The translations under genes and the position numbers were made by a program. A DNA stretch of 42,116 nt from a virus. Positions 1-42,116 of the stretch are shown piece after piece. The first letter of the stretch is position 1; each line of letters starts with the position of its first letter. Location: positions 1-42,116 of IMG/VR virus record IMGVR_UViG_3300008954_000099, one strand, 5' to 3'. Below the pieces are notes generated by a model. That model ran no database searches, was not told where the DNA came from, and was given only the letters and a program-made list of their open reading frames with translations.

Positions 1-262
1 CAGCCCAGCTATTATCACATGCGCCTACGCTGGTCATGCGTTCGCGCACGCCTTCAAGTCTCGATACCATGTGATCATCTGCGATGGGGCGCGTTGCATA
101 GCGTTCCTCAAGCTGAAGAAAACACCGACGACGCCCAGCACTCAAAACCTTTTTGCGCTGGTAGGAGGTGAATAGCGACTCCGCAAACTTACGATCACGG
201 TCGCGTAAGTAATCTTTTGGCAGCAATGTGGCGAAGCGGTCGGCGTAAGTGATGCGGGGCAT
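1..262 (-). CDS. Hypothetical protein, 3' part outside window
   Basis: An open frame starts at an ATG at 262 and runs off the left edge with 87 residues visible. It begins MPRITYADRFATLLPKD and contains an Arg/Lys-rich stretch (QRKKVLSAGRRR). I do not recognise it. The start is supported by an AAGGAG Shine-Dalgarno 8 nt upstream and by a strong promoter (288-341) whose predicted transcript begins about 20 nt before the ATG. It is the first gene of the leftmost operon. Confidence 0.75.
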   Translation of the reverse strand, partial: MPRITYADRFATLLPKDYLRDRDRKFAESLFTSYQRKKVLSAGRRRCFLQLEERYATRPIADDHMVSRLEGVRERMTSVGACDNSWA

Positions 263-287
263 GTATCTAACTCCTTATTACTCTATA

Positions 288-341
288 AGTATCTCATAAA
301 ACGAGAAAAAAGTCAAGATTTATTTGTCAAGAGAATGTCAA
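288..341 (-). promoter_or_regulatory. Triple-TTGACA sigma70 promoter P1
   Basis: On the minus strand it reads TTGACA (336-341), 5 bp, TTGACA (325-330), 8 bp, TTGACT (311-316, the -35), 17 bp, GATACT (288-293, the -10). It drives the partial gene at 1-262. It is one of six promoters in the left 5 kb with this geometry. Confidence 0.8.
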
Positions 342-348
342 GAAAGGT

Positions 349-546
349 TTATTTGATGTGTTCCCATTCGGTGGCCATCCCTCGATGCTGCGTGCCTCCG
401 ACCAAAACCGTGATCACTTCATAGGGGGAATCAGTGCTGCCAACAGCGATTACCACACCTGGCTTATCAGTGTATGTAAAATGCTTGTTGTTTTTGGCAG
501 CCCAAAACATCATTGTCTTCATTTTCACCAGATCACCGACTTTCAT
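349..546 (-). CDS. MKVGDLV-family small protein
   Basis: 65 residues beginning MKVGDLVKMKTMMFWAAK, with a central GVVIAVG strand. It is the last gene of its operon, and it lacks the usual LEVxNES tail, ending EWEHIK before a TAA. That fits the idea that the tail is kept only when another gene follows. Its start overlaps the preceding family member by 14 nt. Function unknown. Confidence 0.8.
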   Translation of the reverse strand: MKVGDLVKMKTMMFWAAKNNKHFTYTDKPGVVIAVGSTDSPYEVITVLVGGTQHRGMATEWEHIK

Positions 547-715
547 TGATCACTTCCAGCCACGCCACCGGTTCAAGTTGGATTCTTTCGCGATCTGTCC
601 ACATGACACCTACACGATTGCGTGTGTTGGGTCGATGCGGGACCGGTCCAAGGTTTACAACAATACCGACGAGCAAATCGCTATCCTCCATTCTTACCAA
701 ATCACCGACTTTCAT
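533..715 (-). CDS. MKVGDLV-family small protein
   Basis: 60 residues from the ATG at 715, ending LEVINESR. An in-frame ATG at 769 would add an 18-residue Cys-rich leader, but that stretch is the micropeptide gene at 712-816 read in another frame. The start at 715 has GGAG 8 nt upstream and gives the family N-terminus. The core GIVVNLGP and the strand VGVMWTD are visible. The start ATGA overlaps the stop of the micropeptide, and the 3' end overlaps the next gene by 14 nt. Confidence 0.82.
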   Translation of the reverse strand: MKVGDLVRMEDSDLLVGIVVNLGPVPHRPNTRNRVGVMWTDRERIQLEPVAWLEVINESR

Positions 716-816
716 TGCAGTGGCTCCATCGCATAAGCAAAAAGCCATGCAAAATAGGCAAAAACGCAAAGCATCATAATGCCAGAGGCGTCCTCAAGAT
801 ATTGTCTGAACTTCAT
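712..816 (-). CDS. 34-residue single-span membrane micropeptide
   Basis: Starts MKFRQYLEDASG, followed by a hydrophobic aromatic-rich helix (MMLCVFAYFAWLFAYA) and a short tail. A very strong Shine-Dalgarno (GGAGGAG) sits just upstream of the ATG, and the gene is the first one after promoter P2. The stop overlaps the ATGA of the next gene. By inference it is an inner-membrane micropeptide with a cytoplasmic charged N-terminus. Function unknown. Confidence 0.65.
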   Translation of the reverse strand: MKFRQYLEDASGIMMLCVFAYFAWLFAYAMEPLQ

Positions 817-835
817 TAGCTCCTCCTACTCTATA

Positions 836-890
836 AGAATACCAAATAAGAGGGCCAAAGTCAAGACATCAAATGTCAAGAGAATGTTAA
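836..890 (-). promoter_or_regulatory. Triple-TTGACA sigma70 promoter P2
   Basis: Boxes on the minus strand are TTAACA (885-890), TTGACA (874-879), TTGACT (859-864, -35) and TATTCT (836-841, -10) with a 17-bp spacer. The middle box is 15 bp from the -35 here, against 14 in the other five promoters. The TAA stop of the upstream gene (887-889) lies inside the distal box. Downstream CTTATAGAGTA is shared with P1. Confidence 0.8.
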
Positions 891-1171
891 GGACACTTTG
901 TAAATGAAGCCATTCGGTCATCAATAAAATCCTTGGCAAAACGCAAGCCTGAAAACTTAGGTTCTTCCTGTGTTTCTTCGGCTTGCTCGAGTAGTTTGTG
1001 ACATTCTTTGCCGTACTCTCGCACGAGTTTGATCAAGTCGAGCTTGGAAAGCATGGATTTGCCACTGTGGCTAATGGTGTTGGCATACTTCTTGCAAAGA
1101 AGGTTTGCGATTTTCTGTGCATCCAACAGTCCGCTCGGATCGCTGGTGTCGATAACGATTGTCATTTTCAT
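887..1171 (-). CDS. Hypothetical protein, 94 aa
   Basis: Begins MKMTIVIDTSDPSGLLDAQK and is predicted mainly helical, with a Lys-rich middle (KLDLIKLVREYGKECHKLLEQ). I do not recognise it. Its ATG overlaps the TGA of the preceding MKVGDLV gene, whose CTCGAGGT codons supply the ribosome binding site. It is the last gene of the P3 operon; its stop codon sits in the distal TTAACA box of P2. Confidence 0.7.
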   Translation of the reverse strand: MKMTIVIDTSDPSGLLDAQKIANLLCKKYANTISHSGKSMLSKLDLIKLVREYGKECHKLLEQAEETQEEPKFSGLRFAKDFIDDRMASFTKCP

Positions 1172-1329
1172 TTAACTACCTCGAGCACTTTTTCTCTACC
1201 TGGCCAAATACGCCCCTTGATAAAAACATCAAACACGAGGGTGCCACCAGGGAGTCTCCGACTGGCAATGATAACCCCTATGGGCTTTCCCACTGCATAC
1301 TTGCAACGCACCAAGTCACCGACTTTCAT
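1168..1329 (-). CDS. MKVGDLV-family small protein, 53 aa
   Basis: Begins MKVGDLVRCKYAVGKPIGVI, contains a VFDVFIKGRIW strand, and ends VLEVVK, one of the shortest members. The end is cut to a 4-nt overlap (ATGA) with the unrelated gene at 887-1171, but the CTCGAGGT ribosome-binding sequence is kept. The 5' end shares the 14-nt overlap with the gene upstream. Confidence 0.75.
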   Translation of the reverse strand: MKVGDLVRCKYAVGKPIGVIIASRRLPGGTLVFDVFIKGRIWPGREKVLEVVK

Positions 1330-1471
1330 TTATAACTTCCAAGGTGTGGGCGGGAGTTGCGAACGTTCCGTAACTCCCCCAGTTTACGCGGACAATGCCA
1401 GCACGACTATAAACCACGATCCCTACTCGCAAATGACAGTTGCGCTTTCTCACAAGGTCACCCACTTTCAT
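1316..1471 (-). CDS. MKVGDLV-family small protein, 51 aa
   Basis: Begins MKVGDLVRKRNCHLRVGIVV, with the strand GIVRVNWGSYG, and ends LEVINESR. It is near the minimal size for the family: N-terminal strand, GIVV strand, V-x-V-x-W strand and tail. Its ATGA overlaps the stop of the small basic protein upstream, with AGGTG as Shine-Dalgarno. The 3' end overlaps the next gene by 14 nt through ATGAAAGTCGGTGA. Confidence 0.75.
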   Translation of the reverse strand: MKVGDLVRKRNCHLRVGIVVYSRAGIVRVNWGSYGTFATPAHTLEVINESR

Positions 1472-1605
1472 GCTCTCACCTTCTGGCGACAAGCACGTTT
1501 GTTTGCTTCTTTCTTGCGATCCTTCATGGCTCCTGCACGGCGAAAATGCGCGTGTACTGCGAGCCAGTTGCGAGCCTTCGGGGTTTTAGCCTTTCTCTTT
1601 TTCAT
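1468..1605 (-). CDS. Small Arg/Lys-rich phage protein, probable leaderless gene
   Basis: 45 residues from the ATG at 1605 (47 from the ATG at 1611). The protein is strongly basic, with a core ARNWLAVHAHFRRAGAMKDR and a tail rich in KK, KR and CR. From memory it resembles a widespread very short phage protein with an N-x-LAV-x-AHxRxAG pattern; function unknown. The -10 box of P3 (1612-1617) lies immediately upstream, placing the predicted +1 on the A of the ATG at 1605. There is therefore no room for a Shine-Dalgarno. The stop overlaps the next gene's ATGA. Confidence 0.6.
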   Translation of the reverse strand: MKKRKAKTPKARNWLAVHAHFRRAGAMKDRKKEANKRACRQKVRA

Positions 1606-1611
1606 ATTCAT

Positions 1612-1665
1612 AATATACCATTTACCCCTGCAAAAGTCAAGTCTCAAATGTTAAGAGAATGTCAA
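1612..1665 (-). promoter_or_regulatory. Triple-TTGACA sigma70 promoter P3
   Basis: Boxes on the minus strand are TTGACA (1660-1665), TTAACA (1649-1654), TTGACT (1635-1640, -35) and TATATT (1612-1617, -10) with a 17-bp spacer. The TGA stop of the upstream gene (1662-1664) falls inside the distal box. The +1 is predicted on or next to the start codon of the first gene. Confidence 0.78.
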
Positions 1666-1829
1666 GCCTTACTTATAACTCTGAACCTACAACCAACGCG
1701 CCCTGTTACCAACTTTCCAGTAGATAAAAACAGCACGTCGATATAATGGTGGCCAGGGGCAGACGAATGAATGTTTTGCACGATAGCTAAGTTGCCTTTC
1801 GGACTTTGAACAAGATCACCTACTTTCAT
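1662..1829 (-). CDS. MKVGDLV-family small protein, 55 aa
   Basis: Begins MKVGDLVQSPKGNLAIVQN and contains HHYIDVLFLSTGK. It is the last gene of its operon and ends FRVISKA, a decayed form of the LEVIS-E tail whose DNA still resembles a junction (AGAGTTATAAGTAAG). The stop codon TGA is part of the distal TTGACA box of P3. The start overlaps the preceding member by 14 nt. Confidence 0.75.
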   Translation of the reverse strand: MKVGDLVQSPKGNLAIVQNIHSSAPGHHYIDVLFLSTGKLVTGRVGCRFRVISKA

Positions 1830-2016
1830 TTAGAACCTCCAAGTTCTCATCGGTCCACCAACCTTTTCCATAGCGGTATGTTTCCTTAGCTTCAATCCAA
1901 AAAATCCTAACGTACTCTTCAGTCTTCTCCATGATGATACCTAACTCCGTCGGATCAACCTTAGAGTAAACATGGCGATCACCAAAATGTCCGCGTACAA
2001 GATCACCTACTTTCAT
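1816..2016 (-). CDS. MKVGDLV-family small protein, 66 aa
   Basis: Begins MKVGDLVRGHFGDRHVYSK, with the core ELGIIMEKTEEYVRIFWIE, and ends NLEVLNESR. The L-E-V codons read TTG GAG GTT, a perfect GGAGGT Shine-Dalgarno 5 nt before the ATG of the next gene. Its own ATG follows directly after the TAA of the gene upstream. Confidence 0.8.
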   Translation of the reverse strand: MKVGDLVRGHFGDRHVYSKVDPTELGIIMEKTEEYVRIFWIEAKETYRYGKGWWTDENLEVLNESR

Positions 2017-2379
2017 TTAGTATGCAATCCTCGTTTGGGGATAAATGGAGAAGCCTCCACCTCGGTGTACAATGTCGTCGCTACTTTCTCCGACGCGCAC
2101 AAAGTCATAAAAATCTATGGCGTCGGCGCCTTCGACTCTGGTGTCGTCGCACCAATCCATAAAATCGGTCAAGGCATCAATAACTTCATAGCCTTCGTAC
2201 CATTTGATCTGTGTCCACCGGAAAAGAAGGGTGCCTTTCTCATTATCATAATCCTTGATCATCTCGTCGGCATGCTCAAAACACAAAGCGCGTGCTTCGG
2301 GGCACTTGGCCAATGTCGTCAAAAACTGTGGCATCACTTCTGGACCCACTACCAAAACGACTTCTGATCGATAACCCAT
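2017..2379 (-). CDS. Conserved phage protein of the MGYRS type, 120 aa
   Basis: Begins MGYRSEVVLVVGPEVMPQF, an N-terminus I remember from many phage hypothetical proteins (MGYRSxV). It has a mixed alpha/beta composition with a Trp-rich middle (FRWTQIKWYEGYEV) and an acidic region (DWCDDTRVEGADAIDFYDF). Function unknown. It is the first gene after promoter P4 with GGGAGAG as ribosome binding site, and is followed without a gap by two MKVGDLV genes. Confidence 0.75.
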   Translation of the reverse strand: MGYRSEVVLVVGPEVMPQFLTTLAKCPEARALCFEHADEMIKDYDNEKGTLLFRWTQIKWYEGYEVIDALTDFMDWCDDTRVEGADAIDFYDFVRVGESSDDIVHRGGGFSIYPQTRIAY

Positions 2380-2411
2380 CTGCTCTCTCCCTTTTTCGAG
2401 CTTATAATAGT

Positions 2412-2465
2412 ATTATAGCGGAGATTGACTTGAAAGTCAACCCGCAAATGTCAAGAGAATGTCAA
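2412..2465 (-). promoter_or_regulatory. Triple-TTGACA sigma70 promoter P4
   Basis: Boxes on the minus strand are TTGACA (2460-2465), TTGACA (2449-2454), TTGACT (2435-2440, -35) and a perfect TATAAT (2412-2417, -10) with a 17-bp spacer. An imperfect inverted repeat (GCTATAAT...ATTATAAGC, one bulge) overlaps the -10 and start site and could be an operator. Confidence 0.82.
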
Positions 2466-2528
2466 GAGGTTTCACTTATAACCTGGATAGTCCGCGTCAA
2501 TCCACATGACCAAATCACCTACTTTCAT
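2462..2528 (-). pseudogene. Broken MKVGDLV-family copy
   Basis: Starts normally (MKVGDLVMWIDADYPG) but the reading frame stops after 18 residues at 2472. The DNA then shows the family's end signature, GGTTATAAGTGAAA, out of frame. Read in the original frame it would give V-I-S-E-T-S and a TGA at 2462-2464 inside the distal box of P4, as in the gene at 1662. A large internal deletion with frameshift explains this. The N-terminal 18-mer may still be translated, since its start and ribosome binding site are intact. Confidence 0.65.
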
Positions 2529-2704
2529 GATTGCCCTTGTTGGTAGGGGCTAACCAAATGCGGCATGACCCAGCCCCTTCTACCGTCAACCCAAAGAACC
2601 ACCGGGCAAGGCGTGGAGCTGCCATCAAAAAAGTACCAAGACACTATGATACCCAGGATGCCAGATTCAGACTTAAGGTTTCTCACCAAATCACCGACCT
2701 TCAT
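2525..2704 (-). CDS. MKVGDLV-family small protein, 59 aa
   Basis: Starts at the ATG at 2704, giving MKVGDLVRNLKSESGILGII. A longer in-frame extension to 2881 only reads across the neighbouring gene. It contains the strand CPVVLWVDGRRGW and ends SPYQQGQS instead of LEVxNES. The following copy is broken, and the 14-nt junction is reduced here to a 4-nt ATGA overlap with AAGGG as ribosome binding site. Confidence 0.75.
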   Translation of the reverse strand: MKVGDLVRNLKSESGILGIIVSWYFFDGSSTPCPVVLWVDGRRGWVMPHLVSPYQQGQS

Positions 2705-2915
2705 TTGTAAACTCCGAATCGTCACACCACACCTGGACGGGCGGAAAACGAGGCTTGCCATTGAGTCTAAACCAGTACACAAGGTAAGGAAACCGCTGGC
2801 CACATGGTTCGCTGAAGCTGATGTGTGCGAGCACTCCATGATCACTTTCACAACCCCTGTCCCAATATTGCGAGAAAACAAGATCTCCCACGGCTAAAGG
2901 TTTATTTGGGCGCAT
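2691..2915 (-). CDS. MKVGDLV-family protein with extended N-terminus, 74 aa
   Basis: Starts at the ATG at 2915 (MRPNKPLAVGDLVFSQYWDR), chosen for its GGAGGT Shine-Dalgarno. The motif is shifted by seven residues and reads AVGDLV. The middle is longer than usual (YLVYWFRLNGKPRFPPVQVW) and the end is EFTNEGR. The 5' overlap with the gene upstream is 14 nt but of a different sequence (ATGCGCCCAAATAA), so the length is conserved where the sequence is not. Confidence 0.75.
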   Translation of the reverse strand: MRPNKPLAVGDLVFSQYWDRGCESDHGVLAHISFSEPCGQRFPYLVYWFRLNGKPRFPPVQVWCDDSEFTNEGR

Positions 2916-3072
2916 TGAGCACCTCCAAACTTTCTGTTCTAAAAAGCCAACGCCTTTCTGCGAATAACACGCGCACATATTCGCCATTTCGAGAGATAGA
3001 AGTCACCAACAGTGCAGGCGAAGGTTCACCGCACAGTGTCTTTCGTTGTTTTACAAGATCACCGACCTTCAC
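2902..3072 (-). CDS. MKVGDLV-family small protein, GTG start, 56 aa
   Basis: A GTG at 3072 begins (M)KVGDLVKQRKTLCGEPSPA, with GGAGGT five nt upstream inside the preceding gene. The core is LLVTSISRNGEYVRVLFAE; the end is SLEVLNAPK. GTG replaces ATG by one base change in the shared junction, which also changes the upstream gene's N-E-S to S-E-G. It overlaps both neighbours by 14 nt. Confidence 0.75.
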   Translation of the reverse strand: MKVGDLVKQRKTLCGEPSPALLVTSISRNGEYVRVLFAERRWLFRTESLEVLNAPK

Positions 3073-3241
3073 TTAGAACCTCCAAGTGCTTCTCGGTGTA
3101 TTGTCGCGCTCCCCTCATTGTCATGACAAGCACGCGACGACCAAAGATCGAGTCATCCATCGGACTGGTAAGGAACTTAGTAATGATCCCCACATCCTCA
3201 CGTATCGAGTTTTTGAATCTCACAAGATCACCGACCTTCAT
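3059..3241 (-). CDS. MKVGDLV-family small protein, 60 aa
   Basis: First gene after promoter P5. The predicted mRNA leader is only about 12 nt and is mostly the Shine-Dalgarno AGGAGATGAG. The protein begins MKVGDLVRFKNSIREDVGII, has a basic middle (GRRVLVMTMRGARQY), and ends HLEVLSEGR, where TTGGAGGT serves the next gene's GTG start. Confidence 0.8.
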   Translation of the reverse strand: MKVGDLVRFKNSIREDVGIITKFLTSPMDDSIFGRRVLVMTMRGARQYTEKHLEVLSEGR

Positions 3242-3259
3242 CTCTCATCTCCTATACAC

Positions 3260-3313
3260 AGTATAGCACCGGACCCACACAGAGTCAAGTGCCAAATGTC
3301 AAGAGAATGTCAA
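3260..3313 (-). promoter_or_regulatory. Triple-TTGACA sigma70 promoter P5
   Basis: Boxes on the minus strand are TTGACA (3308-3313), TTGACA (3297-3302), TTGACT (3283-3288, -35) and TATACT (3260-3265, -10) with a 17-bp spacer. The stop codon of the upstream MazG-like gene (3314-3316) abuts the distal box. Confidence 0.82.
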
Positions 3314-3709
3314 CTACCAGTCAGTAGGATCGTTGGCTATGACACCAGCCTCCCACTCCATCCCTGGCTGCATGGTTTTTTGGCGGGGAGTGGTGGACTT
3401 TAAGATGATGCCCTGCATAAATCCGCCGCGCTTCTCAGCCTTCTCGCGGGCTGCGTTTAACACCTCTTCAAAATCAATGTCGTGCAGGAATGTGAAAGCA
3501 AACAAAACTTCGAGCATGTCTGCCGCCTCCTCCACGCATGAGTTCTCAACAAACTCATCGGTTTCCTCAATGATCTTTTCTCTGAGACATTCAATGTGTT
3601 CGGCTCGATCTTTTACTTTGCGCCACTCACACGTTCTGCCACTTTCTTCGATGATTTGCGGGATAAAATCCCTAACAAGTTTCATTTGTTTCTCCATTGT
3701 TGTTTTCAT
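3314..3709 (-). CDS. MazG-like NTP pyrophosphohydrolase
   Basis: 131 residues (123 if translation starts at MKLVRDF, 3685, which has GGAG six nt upstream). The motifs KLVRDFIPQIIEESG, LREKIIEETDEF and EEAADMLEVLFAF match the all-alpha NTP pyrophosphohydrolase fold of the COG4997 type. There the E-E-x2-E and E-x2-D acidic residues bind Mg and hydrolyse nucleoside triphosphates. The end GGFMQGIIL also fits. By inference it adjusts the nucleotide pool or an alarmone during infection. It is the last gene of the P6 operon and its ATGA overlaps the previous MKVGDLV gene. Confidence 0.75.
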   Translation of the reverse strand: MKTTMEKQMKLVRDFIPQIIEESGRTCEWRKVKDRAEHIECLREKIIEETDEFVENSCVEEAADMLEVLFAFTFLHDIDFEEVLNAAREKAEKRGGFMQGIILKSTTPRQKTMQPGMEWEAGVIANDPTDW

Positions 3710-3918
3710 TTTTCACTAATCACCTCTGCTTCATCGTTGGCCAAGTCCCACTCCCCACAATCAAACTGGACAATCCACATCTGACAGCCGCGCCGATATT
3801 CGTCTTGTTTTTTCACGACGCCGATTCGGCTGCTTTCGTAAAAGCAAAAGAAACATTCGCACTCTCCATTGGCATATGGAGGACAGTCGGCTACTTTTAC
3901 TAAGTCACCCACTTTCAT
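3706..3918 (-). CDS. MKVGDLV-family protein with Cys cluster, 70 aa
   Basis: Begins MKVGDLVKVADCPPYANGEC, followed by CFFCFYES, so four Cys (C12, C20, C22, C25) might bind metal; no other member shows this. The later core is SRIGVVKKQDEY and MWIVQFDCGEWDL. It ends AEVISEK. The junction (GAGGTGATTAGTGAAA) still contains a typical GTG start position, but the frame from it stops after 14 codons and the real next gene starts a few bases on. Confidence 0.78.
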   Translation of the reverse strand: MKVGDLVKVADCPPYANGECECFFCFYESSRIGVVKKQDEYRRGCQMWIVQFDCGEWDLANDEAEVISEK

Positions 3919-4138
3919 TTACAACCTCCAAGAGCGCGCGCATGTGCCAGCTTTTGCCGCCGCGTGGCCAAACCACGATAGCATCATTCCACACATCGCA
4001 ATCGGGATCACGGTCTAACGAATAACCTCTTGATTCAAAAGCGATCACAATACCATATCCCATCTCATCAAGTCCCTTTTGAAAACCGGGGTCTCCCTCG
4101 GTGTGGCTCTTTATTTTAACTATGTCACCGATTTTCAT
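3905..4138 (-). CDS. MKVGDLV-family small protein, 77 aa
   Basis: Begins MKIGDIVKIKSHTEGDPGFQ, a conservative variant of the family start. The core MGYGIVIAFES and DAIVVWPRGGKSWHM is visible, and it ends LLEVVNESG. The final Gly is explained by the next gene's Val3 codon GTG: the overlap ATGAAAGTGGGTGA gives GGG as last codon instead of CGG. TTGGAGGT is the next gene's Shine-Dalgarno. Confidence 0.8.
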   Translation of the reverse strand: MKIGDIVKIKSHTEGDPGFQKGLDEMGYGIVIAFESRGYSLDRDPDCDVWNDAIVVWPRGGKSWHMRALLEVVNESG

Positions 4139-4301
4139 TGATCACCTCGAGTGCTCTTACCATGAAAGGCACAACCTCACCATTCAGCAAAACATCTACA
4201 AAAGATACATTCATGCCATGACGAATATCGCTCACCACAATCGCATAGACTCCGGGTCGAGCGTACTTGTTCTTCACTCGCACCAAGTCACCTACTTTCA
4301 C
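4125..4301 (-). CDS. MKVGDLV-family small protein, GTG start, 58 aa
   Basis: A GTG at 4301 begins (M)KVGDLVRVKNKYARPGVYAI. The core is VVSDIRHGMNVSFVDVLLNGE and the end ALEVINENR. Too short for a 60-codon cutoff, but fixed in place by exact 14-nt overlaps on both sides and by GGAG within the upstream codons. The final N-E-N-R reflects the neighbour starting MKIGD (ATC) instead of MKVGD. Confidence 0.77.
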   Translation of the reverse strand: MKVGDLVRVKNKYARPGVYAIVVSDIRHGMNVSFVDVLLNGEVVPFMVRALEVINENR

Positions 4302-4488
4302 TAATCAACTCCATCTGGTCAAGTGATGTTGAATAGATTTGTCCATCCCACCACACAAATGCGCGGGTAATAACGGGATAGCCACCCTTGTCCTCTCCAA
4401 TGGATACAATATCATCACGAATAAAAATCCCAAGAGTGGGTCTTTCATATGGACCAAACGTTATTTTTACTAAATCACCGAGCGTCAC
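4288..4488 (-). CDS. MKVGDLV-family small protein, GTG start, 66 aa
   Basis: A GTG at 4488 begins (M)TLGDLVKITFGPYERPTLGI. The core is GYPVITRAFVWWDGQIY and it ends QMELISESR, where ATGGAGTTG carries the GGAG for the next gene. The start motif has drifted (TLGDLV) yet the 14-nt overlap with the gene upstream is retained. Confidence 0.78.
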   Translation of the reverse strand: MTLGDLVKITFGPYERPTLGIFIRDDIVSIGEDKGGYPVITRAFVWWDGQIYSTSLDQMELISESR

Positions 4489-4681
4489 TTATAACCTCTA
4501 AAATCTCTGCCACATCAGCCTTGTAAGTGGCAATAAAATGGCCGCGCGGCCCATAAGTCCAAATGATTTCAATAGCCCCGTTACGATTTTTTTGTACAAT
4601 GCCTGTCCAGTTAGCGCAGTAATCTAAACCAGGACGAAGCGTATGTTGGCGCGTAAACTTAACCAAATCGCCGCGCTTCAT
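4475..4681 (-). CDS. MKVGDLV-family small protein, 68 aa
   Basis: Starts at the ATG at 4681 (MKRGDLVKFTRQHTLRPGLD) with AAGGAG seven nt upstream; it is the first gene after promoter P6. The core contains TGIVQKNRNGAIEIIWTYG and the end is EILEVISDAR, in which AGAGGT is the ribosome binding site of the next gene. Confidence 0.8.
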   Translation of the reverse strand: MKRGDLVKFTRQHTLRPGLDYCANWTGIVQKNRNGAIEIIWTYGPRGHFIATYKADVAEILEVISDAR

Positions 4682-4704
4682 CACTATCTCCTTAGTATGT
4701 ATCC

Positions 4705-4758
4705 ATCATACATCAAATGGGTTTTCTTGTCAAGGCTTTTGTGTCAAGGAATTGTCAG
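4705..4758 (-). promoter_or_regulatory. Triple-TTGACA sigma70 promoter P6
   Basis: Boxes on the minus strand are CTGACA (4753-4758), TTGACA (4742-4747), TTGACA (4728-4733, perfect -35) and TATGAT (4705-4710, -10) with a 17-bp spacer. The bases between boxes differ from the other five copies while the spacing does not. All three boxes lie within the last codons of the upstream gene, whose TGA stop is in the -35 box. Confidence 0.8.
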
Positions 4759-4879
4759 GGAAATGATCGATACGTCCTAACTGCTTTTTGATGGTTGCCA
4801 CTTGCGTTTCGCTCAAGGTTTTAATCTCCAGGTCGCAGATGTAGCCGCGCAGCCAACAAATGAACTGTCGTTCAGTCAT
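4730..4879 (-). CDS. Small phage protein of the FxxWLxG type, 49 aa
   Basis: Begins MTERQFICWLRGYICDLEIK, continuing TLSETQVATIKKQLGRID. From memory this matches a short, widespread phage protein pattern (F-x2-WL-x-G ... T-x-Q-x3-I-x3-L); function unknown. The ATG overlaps the stop of the gene upstream. The last ten codons double as promoter P6. Confidence 0.65.
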   Translation of the reverse strand: MTERQFICWLRGYICDLEIKTLSETQVATIKKQLGRIDHFPDNSLTQKP

Positions 4880-5138
4880 TAATGATGCCATATTTGTTAG
4901 TGCCTGCGTTCCAATCTCGATAAAGATCCACTAATGAAACCTCCCCGATCTCCACATGCAAAAACTCATAATCAGAATCGGGGGTGGCTGTTACCTTCAT
5001 ATACTCCCGACCTCCATCAATCACAATGCCAAGGTTTTCGTTCTGGTTTTTAAAACAGAGACAAGAGCGCATGTCATGGCGACATCGCGAGTAAATGGTG
5101 GTCTCACAGTTCTTACAATGAATCGCGCTAACTTTCAT
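4872..5138 (-). CDS. Zinc-ribbon-like conserved protein, 88 aa
   Basis: Starts at the ATG at 5138 (MKVSAIHCKNCETTIYSRCR); the longer frame to 5381 is a shadow of the gene upstream. C8-x2-C11 and a later C-x-C pair (C26, C28, after RHDMRS) form a plausible zinc site. The IYSR-x-xHDxRxCxC and IDGGREY motifs match a small bacterial and phage family I remember as uncharacterised. It overlaps both neighbours (11 and 8 nt). Confidence 0.7.
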   Translation of the reverse strand: MKVSAIHCKNCETTIYSRCRHDMRSCLCFKNQNENLGIVIDGGREYMKVTATPDSDYEFLHVEIGEVSLVDLYRDWNAGTNKYGIIND

Positions 5139-5445
5139 TGGCTTTGTCTGATGTAAACTTAATAACTCCCGGTGGCACTTCTCCTTTAACCATCCCGCCA
5201 TGCTTGGCAATAACAGTGGCCACCACAAAAGATGGTACATACCCATAAACTGTGTCACACGGCTTACTTTCATCCTCGCAATGCGGCATGAGCAAAGGTT
5301 CGATGGCGTTGGGGAAGCCCACTTCAACCGCACTATAAGATATAGCCCCATCTTTACGTGGTTCACAGTAAGATCCATCACCGGCTTGTACGCTCATGCT
5401 AAAGCCATCGGCACATACCACATGCTTATTTAGTTTCAGTTTCAT
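5128..5445 (-). CDS. Conserved phage hypothetical protein, 105 aa
   Basis: Begins MKLKLNKHVVCADGFSMSVQ, with the later motifs YSAVEVGFPN, DTVYGYVP and IAKHGGMVKGEVPPGV. The ADGFSMSVQA and VEVGFPxxxEPLLM strings recall a phage family of unknown function. No signal peptide or membrane segment. The ATG overlaps the TGA of the zinc-finger gene upstream. Confidence 0.65.
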   Translation of the reverse strand: MKLKLNKHVVCADGFSMSVQAGDGSYCEPRKDGAISYSAVEVGFPNAIEPLLMPHCEDESKPCDTVYGYVPSFVVATVIAKHGGMVKGEVPPGVIKFTSDKANES

Positions 5446-5654
5446 TCAGTTCCCCCTCGTGCATCAAACAATTGATCAACGTTTCCCGTAAAACTGTTTG
5501 GTGCCATTTCGCGCAGATTTTCTCGCGTTCTCTGGCTCGAGACGCGAATAGCGGACACTTCGCCGCAATCCAGGCATGTGTAATAGCCCAGTTCTCTCCT
5601 ACGATAGTTATATTCTTCTCCGCATTTATTACATTCAGCAGTCTTTGTTGGCAT
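5442..5654 (-). CDS. Small zinc-finger protein, 70 aa
   Basis: Starts at the ATG at 5654 (MPTKTAECNKCGEEYNYRRR) because AAGGAG lies eight nt upstream. C8-x2-C11 and C27-x2-C30 (CLDCGE) form a four-Cys zinc ribbon in the first half. The second half is polar and ends FDARGGTE. It could bind nucleic acid; no further assignment is possible. Confidence 0.7.
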   Translation of the reverse strand: MPTKTAECNKCGEEYNYRRRELGYYTCLDCGEVSAIRVSSQRTRENLREMAPNSFTGNVDQLFDARGGTE

Positions 5655-5895
5655 AATATTCTCCTTGGTTGTTATAAAAATGATACTGTCGTCGTAAATT
5701 GAAAAGGTTTGTTTCACATTCGCGGGGAACTGCCCATTTAGAGCCAGGTGCTTTATTACCCCAATGAATGTTCCAAAACACCGTGCCGTACTCTATCTCT
5801 CGGGACACCAAAATCCCTCGACAATTAGGGCTCGCGTGATAGGCACTTGTAATAATCAAATCGCCTGGTTTAAACTTATAGCGGTTGAATGTCAA
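5635..5895 (-). CDS. MKVGDLV-family relative, TTG start, 86 aa
   Basis: A TTG at 5895 begins (M)TFNRYKFKPGDLIITSAYH, with GGAG four nt upstream inside the preceding gene. FKPGDLI replaces MKVGDLV and the core RGILVSREIEYGTVFWNIHW is Trp-rich. It overlaps the family member upstream by 20 nt rather than 14, so the junction type differs. The C-terminus YHFYNNQGEYYANKDC is unrelated to the usual tail. Confidence 0.65.
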   Translation of the reverse strand: MTFNRYKFKPGDLIITSAYHASPNCRGILVSREIEYGTVFWNIHWGNKAPGSKWAVPRECETNLFNLRRQYHFYNNQGEYYANKDC

Positions 5896-6067
5896 AATTC
5901 TCCATATCTATAACGAACGGTTCGCCTTCCAGCAAAACAGTCCACAAAGTGTCACCCACTTGGTTTGGTCCCCAGTCGTCGTAACCTATTACGAGCACTG
6001 GTGGCGACCATTCGCGTGGGTGTGGTGCAAAATTAGCTCTAAATCTGATTAAATCTCCGACTTTCAT
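5876..6067 (-). CDS. MKVGDLV-family small protein, 63 aa
   Basis: Begins MKVGDLIRFRANFAPHPREW; the core is VLVIGYDDWGPNQVGDTLWTV. First gene after promoter 6130-6158, with a leader of about 55 nt and no clear Shine-Dalgarno. It ends ENFDIQPL, with the GGAG for the next gene in the M-E-N codons. Confidence 0.75.
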   Translation of the reverse strand: MKVGDLIRFRANFAPHPREWSPPVLVIGYDDWGPNQVGDTLWTVLLEGEPFVIDMENFDIQPL

Positions 6068-6129
6068 GCGGGTGGTTGTGCCTGTTCTGGAAAAATTTGG
6101 CGCGAAGTTTCGTCGCGATTCGTACTAAG

Positions 6130-6158
6130 AATTTAACACAATTCTTGTGGAAAGTCAA
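6130..6158 (-). promoter_or_regulatory. Sigma70 promoter P7
   Basis: TTGACT (6153-6158), 17 bp, TAAATT (6130-6135) on the minus strand, without the two extra upstream boxes. It lies just after tRNA-Ile and heads the operon 6067 to 4730. Confidence 0.7.
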
Positions 6159-6181
6159 GTGTTTTATTATATTTCTCAAGA

Positions 6182-6257
6182 TGGTACGCCAGGATGGAAT
6201 TGAACCATCGACATCCAGTTTATAAGACTGGCGCTCTAACCCCTGAGCTACTGGCGT
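6182..6257 (-). tRNA. tRNA-Ile with UAU anticodon
   Basis: A full cloverleaf is visible on the minus strand: acceptor ACGCCAG / CTGGCGT, D arm GCTCAGGGGTTAGAGC, anticodon stem CCAGT / ACTGG with loop CTTATAA, T arm with GGTTCAATTCC, and an encoded 3' CCA. The anticodon UAU should read AUA. Most bacteria read AUA with a lysidine-modified CAU tRNA, so this phage tRNA would not need TilS. It is the last element of the P8 transcript. Confidence 0.9.
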
Positions 6258-6341
6258 GCGGTGCCTGGGGTTAGAGTAGTGCGCTAAAAACAGTGACAAA
6301 AGTATGTTTTTCTTAGAGTCTGTGGGTGTCTTTCGATGTGG

Positions 6342-6833
6342 TTACCAGTTAACACCGGTAGTAAGTGCAAAACGCCAATATTCATTAACATCGGGGATGT
6401 ATATTGCATGCAAAGGAACACTAAATTTCCCTGCTGCCAATGTATAGCCGACTGCTCCAACCAAATGAAAATAATTGTCTTCATCTCCTGGATCAAAAGC
6501 AGACAAATTAGGACCTACTCCCACCTGGAGTTGTTCACCAATCTCAAAGCCGGCCAACAAACTTACTGATGGTGCAGCAAAGCTCTGATCTAATCCTCCG
6601 ATGCTCACATTTTCAATGAAAAGAAGATCGAGCCAGTCGCCCCCTTCCATTGCTTGTTGCATTTCAAACCCCAGCACAGTCATGTGCGAAGAGTTCACTT
6701 TATCACTCGCATCTTCTGCATTGTTAACATAGTTATAACCAAAACGCAAACCCTTTCGAGTGTGCCAGTCATCCGCCAGCGCAGTAGACGATAACATAAG
6801 TGCTACCATCCCTGCACAAATTTTCTTAATCAT
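6342..6833 (-). CDS. Outer-membrane-like beta-barrel protein
   Basis: 163 residues from the ATG at 6833, with AAGGAG upstream. The signal peptide MIKKICAGMVALMLSSTALA is cut before DDW. The mature part has alternating amphipathic strands (LRFGYNYVN, VSLLAGFEIG, LQVGVGPNLSAF, HLVGAVGYTLAAG) and ends RFALTTGVNW. A terminal aromatic in an alternating strand is the usual beta-signal for BAM-dependent insertion. By inference it is a phage-encoded outer-membrane protein made during infection, perhaps altering receptor access. It could also be a periplasmic protein. It lies between tRNA-Arg and tRNA-Ile. Confidence 0.65.
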   Translation of the reverse strand: MIKKICAGMVALMLSSTALADDWHTRKGLRFGYNYVNNAEDASDKVNSSHMTVLGFEMQQAMEGGDWLDLLFIENVSIGGLDQSFAAPSVSLLAGFEIGEQLQVGVGPNLSAFDPGDEDNYFHLVGAVGYTLAAGKFSVPLHAIYIPDVNEYWRFALTTGVNW

Positions 6834-6858
6834 TTTATTTCTCCTTTTTGAATTAAGT

Positions 6859-6927
6859 TTACTCTGTTGCCAAAACATAAGTAAAAAATATCATACATGT
6901 TGTAATCATTAAAATCTGAAAAATCAT
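6859..6927 (-). CDS. 22-residue hydrophobic micropeptide
   Basis: Begins MIFQILMITTCMIFFTYV and ends LATE. A GGGGGAT purine run lies seven to eight nt before the ATG. It sits directly after tRNA-Arg and before the beta-barrel gene. The C-terminus VLATE resembles VLAATE of the micropeptide at 7238-7321, which occupies the same position after tRNA-Lys. Possible small membrane peptide or leader peptide. Confidence 0.45.
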   Translation of the reverse strand: MIFQILMITTCMIFFTYVLATE

Positions 6928-6951
6928 TTTACTATCCCCCTCTATCATTTA

Positions 6952-7028
6952 TGGCACCCCGAGCAGGACTCGAACCTGCGACCCACAGCTTAGAAGGCTG
7001 TTGCTCTATCCGGCTGAGCTATCGAGGC
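6952..7028 (-). tRNA. tRNA-Arg with UCU anticodon
   Basis: Minus-strand cloverleaf: acceptor GCCTCGA pairs with TCGGGGT (two G-U type pairs), D arm GCTCAGCCGGATAGAGC, anticodon stem ACAGC / GCTGT with loop CTTCTAA, T arm GCAGGTTCGAGTCCTGC, encoded CCA. The anticodon UCU reads AGA, a codon rare in many Gram-negative hosts. Confidence 0.93.
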
Positions 7029-7047
7029 TTAGGTGTGGTGTGCCAAG

Positions 7048-7224
7048 TTAATGCGTATAAATAGGATGATCCCCAGGAACGAGCACCACTACTCGCGTAG
7101 AATCGGGCCACGAGAGTGCAAAACGTTCAGTTGCCTCCTTCATTGCCATGTGTCTATCATGAGGTCCACAAAAAACACCTTTAGTATAAGTGGCTCCATC
7201 AAACAAAATTACAGTCCAAGTCAT
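7048..7224 (-). CDS. Hypothetical protein, 58 aa
   Basis: Starts at the ATG at 7224 (MTWTVILFDGATYTKGVFCG) with AAAGGAG nine nt upstream. Predicted alpha/beta: strand, helix (HMAMKEATERFAL), strand (TRVVVLVPGDHPI). Not recognised. It is located between two tRNA genes and is cotranscribed with them from P8. Confidence 0.65.
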   Translation of the reverse strand: MTWTVILFDGATYTKGVFCGPHDRHMAMKEATERFALSWPDSTRVVVLVPGDHPIYTH

Positions 7225-7237
7225 TTTTCTTTCTCCT

Positions 7238-7321
7238 TTATTCTGTCGCCGCCAACACGACCGCAAAAAATGTTACAGTGATCGCAACAAAAACCATTTC
7301 AAACATTGAAATTTCCAACAT
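7238..7321 (-). CDS. 27-residue hydrophobic micropeptide
   Basis: Begins MLEISMFEMVFVAITVTFFA and ends VVLAATE, a single membrane span with acidic residues near both ends. AAGGAG seven nt before the ATG is an excellent ribosome binding site, better than expected by chance for such a short frame. Its stop is followed within 20 nt by the next gene. It is related in C-terminus and position to 6859-6927. Confidence 0.6.
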   Translation of the reverse strand: MLEISMFEMVFVAITVTFFAVVLAATE

Positions 7322-7340
7322 TTAATATCTCCTTAAAAGA

Positions 7341-7416
7341 TGGTGGGCTGTCAGGGAATCGAACCCTGGACCTAAAGGTTAAAAGCCTTTTGCTCTACCA
7401 ATTGAGCTAACAACCC
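7341..7416 (-). tRNA. tRNA-Lys with UUU anticodon
   Basis: Minus-strand cloverleaf: acceptor GGGTTGT / ACAGCCC, D arm GCTCAATTGGTAGAGC, anticodon stem AAAGG / CCTTT with loop CTTTTAA, T arm CAGGGTTCGATTCCCTG, encoded CCA. It lies 15 nt downstream of the -10 of promoter P8, so it is the first element of the transcript. Confidence 0.95.
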
Positions 7417-7431
7417 TCAAGTCCATGCCCT

Positions 7432-7460
7432 AATATAGCATAGGAATCGCCCCCTGTCAA
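7432..7460 (-). promoter_or_regulatory. Sigma70 promoter P8 for the tRNA operon
   Basis: TTGACA (7455-7460), 17 bp, TATATT (7432-7437) on the minus strand, a near-consensus promoter. It precedes tRNA-Lys and the following genes down to tRNA-Ile. Confidence 0.82.
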
Positions 7461-7470
7461 GCAAAAACGC

Positions 7471-7716
7471 CTATTTCGACTGAAATATTTCTATTTCCCA
7501 TCGAGTAAAAAACCTTCGTTCGCCATCGGTACACAAGATTTCATACACTAAATCTCGATCATAAAACAATGTCCTCATGGAATAGCTCAAAATAATTCCC
7601 ATGTAATAGGGAGCGTTCGGCGTTGCTAGCGGAGGATATACATATGTGTAGTGATAATCGAGGTTGTACCTACATAAAACTAAATCACCAACGCTAAGTA
7701 TAGGATTAGAAGGCAC
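7471..7716 (-). CDS. MKVGDLV-family relative, 81 aa
   Basis: Begins (M)PSNPILSVGDLVLCRYNLDY from a GTG at 7716, with the family motif at residues 8-13. The core MGIILSYSMRTLFY and LVYEILCTDGERRFF is visible. No good Shine-Dalgarno is seen, so the start is uncertain. It ends EIEIFQSK just before promoter P8. Confidence 0.62.
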   Translation of the reverse strand: MPSNPILSVGDLVLCRYNLDYHYTYVYPPLATPNAPYYMGIILSYSMRTLFYDRDLVYEILCTDGERRFFTRWEIEIFQSK

Positions 7717-7731
7717 ATACTAACTATACAA

Positions 7732-8022
7732 TTAAGCGTCTTCTTCACGATTAAGTAACGCTTTAATATAACCTGGCGGAACTTTTAATACTATCATACG
7801 CCATCCCATCCACGTCGAGCGCACTAAAGTTTCTCGCAAAAAGGAACTAAGAAGTACAGAAGGATCTTCCACCTCCACATAAAGTGCTATGTGCTTGCCT
7901 CCATCGTCCGACTCAAATTTAATATCATAAACAAGATCGGATATCCCCCGTACATGAGCGCTCAATTTATACCGAGTTTCGTGCTCGGGTGCCTTTGGTT
8001 GGTTAAAATATAAGTTCGCCAT
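7732..8022 (-). CDS. Hypothetical protein, 96 aa
   Basis: Begins MANLYFNQPKAPEHETRYKL; the middle is beta-rich (VYDIKFESDDGGKHIALYVEVED), followed by a helix and VLKVPPGYIKALL. The GGAG eight nt before the ATG lies in the last codons of the upstream gene. Not recognised. Confidence 0.68.
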   Translation of the reverse strand: MANLYFNQPKAPEHETRYKLSAHVRGISDLVYDIKFESDDGGKHIALYVEVEDPSVLLSSFLRETLVRSTWMGWRMIVLKVPPGYIKALLNREEDA

Positions 8023-8024
8023 TT

Positions 8025-8267
8025 CTAATCTCCGCTTAAAATTTCCACTTCATCGTGAATTAAATTTAACAAGGTCCAACTCCCGTTATCAAAACAAAAA
8101 ACTGCCATAGCAGCAGGCTCTTTGTGAGATACTTCCATTACGATCCCATAACTATAAATAGGATTTTGGGGCACAACTCCATCACTGGAAACCGAAGAAG
8201 GAGCCGCAAAGCTTTCATAATCTATTACCCATCTTATAAGATCTCCTTTTTTGAGAGGCGTTGCCAC
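8025..8267 (-). CDS. MKVGDLV-family relative, GTG start, 80 aa
   Basis: A GTG at 8267 begins (M)ATPLKKGDLIRWVIDYESFA. KKGDLIRW replaces MKVGDLV; the core SYGIVMEVSHKEPAAMAVFCF is typical of the family. It ends DEVEILSGD, a variant LEVIS tail whose GGAG codons again serve as the ribosome binding site of the gene after it. Confidence 0.65.
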   Translation of the reverse strand: MATPLKKGDLIRWVIDYESFAAPSSVSSDGVVPQNPIYSYGIVMEVSHKEPAAMAVFCFDNGSWTLLNLIHDEVEILSGD

Positions 8268-8282
8268 ATAATAAATATCATT

Positions 8283-8546
8283 TCATTCTTTTAATTTGGT
8301 TTTAATAATTTTGGCTCTGTGTTTGCCTCCTCGATATTTTACCCACACATCGCACTGCCCCTTCAACGTGTTACGCAAAGCAGTCAAGGATGGTGCTTGA
8401 GGTCCAGTCTCGGTTTCCATAAAAACTGCAAACTTTCCCTGGTTAGCTATCTTAAGCGCATCGCGATGAACTGCTTTCAAAGAAGAATAAACTCCCCAAA
8501 ACACATCTTTTTCGTCAAAAAGACAGTAAATATAAATCTTAGTCAC
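8283..8546 (-). CDS. Hypothetical protein, 87 aa
   Basis: A GTG at 8546 overlaps the TGA of the gene upstream (GTGA). The protein begins (M)TKIYIYCLFDEKDVFWGVYS, with a strand-helix-strand pattern and a very basic end (KYRGGKHRAKIIKTKLKE). The LFDExxVFWGVYSSLKAVHRDAL part resembles short phage proteins built from one alpha/beta repeat. Function unknown. Confidence 0.62.
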   Translation of the reverse strand: MTKIYIYCLFDEKDVFWGVYSSLKAVHRDALKIANQGKFAVFMETETGPQAPSLTALRNTLKGQCDVWVKYRGGKHRAKIIKTKLKE

Positions 8547-8803
8547 TCAAGCATCTCGTCGGGTTCTCCCAATTGTCCAGCTAACAACAACATACTTTCA
8601 TAATAATCAACCTGTCCTTTTTTCTCTGCGATAAGTTGTTCGTCGTGTAACAAGAGCGCAGCTTCATATTCTTTATGGGCGCGATCATGCTCAAGAATGG
8701 ACTGCTCCATGCACTGAACAAAATAAAGCCCTAATCCAAATTGAGCAGCATGTTTGTGGGCAGCCCAAAATGGACCCTCGTTGAAAATTGTCATAAGTTT
8801 CAT
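8543..8803 (-). CDS. Hypothetical protein, 86 aa
   Basis: Starts at the ATG at 8803 (MKLMTIFNEGPFWAAHKHAA); GGAGGG lies about nine nt upstream within the preceding gene. Almost all helical, with a charged coiled-coil-like middle (EHDRAHKEYEAALLLHDEQL). Not recognised. Confidence 0.65.
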   Translation of the reverse strand: MKLMTIFNEGPFWAAHKHAAQFGLGLYFVQCMEQSILEHDRAHKEYEAALLLHDEQLIAEKKGQVDYYESMLLLAGQLGEPDEMLE

Positions 8804-9039
8804 TTCTTGCACCCTCCACAACCTCGGTGCGCTAAGTGTTTGCGCGTGCGGCCCGGAAGGTTTATTTGCTGGAAGTGGGCGATTTTATCTTCAATCAGCC
8901 TTCCATTTGCCATAGCCTTAATGGTGCCCTCTTGCGGCTTAAAAGCTCCGCACAAAACAATTTGTTGGCTCGGGTTGTGAAGCAAGTATTCACCAGGATA
9001 AACAACTGTCTCTTCTGTGATATCTTGAAATTCCATCAT
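8800..9039 (-). CDS. Hypothetical protein, 79 aa
   Basis: Begins MMEFQDITEETVVYPGEYLL; the second Met (9036) is better spaced from GAGGA. The C-terminus RTRKHLAHRGCGGCKK has a C-G-G-C pair. Beta-rich and not recognised. It overlaps the nucleotidyltransferase gene upstream and the helical gene downstream, both by 4 nt. Confidence 0.65.
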   Translation of the reverse strand: MMEFQDITEETVVYPGEYLLHNPSQQIVLCGAFKPQEGTIKAMANGRLIEDKIAHFQQINLPGRTRKHLAHRGCGGCKK

Positions 9040-9974
9040 TCCTCATTTATTGTCATTGACTTATCATAGGCATCATACTTCAAATCATTCAATTTTTGTA
9101 GGATATTATCTCGTCGCAATATCTTAAAAGCTATATTTTCAGCCGAAAATTCTCTTTCCGCAGATTCTAACCCTACCTTTCTCATGGTACGGATCTTGGC
9201 TTTAATTCTTTCGATATTACGTAACCCTCTGGCATAGTCCTCTTCATCATATATCATCGCTGCCACTCGTTGTGTTTGATCGATGTAATCGTCTGCTTTC
9301 TTTTGGGCAGTCTCAAAATCAATTTCCTGTTTAGTGGGATGCGGCTTTCTTAGCCACTTATCTTCCAACACTGAATATAGTCCCGAAGAGGTGTGTGATT
9401 CGTCCACATTCTCAATGTAAATTTCTACTTCAAACCCATGGATAAGAATCTGATGCTTGTCGTTCCAGCGCATCCTGGCTGCGTCAAAAAAAGCTTTGAC
9501 TAGTTCCACGTTGTCATCAATTTTCGCGTAGTCTGCAACGATGTGAAGGTCTATATCGGAGTATTTGGACCAATTATAGTTGGCGAGGGAGCCAGTGAAC
9601 CTCAAATCTAACATTTCGGGAGTCACTTCTAAGCCTACTAAGAAGTCTTCTGCGATTTCCAATAGAACCTTGCGCACTTCGCCTCGTAATTGATCATCGT
9701 CGTCCCAAATTTCTGACTGTAATTCATCGTGAACTTCAAAACTTTCGGCTTCTACCTCTTCAAGTGCACCAGGAGGAGCCGAGATGTCGTTAAATCCCTT
9801 CCCTTTAAATGAAACCTTTACGTTTTTGTATGGACTGCCGGCTTGGGCGCGTTTGGATCCTTTAGTAGATCCGACGCCATATGTGGCCATGTCTTTCTTC
9901 AAACGCTTAGGCTTCACGCGGTTGCGATAAGAATTTCCTTCTCGCAATATTTCTTTAAAATCATTCCAACTCAT
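9036..9974 (-). CDS. Pol-beta-superfamily nucleotidyltransferase
   Basis: 312 residues. The motif FTGSLANYNWSKYSDIDLHI (residues 126-145) gives the G-S and D140-x-D142 of the Pol-beta nucleotidyltransferase fold. A third acidic strand follows (FEVEIYIE). These bind Mg-NTP and transfer a nucleotide or nucleotidyl group. The N-terminal 80 residues are basic and look disordered (GSTKGSKRAQAGS). The C-terminal third is helical and charged. The acceptor cannot be deduced; tRNA, an antibiotic-like small molecule or a protein are all possible. Confidence 0.75.
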   Translation of the reverse strand: MSWNDFKEILREGNSYRNRVKPKRLKKDMATYGVGSTKGSKRAQAGSPYKNVKVSFKGKGFNDISAPPGALEEVEAESFEVHDELQSEIWDDDDQLRGEVRKVLLEIAEDFLVGLEVTPEMLDLRFTGSLANYNWSKYSDIDLHIVADYAKIDDNVELVKAFFDAARMRWNDKHQILIHGFEVEIYIENVDESHTSSGLYSVLEDKWLRKPHPTKQEIDFETAQKKADDYIDQTQRVAAMIYDEEDYARGLRNIERIKAKIRTMRKVGLESAEREFSAENIAFKILRRDNILQKLNDLKYDAYDKSMTINEE

Positions 9975-9993
9975 AGTATTGTCCTTACTCTAA

Positions 9994-10056
9994 TTAGATC
10001 TTCTGACTATAAATGTCGCCACGCCTAACGGAGCCTGAAGTGTATTTATAGCTCAT
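9994..10056 (-). pseudogene. Possible remnant of a tail-fibre-like gene start
   Basis: A 20-residue frame, MSYKYTSGSVRRGDIYSQKI, with GGAAGAG upstream. From memory, the string SGSV(R/K)RGDIY opens tail-fibre or structural proteins of some aquatic phages, where it continues into a long beta-rich protein. Here it stops at once. It may be a deletion remnant or simply a chance frame. Confidence 0.3.
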
Positions 10057-10060
10057 CTAA

Positions 10061-10408
10061 TTACTCTTCCTTTCCTTCATAAATAGTTTGTTCACCGTCT
10101 TCATAAGTGATAATTGTACCATTAGCAGGATGAGAACTCACATGAATTTTAATAAAGTCATCAAAGTTGTCGAAAAAAGCAATCGAGCCTCGAGGGGCCG
10201 GCGTCAACCAATGAATCACAGTGTGACCGGTTGCAAACGTTGCACCTTCTATGACTACTCCCTCGCCTGAGATACCAGTTTCATCGTTTTGCCGGCACAC
10301 CGTAAAAGTTCTAATACCCTCCGGTGCCCGATTGCTAGGTCGTTTTGGCTTTAGGTCTTCGGGTTCGGTGGGGGCGGTTTCGTCTGTTGGACCAACCTCT
10401 TCGCTCAT
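10061..10408 (-). CDS. Conserved hypothetical protein, 115 aa
   Basis: Starts at the ATG at 10408 (MSEEVGPTDETAPTEPEDLK), overlapping the TAA of the gene upstream. A low-complexity acidic N-terminus is followed by a beta domain. Its motifs TGISGEGVVIEGATFATG, VIHWL and DDFIKIHVSSH match, from memory, a small phage/bacterial family with a DxSGxSGxG-x-VAEG pattern. Function unknown. Confidence 0.65.
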   Translation of the reverse strand: MSEEVGPTDETAPTEPEDLKPKRPSNRAPEGIRTFTVCRQNDETGISGEGVVIEGATFATGHTVIHWLTPAPRGSIAFFDNFDDFIKIHVSSHPANGTIITYEDGEQTIYEGKEE

Positions 10409-10638
10409 TAGGCTTCTCCTTTGGGTTCTACATCTAACAATGCATCTAAGCAAATCTCACGAATCGCCTTATAAGCTGCTTTGTCTGCGGCTATTTCATC
10501 CAAACAGACTTCGTCTGTGGTTTCGTAGTTTTCTTTCAAGTCCGCAATGTGTTGGCCCATTTCATCTAAATTGACAGTCATAGACTCAAGCTTGCTGATG
10601 AATTTTTTATAGAAGTCTTCAAATTTGTCACTAGCCAT
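10408..10638 (-). CDS. Hypothetical helical protein, 76 aa
   Basis: Begins MASDKFEDFYKKFISKLESM, acidic and fully helical with several heptad-like repeats; ends DVEPKGEA. GGAG eight nt before the ATG. It precedes and overlaps the beta protein at 10061-10408 by one base. Not recognised. Confidence 0.65.
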   Translation of the reverse strand: MASDKFEDFYKKFISKLESMTVNLDEMGQHIADLKENYETTDEVCLDEIAADKAAYKAIREICLDALLDVEPKGEA

Positions 10639-10681
10639 GAGCTTTCTCCTTTGTGTTAAATACCTTTAATTATATCCCATT

Positions 10682-11443
10682 TTACTCTAAAATTATAGCC
10701 CAATCTATATTAAAGGCTGGGACCATAACTACTATATTTTCTAATACACTTATGCCAAACTCAGTCTGTCCTAAGTCTATCGCTAGTATATAGCCTATAA
10801 ACTTTCCATCTGCCGTAAATACCCCCGCGCCAGAAGAGCCTCCCCACGCAAATGAGTCGAGATAAACGAACCCCTCATCCGTGTAACCTATTGTTCTTCC
10901 ATTGAAAGTGAGTGGACCTGTGTTGTTGGGGAAACCGGTGTAAAAAATTTCAGTCTGAGCAGCTATATCACGTTTCCATTCATATCCTTTGGGAATAGAG
11001 TGTAAGATCTTTATCGGCACTAAAGAAGGAATTTTTTCTATCTCTATAATGGCATAATCCGCTATTTCGTTGATTGCTACAAAACGTACACAATTACTAA
11101 AGCCAGCATCAGTATACACCCGCGTAGTTTCACATGTGCCATGAATACCATGCATCACTGTTACAACATAATCTTTGCCATGCGCAGTGATATATGTCCC
11201 AGACGAAGATGCTATTTGTCCATTTTCAGCCATTGAGAGCACGCGCACAGCGCTCTGACGTGACTTTCTAGCTCCTCGCTGTTCCTCCGCAGACAATAAC
11301 GAAGAAACGTTCGCCGGTTCTTGAGTTTCTTCTAGTGTGGGAACCTCAAGACTCACAAAAGCAGAAGAGAGGGCAAGTATAGCTAGAGAGGCGCCAATTA
11401 AAAAAGCAATACATACTTCTGCAATTTTTTTAAGTCTTTTCAT
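10682..11443 (-). CDS. Membrane-anchored trypsin-like serine protease
   Basis: 253 residues. An N-terminal hydrophobic segment (about residues 8-32) anchors or exports it. The catalytic triad of the chymotrypsin fold is visible: H98 in VVTVMHGIHG, D129 in EIADYAIIEI, and S204 in AWGGSSGAGVF. This is the layout of DegP/trypsin-type proteases. There is no PDZ domain at the C-terminus. By inference it acts in the periplasm or at the inner membrane. A signal anchor is unusual for a virion maturation enzyme. Confidence 0.82.
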   Translation of the reverse strand: MKRLKKIAEVCIAFLIGASLAILALSSAFVSLEVPTLEETQEPANVSSLLSAEEQRGARKSRQSAVRVLSMAENGQIASSSGTYITAHGKDYVVTVMHGIHGTCETTRVYTDAGFSNCVRFVAINEIADYAIIEIEKIPSLVPIKILHSIPKGYEWKRDIAAQTEIFYTGFPNNTGPLTFNGRTIGYTDEGFVYLDSFAWGGSSGAGVFTADGKFIGYILAIDLGQTEFGISVLENIVVMVPAFNIDWAIILE

Positions 11444-11456
11444 ATATTGTATAATT

Positions 11457-14400
11457 TTAGACTTGCTTTTGATAGCTAAAAAATACTGGCAACTCCTCTA
11501 ATCCTGCTGTTTTCGCAAACCACACCAAATCTTCGTTTCCTGTAATCTTTACTCGGCCGTTTTGTCCAAGTGCCACATAAACAGGCAATTGAGCCCCGGA
11601 TTTAATGAAGTGTTTATATTTTCCATCAAAATCTGTCTTACTCCCTCTATAGTATCTAGATGCATGTGGCCATAATTCACTAACGGGCATCATAACATGG
11701 TATTGCATGTTATTGGCATCCATGGGAGCATCATAAATTTGCACTCCCCCTTCTGCCCAATCTAGCACAATATCATCCAAAGCCACAGATGGTGTCACCA
11801 TATCGGGGGCTGGTCTTTTTATCATGCCATAACCGCTTCCCATTCCTCCCCACTCGCTTAAACGTTCGACTGCTTTTACCTGTCCACGGTCGCGCACCTT
11901 GATGCCCTGCACGTCTGCTACAATTCCAGGCACCAACTTAAAGTCGCGGTATTCATCGCGCTGCGCTTGTCCAAATAATTCAAACTTAATCTCATATACT
12001 CGGTATTCTAGACCGTGACCCAAACGGCGCTGCAGCGTTGTTAAATGGCGTACCGTCGTCACACCTTCAATACCTCGAATCTGATTCTCAATTTGACTAT
12101 CGGTACCTGACAATGCAATATTAACAATAACTCCTATCTCTACCTTGTAAATTCTCAAATCAATCTTTTGCTGGAAGGTGTCGTCTTGCTCCATCATCTT
12201 GTCAATTCTCAGAATCTCTTCTTCGATACTCTCGGCCTTTACACCCTTGCGCAATGGGGCACGGATAGTGCCTCGGTCAGCGGGGCGCCCTTCTTCCTTT
12301 TCTCTTGATGCTCTGACGATACGCATAAACTCTTCTCTATCGCCAGCAACCAAAGCATCCATCGCAGCAGACCGATCTTCGTCGTTTAGTGCTGCTAGCA
12401 TATCTGCTCTGTTTCTTGGTCTTTGTTCCTCTTCCCTGGCTGCTTGGCGTAGGGGTTCAATATCGCCGGCGGCCCAATCCTCATACCGGCTTGACTCAGG
12501 ATCAGCAAAGCTGTCATAAAGCTTGCCGTAGCTGGGACCTTTCCATTTGTAGCTGCGCACGACGGCGCCGGGGGTGCCACCCCTTCTTAGATCTGCTTTA
12601 ACTAAACGATCCCAGTGATGAGGTGCGTTGTGATTATCTTGGTCAGGCTCCACAGTATTCAAGCTGGCTTGTTGGACCGGCCGCAGGAACTGGTTGATAA
12701 AAACTCTTCTTTCGAGCTTCATCATATCATCCCACGCCTCTTTGAACCACAAGATTAAAGCTTTGGCTGCTGTGGCGCGTGGGTTGTGGCGAGGATCATC
12801 ACGAGGAACATCATCAAATCCCATGGCATAAGCATCGAGCGCGTTAAGGATCACTTCGGCTGTGCCCTTGGACACCGAGGCTTCGTCTGCGATTCTCTTC
12901 TTTTCCGCGTATTCTTCAATAGCTTCAGAATAGATGGTTTCAAAAGCTTTCTTCACTGTATCTATGTGGTCGTCAATATACTTCACGAACTTGATAGCGC
13001 CTTCAATCTCTTCGTCGGTGTCTACCGAATGCACTGTAATTCTCATTCCGAATCCTAAGTATGCGGATTCAGGCGTTGGAAGGCTATTCACTTGGTGTGG
13101 AGTTAAAACGTTGTCGTTCACAAGCCAAGTGGTCAGTTCTACATTTTTAGCAAAGTCGATGCCCATCGCATCTTCAGGCTCATCATACTTGGAATCTCCA
13201 AAGTCCATCTTCAATTGACGTGCCGCATAAGCATTAGCTTCTTGTTCAAGCCTCTCAAGCTCCTTGATCAATGCTTGTTGGGCTGCTCCTGTGTGGGCGA
13301 TATAATACTGAATTCCAAAGTATTTTTGTGTACCGCCTATAATCTTTATCACATCCCCTATTGAAAGTTCGCGGGGAGTTCCGCTGACAGTTGTGCGCGG
13401 GAAAAGGGTTGAAGGAACAATGACATTGGTGGGGATGTAGTGTTCTGCACCCTTGTTAGAAACTAGTTTGAATATCATTTCGCCATCATCATCGGGACCA
13501 ATGTAAGTAAAGTTGCCTAGGTCGGCCGCCCATGCTGCGTGTTCTTTACTGTCGGCTGTCTTATCGAATTTGTTCGGTTCAATGTAGTCTTCTTTAACAA
13601 GTGCTCTCCGAATCTTCTCTATAATCTCATCATATTTGTCATCCCAGTCGTTTTTAATAAAATCTAAAAAGCTTTCAACATCGTCGGGCTCGTTACAATC
13701 GTCGCAGCTAATACGGTAATTCACTTCAAGATAGGGCTGACCAGCCCCTGCTTTGCCCGAATCCTCCATCACTTCCCATTCTGTTTCATCGGGATATTCC
13801 CACTCGATCAATTGTTGGAAGTGATTACGCTCTACGTAATTCCCTCCCCAGCTACGAGGAATGGGGGACGCGTCTGGGGCGCGTTCCAATACGCGGCCGC
13901 CCTGTCCTGTCCACAAGCCGGGGTACCAACCTTGATCCTGTCCGAGTTCAACTTCATAGATCTCTTTCCACCCTGTGAGTGGAACCTTTATCATCATATT
14001 GGCGGACGCCCCCACATATAAGTGCTCGTCTCCGTCGCCATGATCCTCAACTTCTGCATAGAAAGAACAATGCTCCAAAGAATTTATAGATTGCTGTTGG
14101 ATTTCTTCGATCTGTTCGTTCCACTCATCATAACGACTTGGATTCTCGTTGTCTACATTATCATAATTCGAGTAGGGGTCAGAATCAACATCTGGGTCAA
14201 AACCAAAAAATAGGTTGAGAATTGTCCCATCTTCGTTGTCCTCGTAAGAGCCTCCACTACGGGACAGGTCATACCAAGACGGTGGACCATCGTCACGGAA
14301 AAGGTGCCTTTGTTCATCATATGCCCACTTTCCAACTGCCGACCCAAAACCAGGGGCGCTGAGTCCATAAATACGTTTTTCGGGAACTGCGAATTCTGAA

Positions 14401-15938
14401 TCAGTAGCATTATCTACAAACCGACGCAACCGGACACGAGACGTGGCGCCAATGCCTTCCACGTCTCTCCTCTTGTCTCGGAAAATCTCTTGGTTGTCGA
14501 ATTCTGAGATGTCTCCTGCGGCTATCTTGCCTTTGTAGTCTTGGTTTTTGAGAAGTTGTCCAAACAATTCCTCTGTGGCAGCGTCCCTAAGGGGATTGCG
14601 GCCGCTGTCGTCAACACCTCCCCATTCTTGCTTCCCACCATTATTCCTATTCTTTGGTTCTTCACCCCAGAAAGTTTTAAACCGGCGAAGAGTTTCGCGA
14701 AACTTAGCTCCCTTGGTGCCGGCTGGCTTTCGCACATGCTTAGCAAGCTCATCGCGCACAGACCCTCGGCTCAAAAGCCACCTGGCATAGTCTACTACCT
14801 CTTTGTCCCAATGTTCCGCTGGCGCGGCAAGATCTTTCTCCACCATTGACCACTCGCGACCCTTGATCTTGGCTTCTACTGCTTTCTCAACTTCTTCATC
14901 AGTAATCTCGCCGCGCACAAGAGGAGGAAGATCGTCGTGTCCAAAGCGCTTGTCGTCTTTAATAGCGTCTACGGCAAGCTCAAAGAGGGGAGGGTCACCT
15001 AACGCCCTAACCAATGCTCTGTACATTGGGTCAGGCTCGCGCTCAAGGTCGCCCAAAATCACCCTCTTGATCCATTTTTCTGCAGCTTGTTTGTGTTCTT
15101 GACCGCGTGCAGGTGGGGGATCTTTTTCAGGCGTTATTTCTCGATAATCACCTTTCATTAACTTTTCATACTCAGCCTCATCTACCAAATAAGCAATGGG
15201 TCCATGCCCACGAGATTCGTCAATCGCACACTCGAAGTGAGAACTTCCTTCGCTATGGCAGGATCTGATGTTCTCAATGTCGCTCATGCGCAACACATCG
15301 AGCGGATGTCGCGACAAAATCACCATCATCTGGTTCGTTGACTCAGGATTGTTAAAGGCTTCCTCTACTTGGCGCCAGTTGTTATCTTTTGTATAAAAGG
15401 TTTGTTTCTTGCGCCACCATTCCTTAAGGTCTTCTGGAATACTTTTGTTTTTGAGGATAACGCGCGAAAGGGGTCGCTCTTCAGTTTTAGTAATCGTTTC
15501 GCCGGCGCGCGGTCCTTTCGGAATGGTAACCGTTCGCACTTTGGCAATACGCAAATCGGCCACTTCTATTTCTTTATCATATTCTTCGCCGCCATCTTGC
15601 CTCCGCAACTTCTGCTTAACATAGCGCGTGGGAAAGTGCGGGCGTTCCCACTCTTCAAGTTCCTCGTCTGGAGAAATTTCCCATTCTTGATCCGTTAAAA
15701 TATTCACGATCTTTTGAAGCTTAATAGCGTCTGGATTCTTTAAGGGTATGGCGCGCCGCAGTTTGCCATCAAAGAGTTCGTCAAAGGATAGCTTGGAATA
15801 GTCATCGCCAAACCAGTCCATAACATTCGTTGCTTGGTGGCGAGAGATCTCGTCTATCGATTGACATTTCTTCGAAGAAGTGGTGGTTTTTTTGCTTTCT
15901 TGTAAAAATTTAAACCAGGCGCCAGTTGCAATATCCAT
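11457..15938 (-). CDS. Very large protein, 1493 aa, possible virion protein
   Basis: The longest gene in the window. Residues 205-252 read MVILSRHPLDVLRMSDIENI and on to SCHSEG, FECAIDES and GHGPIAYLV. From memory this resembles a phage domain with the pattern SxxPxDxxxMSxxxxxxSC ... G-x-x-IAYL. Long charged, Pro-rich and Asp-rich stretches follow. A ferredoxin-like segment (IYKVEIGVIVNIALSGTDSQ) and a compact C-terminal domain close it. There is no signal peptide, helicase or polymerase motif. Size suggests a structural or injected protein, but this is inference only. Confidence 0.7.
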   Translation of the reverse strand: MDIATGAWFKFLQESKKTTTSSKKCQSIDEISRHQATNVMDWFGDDYSKLSFDELFDGKLRRAIPLKNPDAIKLQKIVNILTDQEWEISPDEELEEWERPHFPTRYVKQKLRRQDGGEEYDKEIEVADLRIAKVRTVTIPKGPRAGETITKTEERPLSRVILKNKSIPEDLKEWWRKKQTFYTKDNNWRQVEEAFNNPESTNQMMVILSRHPLDVLRMSDIENIRSCHSEGSSHFECAIDESRGHGPIAYLVDEAEYEKLMKGDYREITPEKDPPPARGQEHKQAAEKWIKRVILGDLEREPDPMYRALVRALGDPPLFELAVDAIKDDKRFGHDDLPPLVRGEITDEEVEKAVEAKIKGREWSMVEKDLAAPAEHWDKEVVDYARWLLSRGSVRDELAKHVRKPAGTKGAKFRETLRRFKTFWGEEPKNRNNGGKQEWGGVDDSGRNPLRDAATEELFGQLLKNQDYKGKIAAGDISEFDNQEIFRDKRRDVEGIGATSRVRLRRFVDNATDSEFAVPEKRIYGLSAPGFGSAVGKWAYDEQRHLFRDDGPPSWYDLSRSGGSYEDNEDGTILNLFFGFDPDVDSDPYSNYDNVDNENPSRYDEWNEQIEEIQQQSINSLEHCSFYAEVEDHGDGDEHLYVGASANMMIKVPLTGWKEIYEVELGQDQGWYPGLWTGQGGRVLERAPDASPIPRSWGGNYVERNHFQQLIEWEYPDETEWEVMEDSGKAGAGQPYLEVNYRISCDDCNEPDDVESFLDFIKNDWDDKYDEIIEKIRRALVKEDYIEPNKFDKTADSKEHAAWAADLGNFTYIGPDDDGEMIFKLVSNKGAEHYIPTNVIVPSTLFPRTTVSGTPRELSIGDVIKIIGGTQKYFGIQYYIAHTGAAQQALIKELERLEQEANAYAARQLKMDFGDSKYDEPEDAMGIDFAKNVELTTWLVNDNVLTPHQVNSLPTPESAYLGFGMRITVHSVDTDEEIEGAIKFVKYIDDHIDTVKKAFETIYSEAIEEYAEKKRIADEASVSKGTAEVILNALDAYAMGFDDVPRDDPRHNPRATAAKALILWFKEAWDDMMKLERRVFINQFLRPVQQASLNTVEPDQDNHNAPHHWDRLVKADLRRGGTPGAVVRSYKWKGPSYGKLYDSFADPESSRYEDWAAGDIEPLRQAAREEEQRPRNRADMLAALNDEDRSAAMDALVAGDREEFMRIVRASREKEEGRPADRGTIRAPLRKGVKAESIEEEILRIDKMMEQDDTFQQKIDLRIYKVEIGVIVNIALSGTDSQIENQIRGIEGVTTVRHLTTLQRRLGHGLEYRVYEIKFELFGQAQRDEYRDFKLVPGIVADVQGIKVRDRGQVKAVERLSEWGGMGSGYGMIKRPAPDMVTPSVALDDIVLDWAEGGVQIYDAPMDANNMQYHVMMPVSELWPHASRYYRGSKTDFDGKYKHFIKSGAQLPVYVALGQNGRVKITGNEDLVWFAKTAGLEELPVFFSYQKQV

Positions 15939-15980
15939 CTTATTCTACTCCTACGATATAAATAGTTAGTATTTGCTGAT

Positions 15981-16331
15981 TCATCTCCAAAGTAATTGGA
16001 TCAACGCAATGATGAACGCTAAAAGCACGCATGTCATCGTCTTAGCTGTAAACATGCTTTCACTTAAAAAATACCACGTAAGCACAGGGAAAGTTAAATA
16101 GGACAACGCGAAAATTAAGAACCTTGGTCCCCATATTTCTCCCATTTCAGCATAAGCCAGTTGCATGCCATACCAAAAGCACAAAGAGGCAGGAAAAGTA
16201 AAAATAATTATTGGAAGGAAAGGTTTATTTGACCACCACTCCCACACAAATTGAGAATTAAGATGAAACCAACCCAATGCCTGCCCTGCCGTAAACAAAA
16301 CACATGCATATAAAATTTTAGAAGTTAACAA
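15981..16331 (-). CDS. Four-helix integral membrane protein, 116 aa
   Basis: Four hydrophobic spans (about residues 5-21, 38-55, 68-86, 96-114) with conserved-looking WFHLNSQFVWEWW and LTWYFLSE. From memory, similar small membrane proteins occur in large phages and environmental bacteria and recall half of a drug/metabolite transporter. Its start overlaps the Dam-like gene by 14 nt. Substrate unknown; a holin role is less likely given four spans. Confidence 0.65.
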   Translation of the reverse strand: MLTSKILYACVLFTAGQALGWFHLNSQFVWEWWSNKPFLPIIIFTFPASLCFWYGMQLAYAEMGEIWGPRFLIFALSYLTFPVLTWYFLSESMFTAKTMTCVLLAFIIALIQLLWR

Positions 16332-17076
16332 TTATTAGCTCCTCACAATTATCGCGATTGGAAGTGGGGCGCCCATATTTATCAATCATGTGAATATCAT
16401 AATCAGCATACATTTGAAAAAGTTGGGGGTGTTTTTGATAAACGATAATCATCTTTTTATCCATGCTTTGAACTCGGGCATGTAAATCGCGATGATTAAT
16501 AGAAGCCATATCGTGCCCTCGGCTCTTTCCATATTCAAATAGGTTAAAATTAAACTTACCTGCTGGCAATAAAATAAAATCTGTATGTGTTGCCACACTG
16601 AGCCCCTCAAGCGCATTTTCTTCTTTATCCCAAAAGGGATGAAAGTTGATCCCCTCGAAGTTTTTTAAATACCTAATTGATTCGGGGGTAAAATGTGTCT
16701 TCGTAAGTCCCCCAGTAGATGTTTTTCCATATTCAGAGCAACGATTCAAAAGGAAAAAGAAGGCAGCACGAGTATATACATCCCCAAACTGAGGCCATGA
16801 TTCTTGTAAATAATGAAACAACATGGAATCCAATTGAGGATAAAACTCTTCGACCGCTGCCACCACTTTTTCTTTATTAGTTTTAATCGCTGCCCAGAAT
16901 TCATAAATCACATGCTTATTAGTGTGCGCAATCACAGTTCTGTTGCTGCGAGCTAATGCTAACTCTACATCTCCTGCATATAACATGAAAGAACTAATAG
17001 TGCTCTCTGGTGGGATCAAATCTTTAAGAAATTTACCGCTTTTAGAGGAAAGCGGAGATCTAATCGGAGACTTCAT
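16318..17076 (-). CDS. D12-class Dam-like protein lacking the DPPY motif
   Basis: 252 residues from the ATG at 17076 (a TTG at 17091 would add five). The scaffold follows D12-class adenine methyltransferases: MKSPIRSPLSSKSG (like the P-x-R-Y-x-G-x-K start), an N-K-H near residue 60 (like D-x-N), RAAFFFLLNRCSEYG (like LNRxGFNG), and a C-terminal MIIVYQKHP ... NCEELIIVNF. At the position of the catalytic DPPY the sequence is DFILLPAGKF. It is therefore probably inactive as a methylase and may bind DNA or a partner. Confidence 0.65.
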   Translation of the reverse strand: MKSPIRSPLSSKSGKFLKDLIPPESTISSFMLYAGDVELALARSNRTVIAHTNKHVIYEFWAAIKTNKEKVVAAVEEFYPQLDSMLFHYLQESWPQFGDVYTRAAFFFLLNRCSEYGKTSTGGLTKTHFTPESIRYLKNFEGINFHPFWDKEENALEGLSVATHTDFILLPAGKFNFNLFEYGKSRGHDMASINHRDLHARVQSMDKKMIIVYQKHPQLFQMYADYDIHMIDKYGRPTSNRDNCEELIIVNF

Positions 17077-17446
17077 CTTTATTGGTCCCAATCGATTCTT
17101 TGAGAGCTTCTAGTTTGCTTCCCAATTCTTCCATGTGCTCAACAGTTGTCGCTTGCGACGGCACGGGAACATTTGGCTGACCATAAGATTCTTGAGCTTT
17201 ATAGTTAAGGTATCCAACAATTATATGAGACACATCATTTAATCTATGATCGATAGAAGCCAACGTGAGCCTAATTTTGTCAAGCCGCTCTGCCATCTCA
17301 TAAGATAAAATAACATCTGCAGGCTCGAGCCTACAATCAGCCTGCAAACTTTGATACTCTATAAAAGCGCTCTCTAAGAGTCGCCCCGCTTCGCGTGCCA
17401 AATCTTCTATATCAACTGAATATTGAATATTTATTCTTTGTCCCAT
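17060..17446 (-). CDS. Hypothetical helical protein, 128 aa
   Basis: Begins MGQRINIQYSVDIEDLAREA; long helices with regular hydrophobic spacing, then a Pro-rich linker (YGQPNVPVPSQATT) and a final helix (EELGSKLEALKESI). Coiled-coil-like and possibly oligomeric. Not recognised. Its last 17 bases overlap the Dam-like gene. Confidence 0.68.
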   Translation of the reverse strand: MGQRINIQYSVDIEDLAREAGRLLESAFIEYQSLQADCRLEPADVILSYEMAERLDKIRLTLASIDHRLNDVSHIIVGYLNYKAQESYGQPNVPVPSQATTVEHMEELGSKLEALKESIGTNKDEVSD

Positions 17447-17447
17447 T

Positions 17448-17756
17448 CTATCCTCTTAATACTTTTTTAGCAGTGAAGGTGTCTGGCTCTATATTTAGTT
17501 CTGTTTCTATGAGTTTGGGATCCCCCACTACCACAATATCAGTGCCTGTATGTCCCCGATTAATAGTCACCTTAGAAAACCTATGATTGGGATCTAGTCC
17601 ATCTGATATCAGCCCTCTTTCGTTTAGTTCTTGAATCATTTTCTCTTCTCGGATCATAATCACATGCCGTGGGTTAACAAATATTTCCCGTAACATATAA
17701 TTTTGTCGTGTTGTCACGGCTCCATTACTGCAAACTTCTGTCAGTTTAACTAACAT
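17448..17756 (-). CDS. Conserved hypothetical protein, 102 aa
   Basis: Begins MLVKLTEVCSNGAVTTRQNY, with FVNPRHVIMIREE in the middle and TKV-like C-terminal strands (VTINRGHTGTDIVVVGDPKLI). The F-V-N-P-x-H-V-I-x-I pattern followed by strands is reminiscent of small phage and FlbD-like proteins of unknown role. The start ATG overlaps the TAG of the MKVGDLV relative upstream. Confidence 0.62.
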   Translation of the reverse strand: MLVKLTEVCSNGAVTTRQNYMLREIFVNPRHVIMIREEKMIQELNERGLISDGLDPNHRFSKVTINRGHTGTDIVVVGDPKLIETELNIEPDTFTAKKVLRG

Positions 17757-17967
17757 TGTTAGGCTCCATTGGATAAATCTTGCGAGTGGGGGCAGTCCAA
17801 CGCTGTCCAGCTACCATCACCTCTACCCACGCTTGATTAGCGTCTCCGCTAATAAATACTCCTACCTGTGGCTTATCTATTTTTAAAATGCTGGAAGGAC
17901 ACTCAATGTCCTCTTGTAATATGACTCCTTGAGGAATATATACTAAATCTCCTGGGTTAAATTTCAT
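17746..17967 (-). CDS. MKVGDLV-family relative beside groEL, 73 aa
   Basis: Begins MKFNPGDLVYIPQGVILQED, with the core PQVGVFISGDANQAWVEVMV and W at residue 58. This is an outlying member of the family, located directly downstream of the GroEL gene. It has no LEVxNES tail. Confidence 0.68.
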   Translation of the reverse strand: MKFNPGDLVYIPQGVILQEDIECPSSILKIDKPQVGVFISGDANQAWVEVMVAGQRWTAPTRKIYPMEPNNVS

Positions 17968-17972
17968 TTTGG

Positions 17973-19544
17973 TTACTCCGTTTGTATAATACCATAGTTA
18001 GTTGTGATGAGGGTACCGGCACAACTAATTGCATTTTGCAGCGCTGTGCGCGTCACCTTCACCGGATCGATGATTCCGTTTTCATAAAGATCAACTAACT
18101 CATCTTGACGGAAATCCCATCCAGTTTTTTCATCAGTCTCTGTGATCTTTTGAATGATGATGTCCGCTGATTTTCCTGCATTCTGAGCCATTTGTCTAAG
18201 AGGGGCGCAGCAAGCGGCTTGGACAATAGAGCGAGCCAAAGTATGCTCGCCGGCGCTCCCTAAAGATGCCAATGCCATACCGCTGCGCAATAAAGCAGTG
18301 CCTCCTCCTCCTACTATTCCCTCTTCTTGCGCCGACCGCACAGCCTCTAAGGCGTCTTCAATACGATGTTTGCGCTCTGTCATCTCAATTTCTGTGGCTC
18401 CCCCCACATGGATAACCGCTACCCCGGACGACAATCTCACAATACGCTCTTGGATCTGCTCGCACTTTTGAATTGATTCAGTCTGACTAATCAGTGCTTT
18501 TAAATTCTCAATGCGTTCTTCTACTTTTTCAAAATTTGCATGTCCTCCCACAAGAGTAGTCCTGTATTGAGTACTTTCAATAAACTTGGCGCTTCCTAGG
18601 TGAGACATTTGCACGTCCGGTAACTTAATACCGCTTTCGCGAGTTATAAAGGTTGCACCAATTGAAGTTGCGAGATCATCTAAGGTGTGGCGCCTTTCTT
18701 CTCCATATCGCGGTGCTTTGATAGCGGCCACTTTCATAGTGCCACGCATGGCATTCATAATAAGAGCCGCTAAAGCTTGACCTTCTATATCTTCTGCAAC
18801 AATGACTAGGGGGCGCCCTTCTCTTGCCATCATTTCCAAAAGAGGTAAAATTTGTTCTACAGTTGTAATCTTATAGTCGGTTACCAAAATGAGCGGCTCC
18901 TCATGGTGCATAACCGCCCTGCGCTCATCGGTAACAAAAGCGCCGGCGCAGTACCCAGCATCAAACCTAAACCCCTCTGTAACGTCAAGGGAAGTTTCCA
19001 GCGACCGTGACTCTTCAATGGTGATTGATCCGTCTTGTCCAACGCGATCAACAGCTAACGCAATAAGTTCACCTATTGTCTTATCATTGTTTGCGGATAT
19101 AGTGGCAATATGCTGAATGTCTTCGATGCTTTGCACTGGGCGCGCCAATTCTTTAAGGTTGGCTGTTACTTCCTGCACTACCGAATTCAATCCTCGTTGT
19201 AATTCTATCGGAGACATGCCGGCTAAAATATATTTCTGAGATTCTAATAGGATTGATCGCGCTAGCACTGTAGCCGTTGTGGTCCCGTCACCAGCGTCAC
19301 TATTAGTTTGAATAGCTGCCTGTTTGATAATTTGGGCGCCTGCATTTTCGAAAGGATCATCAAGCGCAACAAAATGCGCTACCGTGACCCCATCTTTTGT
19401 AATAAAAGGAATCTTCCCCTTTTCCTGCAACAAAACATTACGACCACGTGGTCCCAATGTAGACGCAACGTTGTCTGTCAGAACATTTACTCCCTTCATA
19501 ATTTTTTGTTGTAAACTTTCTTTACTCTCATAATCTCTACTCAA
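17973..19544 (-). CDS. groEL: GroEL-like chaperonin (60 kDa subunit)
   Basis: 523 residues; bacterial GroEL is about 548. The ATPase signatures STLGPRGRNVLL, FITKDGVTVA and DAGDGTTTATVLA (residues 83-95) are intact. So are EDALEAVRSAQEEGIVGGGG (the late catalytic Asp region) and the apical domain (residues about 190-375). The flexible Gly-Gly-Met tail is absent; it ends YGIIQTE. The start is a TTG at 19544 with GAGGTG close upstream. A promoter at 19563-19591 drives it. It probably folds virion or replication proteins with the GroES-like protein at 34778-35053, encoded 15 kb away. Confidence 0.95.
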   Translation of the reverse strand: MSRDYESKESLQQKIMKGVNVLTDNVASTLGPRGRNVLLQEKGKIPFITKDGVTVAHFVALDDPFENAGAQIIKQAAIQTNSDAGDGTTTATVLARSILLESQKYILAGMSPIELQRGLNSVVQEVTANLKELARPVQSIEDIQHIATISANNDKTIGELIALAVDRVGQDGSITIEESRSLETSLDVTEGFRFDAGYCAGAFVTDERRAVMHHEEPLILVTDYKITTVEQILPLLEMMAREGRPLVIVAEDIEGQALAALIMNAMRGTMKVAAIKAPRYGEERRHTLDDLATSIGATFITRESGIKLPDVQMSHLGSAKFIESTQYRTTLVGGHANFEKVEERIENLKALISQTESIQKCEQIQERIVRLSSGVAVIHVGGATEIEMTERKHRIEDALEAVRSAQEEGIVGGGGTALLRSGMALASLGSAGEHTLARSIVQAACCAPLRQMAQNAGKSADIIIQKITETDEKTGWDFRQDELVDLYENGIIDPVKVTRTALQNAISCAGTLITTNYGIIQTE

Positions 19545-19562
19545 TGCTCACCTCATGTTAAT

Positions 19563-19591
19563 AGTATAATCTCTTTTAAACAGTTTGTCAA
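19563..19591 (-). promoter_or_regulatory. Sigma70 promoter of the chaperonin gene
   Basis: TTGACA (19586-19591), 17 bp, TATACT (19563-19568) on the minus strand. Weak box-like sequences (TTGAAA at 14 bp and GAGACA at 25 bp upstream of the -35) fall in the same register as the triple-box promoters, but they may be coincidental. Confidence 0.78.
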
Positions 19592-19601
19592 GTTATTTAT
19601 T

Positions 19602-21203
19602 TCAAGCTTCTGTCTCGGGGGTAGCCACGTCTGCAGCCAAGAGCTTCACTACTTCTGTGCCCTCGTCTTGTGCTTTTTGATTAGCGTTCATCGCTGTCGA
19701 GCGCCTGTCTGAACTAAAGTATTTACCAATATTTTCAGTAAAATCCTTCGTTGTCTCTAAAAGCGTCATCATATCGGTGCCCATCTTCTTGATATAAATA
19801 TCAGCACATGCCTTAATATTTTTAGTAGAGAGATTAAGCTCGCCATAATATACAACGTTGGCAATATTAGTAATCTTCTCGGTGGCTGCAGCACTAATTG
19901 CCCACTGCTTTCCTCCAGTGTCGCCTTTGGTTTCCATGAGTTGGCGCTCTTGTTCCATCATAATCTTCTCTCTCTCGTGAAACTCTCCAAAATAAGACTC
20001 TGCGAGTTGTTTGGGCTCTTCGGGCTGACCTTCAGCATATCCAGTGTTGTATGCCTTTATTGCTGCGTTAAGGACTCTCTTCTGTTCAGGCTCTTTCAGT
20101 TCGGGTTTTGTTGCGAGCCAGCTTTCAAAATCAGGTTCTTTGCCGGCTTCCGCATCAGCCTTGCCTTGTGATCGGGCGGAAAATCTCTCTGCTCTTGTTC
20201 TTTCTCCCGAATACTGTTTCTGCTTTACAGCCGGATCTTTGGGCGCGCTGGCGCCGGCATCAAAGTTGCCTTGATCATCAAGATTCTTTTTGAACATCCC
20301 CAAGCTCTGATTGTATCCCGGAGTCTGTAAAAGAACTTCTTGCATTTTGAGCAACAAATCGGGAGTGGCCGGTGACGACCACGCTTGAGCGAGTTCATTA
20401 ATTGCCGGTCCTTGATCGCCAAGAAGATCAGCGTTGCCGGCAGTCTCCATGATCGCTACAAAGTTTTTGCGACTAATAACGAAGTCAAGTAACATCAACT
20501 CAGTAACATCATCGCCATCCGAATTTTTGCGCCCAATTAAATATTTGATCTTTTCAACCCCAGAGCCGCCGCGAATAAACAAGTAGTCCACAAGATTAGT
20601 AAAGCTTCCGTGAATGGGCGTTTTAGGGCTGAGTAATTTAAGGCTGACCGGCTCTTCATCGCCAGTAACAAAGTCTTCGATAGGGAGAGTTCCACCAACG
20701 CGACCAGCGATTTGTTTACCGTCTGTGATCGCTGCCATAAACCCCTCAAACACGAAGCCCGACGATGACTCACTATAGTCATTCAAACATGCTTGAAGCG
20801 CCTCGATAATCATCATCATATTTAAAATGGCATTGAATCTCATGCCGGTGCCCTTGCGCTTTGCCGAGACGGGATCAACAAAGCTGTTGACGTGAGCGAT
20901 CCTGGCCTGAACACTCGGTTGACGCGTAATCGATGCAAAAATTCTATCAATATCTTTTCGTGATTGACTGTTGGGATCGCCCCACGCTTCATTGGGCATG
21001 AGCTTTGGAATGGGAATAGACATGCTGAAGCGTTCTGCTTCGTTGAGAAGGGGAGTTGGGGTAGAACTATCTATCACCTCACCCCCTATCGTCTCATAAA
21101 CTCTCTCCACCATTTCTAATAGCGAAGAAAGATCAACAGTGTTTTTCTTTTCTTTTTCTTTACCATATTCTATTTCTAAAACATCACTTAATCCATCAGA
21201 CAT
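19602..21203 (-). CDS. Hypothetical protein, 533 aa
   Basis: Not recognised. The N-terminal part is acidic and helical. Around residues 145-195 the strings GFVFEGFMAAITDGKQIAG, LPIEDFV and EPVSLKLLS show the E ... D ... S-x-K spacing seen in some PD-(D/E)XK nuclease folds; this is weak. The C-terminal half is Ala/Glu/Lys-rich and looks coiled (AERFSARSQGKADAEAGKEP). No signal peptide. It stands between the ClpP-like and GroEL genes, with AAGGAG before the ATG. Confidence 0.7.
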   Translation of the reverse strand: MSDGLSDVLEIEYGKEKEKKNTVDLSSLLEMVERVYETIGGEVIDSSTPTPLLNEAERFSMSIPIPKLMPNEAWGDPNSQSRKDIDRIFASITRQPSVQARIAHVNSFVDPVSAKRKGTGMRFNAILNMMMIIEALQACLNDYSESSSGFVFEGFMAAITDGKQIAGRVGGTLPIEDFVTGDEEPVSLKLLSPKTPIHGSFTNLVDYLFIRGGSGVEKIKYLIGRKNSDGDDVTELMLLDFVISRKNFVAIMETAGNADLLGDQGPAINELAQAWSSPATPDLLLKMQEVLLQTPGYNQSLGMFKKNLDDQGNFDAGASAPKDPAVKQKQYSGERTRAERFSARSQGKADAEAGKEPDFESWLATKPELKEPEQKRVLNAAIKAYNTGYAEGQPEEPKQLAESYFGEFHEREKIMMEQERQLMETKGDTGGKQWAISAAATEKITNIANVVYYGELNLSTKNIKACADIYIKKMGTDMMTLLETTKDFTENIGKYFSSDRRSTAMNANQKAQDEGTEVVKLLAADVATPETEA

Positions 21204-21214
21204 TTTTTAACTCC

Positions 21215-21847
21215 TTATACAATCTCGTCCGCAATTCCATATTCCACGGCTTCCTCTGCTGATAAATAGATATTAACCTTTTGCTCCAGCATTTTTTTAA
21301 GTTGGGATTTGGTCATTTTTGTTTCCTCTATTAAACGGTTTATGTACATTGCCTGTAAATCTTGAATAGCTTCCATTTCATTAACTAAGTTGTGGAGAGA
21401 GCCGTGGTTGCCAGCTACCACCGAATGGAGCATGACACGACAGTTTTTTCCAATTTTACGCTTACCGTGTGTTCCACCGGCGAGGAGGAGCACACCAGCC
21501 GACATCACCTTTCCCATCCCAATGGTGCTGATGTCTGTGGTTCCTTGGATTTGCTTCATCATGTCATACAAAGCAAACATGTCATCGGCATTACCTCCAT
21601 ATGTAGAAATATAAAAGTCGATGTCTTTCCGTTTAGTTTGGTCTTCAATAAGTTTGTTTTGTTCATTCATATACAAAAGAGACAAAATAACCTCTGCTAC
21701 TTTTTCTTCAACAACATCCGCGAATAGCCCCACTAGTCGCAATTCAGGCTCAGCGTTCTGATCGGCTCCTCCTTGGACGAGGAGAATCTTTTTACCATCA
21801 TCCCCTTCTATGAGTTTGTTCACTTTTTCTTTAATACGATCAATCAT
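21215..21847 (-). CDS. clpP: ClpP-like protease subunit
   Basis: 210 residues. S116 in GKVMSAGVLLLAGG and H141 in VMLHSV are 25 apart, as in bacterial ClpP; STYGGNADDMFALYDMM is the substrate-strand region. The third triad residue, normally Asp in D-x-(F/Y)-L-S-A-x-E-A, appears as Asn: KVNIYLSAEEAVEYG (N192). It may be slow or need another residue. GGAGG upstream of the ATG. It could process virion proteins or degrade host proteins. Confidence 0.85.
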   Translation of the reverse strand: MIDRIKEKVNKLIEGDDGKKILLVQGGADQNAEPELRLVGLFADVVEEKVAEVILSLLYMNEQNKLIEDQTKRKDIDFYISTYGGNADDMFALYDMMKQIQGTTDISTIGMGKVMSAGVLLLAGGTHGKRKIGKNCRVMLHSVVAGNHGSLHNLVNEMEAIQDLQAMYINRLIEETKMTKSQLKKMLEQKVNIYLSAEEAVEYGIADEIV

Positions 21848-21848
21848 C

Positions 21849-22253
21849 TTAATCCTCCGTAATAAATTTTATTAAATCATCTCGATTAGTCTCTAAAAAT
21901 TTCATCGCACTATCCCAGTCATGAAACTTAACCAAGTGGTCAAAGAATCCCCCGTGCGCATCAACAATCTTTTGAATGGCGCGCTTTTTATATAACGTCA
22001 GTTCATCGGTGAATTGACGCTGAAAAGCTTGAAGGTTTTGCTCACTAGCTTTGCTTTCTTTAAGAACATTTAAGCGATACTGGCGGGAATATTGAAAATT
22101 TTCTAAAGCTTTCACAGTAATAAATAGTGCGATTAATTGAGTGACATGGATTAATTGCATACTTTTTCGCGCACTGCTCAGAAAATAGAACGTTTTACAG
22201 GTTATGTAACCAAACACAAAAACCAAACAATAAAGCCACACGCTATGATCCAT
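21849..22253 (-). CDS. N-terminal membrane protein, 134 aa
   Basis: Taken from the ATG at 22253 (MDHSVWLYCLVFVFGYITCK); a longer frame from a TTG at 22277 runs into the terminator hairpin. Two hydrophobic segments (about residues 5-22 and 35-50) precede a charged helical tail with EFxDxLVKFHDWDSAMKFLE-like features. First gene after promoter 22302-22330. Function unknown; membrane-anchored coiled coil by inference. Confidence 0.65.
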   Translation of the reverse strand: MDHSVWLYCLVFVFGYITCKTFYFLSSARKSMQLIHVTQLIALFITVKALENFQYSRQYRLNVLKESKASEQNLQAFQRQFTDELTLYKKRAIQKIVDAHGGFFDHLVKFHDWDSAMKFLETNRDDLIKFITED

Positions 22254-22277
22254 ATCACTTCCCATCCTTAAAAACAA

Positions 22278-22303
22278 ATAACCACTGGGGGTCCAGTGGT
22301 TAT
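22278..22303 (-). terminator. Rho-independent terminator with nested promoter
   Basis: An 11-bp perfect stem (ATAACCACTGG / CCAGTGGTTAT) with a 4-base ACCC loop is followed on the minus strand by TTTGTTTTT. It should stop transcripts coming from the gene at 22334-22942. The -10 of the next promoter overlaps the 5' arm, so transcripts from that promoter lack most of the stem. Confidence 0.8.
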
Positions 22304-22330
22304 TATAACTCTTTACAAACTAAAAGTCAA
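22302..22330 (-). promoter_or_regulatory. Sigma70 promoter nested in terminator
   Basis: TTGACT (22325-22330), 17 bp, TATAAT (22302-22307, perfect). Predicted +1 near 22295, inside the terminator hairpin. It drives the membrane protein, ClpP-like and following genes. Confidence 0.82.
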
Positions 22331-22333
22331 TTA

Positions 22334-22942
22334 CTATTTGTGAGTAAGTCGTTGAAAAATCCTCTCAGTGAGGGCATCAATCATTTCGGCCTTTTTATTT
22401 TCTTTAACTAGGCGTGACGCAACACGCTTGGCTACCGCATTTACTAGATCTTCTTTGGTCTCGTATAGATCGCGATTTCCAGGCATCTCTTCTACTTCTT
22501 CTTCAGCTTCGATGTCCATACCGGCAGGCTCGCCTAAATCTTCTTCAGCCGATACATCTAATTCTTCTTCACCCCCTTCGAGGTCTACCTCTTCTTCGGC
22601 GCCAAGTTCGCCCATTTCAATACTAACTTCTTCTCCGGTCGCGTCTTCAAGCGCGCCGGCAAATGCACTCATAAAGTCATCGAGAGAAATTTGCAGCCCA
22701 TCGCCGCCCATGTCCATGCCCATGTCATCTTCTACTTCGGCGTCCATGGATAACTCATCTTCGACTGGCTCGTCTGGAGCCATTTCAACTTCGGCATCCA
22801 TTTCGATCTCTTCGTCTCCAAGCTCCATTGGCTGCTCTTGGAGGCTTAAGCCTTCTACTCTGCTGTTGCCAACGGCGCCCATATTGGCTAATTTCATAAA
22901 ACGACGAATCTCTGATTCAGTCAAAAGTTTCTTACGAGCCAT
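22334..22942 (-). CDS. Highly acidic protein, possible head-assembly factor
   Basis: 202 residues. A basic start, MARKKLLTESEIRRFMKLAN, is followed by about 110 residues dominated by Glu, Asp, Met and Gly, then a helical basic C-terminus (NAVAKRVASRLVKENKKAEM). The (L)LTESExRRFMKLAN start recalls structural or scaffold-type proteins of large aquatic phages. Such acidic middles are common in scaffolds and DNA mimics. AAGGAG before the ATG; terminator follows. Confidence 0.7.
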   Translation of the reverse strand: MARKKLLTESEIRRFMKLANMGAVGNSRVEGLSLQEQPMELGDEEIEMDAEVEMAPDEPVEDELSMDAEVEDDMGMDMGGDGLQISLDDFMSAFAGALEDATGEEVSIEMGELGAEEEVDLEGGEEELDVSAEEDLGEPAGMDIEAEEEVEEMPGNRDLYETKEDLVNAVAKRVASRLVKENKKAEMIDALTERIFQRLTHK

Positions 22943-23001
22943 TATAATTCTCCTTTAAATAAAAACTCACCTGTAATTAGTGGCGTCATCCCATAAATAC
23001 C

Positions 23002-23265
23002 TTAAAAATTTAAACCATTCTGTATACAATGCTTTTTTAACTTTTTCAAAGCTTCTGTTTCTATCTGTTTTACTCTCGCAAAAGAAACATGCAGACGATC
23101 TGCAACCTCACGCAAAGTGAGCCTCCCATTCTCATAAACAGAAATCAAAGAACAATTATATTCGGGCGAATAATCAATCCAAAGACGACATTCTTGCTGG
23201 GGACATTTAATTGCGTGGCGACGGCACAGCCGCGAACATTCTAATAAGCCATCACGTTGTTTCAT
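23002..23265 (-). CDS. Sigma-region-4-like HTH protein
   Basis: 87 residues. An N-terminal Cys/His part (CSRLCRRHAIKCPQQECRLW) may bind zinc. Residues about 47-80 (GRLTLREVADRLHVSFARVK and on to QIETEALKKLKK) match the helix-turn-helix of sigma70 region 4, which contacts the -35 hexamer. It lacks regions 2 and 3, so it is not a complete sigma factor. It may act as an adaptor or regulator of host RNA polymerase. The ATG overlaps the preceding stop. Confidence 0.75.
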   Translation of the reverse strand: MKQRDGLLECSRLCRRHAIKCPQQECRLWIDYSPEYNCSLISVYENGRLTLREVADRLHVSFARVKQIETEALKKLKKHCIQNGLNF

Positions 23266-23594
23266 AAGTCTGGAAATTCCTCTTCTAATAAATCAAATAT
23301 GTTATCCACCTCTCCCTCTGTCAGCGCAAAATCTCGTAATTTTTGGCGACCCTTTTTTTGAAGCTTGTCGGACTTTGTTAACTTAGCCTTTGATTTGGCT
23401 GCAATCTCATTAGTATATTCTAAAATTCGCTCATCATCTTCAATCAATCCTGTAATGATGTGCCGAAAAAAGGTGGCTTGCGTCAATCTCAAATATTTAA
23501 GCTTTAAAATAAGCTGTGCGTGACGATAATCGTTTTCAGTAAAAACAATACGTTTTGTTAAATTGCCGTAATCGATGCTCGTGCTCATGTCCAT
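23262..23594 (-). CDS. Hypothetical protein, 110 aa
   Basis: Begins MDMSTSIDYGNLTKRIVFTE; helical, with KYLRLTQATFFRHIITGLIE (a possible ribbon-helix-helix or small HTH) and a Lys-rich middle (KSKAKLTKSDKLQKKGRQKL). Placed directly before the sigma-like gene and overlapping it by 4 nt, which suggests a shared regulatory job. Not recognised. Confidence 0.65.
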   Translation of the reverse strand: MDMSTSIDYGNLTKRIVFTENDYRHAQLILKLKYLRLTQATFFRHIITGLIEDDERILEYTNEIAAKSKAKLTKSDKLQKKGRQKLRDFALTEGEVDNIFDLLEEEFPDL

Positions 23595-24604
23595 TGCCGG
23601 TTCAAAATATGTGTATGACTTTCACTCAACCCAGAAGGGGTTTGATGCACAAATCGGGCTCGAGCTTGTAACTCTTTTAGATTGCGCGCGCCGGTGTAAG
23701 AAAACCCAGAACGAATTCCTCTTTCTAATTCTTCGAGGATGTGCTTCACGGGTCCACGATATGGTACGCGCGCGGCCACTCCTTCGAACGAGCTATAGTG
23801 TCCATGCCAATCTACTTGTGCCTCTTTACTTGCCATTCCTCGGTAAGATTTCCATCGGGTACCGTCTATGTCCTGGAGGATTTTTCCTGGCGTCTCCTCG
23901 GTACCAGAGAGCAGTGAGCCACACATTACAGCATCGGCGCCGGCTGCCAATGCCTTAACCATGTCGCCAGCATTGCGGATGCCTCCGTCAGCTATAATCT
24001 TAATGTCTCGGTCTGTCTTGGCACAGTTTATAATCGTCTGTAATCCCGGAATTCCGTGTCCAGTTTGAATTCTAGTGGAACAAATAGATCCGCCACCTAT
24101 ATTGCAGCGCGCAGAGTGGGCGCCCCAGTCGGCTAAATCATTGATGCCTTCTAAAGTGGCCACGTTGCCTGCCATGATATGAATGTTATCGTCTAAGCGG
24201 CTTCGAAGGACCTTAAGTGCGTTCTTCATCAAAATATGATGACCGTGAGCTACGTCCACACAAATGATACTTACTCCGGAGAGTGCTAAATCAGTGGCAC
24301 GCTCTTCAAAGTCTCCTGTGACGCCAACGGCTCCCCCCACCACCGCTTCCGATGGAAGCGCATCGAGGTGCCGGCACTGCTCTTCAATCGACATATAGCG
24401 ATGAATGATGGCTGTCGCGCGATGTGCGTCCATCGCCCCAGCCATGCGGGAGTCCGAGATGGTATCCATCGGGGAAGCGATGATGGGCAGCAGCAGATAT
24501 GCGTTTTGCCCTAAGTCGGAAGAAATGTCGATTTCTTGTCGCGAAGTAATATCTGAGTATTGGGGCGACAAGAGAACGTCGTCATAGGAAAGCCCACGTT
24601 CCAC
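23585..24604 (-). CDS. IMP dehydrogenase / GMP reductase family enzyme
   Basis: 339 residues, a CBS-less TIM barrel. LSYDDVLLSPQYSDI opens the barrel. The catalytic loop is GGGSICSTRIQTGHGIP with C175. ADGGIRNAGDMVKALAAGAD and VMCGSLLSGTEETPG bind the phosphate; YRGMASKEA and EGVAARVPYRG belong to the flap. The C-S-T-R-x-x-T-G-x-G-x-P string favours GMP reductase, while the end GLSESHTHIL is more IMPDH-like, so the reaction (IMP to XMP, or GMP to IMP) is open. GTG start. Supports purine supply. Confidence 0.85.
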   Translation of the reverse strand: MERGLSYDDVLLSPQYSDITSRQEIDISSDLGQNAYLLLPIIASPMDTISDSRMAGAMDAHRATAIIHRYMSIEEQCRHLDALPSEAVVGGAVGVTGDFEERATDLALSGVSIICVDVAHGHHILMKNALKVLRSRLDDNIHIMAGNVATLEGINDLADWGAHSARCNIGGGSICSTRIQTGHGIPGLQTIINCAKTDRDIKIIADGGIRNAGDMVKALAAGADAVMCGSLLSGTEETPGKILQDIDGTRWKSYRGMASKEAQVDWHGHYSSFEGVAARVPYRGPVKHILEELERGIRSGFSYTGARNLKELQARARFVHQTPSGLSESHTHILNRQWT

Positions 24605-25014
24605 TATTCTTCATCCTGTGAAGCTTGTGCTGCAGCTTTCGCTTCCTTGGCTTTAGCAGCCTCTTGACTGCGGCGAAAAGTAGGTGATCGAACTTCTAAG
24701 TCATCGCCCGAGATGCCTCCTTCTTCCGGGGGTCTATCGCCCCGTCGTGTGACGCCGTCCATCCCTCGAGTGGGATCGGGAGCAACAGGAGGAGCAGCAC
24801 GGGGCGCAAATCGCGGTCCAAAGTATTGCTGCAAAGTTATCATTACATTCTCATTTTCAGCTAATGCTTTGCCGTGTTTGGCAATCTCTTCTACCCACTC
24901 TGTGTGATCGGGGACAGCGCTGGGATTTGTAAGCAATAGTTCAAGAGTAGCATATGCTTCTAGTGCTTTCCCTCGTAGCTGCAAAATGGCAGCCTCATAT
25001 AAATTTTTTGACAT
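24604..25014 (-). CDS. Hypothetical protein, 136 aa
   Basis: Starts at the ATG at 25014 (MSKNLYEAAILQLRGKALEA) with AAGGAG nine nt upstream. The first 70 residues form helices (LELLLTNPSAVPDHTEWVEE). The rest is Pro/Arg/Gly-rich and disordered, then an Ala/Lys helix (EAAKAKEAKAAAQASQDEE). From memory, similar N-termini occur in large aquatic phages. Function unknown. Confidence 0.65.
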   Translation of the reverse strand: MSKNLYEAAILQLRGKALEAYATLELLLTNPSAVPDHTEWVEEIAKHGKALAENENVMITLQQYFGPRFAPRAAPPVAPDPTRGMDGVTRRGDRPPEEGGISGDDLEVRSPTFRRSQEAAKAKEAKAAAQASQDEE

Positions 25015-25015
25015 C

Positions 25016-25384
25016 TTATTTCTCCTTTTCAATAAATGATTTGATATCTTTCACATTATACCATGTCTTCTTGTTGTTTTTCCCCTTGGGGGGATCGGGC
25101 ATTACTCTAATGCGGGGGGACCTTTTTCCCAACTTCATTACACAAATGGTGGGAATTCCATGAAATCCCAAAATTCGTTCTACGTCTCCATAGTCCATAA
25201 CATTAAAAGCAAAAAAATGTACATCTGGATAGTGCGTTGCTATATCTTCATATGGCTCTTGCAGCGCATGACAATAGTGACAATTATTAGAATAAAACTT
25301 CACCACAATAGTAGCTTTGTCTTCTTTAATTTTGCCACCTAAAATTTGCTGCAGCGCACGTTTAGATAGTCTTTCAATCGGCAT
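25016..25384 (-). CDS. Thioredoxin-like protein
   Basis: 122 residues with a thioredoxin fold. The active site C35-H-Y-C38 lies in KFYSNNCHYCHAL, and the cis-Pro P78 in GIPTICV. CHYC rather than CGPC suggests a more oxidising, glutaredoxin- or disulfide-exchange-like potential. It might supply electrons to the class II ribonucleotide reductase (35291-37264) or maintain cytosolic thiols. No signal peptide. Confidence 0.8.
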   Translation of the reverse strand: MPIERLSKRALQQILGGKIKEDKATIVVKFYSNNCHYCHALQEPYEDIATHYPDVHFFAFNVMDYGDVERILGFHGIPTICVMKLGKRSPRIRVMPDPPKGKNNKKTWYNVKDIKSFIEKEK

Positions 25385-25616
25385 TCTTTTTTCCTTGAGC
25401 GCGTTCCTTGCGGCGTGTTACGGCGGCGCCCTCTTCTATTAAAGCTGCGAGGCGCGCGCGCTCTTTAGTGGCGCCCACTCCTTCACCAAGGCGCTCATCT
25501 AGCACCTTAAGCTGTTGAGTGTGGGTGCGAGAGGTGCGACACTCAGCCATTTCTTGCGCTTGTTCCCGCAACTCTTGGCGCCTGGCGCGCCCTCTATTAA
25601 TCCGTCTCGTGCTCAT
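25374..25616 (-). CDS. Small Arg-rich coiled-coil protein, 80 aa
   Basis: Begins MSTRRINRGRARRQELREQA; strongly basic, with helical repeats to the end (RRKERAQGKKNAD). It overlaps its neighbours by 20 nt upstream and 11 nt downstream. The composition suggests nucleic-acid binding or packaging, but there is no recognisable motif. GGAGGTGAT precedes the ATG. Confidence 0.65.
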   Translation of the reverse strand: MSTRRINRGRARRQELREQAQEMAECRTSRTHTQQLKVLDERLGEGVGATKERARLAALIEEGAAVTRRKERAQGKKNAD

Positions 25617-25848
25617 CTATCACCTCCTCGGCTTTCTGAATACATGTAGGACAGAAGAGTCTCACCATCTTCTCGCGTATTACTACCTTCCAAGAGAATA
25701 CCATACTTTTATCTTGTTTGTCAAATGGGTTTTCGCATGCAGTGCATTTATCTGGAAGCTGGTTAAAAAGGAAAATTTTATCCGAGAGTTTTACTTCGGC
25801 ATCATCCAACCCTTGCTTCTTAAGCGCTCGTCGTTGTTCACGATTCAT
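25597..25848 (-). CDS. Zinc-finger phage protein, 83 aa
   Basis: Begins MNREQRRALKKQGLDDAEVK, followed by the two pairs C35-x2-C38 (CTACENPFDKQDKSMVFSW) and C66-x2-C69 (CPTC). From memory this N-terminus and Cys arrangement recur in large marine phages as an uncharacterised protein. A four-Cys zinc site is likely. Preceded by GGAG. Confidence 0.7.
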   Translation of the reverse strand: MNREQRRALKKQGLDDAEVKLSDKIFLFNQLPDKCTACENPFDKQDKSMVFSWKVVIREKMVRLFCPTCIQKAEEVIDEHETD

Positions 25849-26330
25849 TAAATTACTCCAATCTTAGGAAAATCTATATAAACATTTCGTGCGCTATTAT
25901 GAAACACTACTACTGCTGACGGGAAAGGAGCACTATTTTCTCCGTTTCCAAACTTTAGGCGCCCCTTAACAAAATATAACTCATGAGCTTTTAGCACATA
26001 ATCGTGCCAATATCGCGTATCAGTTCGCGCAGGAATCAATGCCACAACAGTGGTGTTCTCCTTACGTGATTCTTCGTAAGCTTTTTTGATCCAGTCCTTA
26101 ATTCCTCGACCATAAGGGGGATTCATAAATACAACGTTTCCTCCCCAATCTTGTTCAAGACCGTTGTCGTCCTCGGTATAGTGGTTTGCTACTTTATAGT
26201 TGGACTGGTTTGAACATGGGTCCAACGTAAAAGGCCCAAATTTGTCTGACAATTTGTCAAAGAAATGTTGAGGAGTACCCCACTCTTTTGATTTCGAACT
26301 GAACATTACTTGTTGTGTACTTTTATCCAT
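25848..26330 (-). CDS. dam: Phage N6-adenine DNA methyltransferase (Dam type)
   Basis: 160 residues, close to the length of the phage Dam family. EWGTPQHFFDKL opens it, FTLDPCS is the conserved acidic strand, and VVFMNPPYGRGIKDW contains the NPPY catalytic motif (residues about 70-73). VVALIPARTDTRYWHDYV and GRLKFGNGENSAPFPSAVVV complete the family pattern. It methylates adenine in phage DNA, which can protect from restriction. Overlaps dUTPase by 8 nt. Confidence 0.88.
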   Translation of the reverse strand: MDKSTQQVMFSSKSKEWGTPQHFFDKLSDKFGPFTLDPCSNQSNYKVANHYTEDDNGLEQDWGGNVVFMNPPYGRGIKDWIKKAYEESRKENTTVVALIPARTDTRYWHDYVLKAHELYFVKGRLKFGNGENSAPFPSAVVVFHNSARNVYIDFPKIGVI

Positions 26331-26781
26331 CTGTGCTCCCTAGCGCTCCTGCGCCTCTATCGCTAATTGTAATTGGTTCATCATATAATCGATCATTCGC
26401 CGCTTCAGCAGGGCGAAAGTGTACTACCGGAATCATTACCAGTTGAGCAATCTTGTCTCCTGGTTGAATCACTTGTAACTGCTTTCCGATATTATGGAGA
26501 TTAATAAACACCTCCCCATCATATCCTGAATCCACAACGCATGCCCCCACAATGAGGCTGCGCTTTGCTGCTACACTTGAACGGTTCTTGACTTCTATCA
26601 TGTAACCGTGTGGAACACCAAAGCGCAGCCCGGTGGGGATTACTTTGCCCTCTCCCGGTCGGATCGGCATTGTTTCTGCCGGCTCCATGGGAGAATAATA
26701 TACATCCAACCCTGCATCCGAAGGATGTCCTCGCGTGGGCGGGTGCGCGTCCGGACGGACTGGGACATATTCTACAATCAT
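26323..26781 (-). CDS. dut: dUTP pyrophosphatase (trimeric dUTPase)
   Basis: 152 residues with all five dUTPase motifs: SDAGLDVYY (21-29), VKNRSSVAAK (64-73), VVDSGYDGEVF (82-92), PGDKIAQLV (107-115), and RGAGALGSTDG (142-152). The last differs from the usual RGxGGFGSTG at two residues. It hydrolyses dUTP to dUMP, keeping uracil out of DNA and feeding dTMP synthesis. The ATG overlaps the stop of the gene upstream. Confidence 0.93.
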   Translation of the reverse strand: MIVEYVPVRPDAHPPTRGHPSDAGLDVYYSPMEPAETMPIRPGEGKVIPTGLRFGVPHGYMIEVKNRSSVAAKRSLIVGACVVDSGYDGEVFINLHNIGKQLQVIQPGDKIAQLVMIPVVHFRPAEAANDRLYDEPITISDRGAGALGSTDG

Positions 26782-27029
26782 TCTTCTACTTCTCCGGTCA
26801 ACATCTTAAAGTTATCAACCACCTCGTCAATGTTATATTTACCCTTATATAAGCGGTAAGCTTTGACTGCTGCTCGAATCTCGTCTGTATTCAGCCAGCC
26901 ATTCTCGCGGAATTCCTTACGTAGATCTCTCTTTTGATCCTTATAGGGTTCCATGCACTCTTCAATTGCGTCTAGTGAACGGATGTATTCCTTCACATAA
27001 CGCTTCTTTTCTTCGTATGTATTGGCCAT
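26778..27029 (-). CDS. Conserved hypothetical helical protein, 83 aa
   Basis: Begins MANTYEEKKRYVKEYIRSLD; three or four helices with highly charged residues (EPYKDQKRDLRKEFRENGWL, EIRAAVKAYRLYKGKYNIDE). From memory, similar proteins accompany nucleotide genes in large aquatic phages. It has its own promoter (27050-27078) and AAGGAGG Shine-Dalgarno, and starts the dut-dam operon. Confidence 0.7.
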   Translation of the reverse strand: MANTYEEKKRYVKEYIRSLDAIEECMEPYKDQKRDLRKEFRENGWLNTDEIRAAVKAYRLYKGKYNIDEVVDNFKMLTGEVEE

Positions 27030-27049
27030 TAAGCCCTCCTTACATTATT

Positions 27050-27078
27050 AATATAACAAATTCTCTTTTAAATGTCAA
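27050..27078 (-). promoter_or_regulatory. Sigma70 promoter upstream of the dut operon
   Basis: TTGACA (27073-27078), 17 bp, TATATT (27050-27055) on the minus strand, with a leader of about 14 nt before the ATG at 27029. Confidence 0.82.
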
Positions 27079-27085
27079 TCACTTT

Positions 27086-27805
27086 CTATAGATTTAATTG
27101 AAAAACATGGTTAAGAAAATCACGAATCAAATTATCTTTGCATTCGTCATCTTCGCAATCGGCAAATCTGTAATTATAGGTGTTTGTCTCTTTTCCTATG
27201 CGCCCAATTGTTGTCTTTAGTTCTCTTTTCATCCATCGTGTTTGTTGTTTATAATTTTTGGGAAGCGGAATGTTATATTTTTCAGCGCACTCCAAAAGCA
27301 CAAAATACCACCGCTCATCTAGGGCTTCTTTTGCTTTCTTAAACATTGCAAGTTTTTCTTCCCTTTCTTCTTTAGATAAGTTTTGACTAACGAGTTTGTC
27401 CGGATGCAGCTTTAAAGCAATCTTTTTAAACAGCTTAGAAAATATCTCATGAACCTCATCTTCCTCTTCATCTTCCTCTTTTGGTTTTATCTTAATGTTT
27501 TCACCAGGCATGTCGTTATCCTCGGAGACACCTTCGTAAGGGGCTATTCCTGTTGACCCGCTGTAGTGAGAGGAGGCATCAAACGTGTCATCCAAAGTAG
27601 TTCCGTAGAGTTCCTCCAAGTGCTCCGCATGCTTCCGATTAAGCTCATCTAAATCAATATGGTGTCTCTTACAAAACTCCTCATAATACGACTGAAAGTC
27701 TGTTGCTCCTGTGCTGGCAATTTCTTTAATTAAGTCTAATTCGTCATAGGTATAGCGCAACTCATTGAGAAGCTTCTTCCATTTAAGTTTGTCAGTGACT
27801 GCCAC
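27086..27805 (-). CDS. J-domain (DnaJ-like) protein
   Basis: 239 residues. Residues about 118-165 read IFSKLFKKIALKLHPDKLVS, then acidic residues and KKAKEALDERWY. H134-P135-D136 is the HPD motif that stimulates Hsp70 ATPase. The J domain is internal, not N-terminal, and there is no Gly/Phe region or zinc finger. By inference it redirects host DnaK. Start taken as GTG at 27805; no good ribosome binding site is seen. Confidence 0.8.
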   Translation of the reverse strand: MAVTDKLKWKKLLNELRYTYDELDLIKEIASTGATDFQSYYEEFCKRHHIDLDELNRKHAEHLEELYGTTLDDTFDASSHYSGSTGIAPYEGVSEDNDMPGENIKIKPKEEDEEEDEVHEIFSKLFKKIALKLHPDKLVSQNLSKEEREEKLAMFKKAKEALDERWYFVLLECAEKYNIPLPKNYKQQTRWMKRELKTTIGRIGKETNTYNYRFADCEDDECKDNLIRDFLNHVFQLNL

Positions 27806-27816
27806 ACTATAATTAT

Positions 27817-28422
27817 CTATTTAAAGTCAAATTCAATTCTAGCTGAGATCTTTAATTCGGGAATGTGTCCGTGATTAGCCAGCTTGTGTTTGCGCGCTGC
27901 ATCAAATTCTAAAAACCAATCGGCATGACCTTTTTCATGAATGATATCTAAGAAATAATCTTTGTGGTGTCCACAGTTTTCCGCCATCATAGTATAAAGC
28001 TTTTGATTCAGGCGCTCGGTCTCAGCCGCGTCAGCTTTAATCTCTTCCACCTTGCCAAAGCCCATCGAACTTACATCATGAATCATGAGGGTGGCATCCG
28101 GATCCATATAGCGATGACCTTCTGCTCCAAAACTAAACAGCACTGCGCCACACGACATAGCTTTCCCCTGGACAATCGTGGCCACTGGCAGCGTCGAGTG
28201 TTTGATATCTGAAATCATCGACATCAGACTGTACACCTGTCCACCGTAACTATCTATAATTACTGGAACAATCGGTTGTCCTGTATTGTGCGCCTTGTTC
28301 ATTTTGGTGCAAAACTCATTTGCTGCAGCTTCGTCAAACTTCTTGACTCTGATGATAACCGGCAGGTCATCGACTAACTCTTTCTCTTTAAGGAGTGGAC
28401 TAAAATATTTTATTACTTTCAT
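27817..28422 (-). CDS. Second ClpP-like serine protease
   Basis: 201 residues. S90 in QGKAMSCGAVLFSFG and H115 in TLMIHDVSS are again 25 apart, and D168 in HADWFLEFDAARKHKLANHG fits the third triad position, so this paralogue looks fully active. IIDSYGGQVYSLMSMISDIK is the strand region. It begins MKVIKYFSPLLKEKELVDDL. Sequence similarity to the 21215-21847 protein is low outside the core, suggesting different substrates. Confidence 0.85.
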   Translation of the reverse strand: MKVIKYFSPLLKEKELVDDLPVIIRVKKFDEAAANEFCTKMNKAHNTGQPIVPVIIDSYGGQVYSLMSMISDIKHSTLPVATIVQGKAMSCGAVLFSFGAEGHRYMDPDATLMIHDVSSMGFGKVEEIKADAAETERLNQKLYTMMAENCGHHKDYFLDIIHEKGHADWFLEFDAARKHKLANHGHIPELKISARIEFDFK

Positions 28423-28425
28423 TGT

Positions 28426-31400
28426 TTATCCCAATATCTTAAACGTCTTACCAATGGCGTATGTGGAGAATCCCCACTGTTCATCATATTTCAGGCGCGC
28501 CATGTAAGGTCTGTTTAAGTAAATACGATCCTTCTCAGGTTTTACACCCCAACATCTAATCTTTGTCTGTTGATTGTTGCTATCGATCACTTCCACAATC
28601 CAATAAAGCTTCCCGTTCTTGGTCTTTCTCTCGACAATTTTACGAGGAATAAACCAACACACCAAAAGTTCACGATCAAATTCAGAAATTGGAGGAACTC
28701 CTCTCGATTGTAAGTGTTCTATGGTTTCTAAGCTAATAACCAAGTTAATAGGAAATACCCCAGTCAAATCAGTTTTAAACTGAATGATTTCTTCTTCCGA
28801 GAAATCTCCTTCTGGCTTAAACGTTTCGATGTTTTCGGCCAATTTCTTCAAACTCTTCGGTCGATCTACGATACATGCAGACCAAAAGTGCTTCCGACCT
28901 GTGAACCGATCATCAACAATGTGGTCGAGGGCTCCGCCGCGACACAAGGCGTCTAATGATTTCTTATTCAGTTTGCCGTACACAACTTCTTCACGAAACA
29001 AAAGATCTTCCGCATTTGTAAACGGACGGTTATTAAGAATCTGCTCAATGGCAGCCATCCCCAATCCCTTAATAGAGGTGAGCGGCTGAATGAGAGTCTT
29101 GCCGTCTTCGCTAATCTCCCACACCGTTCCCGACTTGTTGATATCTAAGGGAGCAATCTTAAATCCAAACTGCTTAGCGATGTTAATAGCCTTTTCCTTT
29201 CTACTCTCAGGCTCTTTATCAAGAAACGCTGCCATCCACTCGACAGGATAATAGTTCCAGAGCCAAGCGCACTGGAATGAAATAATACTATAACTGACAG
29301 CATGCGACTTGTTGAAACCATAGCCCGAGAAGTACTCGAACTTGTCCCATAGCGATTGGGCTGCGTCCTTATCTATACCCTTGTCAAGACACCCATTAAT
29401 GAATTTTGTATGCAACTTTTGTTTGACGCTTCCTTTGCCGGTGCCCTTCTTAGTGAGCACCTTACGAAGCATGTTGCCTTCATCTAAGGTCAAGCCTCCA
29501 AGCTTGTGAGCGAGAAGTGCAATTTGTTCCTGGAAAATAAGGAAGCCGTATGTTTCCTCTGTAATTTCTCGTGCCTCGTCAGAGAGGTATGAAATATACT
29601 GAGGGTGGCTCTTGGCTTCTACATAGTCTGCGTCCACTCCTGCGGAGAGAGGACCGGGTCTAAAGATAGACGTAACGGCCGACACATCAATGATGTTTTC
29701 CGGCTTTCCTCTCACGCAAAAGCTTTGTGCTCCGGTTTCCGTAAACTGGAATATACCAGCCCAGCGTCCAGCATGAAACACTTTCTTGTAAACCTCTTGA
29801 TCGTTCATGTCTATAACGTCTGGATGTAAGTTCTTGGCGTAATAGTCTTTTACTTGCTCGAAGGTGGGATCCTCCACGCCATGATGACGGCGCAAGATAT
29901 GTTCAATACATCCCTCCATCATCTTCAGCGTTGATAGCCCCAACAAATCAAACTTAATGAATCCCATCGGTTCAAGGTGTCGAACGTTCTGTCCTTCCGA
30001 CCAGGGAGTCTGTCGCACTCCACCCGAGTTAATCAAAGGCATGCTTCTATCTAGGTTCTCGGCAATCACCACACCACCAGCGTGGCGAGAGCATGAGCGT
30101 ACCTGTCCAACCAAACCCTCAACGTGAGCTTTGACTGCTGGGTGTGTTGCTAGATATACCTGGAGGGAAGGTGAGAATTCCATCACCTCTTCCCACGTCG
30201 GTGCATACACACCAGCTTTAATACCGTGCTTCTTCTTAGCAATCGGTGTCGCTTCGCGGATCATGACACCAGTCACAGTGTTCGCTTCGATGAAGGGAAT
30301 ACCATACAGTTTTGAAATGTCCTTAATGAGCGAGCGAAGCTGCAGCGTGTTCCAATTGGAAATTGGGGCTACTGTGTCCTCTCCCCACATCTCTACAAGT
30401 TTCTCCTTCAAAAGCATACTATCAGAGACATCATAATCAATGTCTGGATAGTCGGTTGCATCTGAACGCAAGAAGCGAGAGAATAGGAGTCCGTGTTTGA
30501 TAGGATCAACCTGCGTAATACCGAGGGCATATGCCACAAGAGAACCAGCGGCTGACCCTCGACCTGGACCTGCTAGCATCATGCTAGTGGCCACATCAGC
30601 GATTGCCTTCATAGTCAAGAAATACTTAGAGAATCCTCGATCACCAATAATGTCTAGCTCGCGCTCAAGACGCTCAATGTAGGCTTGATTGGTGTGTAGT
30701 CCTCTTTCTCTCAAACCTTCGAGAGAAAAGTTGGTTAAAGCTTCTGTATCCGTGAACCCAGCGGGTACCACAAACGACGGAAGCCGTACCGTGTTGTCGG
30801 GGAAGAAGGTGTCGATTCGCTCGTGCGCGATTGTGTAGGTTTCCTCGATAGAATTAAGCACAATATCATCATCGTAATCATAGTCTTTAGCATACTCCTT
30901 ATAAGATTCCCACATTTGATCGCCGTTCTTTGGATACAATTCATATCCAATTTCTTCGACGCCGTCGGGTAAATCGCTATCTTCTGCCCAAGAGGGTGTG
31001 CCTTTACCAAGCCAACCAAGACGCTTGTAAAGTTCTCGGTCCTTCCAAGCGTCAGGGTTGGGGTAATGGCTATCGGCTGTAGAAATCAGTCCAACGCCAA
31101 ACTCTTTGGCCACTGTAATAATATGTTGATTCAGCGCGTGCTGTTCTGGGATATTGTTCCATTGTAATTCGGCATACCAACGATCACCAAAGATATCGAC
31201 CATTTGGCGGGTAGTTTCGCGCATTGCTTCCAGCACTGCTTCGTCACCTTCCTCTCTGTTTTCCCAATAATTTCCTGCATATACGCCCCCCAAACATGCG
31301 GAAGTGGCAATGATACCTTCGCCATACTTTTTTAAGAGTGCGTAATCTACGCGAGGATAACGGTAATAGTTTTCAGGCTGGTAAGATTCTGAGATTAGTT

Positions 31401-31848
31401 TAAAGAGGTTGTTTAGCCCCGTTTGGTTCTGTACTAGTAGTACAAGATGGCGCCTTCTACGGAGTAGATCTTGCACCTTTTTGCTATCCCCTTCGTCCTC
31501 TACTGTGGCGCCCGATTGTTCTTCTTTTTTGATAGAGCGTGCCTTCTTTTTGTCTTCCATGGCGCGAGTGTACTCTTCCCGCCAATCTTTCAAGGAAGGC
31601 AAAAAATAAGCTTCGCACCCAAAGATAGGCTTAAAAGCTTTACCTTCTTCTTGCATCTTCTTAGCATGCAAGACTTGATATGCTAGTCCATTCATGTTGC
31701 CATGATCAGTTAACGCCAATGCATCGCTTCCATTCTCATAAGCGAAGTCCATGTGCGCGTTCGGATAGCCAATAGCATCAAACAATGAGCCTGCCACGCT
31801 ATGCGCATGCAAGCCAACAAATTTAATCGTAGTTTTTTTATGGTTCAT
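28426..31848 (-). CDS. dnaE: DNA polymerase III alpha subunit
   Basis: 1140 residues, close to bacterial DnaE (about 1160). The N-terminal PHP domain begins FVGLHAHSVAGSLFDAIGYP and continues to ALALTDHGNM. The palm motif GPGRGSAAGSLVAYALGITQ lies near residue 427, and PDIDYDVSD with two catalytic Asp near residue 466. SRHAGGVVIA, GFNKSHAVSYS and the helix-hairpin-helix GLGMAAIEQIL follow. A C-terminal OB-like segment ends it. As a phage-encoded C-family replicase it would copy the phage genome, perhaps with the host clamp. GGATGAAG ribosome site; promoter at 31870-31898. Confidence 0.95.
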   Translation of the reverse strand: MNHKKTTIKFVGLHAHSVAGSLFDAIGYPNAHMDFAYENGSDALALTDHGNMNGLAYQVLHAKKMQEEGKAFKPIFGCEAYFLPSLKDWREEYTRAMEDKKKARSIKKEEQSGATVEDEGDSKKVQDLLRRRRHLVLLVQNQTGLNNLFKLISESYQPENYYRYPRVDYALLKKYGEGIIATSACLGGVYAGNYWENREEGDEAVLEAMRETTRQMVDIFGDRWYAELQWNNIPEQHALNQHIITVAKEFGVGLISTADSHYPNPDAWKDRELYKRLGWLGKGTPSWAEDSDLPDGVEEIGYELYPKNGDQMWESYKEYAKDYDYDDDIVLNSIEETYTIAHERIDTFFPDNTVRLPSFVVPAGFTDTEALTNFSLEGLRERGLHTNQAYIERLERELDIIGDRGFSKYFLTMKAIADVATSMMLAGPGRGSAAGSLVAYALGITQVDPIKHGLLFSRFLRSDATDYPDIDYDVSDSMLLKEKLVEMWGEDTVAPISNWNTLQLRSLIKDISKLYGIPFIEANTVTGVMIREATPIAKKKHGIKAGVYAPTWEEVMEFSPSLQVYLATHPAVKAHVEGLVGQVRSCSRHAGGVVIAENLDRSMPLINSGGVRQTPWSEGQNVRHLEPMGFIKFDLLGLSTLKMMEGCIEHILRRHHGVEDPTFEQVKDYYAKNLHPDVIDMNDQEVYKKVFHAGRWAGIFQFTETGAQSFCVRGKPENIIDVSAVTSIFRPGPLSAGVDADYVEAKSHPQYISYLSDEAREITEETYGFLIFQEQIALLAHKLGGLTLDEGNMLRKVLTKKGTGKGSVKQKLHTKFINGCLDKGIDKDAAQSLWDKFEYFSGYGFNKSHAVSYSIISFQCAWLWNYYPVEWMAAFLDKEPESRKEKAINIAKQFGFKIAPLDINKSGTVWEISEDGKTLIQPLTSIKGLGMAAIEQILNNRPFTNAEDLLFREEVVYGKLNKKSLDALCRGGALDHIVDDRFTGRKHFWSACIVDRPKSLKKLAENIETFKPEGDFSEEEIIQFKTDLTGVFPINLVISLETIEHLQSRGVPPISEFDRELLVCWFIPRKIVERKTKNGKLYWIVEVIDSNNQQTKIRCWGVKPEKDRIYLNRPYMARLKYDEQWGFSTYAIGKTFKILG

Positions 31849-32732
31849 TCTTCATCCTTTATAAGACATATTTTAGCATGTCGGTGGGGTCCTGTCAAGT
31901 CTTTATAAGGTTTAGTAATAATATTATCTGATCCTAAAAAAGCTTTATAATTTTTCCACTCTGAAAGATCATGAAACCATTCTAATTCTAAATGCTCACA
32001 GTCCGTCACATCAACTTTATCAAACACTGTGGCAAAATCAAAACTTCTAGCTGACCATCTTTGCTCTAATGGTAACTTTTGGGAAGGAAACTTTTCTCCT
32101 TCGAGCGGTGGTAAATACTCCCGACTCGTTAGTTTGTTTACATTTCGCCTGCATTGTATAAAATCCTTTCCTCTCATGGTGAAAGACAGCGGTAGGTTGT
32201 CTTTTACTGTTTTATTGTAATAGGTAGTAAAAAAATTGGAATTTTTATTGGCAATTTTTTTGCGGTGATCGCGCAATGAATAAACATCATAAGCTGCCAG
32301 AGGGAAGGAAATAAAATATTTTTCTGGCACGAGCCATTTAGATATTCGGTTTCCCACCCACCATGCCGAATTTACGCCATGCAAAACAGACCAACCATAA
32401 GAATCGCGCCGGCTACGATCACGCACATCTATAGGCACATAATAAATAGGTATTTCCTTTCGCACTTCTTTATAAAATCTAGTCATGGTCCGATTATAAT
32501 ACACCGGATCGTATACCCATTCCCCTACAGTCTTGCGTACAATAGGAGCTAAGTCAGCGTTGGCCACAATCCAAATGGTATCGCAACCTGCCATGGCACA
32601 TTCAAAAACCGACTTTTGAATGGCTGTAAAACCAGCGTTGAGCGGCAACATACACACGGGCACCTCCCCATCGTAATCTGTTTCCAAATTAGCGAGAGGG
32701 ATAATGCCGGCAACGTGTACAGTTCCACTCAC
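31845..32732 (-). CDS. Nucleotidyltransferase-like protein, 295 aa
   Basis: Begins (M)SGTVHVAGIIPLANLETDYD from a GTG, continuing GEVPVCMLPLNAGFTAIQKS and GCDTIWIVAN. The I-P-L-A ... M-L-P-L ... A-I-Q-x-S-V ... A-G-C-x-x-I-W-I-V-x-N order resembles sugar-phosphate nucleotidyltransferases (GT-A-like fold) without a canonical GxGTRxxPxTxxxPK loop. Function therefore uncertain. It overlaps the gene upstream by 4 nt and the polymerase gene by 4 nt. Confidence 0.55.
   Translation of the reverse strand: MSGTVHVAGIIPLANLETDYDGEVPVCMLPLNAGFTAIQKSVFECAMAGCDTIWIVANADLAPIVRKTVGEWVYDPVYYNRTMTRFYKEVRKEIPIYYVPIDVRDRSRRDSYGWSVLHGVNSAWWVGNRISKWLVPEKYFISFPLAAYDVYSLRDHRKKIANKNSNFFTTYYNKTVKDNLPLSFTMRGKDFIQCRRNVNKLTSREYLPPLEGEKFPSQKLPLEQRWSARSFDFATVFDKVDVTDCEHLELEWFHDLSEWKNYKAFLGSDNIITKPYKDLTGPHRHAKICLIKDEE
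31870..31898 (-). promoter_or_regulatory. Sigma70 promoter of the polymerase gene
   Basis: TTGACA (31893-31898), 17 bp, TAAAAT (31870-31875) on the minus strand, inside the end of the preceding gene. The -10 lies in the loop of a small GACAT/ATGTC inverted repeat. Confidence 0.75.
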
Positions 32733-33622
32733 AAAGTTCTCAGAAGTCGATGGTTACCCAGATAAAGCGACTGGCAATCTCTGAGTAGATCTTCTTCTTT
32801 AACTTTTGGAATCTCAATTGGGCTCTTTGTCTCATGGGCACTCTCCTTTTTAAACGTTTGTTGCGCCTTTTGCTTTCGGCGGCTGAGATGTGTTGTTCTA
32901 AATTTATAATGTTTTGGTTTTCCATTGGGTCCATATCCATTGAATTTTCCTTTCATTCCTCTCTTCTCCATTTCATGAATCATTTTAAAACGGGCCATGG
33001 TTTCGGAATAGTCAAAGTCTAAAAGTTGTTGGTCAGTTAAGTGTGATACCACACAAGCATCCTTAACAGCAGTATTGCCATCAATTCTGTCGGAAGGATA
33101 AAACCATATTTGCTTAACGAAAGCATCGTCAGTTTCAATGTAGTCAATGTTATGCTTCCCTCCTCGATTAAATGATATCCAATCATAACATATGTATGTG
33201 GGGTTGTCAACCTTTTTATAGTTTAAAAGTTTATGACAATTATTGTCACCAAAATAATAACAATGATTAAATTCCACCGTTCCTATCTTTGAATATTCAT
33301 TAGACAAAATGAGATTTTCTCCAGTATATCTCATCGACTTGCATAGGTTTGCTGCAGGTACTTTTCCGCAATAAGAAAGGAGAAACATTAATCTCTCCCA
33401 TAAAAGCTCTTTTGGGATCCCTACCTTTTTATCTTCGCCAAAAGTTTTTAAACGACTTTCAACATTCTCGAGACACAGAGAAGATAAGTCCTGGTTGGGG
33501 TTCAAATAATCAAAACGAAAAGGGCGTTGCGCTTCAGAAAAGAAAACTGGCAATTCATTATTAAAAGCGAACATCAAAGCTTCAAGCGAACTACCAATCA
33601 CTATCTTATCGTACTTAAGTAT
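32729..33622 (-). CDS. Hypothetical protein with Rossmann-like start, probable AUA start
   Basis: From ATA at 33622 it is 297 residues, beginning (M)LKYDKIVIGSSLEALMFAF. The first standard start, GTG at 33601, would cut the first beta strand in half. GAGGTG lies seven nt before the ATA, inside the EVIS codons of the upstream MKVGDLV gene, exactly where that family places the next start. The K-I-V-I-G-S-S-L-E-A-L string recalls nucleotide-binding Rossmann folds; the rest (GTVEFNHCYYFGDNNCHKLL, ICYDWISFNRGGKHNIDYIE) is not recognised. Confidence 0.55.
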   Translation of the reverse strand: MLKYDKIVIGSSLEALMFAFNNELPVFFSEAQRPFRFDYLNPNQDLSSLCLENVESRLKTFGEDKKVGIPKELLWERLMFLLSYCGKVPAANLCKSMRYTGENLILSNEYSKIGTVEFNHCYYFGDNNCHKLLNYKKVDNPTYICYDWISFNRGGKHNIDYIETDDAFVKQIWFYPSDRIDGNTAVKDACVVSHLTDQQLLDFDYSETMARFKMIHEMEKRGMKGKFNGYGPNGKPKHYKFRTTHLSRRKQKAQQTFKKESAHETKSPIEIPKVKEEDLLRDCQSLYLGNHRLLRTL

Positions 33623-33860
33623 TACTTATCACCTCTACCACTGTTGTTCCTGGGTGGGGGTTGACAACAATTTTCTCGCCACTACGCAGACATATCCACA
33701 TGCCCTCCCAACGTTCAAGGACCAAGACAGGGTCAGACCAACCCTCATCGTCCAGCCTGGGAGAGACAATGTCCCAATTAATTGCTACACCGGAATCATT
33801 ATATTCGTGATTAGTGTGAACCCAGTCATCTCGGTATCTTATTAGATCTCCAACTTTCAT
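33615..33860 (-). CDS. MKVGDLV-family protein outside the array, 81 aa
   Basis: Begins MKVGDLIRYRDDWVHTNHEY, core DPVLVLERWEGMWICLRSGE, end TTVVEVISNT. It retains the family's GAGGTGATAAGT tail DNA although it lies 29 kb from the array, and the next gene seems to start within it. The ATGA overlaps the stop of the amidase. Confidence 0.75.
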   Translation of the reverse strand: MKVGDLIRYRDDWVHTNHEYNDSGVAINWDIVSPRLDDEGWSDPVLVLERWEGMWICLRSGEKIVVNPHPGTTVVEVISNT

Positions 33861-34762
33861 TCGTCTTCTTGAATCTCATCAATCAACTGTTGAATATCCA
33901 GGCCTGCGCAATCAATCTTTCTTTTGCTACAGTGGTAGTGACTCACAATACCAGCAAACTTACCATATACTACTTCTTGTACATAACGTGTTTCTGTCTT
34001 GTCAAATTGATTAAGAGGGGTTTTAAACTCTACTTTGGTGGCCGCTTCAATAGCCTTCCATAAGGCTTGGGCTGCCTCAATCTGAGCAGGGTAGAAATCT
34101 AAAAATGGCTCGAGCTTGTCACCATGCACCCATGCATCTGTTTTCAAAGGTCGTTCCCCGTGCCCATTCCTCTTATACCAATCTTGATATTTAAGATAAT
34201 AAGCATTAGTAATTTCAACCCCCACAGAAGCACGGTTCACGCGGCTCGTTCCGGCGTGCCATGCAGCATGTTGCATATCCATAGTCTGATAAATAGTGCC
34301 ATCATTATCGATTAAAAAATGTACAGAGATTCCCCTTTTGTTAAGAACCTCTTGACAAGTGCGAGAATTTAAGCACACATCCCAATGATTTACAAACAAT
34401 CGAATACTACGTTGAGGTCTTCCTGAATAGTTGTAGTAATTTCCAGCCTTAGTGGCTATTCCTTCTGACTCGGACCACAAGACTACTTTCTCCCATTCAA
34501 TGGGAATAAAGTTGCCGTTATATACTAAATGGTTTGAGTATTGAGGTTCTTTCTCTTTAGCCTCATCAATAGTGCACTGTCTTTCAGTCCAAATACGCCC
34601 AAAAGTCATGGGTCCGCAGAGCCCGTCGGCCAATAGTCCACGAATACGTTGCCATTTTTTAATAGCTCTAACTAATTTTTCATCAAAATATTTCTCGCCA
34701 AACCATGACGGCTCCCATCCCAATCGTGTTGATGACGACTGGTTATAAAAGTCTTTGTCCAT
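33857..34762 (-). CDS. N-acetylmuramoyl-L-alanine amidase (endolysin)
   Basis: 301 residues. The N-terminal peptidoglycan-binding part (about 25-60) reads KLVRAIKKWQRIRGLLADGL and CGPMTFGRIW. The amidase-2 domain has H126 in FVNHWDV, SVHFLIDNDGTIYQTMD, H169 in AAWHAGTSRVNRASVGVEIT, and GIVSHYHCSKRKIDCAGLD with the last His/Cys zinc ligands. It cleaves the bond between muramic acid and the stem peptide to lyse the host. There is no signal peptide, so export needs a holin or signal-independent route. Confidence 0.9.
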   Translation of the reverse strand: MDKDFYNQSSSTRLGWEPSWFGEKYFDEKLVRAIKKWQRIRGLLADGLCGPMTFGRIWTERQCTIDEAKEKEPQYSNHLVYNGNFIPIEWEKVVLWSESEGIATKAGNYYNYSGRPQRSIRLFVNHWDVCLNSRTCQEVLNKRGISVHFLIDNDGTIYQTMDMQHAAWHAGTSRVNRASVGVEITNAYYLKYQDWYKRNGHGERPLKTDAWVHGDKLEPFLDFYPAQIEAAQALWKAIEAATKVEFKTPLNQFDKTETRYVQEVVYGKFAGIVSHYHCSKRKIDCAGLDIQQLIDEIQEDE

Positions 34763-34777
34763 TATTGTGGTTCCTTT

Positions 34778-35053
34778 CTATAAGATGCCTACAACATAAT
34801 TATCGAGAATTACAGTAAACCTCTCTTTCTGGATAATAATTTCTTCTATCATGCTTTGATTAACTATAATTTGGCCGCCCTCTATAAGAGTCTCCGCAAA
34901 CCGTACGTCTGAAGCCCACCCCTTCACGATTCCCACAGCATACATCTCTTGTGTAGGCGCATAATCTTGCGGCAGCACTACTCCCGAGGCTAATTCGGCA
35001 GGAGCATCCGGCGGCATTTCCACATGAATATATCGATTAAGTGGCTTAAACAT
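34778..35053 (-). CDS. groES: GroES-like co-chaperonin
   Basis: 91 residues; host GroES is about 97. FKPLNRYIHVEM opens the barrel and SGVVLPQDYAP is the loop region that meets GroEL. VNQSMIEEIIIQKERFTVIL and DNYVVGIL match the GroES end. It would cap the phage GroEL (17973-19544) or modify the host chaperonin. The two genes are not adjacent, unlike bacterial groESL. GTAGGAG lies close to the ATG. Confidence 0.8.
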   Translation of the reverse strand: MFKPLNRYIHVEMPPDAPAELASGVVLPQDYAPTQEMYAVGIVKGWASDVRFAETLIEGGQIIVNQSMIEEIIIQKERFTVILDNYVVGIL

Positions 35054-35309
35054 CTCCTACCTCGCACTTAATAATTTTCTTGTGTGTTTGGTATTCTTCT
35101 TTTGTTAGGAAGATTTCTTCTCGACACTCGCATTTTTTACAATACATGGATATATGAACGTTGTCGCCAGCCGTAGCACGAATTTTACCACTAGGGCTCC
35201 AATAGCATTCGTCCACGTTCCTCCTTTTGCATATTGCTTTCATTCTTTTTTCATTCAACAAATAATTAAAATTCACATTTACCTCTCGTTTTAAAATGTC
35301 ACTTCGCAT
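35046..35309 (-). CDS. Small zinc-finger-like protein, 65-87 aa
   Basis: The frame from ATG 35309 (MRSDILKREVNVNFNYLLNE) overlaps the reductase end by 19 nt. GTG at 35276 with GAGAGGT upstream, or ATG at 35243 (MKAICKRRNVDECYWSPSGK), are alternatives. C-x2-C (YCKKCECREEI) plus a His/Cys end (THKKIIKCE) suggests a treble-clef or zinc-finger fold. Not recognised. Confidence 0.55.
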   Translation of the reverse strand: MRSDILKREVNVNFNYLLNEKRMKAICKRRNVDECYWSPSGKIRATAGDNVHISMYCKKCECREEIFLTKEEYQTHKKIIKCEVGDV

Positions 35310-37264
35310 GCTTCGCCATCACAAAATTTTGTTCCGGTGCCTTGCTCTTCCACAACAAGCCTTTGAATAGGGCGAATAGATTTAATTAGTTCTTCGTATT
35401 TTTCTTTAGTAATCGATTCATATGGAGCCTGTTTATAGCCAGTTTCTTCATGCTTCAAAAAAGAAACAGCCTTAAGGCGCGTCTCATACATCTCCAAGGC
35501 ATCTTTAATCTGAGGGGCTTCCTCAGGCTTGAAGGTAACTGTTACCGAAACTGAATTATCAGCCCAGTAATATTGATATTGGGCAGCAATTTCCAACTGT
35601 TCCCACATGGTAGCATTTCGCTTGCCTTTCTTAAAATAAGGCTCATGAACCGGGAACTCCACCACAGCCGTATTGGGAGAGTACTCGTCGTCTTCTATGT
35701 AATAGCCCGCCTTACGCAAGGGCTCGAGCATTTCTGAATACTTTGAGAACCGAATGCGACGAATATAATATTCATCCTCGGGAAAATGAATACCAGGCGT
35801 GGAACCATTCAATAGAGATACCGTTCCCGAAGGCTTAATAGACGTCGTTCTAATCGATTTAGGGATGCAGAGCCAATTGGAATATTCTTCGTCAAGCTCC
35901 TTAATGTATTCATAAGCCTCGTTGCACCATTTATATATCTCGCGACGACCATGCTTGTTAAAAGCTTGGATTACTCCAGACTGTGACAACCCAATACGAC
36001 GGTTTTTAAGCATCTTAGCATTTGTTTCAGGCCAATGAGTGTTAGATAGGGTAATCGTTTTTCCATACAAGTAGGCAATCTTAAGAGTACGCAAGTAATC
36101 CTCAAAATCATCATGTTTTGCTGGGAACGTCTCCACTAGGCAGCACAACTCTGCATCCTCGAGTTGTTGTTCTACACAGGGATTAAATCCAGCTATATTA
36201 ATGTCATCAAGCCGCTCGCCATCCTTAAAGCGTCCACGGCGGCGAGCATTCTCCAGCCAAATGTATCCTGGTTCGCCGTTCTGTTGGCTTTGCTTAGCGT
36301 GCCATGTATAATCCATTCCTACCACGGCATTAAAAGAATTGTTAGAGCCCCATCGATGATGATAAAGCTTTTCTTGATCGTTCTTCATTTGAAGGTAATA
36401 CATATCATCGTGCTTTCCCATCGCCAAAGCAGCAGAGCGCCTAACGTTGCCGGCTACTACACAACGCCCAATAAGATTCTCTGTATCTACAATGTCCACA
36501 GACGTGATGATTTCTCCAATCTTAGGAGTATAAAGTTCTGTCAAAGAGTGGTGCAATTCTTTTAGAGGCTCGGAACCACTCGACGTTCCGCCGAAGCCTC
36601 TAATGGGGGCGCCCAACGGTCGAATTGCAGAATAGTCAAATCTGGGAATTTTTTGGCCGAAAAAAAATCCGTCCAACAGCATATGAACCGAATTTACCCA
36701 CCCTTCCCTGGAGTCATCAATCACATGTACGTCATTAGTATATTGGGGCTCTTCGATGGTAATAGCTCCAGCCCCTTCGGTGTCAAACCCTACTCCAATG
36801 CCCACCATTAGTGCGTCCATCATCCATGCAAAAAGATAGCCCCCCTTAGTGGGGATGTCACGAGTAGATCTAAAAGCACAATTAAACAACCCTGCAGCAG
36901 TCCGCTCTTCAACAAATTTGGTCCCCATCATCCACAGTCCGCGGCCCGGAGGCGTCCACTTCAAATTAAACAAGCGATCATAAGCGTCCTTTGCGGTTGC
37001 TTGTGCTTTGGCATCGTTCCACTCGAGCCCTAGTAAGACTACGTGTTCCTTTTGCATGTTAAACATGCCTTCAATTACTCGGCGGCAAGTTTGCCACCAC
37101 TCTTCAGTGCCGGTGGCGCCCGGTTCGAATTCACTCAACCTACGAGCATATGTCCGCTTAAACGTAACATATCCTAACGGTCCCCATGGAATCTCAGCTA
37201 CTTTATATGGTTCAACAAAAGTATCCGATAATCTAAATCTGCGAATGTTGTTTAAAGTTCTCAT
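35291..37264 (-). CDS. Class II (adenosylcobalamin) ribonucleotide reductase
   Basis: 657 residues, the monomeric RTPR type (Lactobacillus enzyme 739). Finger-loop C363-x-E365 in FNPCVEQ; C129 in LFNCAFRST and C374 or C375 in ELCCLVE form the redox pair. The C-terminal shuttle is GTGTKFCDGEACEVTF (C648, C653). PTKGGYLFAWMMDALMVGIG, SLLNGSTPGIHFPEDEYY and TTSIKPSGTVS are barrel motifs. It reduces ribonucleotides with cobalamin, no oxygen and no NrdB needed. This implies a host able to make or import B12. Confidence 0.92.
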   Translation of the reverse strand: MRTLNNIRRFRLSDTFVEPYKVAEIPWGPLGYVTFKRTYARRLSEFEPGATGTEEWWQTCRRVIEGMFNMQKEHVVLLGLEWNDAKAQATAKDAYDRLFNLKWTPPGRGLWMMGTKFVEERTAAGLFNCAFRSTRDIPTKGGYLFAWMMDALMVGIGVGFDTEGAGAITIEEPQYTNDVHVIDDSREGWVNSVHMLLDGFFFGQKIPRFDYSAIRPLGAPIRGFGGTSSGSEPLKELHHSLTELYTPKIGEIITSVDIVDTENLIGRCVVAGNVRRSAALAMGKHDDMYYLQMKNDQEKLYHHRWGSNNSFNAVVGMDYTWHAKQSQQNGEPGYIWLENARRRGRFKDGERLDDINIAGFNPCVEQQLEDAELCCLVETFPAKHDDFEDYLRTLKIAYLYGKTITLSNTHWPETNAKMLKNRRIGLSQSGVIQAFNKHGRREIYKWCNEAYEYIKELDEEYSNWLCIPKSIRTTSIKPSGTVSLLNGSTPGIHFPEDEYYIRRIRFSKYSEMLEPLRKAGYYIEDDEYSPNTAVVEFPVHEPYFKKGKRNATMWEQLEIAAQYQYYWADNSVSVTVTFKPEEAPQIKDALEMYETRLKAVSFLKHEETGYKQAPYESITKEKYEELIKSIRPIQRLVVEEQGTGTKFCDGEACEVTF

Positions 37265-38664
37265 ATGTTTATATCCCTCTTTTTATCCTTCTTAAGTTTT
37301 TCATATTTCTGTTGCAATAAGTCTCTCTGCATCGACGCGTCCAGAGTAACGGGGTTTAATGGCACCTTGCCTCCCGGCATGTGGGGATTGTTCTTAGGCA
37401 ATATTCTAATCTTTACATTAGAGGTGTCCATCAGAATGGGAAAAACAATACCATCGGGTCCGTTTCTATTTTTCGCTATAAAAATCTTTCCTAAATTCTT
37501 CTGTTTATCTTCAATGGTTCTTGATACAGAGAAGATGAAATCTGCAACAAAGCATTTGTTAAAGGCTTCGGAGATTTGTTCCATCGTGATCACTTCGGCA
37601 TTGAGTCCTGACCGGTTAGTTTGCGAGGCTGTCCAGATAGGACACTGAAACTCGGTCGAAAGAGAACGCAACTCTTCGTAAATGGATTCCAATTCATTCC
37701 TCTTTTCCTTGCGCACTGTCACTGGCTTAAGTAAGTCGCCGTAGTCTACAATGATCACACCAGGCTTAACGCCTCGCTTTACCAACTGAGAGAGGTGAGC
37801 CCGAATAGTATTAGTAGACGCAGACTTCGTAGGGTATTCTTTAATAATCAGCGAGCCTTCTAGTTCTTTAACTTCTTCATATACTTCTTCTTTAAAATTA
37901 ATAATATCAGATAAAGGATATCCTGTCAAACAACTATCATAACGATTTGCAATTACGGTATCTTGAAGCTCTAAAGTATAATGGATAACTGTCTTTCCTT
38001 CTTGGAGCGCATTCACTCCTAAGTGTACCAGGACCATAGACTTGCCGGCGCCAGTTGGCGCAATCACCACTCCCAATTCGCTCTTACCAAGCCCTCCTCC
38101 AAAAATATTATCAACCTCGTTCCACCCAGTTGTAACAGGACAACGGTGCTTGGGTGCAAAGCGCTTTTCAAAGTCGGCCAAGTAATCATAACCAAAATTG
38201 TTTTCGGATCCTAGTTTGAGTGCGTCATTTATGGTTCTAGAAATCTCATCAAACGAACAGTTCTGTAGAAGATTCACAGACTTAAGCATTGCCTCTTTAA
38301 GGTTCTGCTTACGACAAAAATCAATTGACTGTTCCTTGATATACTCGACATCTGTTAACTCACGCTGGTGAATACGCGCAAAGTATTCGCGCACCTGCTT
38401 TTGAATTACTGCGTCTTCATCTTCTAGATCTGTGCGCAGTATTGTCATGACTGCTTCGACCGAGGGGTGCTTATTGTACCTGGCGCGATAAGCTATAATC
38501 TTGTGTACAAATACCCTGAGATATTGCAATTCTAAGAAATTGATATCTAAAACTTCTGTAATTTGATCTGCAAATGGACGATCTTCAAAAATTAATTGTA
38601 CTAAGCCTTCTTGAAAAGCTTTTCCATAACGCCCAAAGTTAATATTTTCGGCAGTTGCCAGCAT
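37261..38664 (-). CDS. dnaB: Replicative DNA helicase (DnaB type)
   Basis: 467 residues. The N-terminal helical domain (about 1-150) is followed by the RecA-like core: Walker A APTGAGKS at 202-209 in LGVVIAPTGAGKSMVLVHLG, LELQDTVIANRYDSCLTGYP, Walker B GVIIVDYGDLL, and the sensor-like CPIWTASQTNRSG. Hexameric 5'-3' unwinding at the phage fork with the Pol III alpha protein. GGGG before the ATG. Confidence 0.9.
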   Translation of the reverse strand: MLATAENINFGRYGKAFQEGLVQLIFEDRPFADQITEVLDINFLELQYLRVFVHKIIAYRARYNKHPSVEAVMTILRTDLEDEDAVIQKQVREYFARIHQRELTDVEYIKEQSIDFCRKQNLKEAMLKSVNLLQNCSFDEISRTINDALKLGSENNFGYDYLADFEKRFAPKHRCPVTTGWNEVDNIFGGGLGKSELGVVIAPTGAGKSMVLVHLGVNALQEGKTVIHYTLELQDTVIANRYDSCLTGYPLSDIINFKEEVYEEVKELEGSLIIKEYPTKSASTNTIRAHLSQLVKRGVKPGVIIVDYGDLLKPVTVRKEKRNELESIYEELRSLSTEFQCPIWTASQTNRSGLNAEVITMEQISEAFNKCFVADFIFSVSRTIEDKQKNLGKIFIAKNRNGPDGIVFPILMDTSNVKIRILPKNNPHMPGGKVPLNPVTLDASMQRDLLQQKYEKLKKDKKRDINI

Positions 38665-38707
38665 TGGTTCCCCTTTGTAATATGTTGTGTCACTAATAAC
38701 GATAGCG

Positions 38708-39691
38708 CTAAACAGCTTCGTCTTTTTTCTTCATGTTGCAGTTATAGTTGATGCGATTCAAGGCAGTTCGAAGATCTTCCCAGTTTAACTCTCCGAAGCC
38801 ATCCTCTCTCATCATGCGTATAATTTCTGTCTTATTAAATGTACATTCAAAGTTTTCAATAGCCTCTTTCACAACCATTTTAGATTGAAAAGACATCTGA
38901 GGAACGTACAGTTGCATCATTGTATAATTATGTTCAACAACCTCCTTTCCCTCCACAATATTGGAAAAGAATTTAAGTTTACTGTTTGTTTTTTTGCAGA
39001 AATCTATAACCTCTTGAATTGTATAAGCTTTCTCGGCCGATAAAAAATTGAGCCTTTTTGCAACCGTCGCAAAGCCGGCGCCCTTGATCCCCGGAAGGTT
39101 ATCCGAGGGATCGCCAATGATGGCGCGCGCTAGTGCCATGTTGGTGGGGTGCACTCCCATTTGTTCCACAATGCGCTGTTTGTTTAGGACCTCTTTCTTG
39201 GTAGGTCGATATAACACCGTCTCTTCGTCGCATAACTGCATAAAGTCCTTGTCATTGGAGACAATAATTTTTTGCCATCCTTTATAGTATTCCATCTGGG
39301 TGAGATAAGCAATCACATCGTCAGCTTCAATCTCTGGGATGATCGTTTGCACAATGGGCATTTCATTAAGGTACTCCATCACTCTCACCTGTTGCCAAGT
39401 TTTGTTTTCTACTACTTCGTCCTCTGAAAGGTTATGGAAAGCACGGTTTAAGCGCAAAGGTTTGCGACCGTCCTTATAGTTTTTGTCCATAATCTTTCGC
39501 CTCTTTGAGCCATTAGGTCCGTCCCAAATCACTGCGATTTCGTCTGGATTTGTTTCTCGCACTAGCTTCTGTAGGATTTTCATAAACCCTTTGATTCCTC
39601 CAATGGGTTGTCCATTAGAGGAGAGGCTCGGATCTACAATATAAGCTCTCAAGTATGCGTTCAACGCGTCAATAATCAACACTCTTTTCAT
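38708..39691 (-). CDS. 5'-3' exonuclease / flap endonuclease (RNase H type)
   Basis: 327 residues. LIIDALNAYLRAY (D8), AVIWDGPNG, PEIEADDVIAYL, IIVSNDKDFMQL and GDPSDNLPGIKGAGFATVAK supply the acidic metal ligands and the helix-three-turn-helix of the FEN fold. It removes RNA primers or flaps at the phage fork. GGAG upstream; it overlaps the small gene at 39688. Confidence 0.9.
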   Translation of the reverse strand: MKRVLIIDALNAYLRAYIVDPSLSSNGQPIGGIKGFMKILQKLVRETNPDEIAVIWDGPNGSKRRKIMDKNYKDGRKPLRLNRAFHNLSEDEVVENKTWQQVRVMEYLNEMPIVQTIIPEIEADDVIAYLTQMEYYKGWQKIIVSNDKDFMQLCDEETVLYRPTKKEVLNKQRIVEQMGVHPTNMALARAIIGDPSDNLPGIKGAGFATVAKRLNFLSAEKAYTIQEVIDFCKKTNSKLKFFSNIVEGKEVVEHNYTMMQLYVPQMSFQSKMVVKEAIENFECTFNKTEIIRMMREDGFGELNWEDLRTALNRINYNCNMKKKDEAV

Positions 39692-39855
39692 TCGTTATCT
39701 CCAGTATCATTACAAATTATGTGGCCATTCTCATCAAGGGGAGGCAAAATTTCGTGAGCAGTGTCGCCGGGACACCAACAATTCAAACCACCAGGACATT
39801 TATCATTTCTCAATTCCAATCCCGGATCACATGCACACAACCACATCACTAACAT
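39688..39855 (-). CDS. Small Cys-rich protein, 55 aa
   Basis: A frame of 55 codons between dCMP deaminase (2 nt gap) and the exonuclease (ATGA overlap). It begins MLVMWLCACDPGLELRNDKC and contains six Cys. The short hydrophobic start ending L-C-A-C could be a minimal lipobox, but the segment is shorter than usual for a signal peptide. Position and overlap favour a real gene. Confidence 0.55.
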   Translation of the reverse strand: MLVMWLCACDPGLELRNDKCPGGLNCWCPGDTAHEILPPLDENGHIICNDTGDNE

Positions 39856-39857
39856 AA

Positions 39858-40304
39858 TCACAGTCTATAGCTCCCGACTTCATCGTCATCAATAGTGTAC
39901 ACCACACGTTTCACGCCTACATATTTCAACGCCGCATGACACATGGAGCAAGGCTTGCTCAATCTATATTGGTCATCAGTTTTTCCTACGCGAGCCACAT
40001 ACACAGTGGCTCCCGACGTAATCGAGCGATCAAGCCCTAGAATAACTCCCAATTCTGCATGTACTGTTGTTCTTCCTGCGTGATCTTTTTGAAATCTCTT
40101 CCCAAAAGAACAAAAGTTGTCCTTATTGTATGTGGTGTTTCTAATGGAGTTGCCCTTGACAAGAACAGCGCCATGGCGGTAGTGAGGAAAATCGGATTGG
40201 AGTGCCACCTTCTTGGCGACGTCCATGTACCGCTTTACCTTCCCGGTATAAGTATGAAAGCGCTCTGGTGCTATAGTATTATATTCTGTGCACGGCACTG
40301 TCAC
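39858..40304 (-). CDS. Deoxycytidylate/cytidine deaminase family protein
   Basis: 148 residues from GTG 40304 with a GGGAGG Shine-Dalgarno. HAELGVILGL (H-A-E, zinc and proton shuttle) and PCSMCHAAL (P-C-x2-C) are the deaminase site. With dUTPase it would supply dUMP from dCMP. The start SRxxxTY of typical dCMP deaminases is not conserved, so the substrate is likely but not proven. Confidence 0.82.
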   Translation of the reverse strand: MTVPCTEYNTIAPERFHTYTGKVKRYMDVAKKVALQSDFPHYRHGAVLVKGNSIRNTTYNKDNFCSFGKRFQKDHAGRTTVHAELGVILGLDRSITSGATVYVARVGKTDDQYRLSKPCSMCHAALKYVGVKRVVYTIDDDEVGSYRL

Positions 40305-40309
40305 AAAAA

Positions 40310-40344
40310 CCTCCCAGTTAGTTATATTATAACCAAGTGGGAGG
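40310..40344 (-). terminator. Hairpin with nested promoter, terminator-like
   Basis: CCTCCCA (40338-40344) pairs with TGGGAGG (40310-40316) and is followed by TTTTT on the minus strand. The loop contains the palindrome GTTATAATATAAC, which holds the -10 box. The 3' arm is also the Shine-Dalgarno of the deaminase gene. Read-through transcripts should terminate or hide the ribosome site; transcripts started at the nested promoter lack the 5' arm. Confidence 0.65.
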
Positions 40345-40354
40345 CTTAAGTCAA
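40326..40354 (-). promoter_or_regulatory. Sigma70 promoter of the deaminase operon
   Basis: TTGACT (40349-40354), 17 bp, TATAAT (40326-40331, perfect) on the minus strand. Predicted +1 near 40319. Confidence 0.82.
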
Positions 40355-40370
40355 GCGCTAATTTGTTTTT

Positions 40371-40631
40371 TTAGAGGTGAACATCAACCTCCCAATGTCC
40401 ACGTACCCAGAAACCAGCGAGGAAATGTCCTTTCCTCCACACCCATACAATGCCATCATGATCGGCATAATATTTATGACCATTGTGCCGGTAAGGCTTA
40501 GGTTTTGGCCTTGGTGCTGGGCGCACATGATGGTGCTTCGGGGGTGGGGGTGGCGTTGCGCGCCGGTGCTTGTGGTGTGCATCTGCAGTTTGCATACCTG
40601 CTAAAAACATTAGCATAAACAAATTTGTCAT
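40371..40631 (-). CDS. Exported His/Pro-rich protein with WxxGxW-type repeats
   Basis: 86 residues. Signal peptide MTNLFMLMFLAGMQTADA, then a His/Pro/Arg-rich linker (HHKHRRATPPPPPKHHHV). The C-terminal half, YYADHDGIVWVWRKGHFLAG and on to FWVRGHWEVDV, has the spacing of the periplasmic Y-x-W-x-x-G-x-W repeat family. The role of that family is unknown. It may be a periplasmic protein binding metal through the His runs. GGAG before the ATG. Confidence 0.7.
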   Translation of the reverse strand: MTNLFMLMFLAGMQTADAHHKHRRATPPPPPKHHHVRPAPRPKPKPYRHNGHKYYADHDGIVWVWRKGHFLAGFWVRGHWEVDVHL

Positions 40632-40649
40632 CTTACTTCACTCCTTAAT

Positions 40650-41804
40650 TTAGTCTTTAAGAGGGATAGTCAAATCTTCAGGCTCTGAATAAAATGCTTC
40701 CGCATTTCCTTCGCGACGATGAAACTTTTGAACAATCTCCTCATCCATTAGACGTATGACATGTCCTTTAAATTCAATGTCAGATGTAATTAGTTCAGAC
40801 CATTTAGAAGGTTGAAACTTTTTGGTGTAACCATCCGGCATTGTTAAGGTATACCAAGCACCTGCGCTTGTCAAACAATCGGATCCCTTAATGGCATCAA
40901 ACCAACTCTCTTCATCTCGAATCCCAACCTCTTCGGTGCCCCACAGAATGCGGAAAGCACATGAACGTCCTTGAGTTCCAAAGCGAGACTTCTCCAGCTT
41001 ACACTTAACTTCGGAACCAATACGAAAGCCCTTTTCATCTTCAATGAAGGAAGACTTAGCCTTGCGTCCGGTGAGCCAAATGCGCAGAGAATATGAATAG
41101 TGCATAGCCTTGCCGCCAGGTGTAGTGTAGGGCGTTGTCATTGCAACGATTCGTGCGTTGGGTCCTTGGGGAATGTTTGTCTTCAACTGGTTGAGGACAA
41201 TCAATGTAGCCTGCATGTCAGCAATGGGGATGACAAGCTTTGACATTCCTTTTGCAAGGATGCGCGCCTTCACTGCCATCGATGATTGCGGATTGAAGTC
41301 GCCCTCTACGTCTGAGACAGAAGGCGTAAATGCCAGGGAGTCCCAAATAAAAACCAGTTGATCTTCGGCCGCTCCCAGCAACTCTTCGATTGTCTCTAAG
41401 ACAAACTCGACAGAAGCTGCCTGGATGTACATTAAACGGTCTAGGTCGCACCCTGTACGCTCTAGAAAACTTGGGTCAATGGCTGACTCGGAGTCAAAAT
41501 ATATTACAAGCTTGCCCTGTTTCTGAGCGTTTGCAGCGATTTGTGCTGCCATGTATGACTTGCCTGTAGATTCCAAGCCTGCAATTTCTGTGACCTTTCC
41601 TACAGGAATTCCGCCCATTTCTCCTTTGCGCACAATGGAGTCAAGCCATCGTGAGCCAGTAGGAATCCACTCCTTGACTGCTGTAGGATTATCTCCTGTT
41701 AAATTATGCGCAACGTTGCGTCCCGCCTTCTTGTTGACGAGCTTCATTAGGTCTTGGATTGCTACGCGTCCTGCTTTTGCGGATGCTTGTGCTTTTCTTG
41801 CCAT
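40650..41804 (-). CDS. RecA/UvsX-like recombinase
   Basis: 384 residues. Walker A EIAGLESTGKSYMAAQ (76-83), catalytic Glu in IYFDSESAID (E106), and Walker B LVFIWDSLAF (D155). The loops SVSDVEGDFNPQSSMAVKAR and VLNQLKTNIPQ belong to the DNA-binding region. It polymerises on single-stranded DNA and drives recombination-dependent replication and repair. The C-terminus is longer than in phage T4 UvsX. AAGGAG before ATG. Confidence 0.92.
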   Translation of the reverse strand: MARKAQASAKAGRVAIQDLMKLVNKKAGRNVAHNLTGDNPTAVKEWIPTGSRWLDSIVRKGEMGGIPVGKVTEIAGLESTGKSYMAAQIAANAQKQGKLVIYFDSESAIDPSFLERTGCDLDRLMYIQAASVEFVLETIEELLGAAEDQLVFIWDSLAFTPSVSDVEGDFNPQSSMAVKARILAKGMSKLVIPIADMQATLIVLNQLKTNIPQGPNARIVAMTTPYTTPGGKAMHYSYSLRIWLTGRKAKSSFIEDEKGFRIGSEVKCKLEKSRFGTQGRSCAFRILWGTEEVGIRDEESWFDAIKGSDCLTSAGAWYTLTMPDGYTKKFQPSKWSELITSDIEFKGHVIRLMDEEIVQKFHRREGNAEAFYSEPEDLTIPLKD

Positions 41805-41949
41805 TAACTTCTCCTTTTGGTTTTAAAAGTTGTGTGTGTTCTGCACAGTAATCGTGCTTGAGATTGCATGTTTTAGATCGGCAAGGATTCTCGGTGTAGT
41901 ATCCACCACAATCGATGTGTCCTAGGACTTCGTTCCATTTAGTATGCAT
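41704..41949 (-). CDS. Possible small Cys-rich protein overlapping recombinase start
   Basis: 81 codons from ATG 41949, beginning MHTKWNEVLGHIDCGGYYTE, with a CxxxxC-type cluster (NPCRSKTCNLKHDYC) in the first 35 residues. It follows directly on promoter 41970-41998 with AAAGGAAC upstream. The last third runs in another frame through the recombinase start, which is unusual. Either a real gene with a long overlap, or a leader region whose coding extends by chance. Confidence 0.42.
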   Translation of the reverse strand: MHTKWNEVLGHIDCGGYYTENPCRSKTCNLKHDYCAEHTQLLKPKGEVNGKKSTSIRKSRTRSNPRPNEARQQEGGTQRCA

Positions 41950-41969
41950 TCTAATGTAGTTCCTTTATT

Positions 41970-41998
41970 ATAATAGCATAAGCGAGACTCAATGTCAC
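41970..41998 (-). promoter_or_regulatory. Sigma70-like promoter of the recombinase operon
   Basis: GTGACA (41993-41998), 17 bp, TATTAT (41970-41975) on the minus strand; weaker -35 than the others. Confidence 0.65.
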
Positions 41999-42017
41999 GT
42001 ACTTTTTTAAGAATCTT

Positions 42018-42116
42018 TTAGGGAGATTCAGCTACAATATCCTCAATAGCTCCAGGGGGCGCGCCAAGAGCCTTTTCTATAGAGCGGTAATATTTATCAG
42101 CATTAAATCCTACACG
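42018..42116 (-). CDS. C-terminal end of an unidentified protein
   Basis: An open frame enters from the right edge and stops at TAA (42018-42020). The visible 32 residues include GFNADKYYRSIEKALGAPPG and end DIVAESP. Too little to identify. It is upstream of the recombinase operon on the same strand. Confidence 0.55.
   Translation of the reverse strand, partial: RVGFNADKYYRSIEKALGAPPGAIEDIVAESP

Follow-up and report, generated by a model that had tools for sequence, protein, structure and literature searches.

The locus raises the question of why neighbouring small genes should repeatedly share one exact stop/start overlap, and whether that overlap is a joint at which genes can be added, deleted or swapped. 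We addressed it in a window of 42,116 nt (the whole stretch of DNA analyzed; IMG/VR virus record IMGVR_UViG_3300008954_000099, positions 1 to 42,116), whose gene arrays lie on the minus strand (Table 1). Relatives of the window phage are widespread in virus metagenomes, and we place the arrays in ocean phages. The answer that we consider probable is that the phage strings small KOW/SH3-like genes into cassette arrays, with a dual-coding connector as their joint, a reading that includes an inferred route of coupling and exchange.

The preliminary description had claimed ten successive MKVGDLV gene pairs overlapping by exactly 14 nt. All ten overlaps exist on the minus strand and each is exactly 14 nt long, but they form no single unbroken run: there are five groups, and every group has a promoter-like site of its own. 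These strong promoter-like sites sit at operon heads, and no promoter was found at the connectors. Among neighbouring non-family ORF pairs of the window, 1/44 showed the 14-nt overlap and 10/44 a 4-nt overlap (family vs non-family pairs for the 14-nt overlap, Fisher p = 4e-9). A conserved hairpin at the connector was rejected, only one of the ten folding clearly better than shuffles.

Table 1 Features of the arrays in the window.
Feature	Position	Strand
Family gene 1 (VMKRGDLV...LEVISDAR), operon 1 head	4475..4684	-
14-nt connector, GTGACGCTCGGTGA	4475..4488	-
Family gene 2 (MTLGDLV...MELISESR)	4288..4488	-
14-nt connector, GTGAAAGTAGGTGA	4288..4301	-
Family gene 3 (VKVGDLV...LEVINENR)	4125..4301	-
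14-nt connector, ATGAAAATCGGTGA	4125..4138	-
Family gene 4 (MKIGDIV...LEVVNESG)	3905..4138	-
14-nt connector, GGAGGTTGTAA then ATGAAAGTGGGTGA	3905..3918	-
Family gene 5, tail AEVISEK; non-family gene next, 4-nt overlap	3706..3918	-
Non-family follower of MKLVRDFIPQII type; resembles MazG by eye, without a Pfam match	3314..3709	-
Family gene, operon 2 head	3059..3241	-
14-nt connector, GTGAAGGTCGGTGA	3059..3072	-
Family gene, tail LEVLNAPK	2902..3072	-
14-nt connector, deviating start ATGCGCCCAAATAA	2902..2915	-
Family gene, extended start (MRPNKPLAVGDLV)	2691..2915	-
14-nt connector, ATGAAGGTCGGTGA	2691..2704	-
Family gene without tail; 4-nt overlap with truncated start	2525..2704	-
Truncated family start, 18 aa (MKVGDLVMWIDADYPGYK)	2472..2528	-
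Family gene, allele replaced in nearest relative	1816..2016	-
14-nt connector, GGAGGTTCTAA then ATGAAAGTAGGTGA	1816..1829	-
Family gene, operon end, decayed tail RVISKA	1662..1829	-
Family gene, source of structure model	1316..1471	-
14-nt connector, GGAAGTTATAA then ATGAAAGTCGGTGA	1316..1329	-
Family gene, tail LEVVK; 4-nt overlap with non-family gene	1168..1329	-
Family gene	533..715	-
14-nt connector, GGAAGTGATCA then ATGAAAGTCGGTGA	533..546	-
Family gene, operon end, without tail (EWEHIK)	349..546	-
Promoter-like site, operon 1, TTGACA-17-TATGAT	4705..4733	-
Promoter-like site, operon 2, TTGACT-17-TATACT	3260..3288	-
Promoter-like site, operon 3, TTGACT-17-TATAAT	2412..2440	-
Promoter-like site, operon 4, TTGACT-17-TATATT	1612..1640	-
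Promoter-like site, operon 5, TTGACT-17-TATTCT	836..864	-
RecA-family recombinase, same phage; candidate exchange machinery (role inferred)	40650..41804	-

The LEVxNES tail previously described for these genes is literal in four of the ten (533, 1316, 1816, 3905), while the other six deviate (LEVINENR, MELISESR, LEVISDAR, LEVLSEGR, LEVLNAPK, SEFTNEGR), and the GGAGGT said to be spelled by the L-E-V codons is exact in 4/10, with GGAAGT, GAGGT or GGAGTT in the remaining connectors. The follower at 2915, with its deviating start ATGCGCCCAAATAA, still terminates the preceding gene after 14 nt, by TAA. The rule that the last residue tracks the third base of the follower's Val3 codon is correct, and outside the window a GTT codon gives Trp (1% of tails). 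The ESR tail is an arithmetical necessity, since the follower's ATGAAAGTnGGTGA carries the last codons of the preceding gene plus TGA. The LEVI codons are dual-coded, forming both a Shine-Dalgarno (SD) sequence (GGAGGTGATC) and the last β-strand of a predicted KOW/SH3-like barrel. The criterion of coupled overlapping pairs, a downstream start preceding the upstream stop with the SD inside the upstream gene, is met.

Family members were collected from IMG/VR by one scan with the start motif alone and two connector scans. As two of these three viral scans picked connector-bearing contigs, the linkage frequencies are no population estimates. The same 14-nt overlap was found in 672 distinct family pairs at 233 loci, in chains of 2-14 genes that also contain 4-nt and 1-nt joints, and GTG starts were used by 52% of the 14-nt followers vs 12% of the head genes. 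Tail conservation had been suggested to depend on a follower, and this held: an NESR-like tail was present in only 8/446 family genes without a called 14-nt follower, and for most of those eight the caller had missed a VKVGD or MKVGD start at that place. In the window, the full tail is absent without a 14-nt family follower, as had been noticed (349-546, 1168-1329, 1662-1829, 2525-2704, 3706-3918).

The tail might instead be kept for protein function, LEVI closing the barrel and ESR serving as a binding tail, with the RNA signals incidental. The AlphaFold2 model of the 1316-1471 product (pLDDT 93.7) is a five-strand SH3-like barrel whose β-5 comprises residues 44-48 (LEVIN), and Glu itself persists at the LEV position in 54/118 (46%) of the genes without a follower, vs 453/520 linked genes (p = 3e-20). 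However, that Glu is encoded by GAG in 436/453 (96%) linked genes vs 29/54 (54%) unlinked ones, defined here as lacking both a follower and an SD plus start (p = 1e-16), whereas Glu codons elsewhere within the genes, ahead of V/L/I, are not biased towards GAG (338/726); the synonymous bias is confined to genes whose follower requires an SD. ESR, moreover, is missing without a follower, lies outside the strands and, like the other last residues, is modeled with low confidence. SD selection at the tail depends on the presence of a follower; a purely protein-level explanation is rejected by the GAG test, and an explanation by protein function, already weakened, is hardly tenable. The description of the tail as an RNA-level connector stands for its SD and start role but not as a purely RNA-level one, since LEVI also closes the protein barrel as a β-strand.

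The model matched Spt5 KOW and PcrA/UvrD Tudor domains (TM about 0.74-0.80, with Foldseek E-values > 0.07), and profile searches with the family gave borderline matches to Spt5 KOW (E = 8e-4) and NusG (0.027) and none to Pfam KOW. The predicted five-strand barrel is shared with the KOW/SH3-like domains of Spt5, NusG and uL24; unlike these, the phage family consists of stand-alone proteins of about 50-75 aa. Pfam and PHROGs gave no convincing match for ten window proteins, and only scattered weak matches for 137 family members (best phrog_9237, 5 members). Against cultured phages, 24 kb of the window had no megablast match, two family members had no tblastn match and connector DNA matched at chance level only. 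MKVGDLV was not found in the literature searched, where matches to the tail peptides were chance strings. That these are early accessory proteins binding nucleic acid, RNA polymerase or ribosomes is a tentative guess, the function being inferred.

Relatives gain, lose and replace genes at starts with both frames intact. Gene order had been expected to change at connectors rather than at scattered positions, and in related contigs both junctions fell within the family start motif in 23 of 33 independent indels, vs 4.0 expected (p about 2e-14); the ten others, without both junctions at starts, count against the exchange model. Likewise, 27/38 edges of replaced segments lie at family starts, and the upstream joint was still valid and in working register in all 24 traced excisions. 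Exactly one cassette, 176 nt long and with a 20-nt repeat, separates contigs L027 and L034, and in L174/L188 one gene is wholly replaced between two intact connectors, with flanks 98-99.6% identical. Between the window and its nearest relative, 23 of the 48 differences over 17.8 kb lie at 1852-2038, i.e. mainly in one cassette. The idea of recombination within the connector is thus borne out as to whole-gene exchange at the joints and refined as to the unit, which extends from one start to the next; the exchange draws on homology in the next gene's first 20 nt, often together with the ribosome site. Only part of the indel events come from pairs with at least 90% identity, and because the start is the family's most conserved DNA, the alignment of a divergent pair will often stop there.

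Every sequence is a metagenome assembly, and the 14-48 nt repeats shared at the junctions are shorter than many assembly k-mers, so misjoins there cannot be ruled out entirely. Assembly error is nevertheless a very unlikely source of the gains, losses and swaps: no identical copy of an excised or swapped gene occurs elsewhere in the partner contig, L086 and L153, which are separate contigs, carry one and the same deletion form, and contigs 80-95% identical are independent assemblies.

A more serious, though still rather unlikely, alternative is ordinary translational coupling plus tandem duplication, in which the overlap arose once and was copied with each duplication, without a special role in exchange. 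Overlapping gene pairs with coupled translation are common among prokaryotes (PMC6728339, PMC10666635), a junction would naturally be common to paralogues, and selection alone predicts breakpoints at gene boundaries, since surviving rearrangements look precise when gene-breaking ones are removed. Yet on either side the junctions fall inside the start repeats that the genes have in common and not simply at any gene boundary, non-family genes use the junction too (VKLVRDGIPKIIEDGG in L030), and whole-gene replacement between intact connectors requires exchange beyond duplication.

In the cassette reading that we prefer, the last β-strand of each gene, L-E-V-I, is written in codons forming the SD site of the next gene. 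The follower's fixed first bases (RTGAAAGTnGGTGAyyTnGT) give the start codon of that gene and, shifted by one frame, the last codons and stop of the preceding gene (TGA inside Gly4-Asp5). With this layout a cassette therefore spans start to start, its 5′ end bringing a stop for any preceding gene and its 3′ end a ribosome site for any following one. Translation of neighbours may be coupled by reinitiation, an inference without expression data, and cassettes may move by recombination over short homology, namely the repeated starts of 20-40 nt, for which there are no recombination data, perhaps via the phage RecA or replication slippage (the enzyme is inferred). The self-linking cassette array first proposed from the window is supported by the tail/follower dependence and the breakpoint positions. 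We lean slightly towards the broader claim of a widespread integrase-free self-linking system, in which the connector packs SD, β-strand, start and the stop of the preceding gene into about 30 nt and thereby fits any cassette to any neighbour. Large marine phages would then have an accessory-gene library whose translation relay and recombination site are both this connector, and which admits unrelated genes too.

If true, this would explain the fast-changing small-gene banks of large phages without intergenic DNA or an integrase, and it makes the testable claim that a short joint working in two frames at once sets gene order in phage accessory regions. An SD sequence selected to be a structural β-strand is a clear case of dual coding backed by a synonymous-site test, and the connector can be used in searches for this protein family, which lies outside Pfam and has no match in cultured phages at the sensitivities used.

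Among known systems, coupled overlapping gene pairs (PMC6728339, PMC10666635) share with the phage arrays the overlap, the SD inside the upstream gene and the 4-nt and 1-nt joints. The phage arrays differ in their fixed 14-nt register in hundreds of pairs, in a stop codon inside the follower's conserved Gly-Asp and in an SD that is a protein β-strand; translational coupling is a likely, expected consequence of the overlap, in the absence of expression data. T4-type promoter early stem-loops (PeSLs) reportedly consist of an intergenic promoter plus a hairpin, whereas the linker of the phage arrays codes in two frames, without a promoter or a consistent hairpin. The PeSL criterion, an early promoter with a stem-loop where exchange takes place, does not hold for the phage arrays (9/10 connectors fold no clearly better than shuffles). 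The likeness is that PeSLs are mobile regulatory cassettes whose conserved sequence lies beside small accessory genes and has been put forward as a means of shuffling among related phages (Arbiol et al. 2010, as cited in PMC4177764, PMC4503421). The start-associated sequences (SAS) of Cluster K mycobacteriophages similarly recur immediately before the starts of numerous small genes from different families, with a proposed role in translation initiation; theirs is a distinct 13-bp consensus, not described, in the part of the source available, as coding for an upstream protein or as a breakpoint (PMC3203893). The SAS motif GGGATAGGAGCCC before starts was rejected for the window, where it does not exceed chance (2 matches at 2 mismatches, 0.63 expected, 0 in the array).

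The arrays also lack the attC site of an integron array: neighbouring genes overlap by 14 nt without intergenic DNA, so an attC-type intergenic site between cassettes is impossible. No integrase was seen among the scanned proteins (ten other window proteins vs Pfam, the window being a phage fragment). The arrays nevertheless work like integron gene cassette arrays, in that single genes stand in tandem as exchangeable units linked by a common joint, but here the joint carries translation signals, and we read the array as integrase-free, a new variety of modular exchange in phages, acting at conserved gene starts.

The window is a complete virus record of 42,116 bases that probably represents only part of a large phage; its proteins include a chaperonin, Pol III alpha, a DnaB-like helicase, a class II ribonucleotide reductase, IMP dehydrogenase, and RecA. 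The minus strand of its first 4.7 kb carries five groups of small genes, each headed by a promoter, and most of these genes begin with MKVGDLV. All ten 14-nt overlaps between family members claimed in the preliminary description were exact; the same overlap occurred in 1 of 44 neighboring non-family ORF pairs. The operon heads have a TTGACT-17-TATAAT-like promoter with up to two additional upstream TTGACA-like boxes spaced 11 bp (TTGACATTCTCTTGACATTT), and TTGACATTCTCTTGACA from these regions was found again in ~20 other fetched loci. One truncated family gene is perhaps the leftover of a deleted cassette.

Repeated promoter regions and truncated family gene in the window
Feature	Position	Location	Sequence
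Repeated promoter region	288-342	Operon head	
Repeated promoter region	836-880	Operon head	
Repeated promoter region	1612-1666	Operon head	
Repeated promoter region	2412-2466	Operon head	
Repeated promoter region	3260-3303	Operon head	
Truncated family gene, 18 aa	2472-2528	End of operon 2	MKVGDLVMWIDADYPGYK

Rearrangements had been proposed to fall at the connectors rather than being scattered, and this was borne out in related contigs: among the loci listed, of 33 independent insertions or deletions near family genes, 23 had their two junctions within the start motif, against an expectation of 4.0 for one side. Edges of replaced segments lay at starts in 27 of 38 cases. Each of the 24 excisions that were traced left the upstream gene and its new follower in a working register, mostly with a 14-nt overlap both before and after. 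Cassette lengths, counted start to start, are usually not multiples of three, so a follower that did not bring the stop along with it would cost a reading frame.

Contigs L027 and L034 share 99.5-100% identity over 11 kb, except for one 176-nt cassette bounded by ATGAAAGTCGGTGATTTGGT. Two dense substitution clusters (L027 5440-5520 and 6213-6320) were also seen in these otherwise identical contigs; the second stops at a connector, which suggests short conversion tracts. L174 and L188, with flanks 98-99.6% identical over 7.7 kb, differ in the gene enclosed by one shared pair of connectors: the two 55-aa genes are unrelated. Over 17.8 kb, 48 sites distinguish the window from its nearest relative, and 23 of these fall in 1852-2038 (cassette 1816-2016). 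For the two best pairs, no identical copy of the missing or swapped genes was found elsewhere in the partner contigs, which argues against misassembly. All sequences are metagenome assemblies, with no isolate or expression data; cassette movement by RecA or slippage, coupling of neighbors, and protein function are inferred.

The follower's start, RTGAAAGTnGGTGA, reads in the other frame as (N/S)-E-S-(R/G/W)-stop, so that a fixed register leaves no alternative to the NESR tail. Three features of the connector are non-trivial: the register, the constant spacing of the Shine-Dalgarno (SD) sequence, and the stop-creating GGT codon of Gly4. Among family genes in the matches listed, GGT encodes Gly4 in 56% of unlinked heads and makes up 30% in gene bodies. 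The commonest connector among these matches, TGGAGGTnATCA-RTG, is complementary over as many as ten bases to the 3′ end of 16S rRNA, the established anti-SD sequence. A different joint, an LLSEA tail with TCGGAGGCATAATG and a 1-nt overlap, was observed in several genes of related contigs (L107, L024).

The proposal that the tail is an RNA-level connector was supported, with the refinement that its role is not purely at that level. Synonymous codons were compared in non-redundant genes, linked or with neither follower nor SD plus start. Among the matches listed, the tail Glu was present in 453 of 520 linked genes versus 54 of 118 of the others and was encoded by GAG in 436/453 versus 29/54; internal Glu codons preceding V, L, or I were GAG in 338/726. 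This excess, absent at internal codons, shows that the SD is under selection at the RNA level, mainly where a follower needs it. However, a structure model built from 137 members is a five-strand barrel (pLDDT 93.7) with LEVIN as its last strand, so LEVI is predicted to have a protein role too; the final ESR has low confidence and lies outside the strands. The nearest solved folds include Spt5 KOW and UvrD/PcrA Tudor domains, and the family profile matches Spt5 (E = 8e-4). Among the matches listed, GTG starts 52% of 14-nt-linked followers versus 12% of heads; followers tolerating weak starts fits translational coupling, itself an inference without expression data.

The joint also connects genes lacking the family start, such as the VKLVRDGIPKIIEDGG gene in L030, which lies downstream of a family gene and ends in KVNETR before another. 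About 125 upstream ORFs among the matches listed are unlike family members, some being chance frames. MKLVRDxIPxII-type genes, MazG-like by eye, occur in or beside arrays (L030 minus strand near 1423-1701; window 3314-3709), that of L030 with a connector at both ends.

Searching IMG/VR by the start motif alone and by two connector scans, which favor connector-bearing contigs, gave at least 233 loci, among them the window and five in bacterial MAG contigs. With duplicates removed, the overlap is exactly 14 nt in at least 672 family pairs, 4 nt in at least 92, and 1 nt in at least 12; the longest chain among the matches listed has 14 genes. From contig sources and MAG titles such as TaraRedSea, we read the carrier phages as marine.

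Translational coupling through gene overlap is well described (PMC6728339, PMC10666635), conserved linkers of T4-type PeSLs were proposed as shuffling sites (as cited in PMC4503421, PMC4177764), and Cluster K mycobacteriophages are known to carry start-associated repeats (PMC3203893). In the available portions of this literature, no description was found, for overlap coupling, PeSLs, or Cluster K start sequences, of a linker that codes in two frames and supplies its neighbor's stop, as in the window arrays. The arrays work like a cassette array, and as far as these passages show, this linker sets them apart from the known systems.
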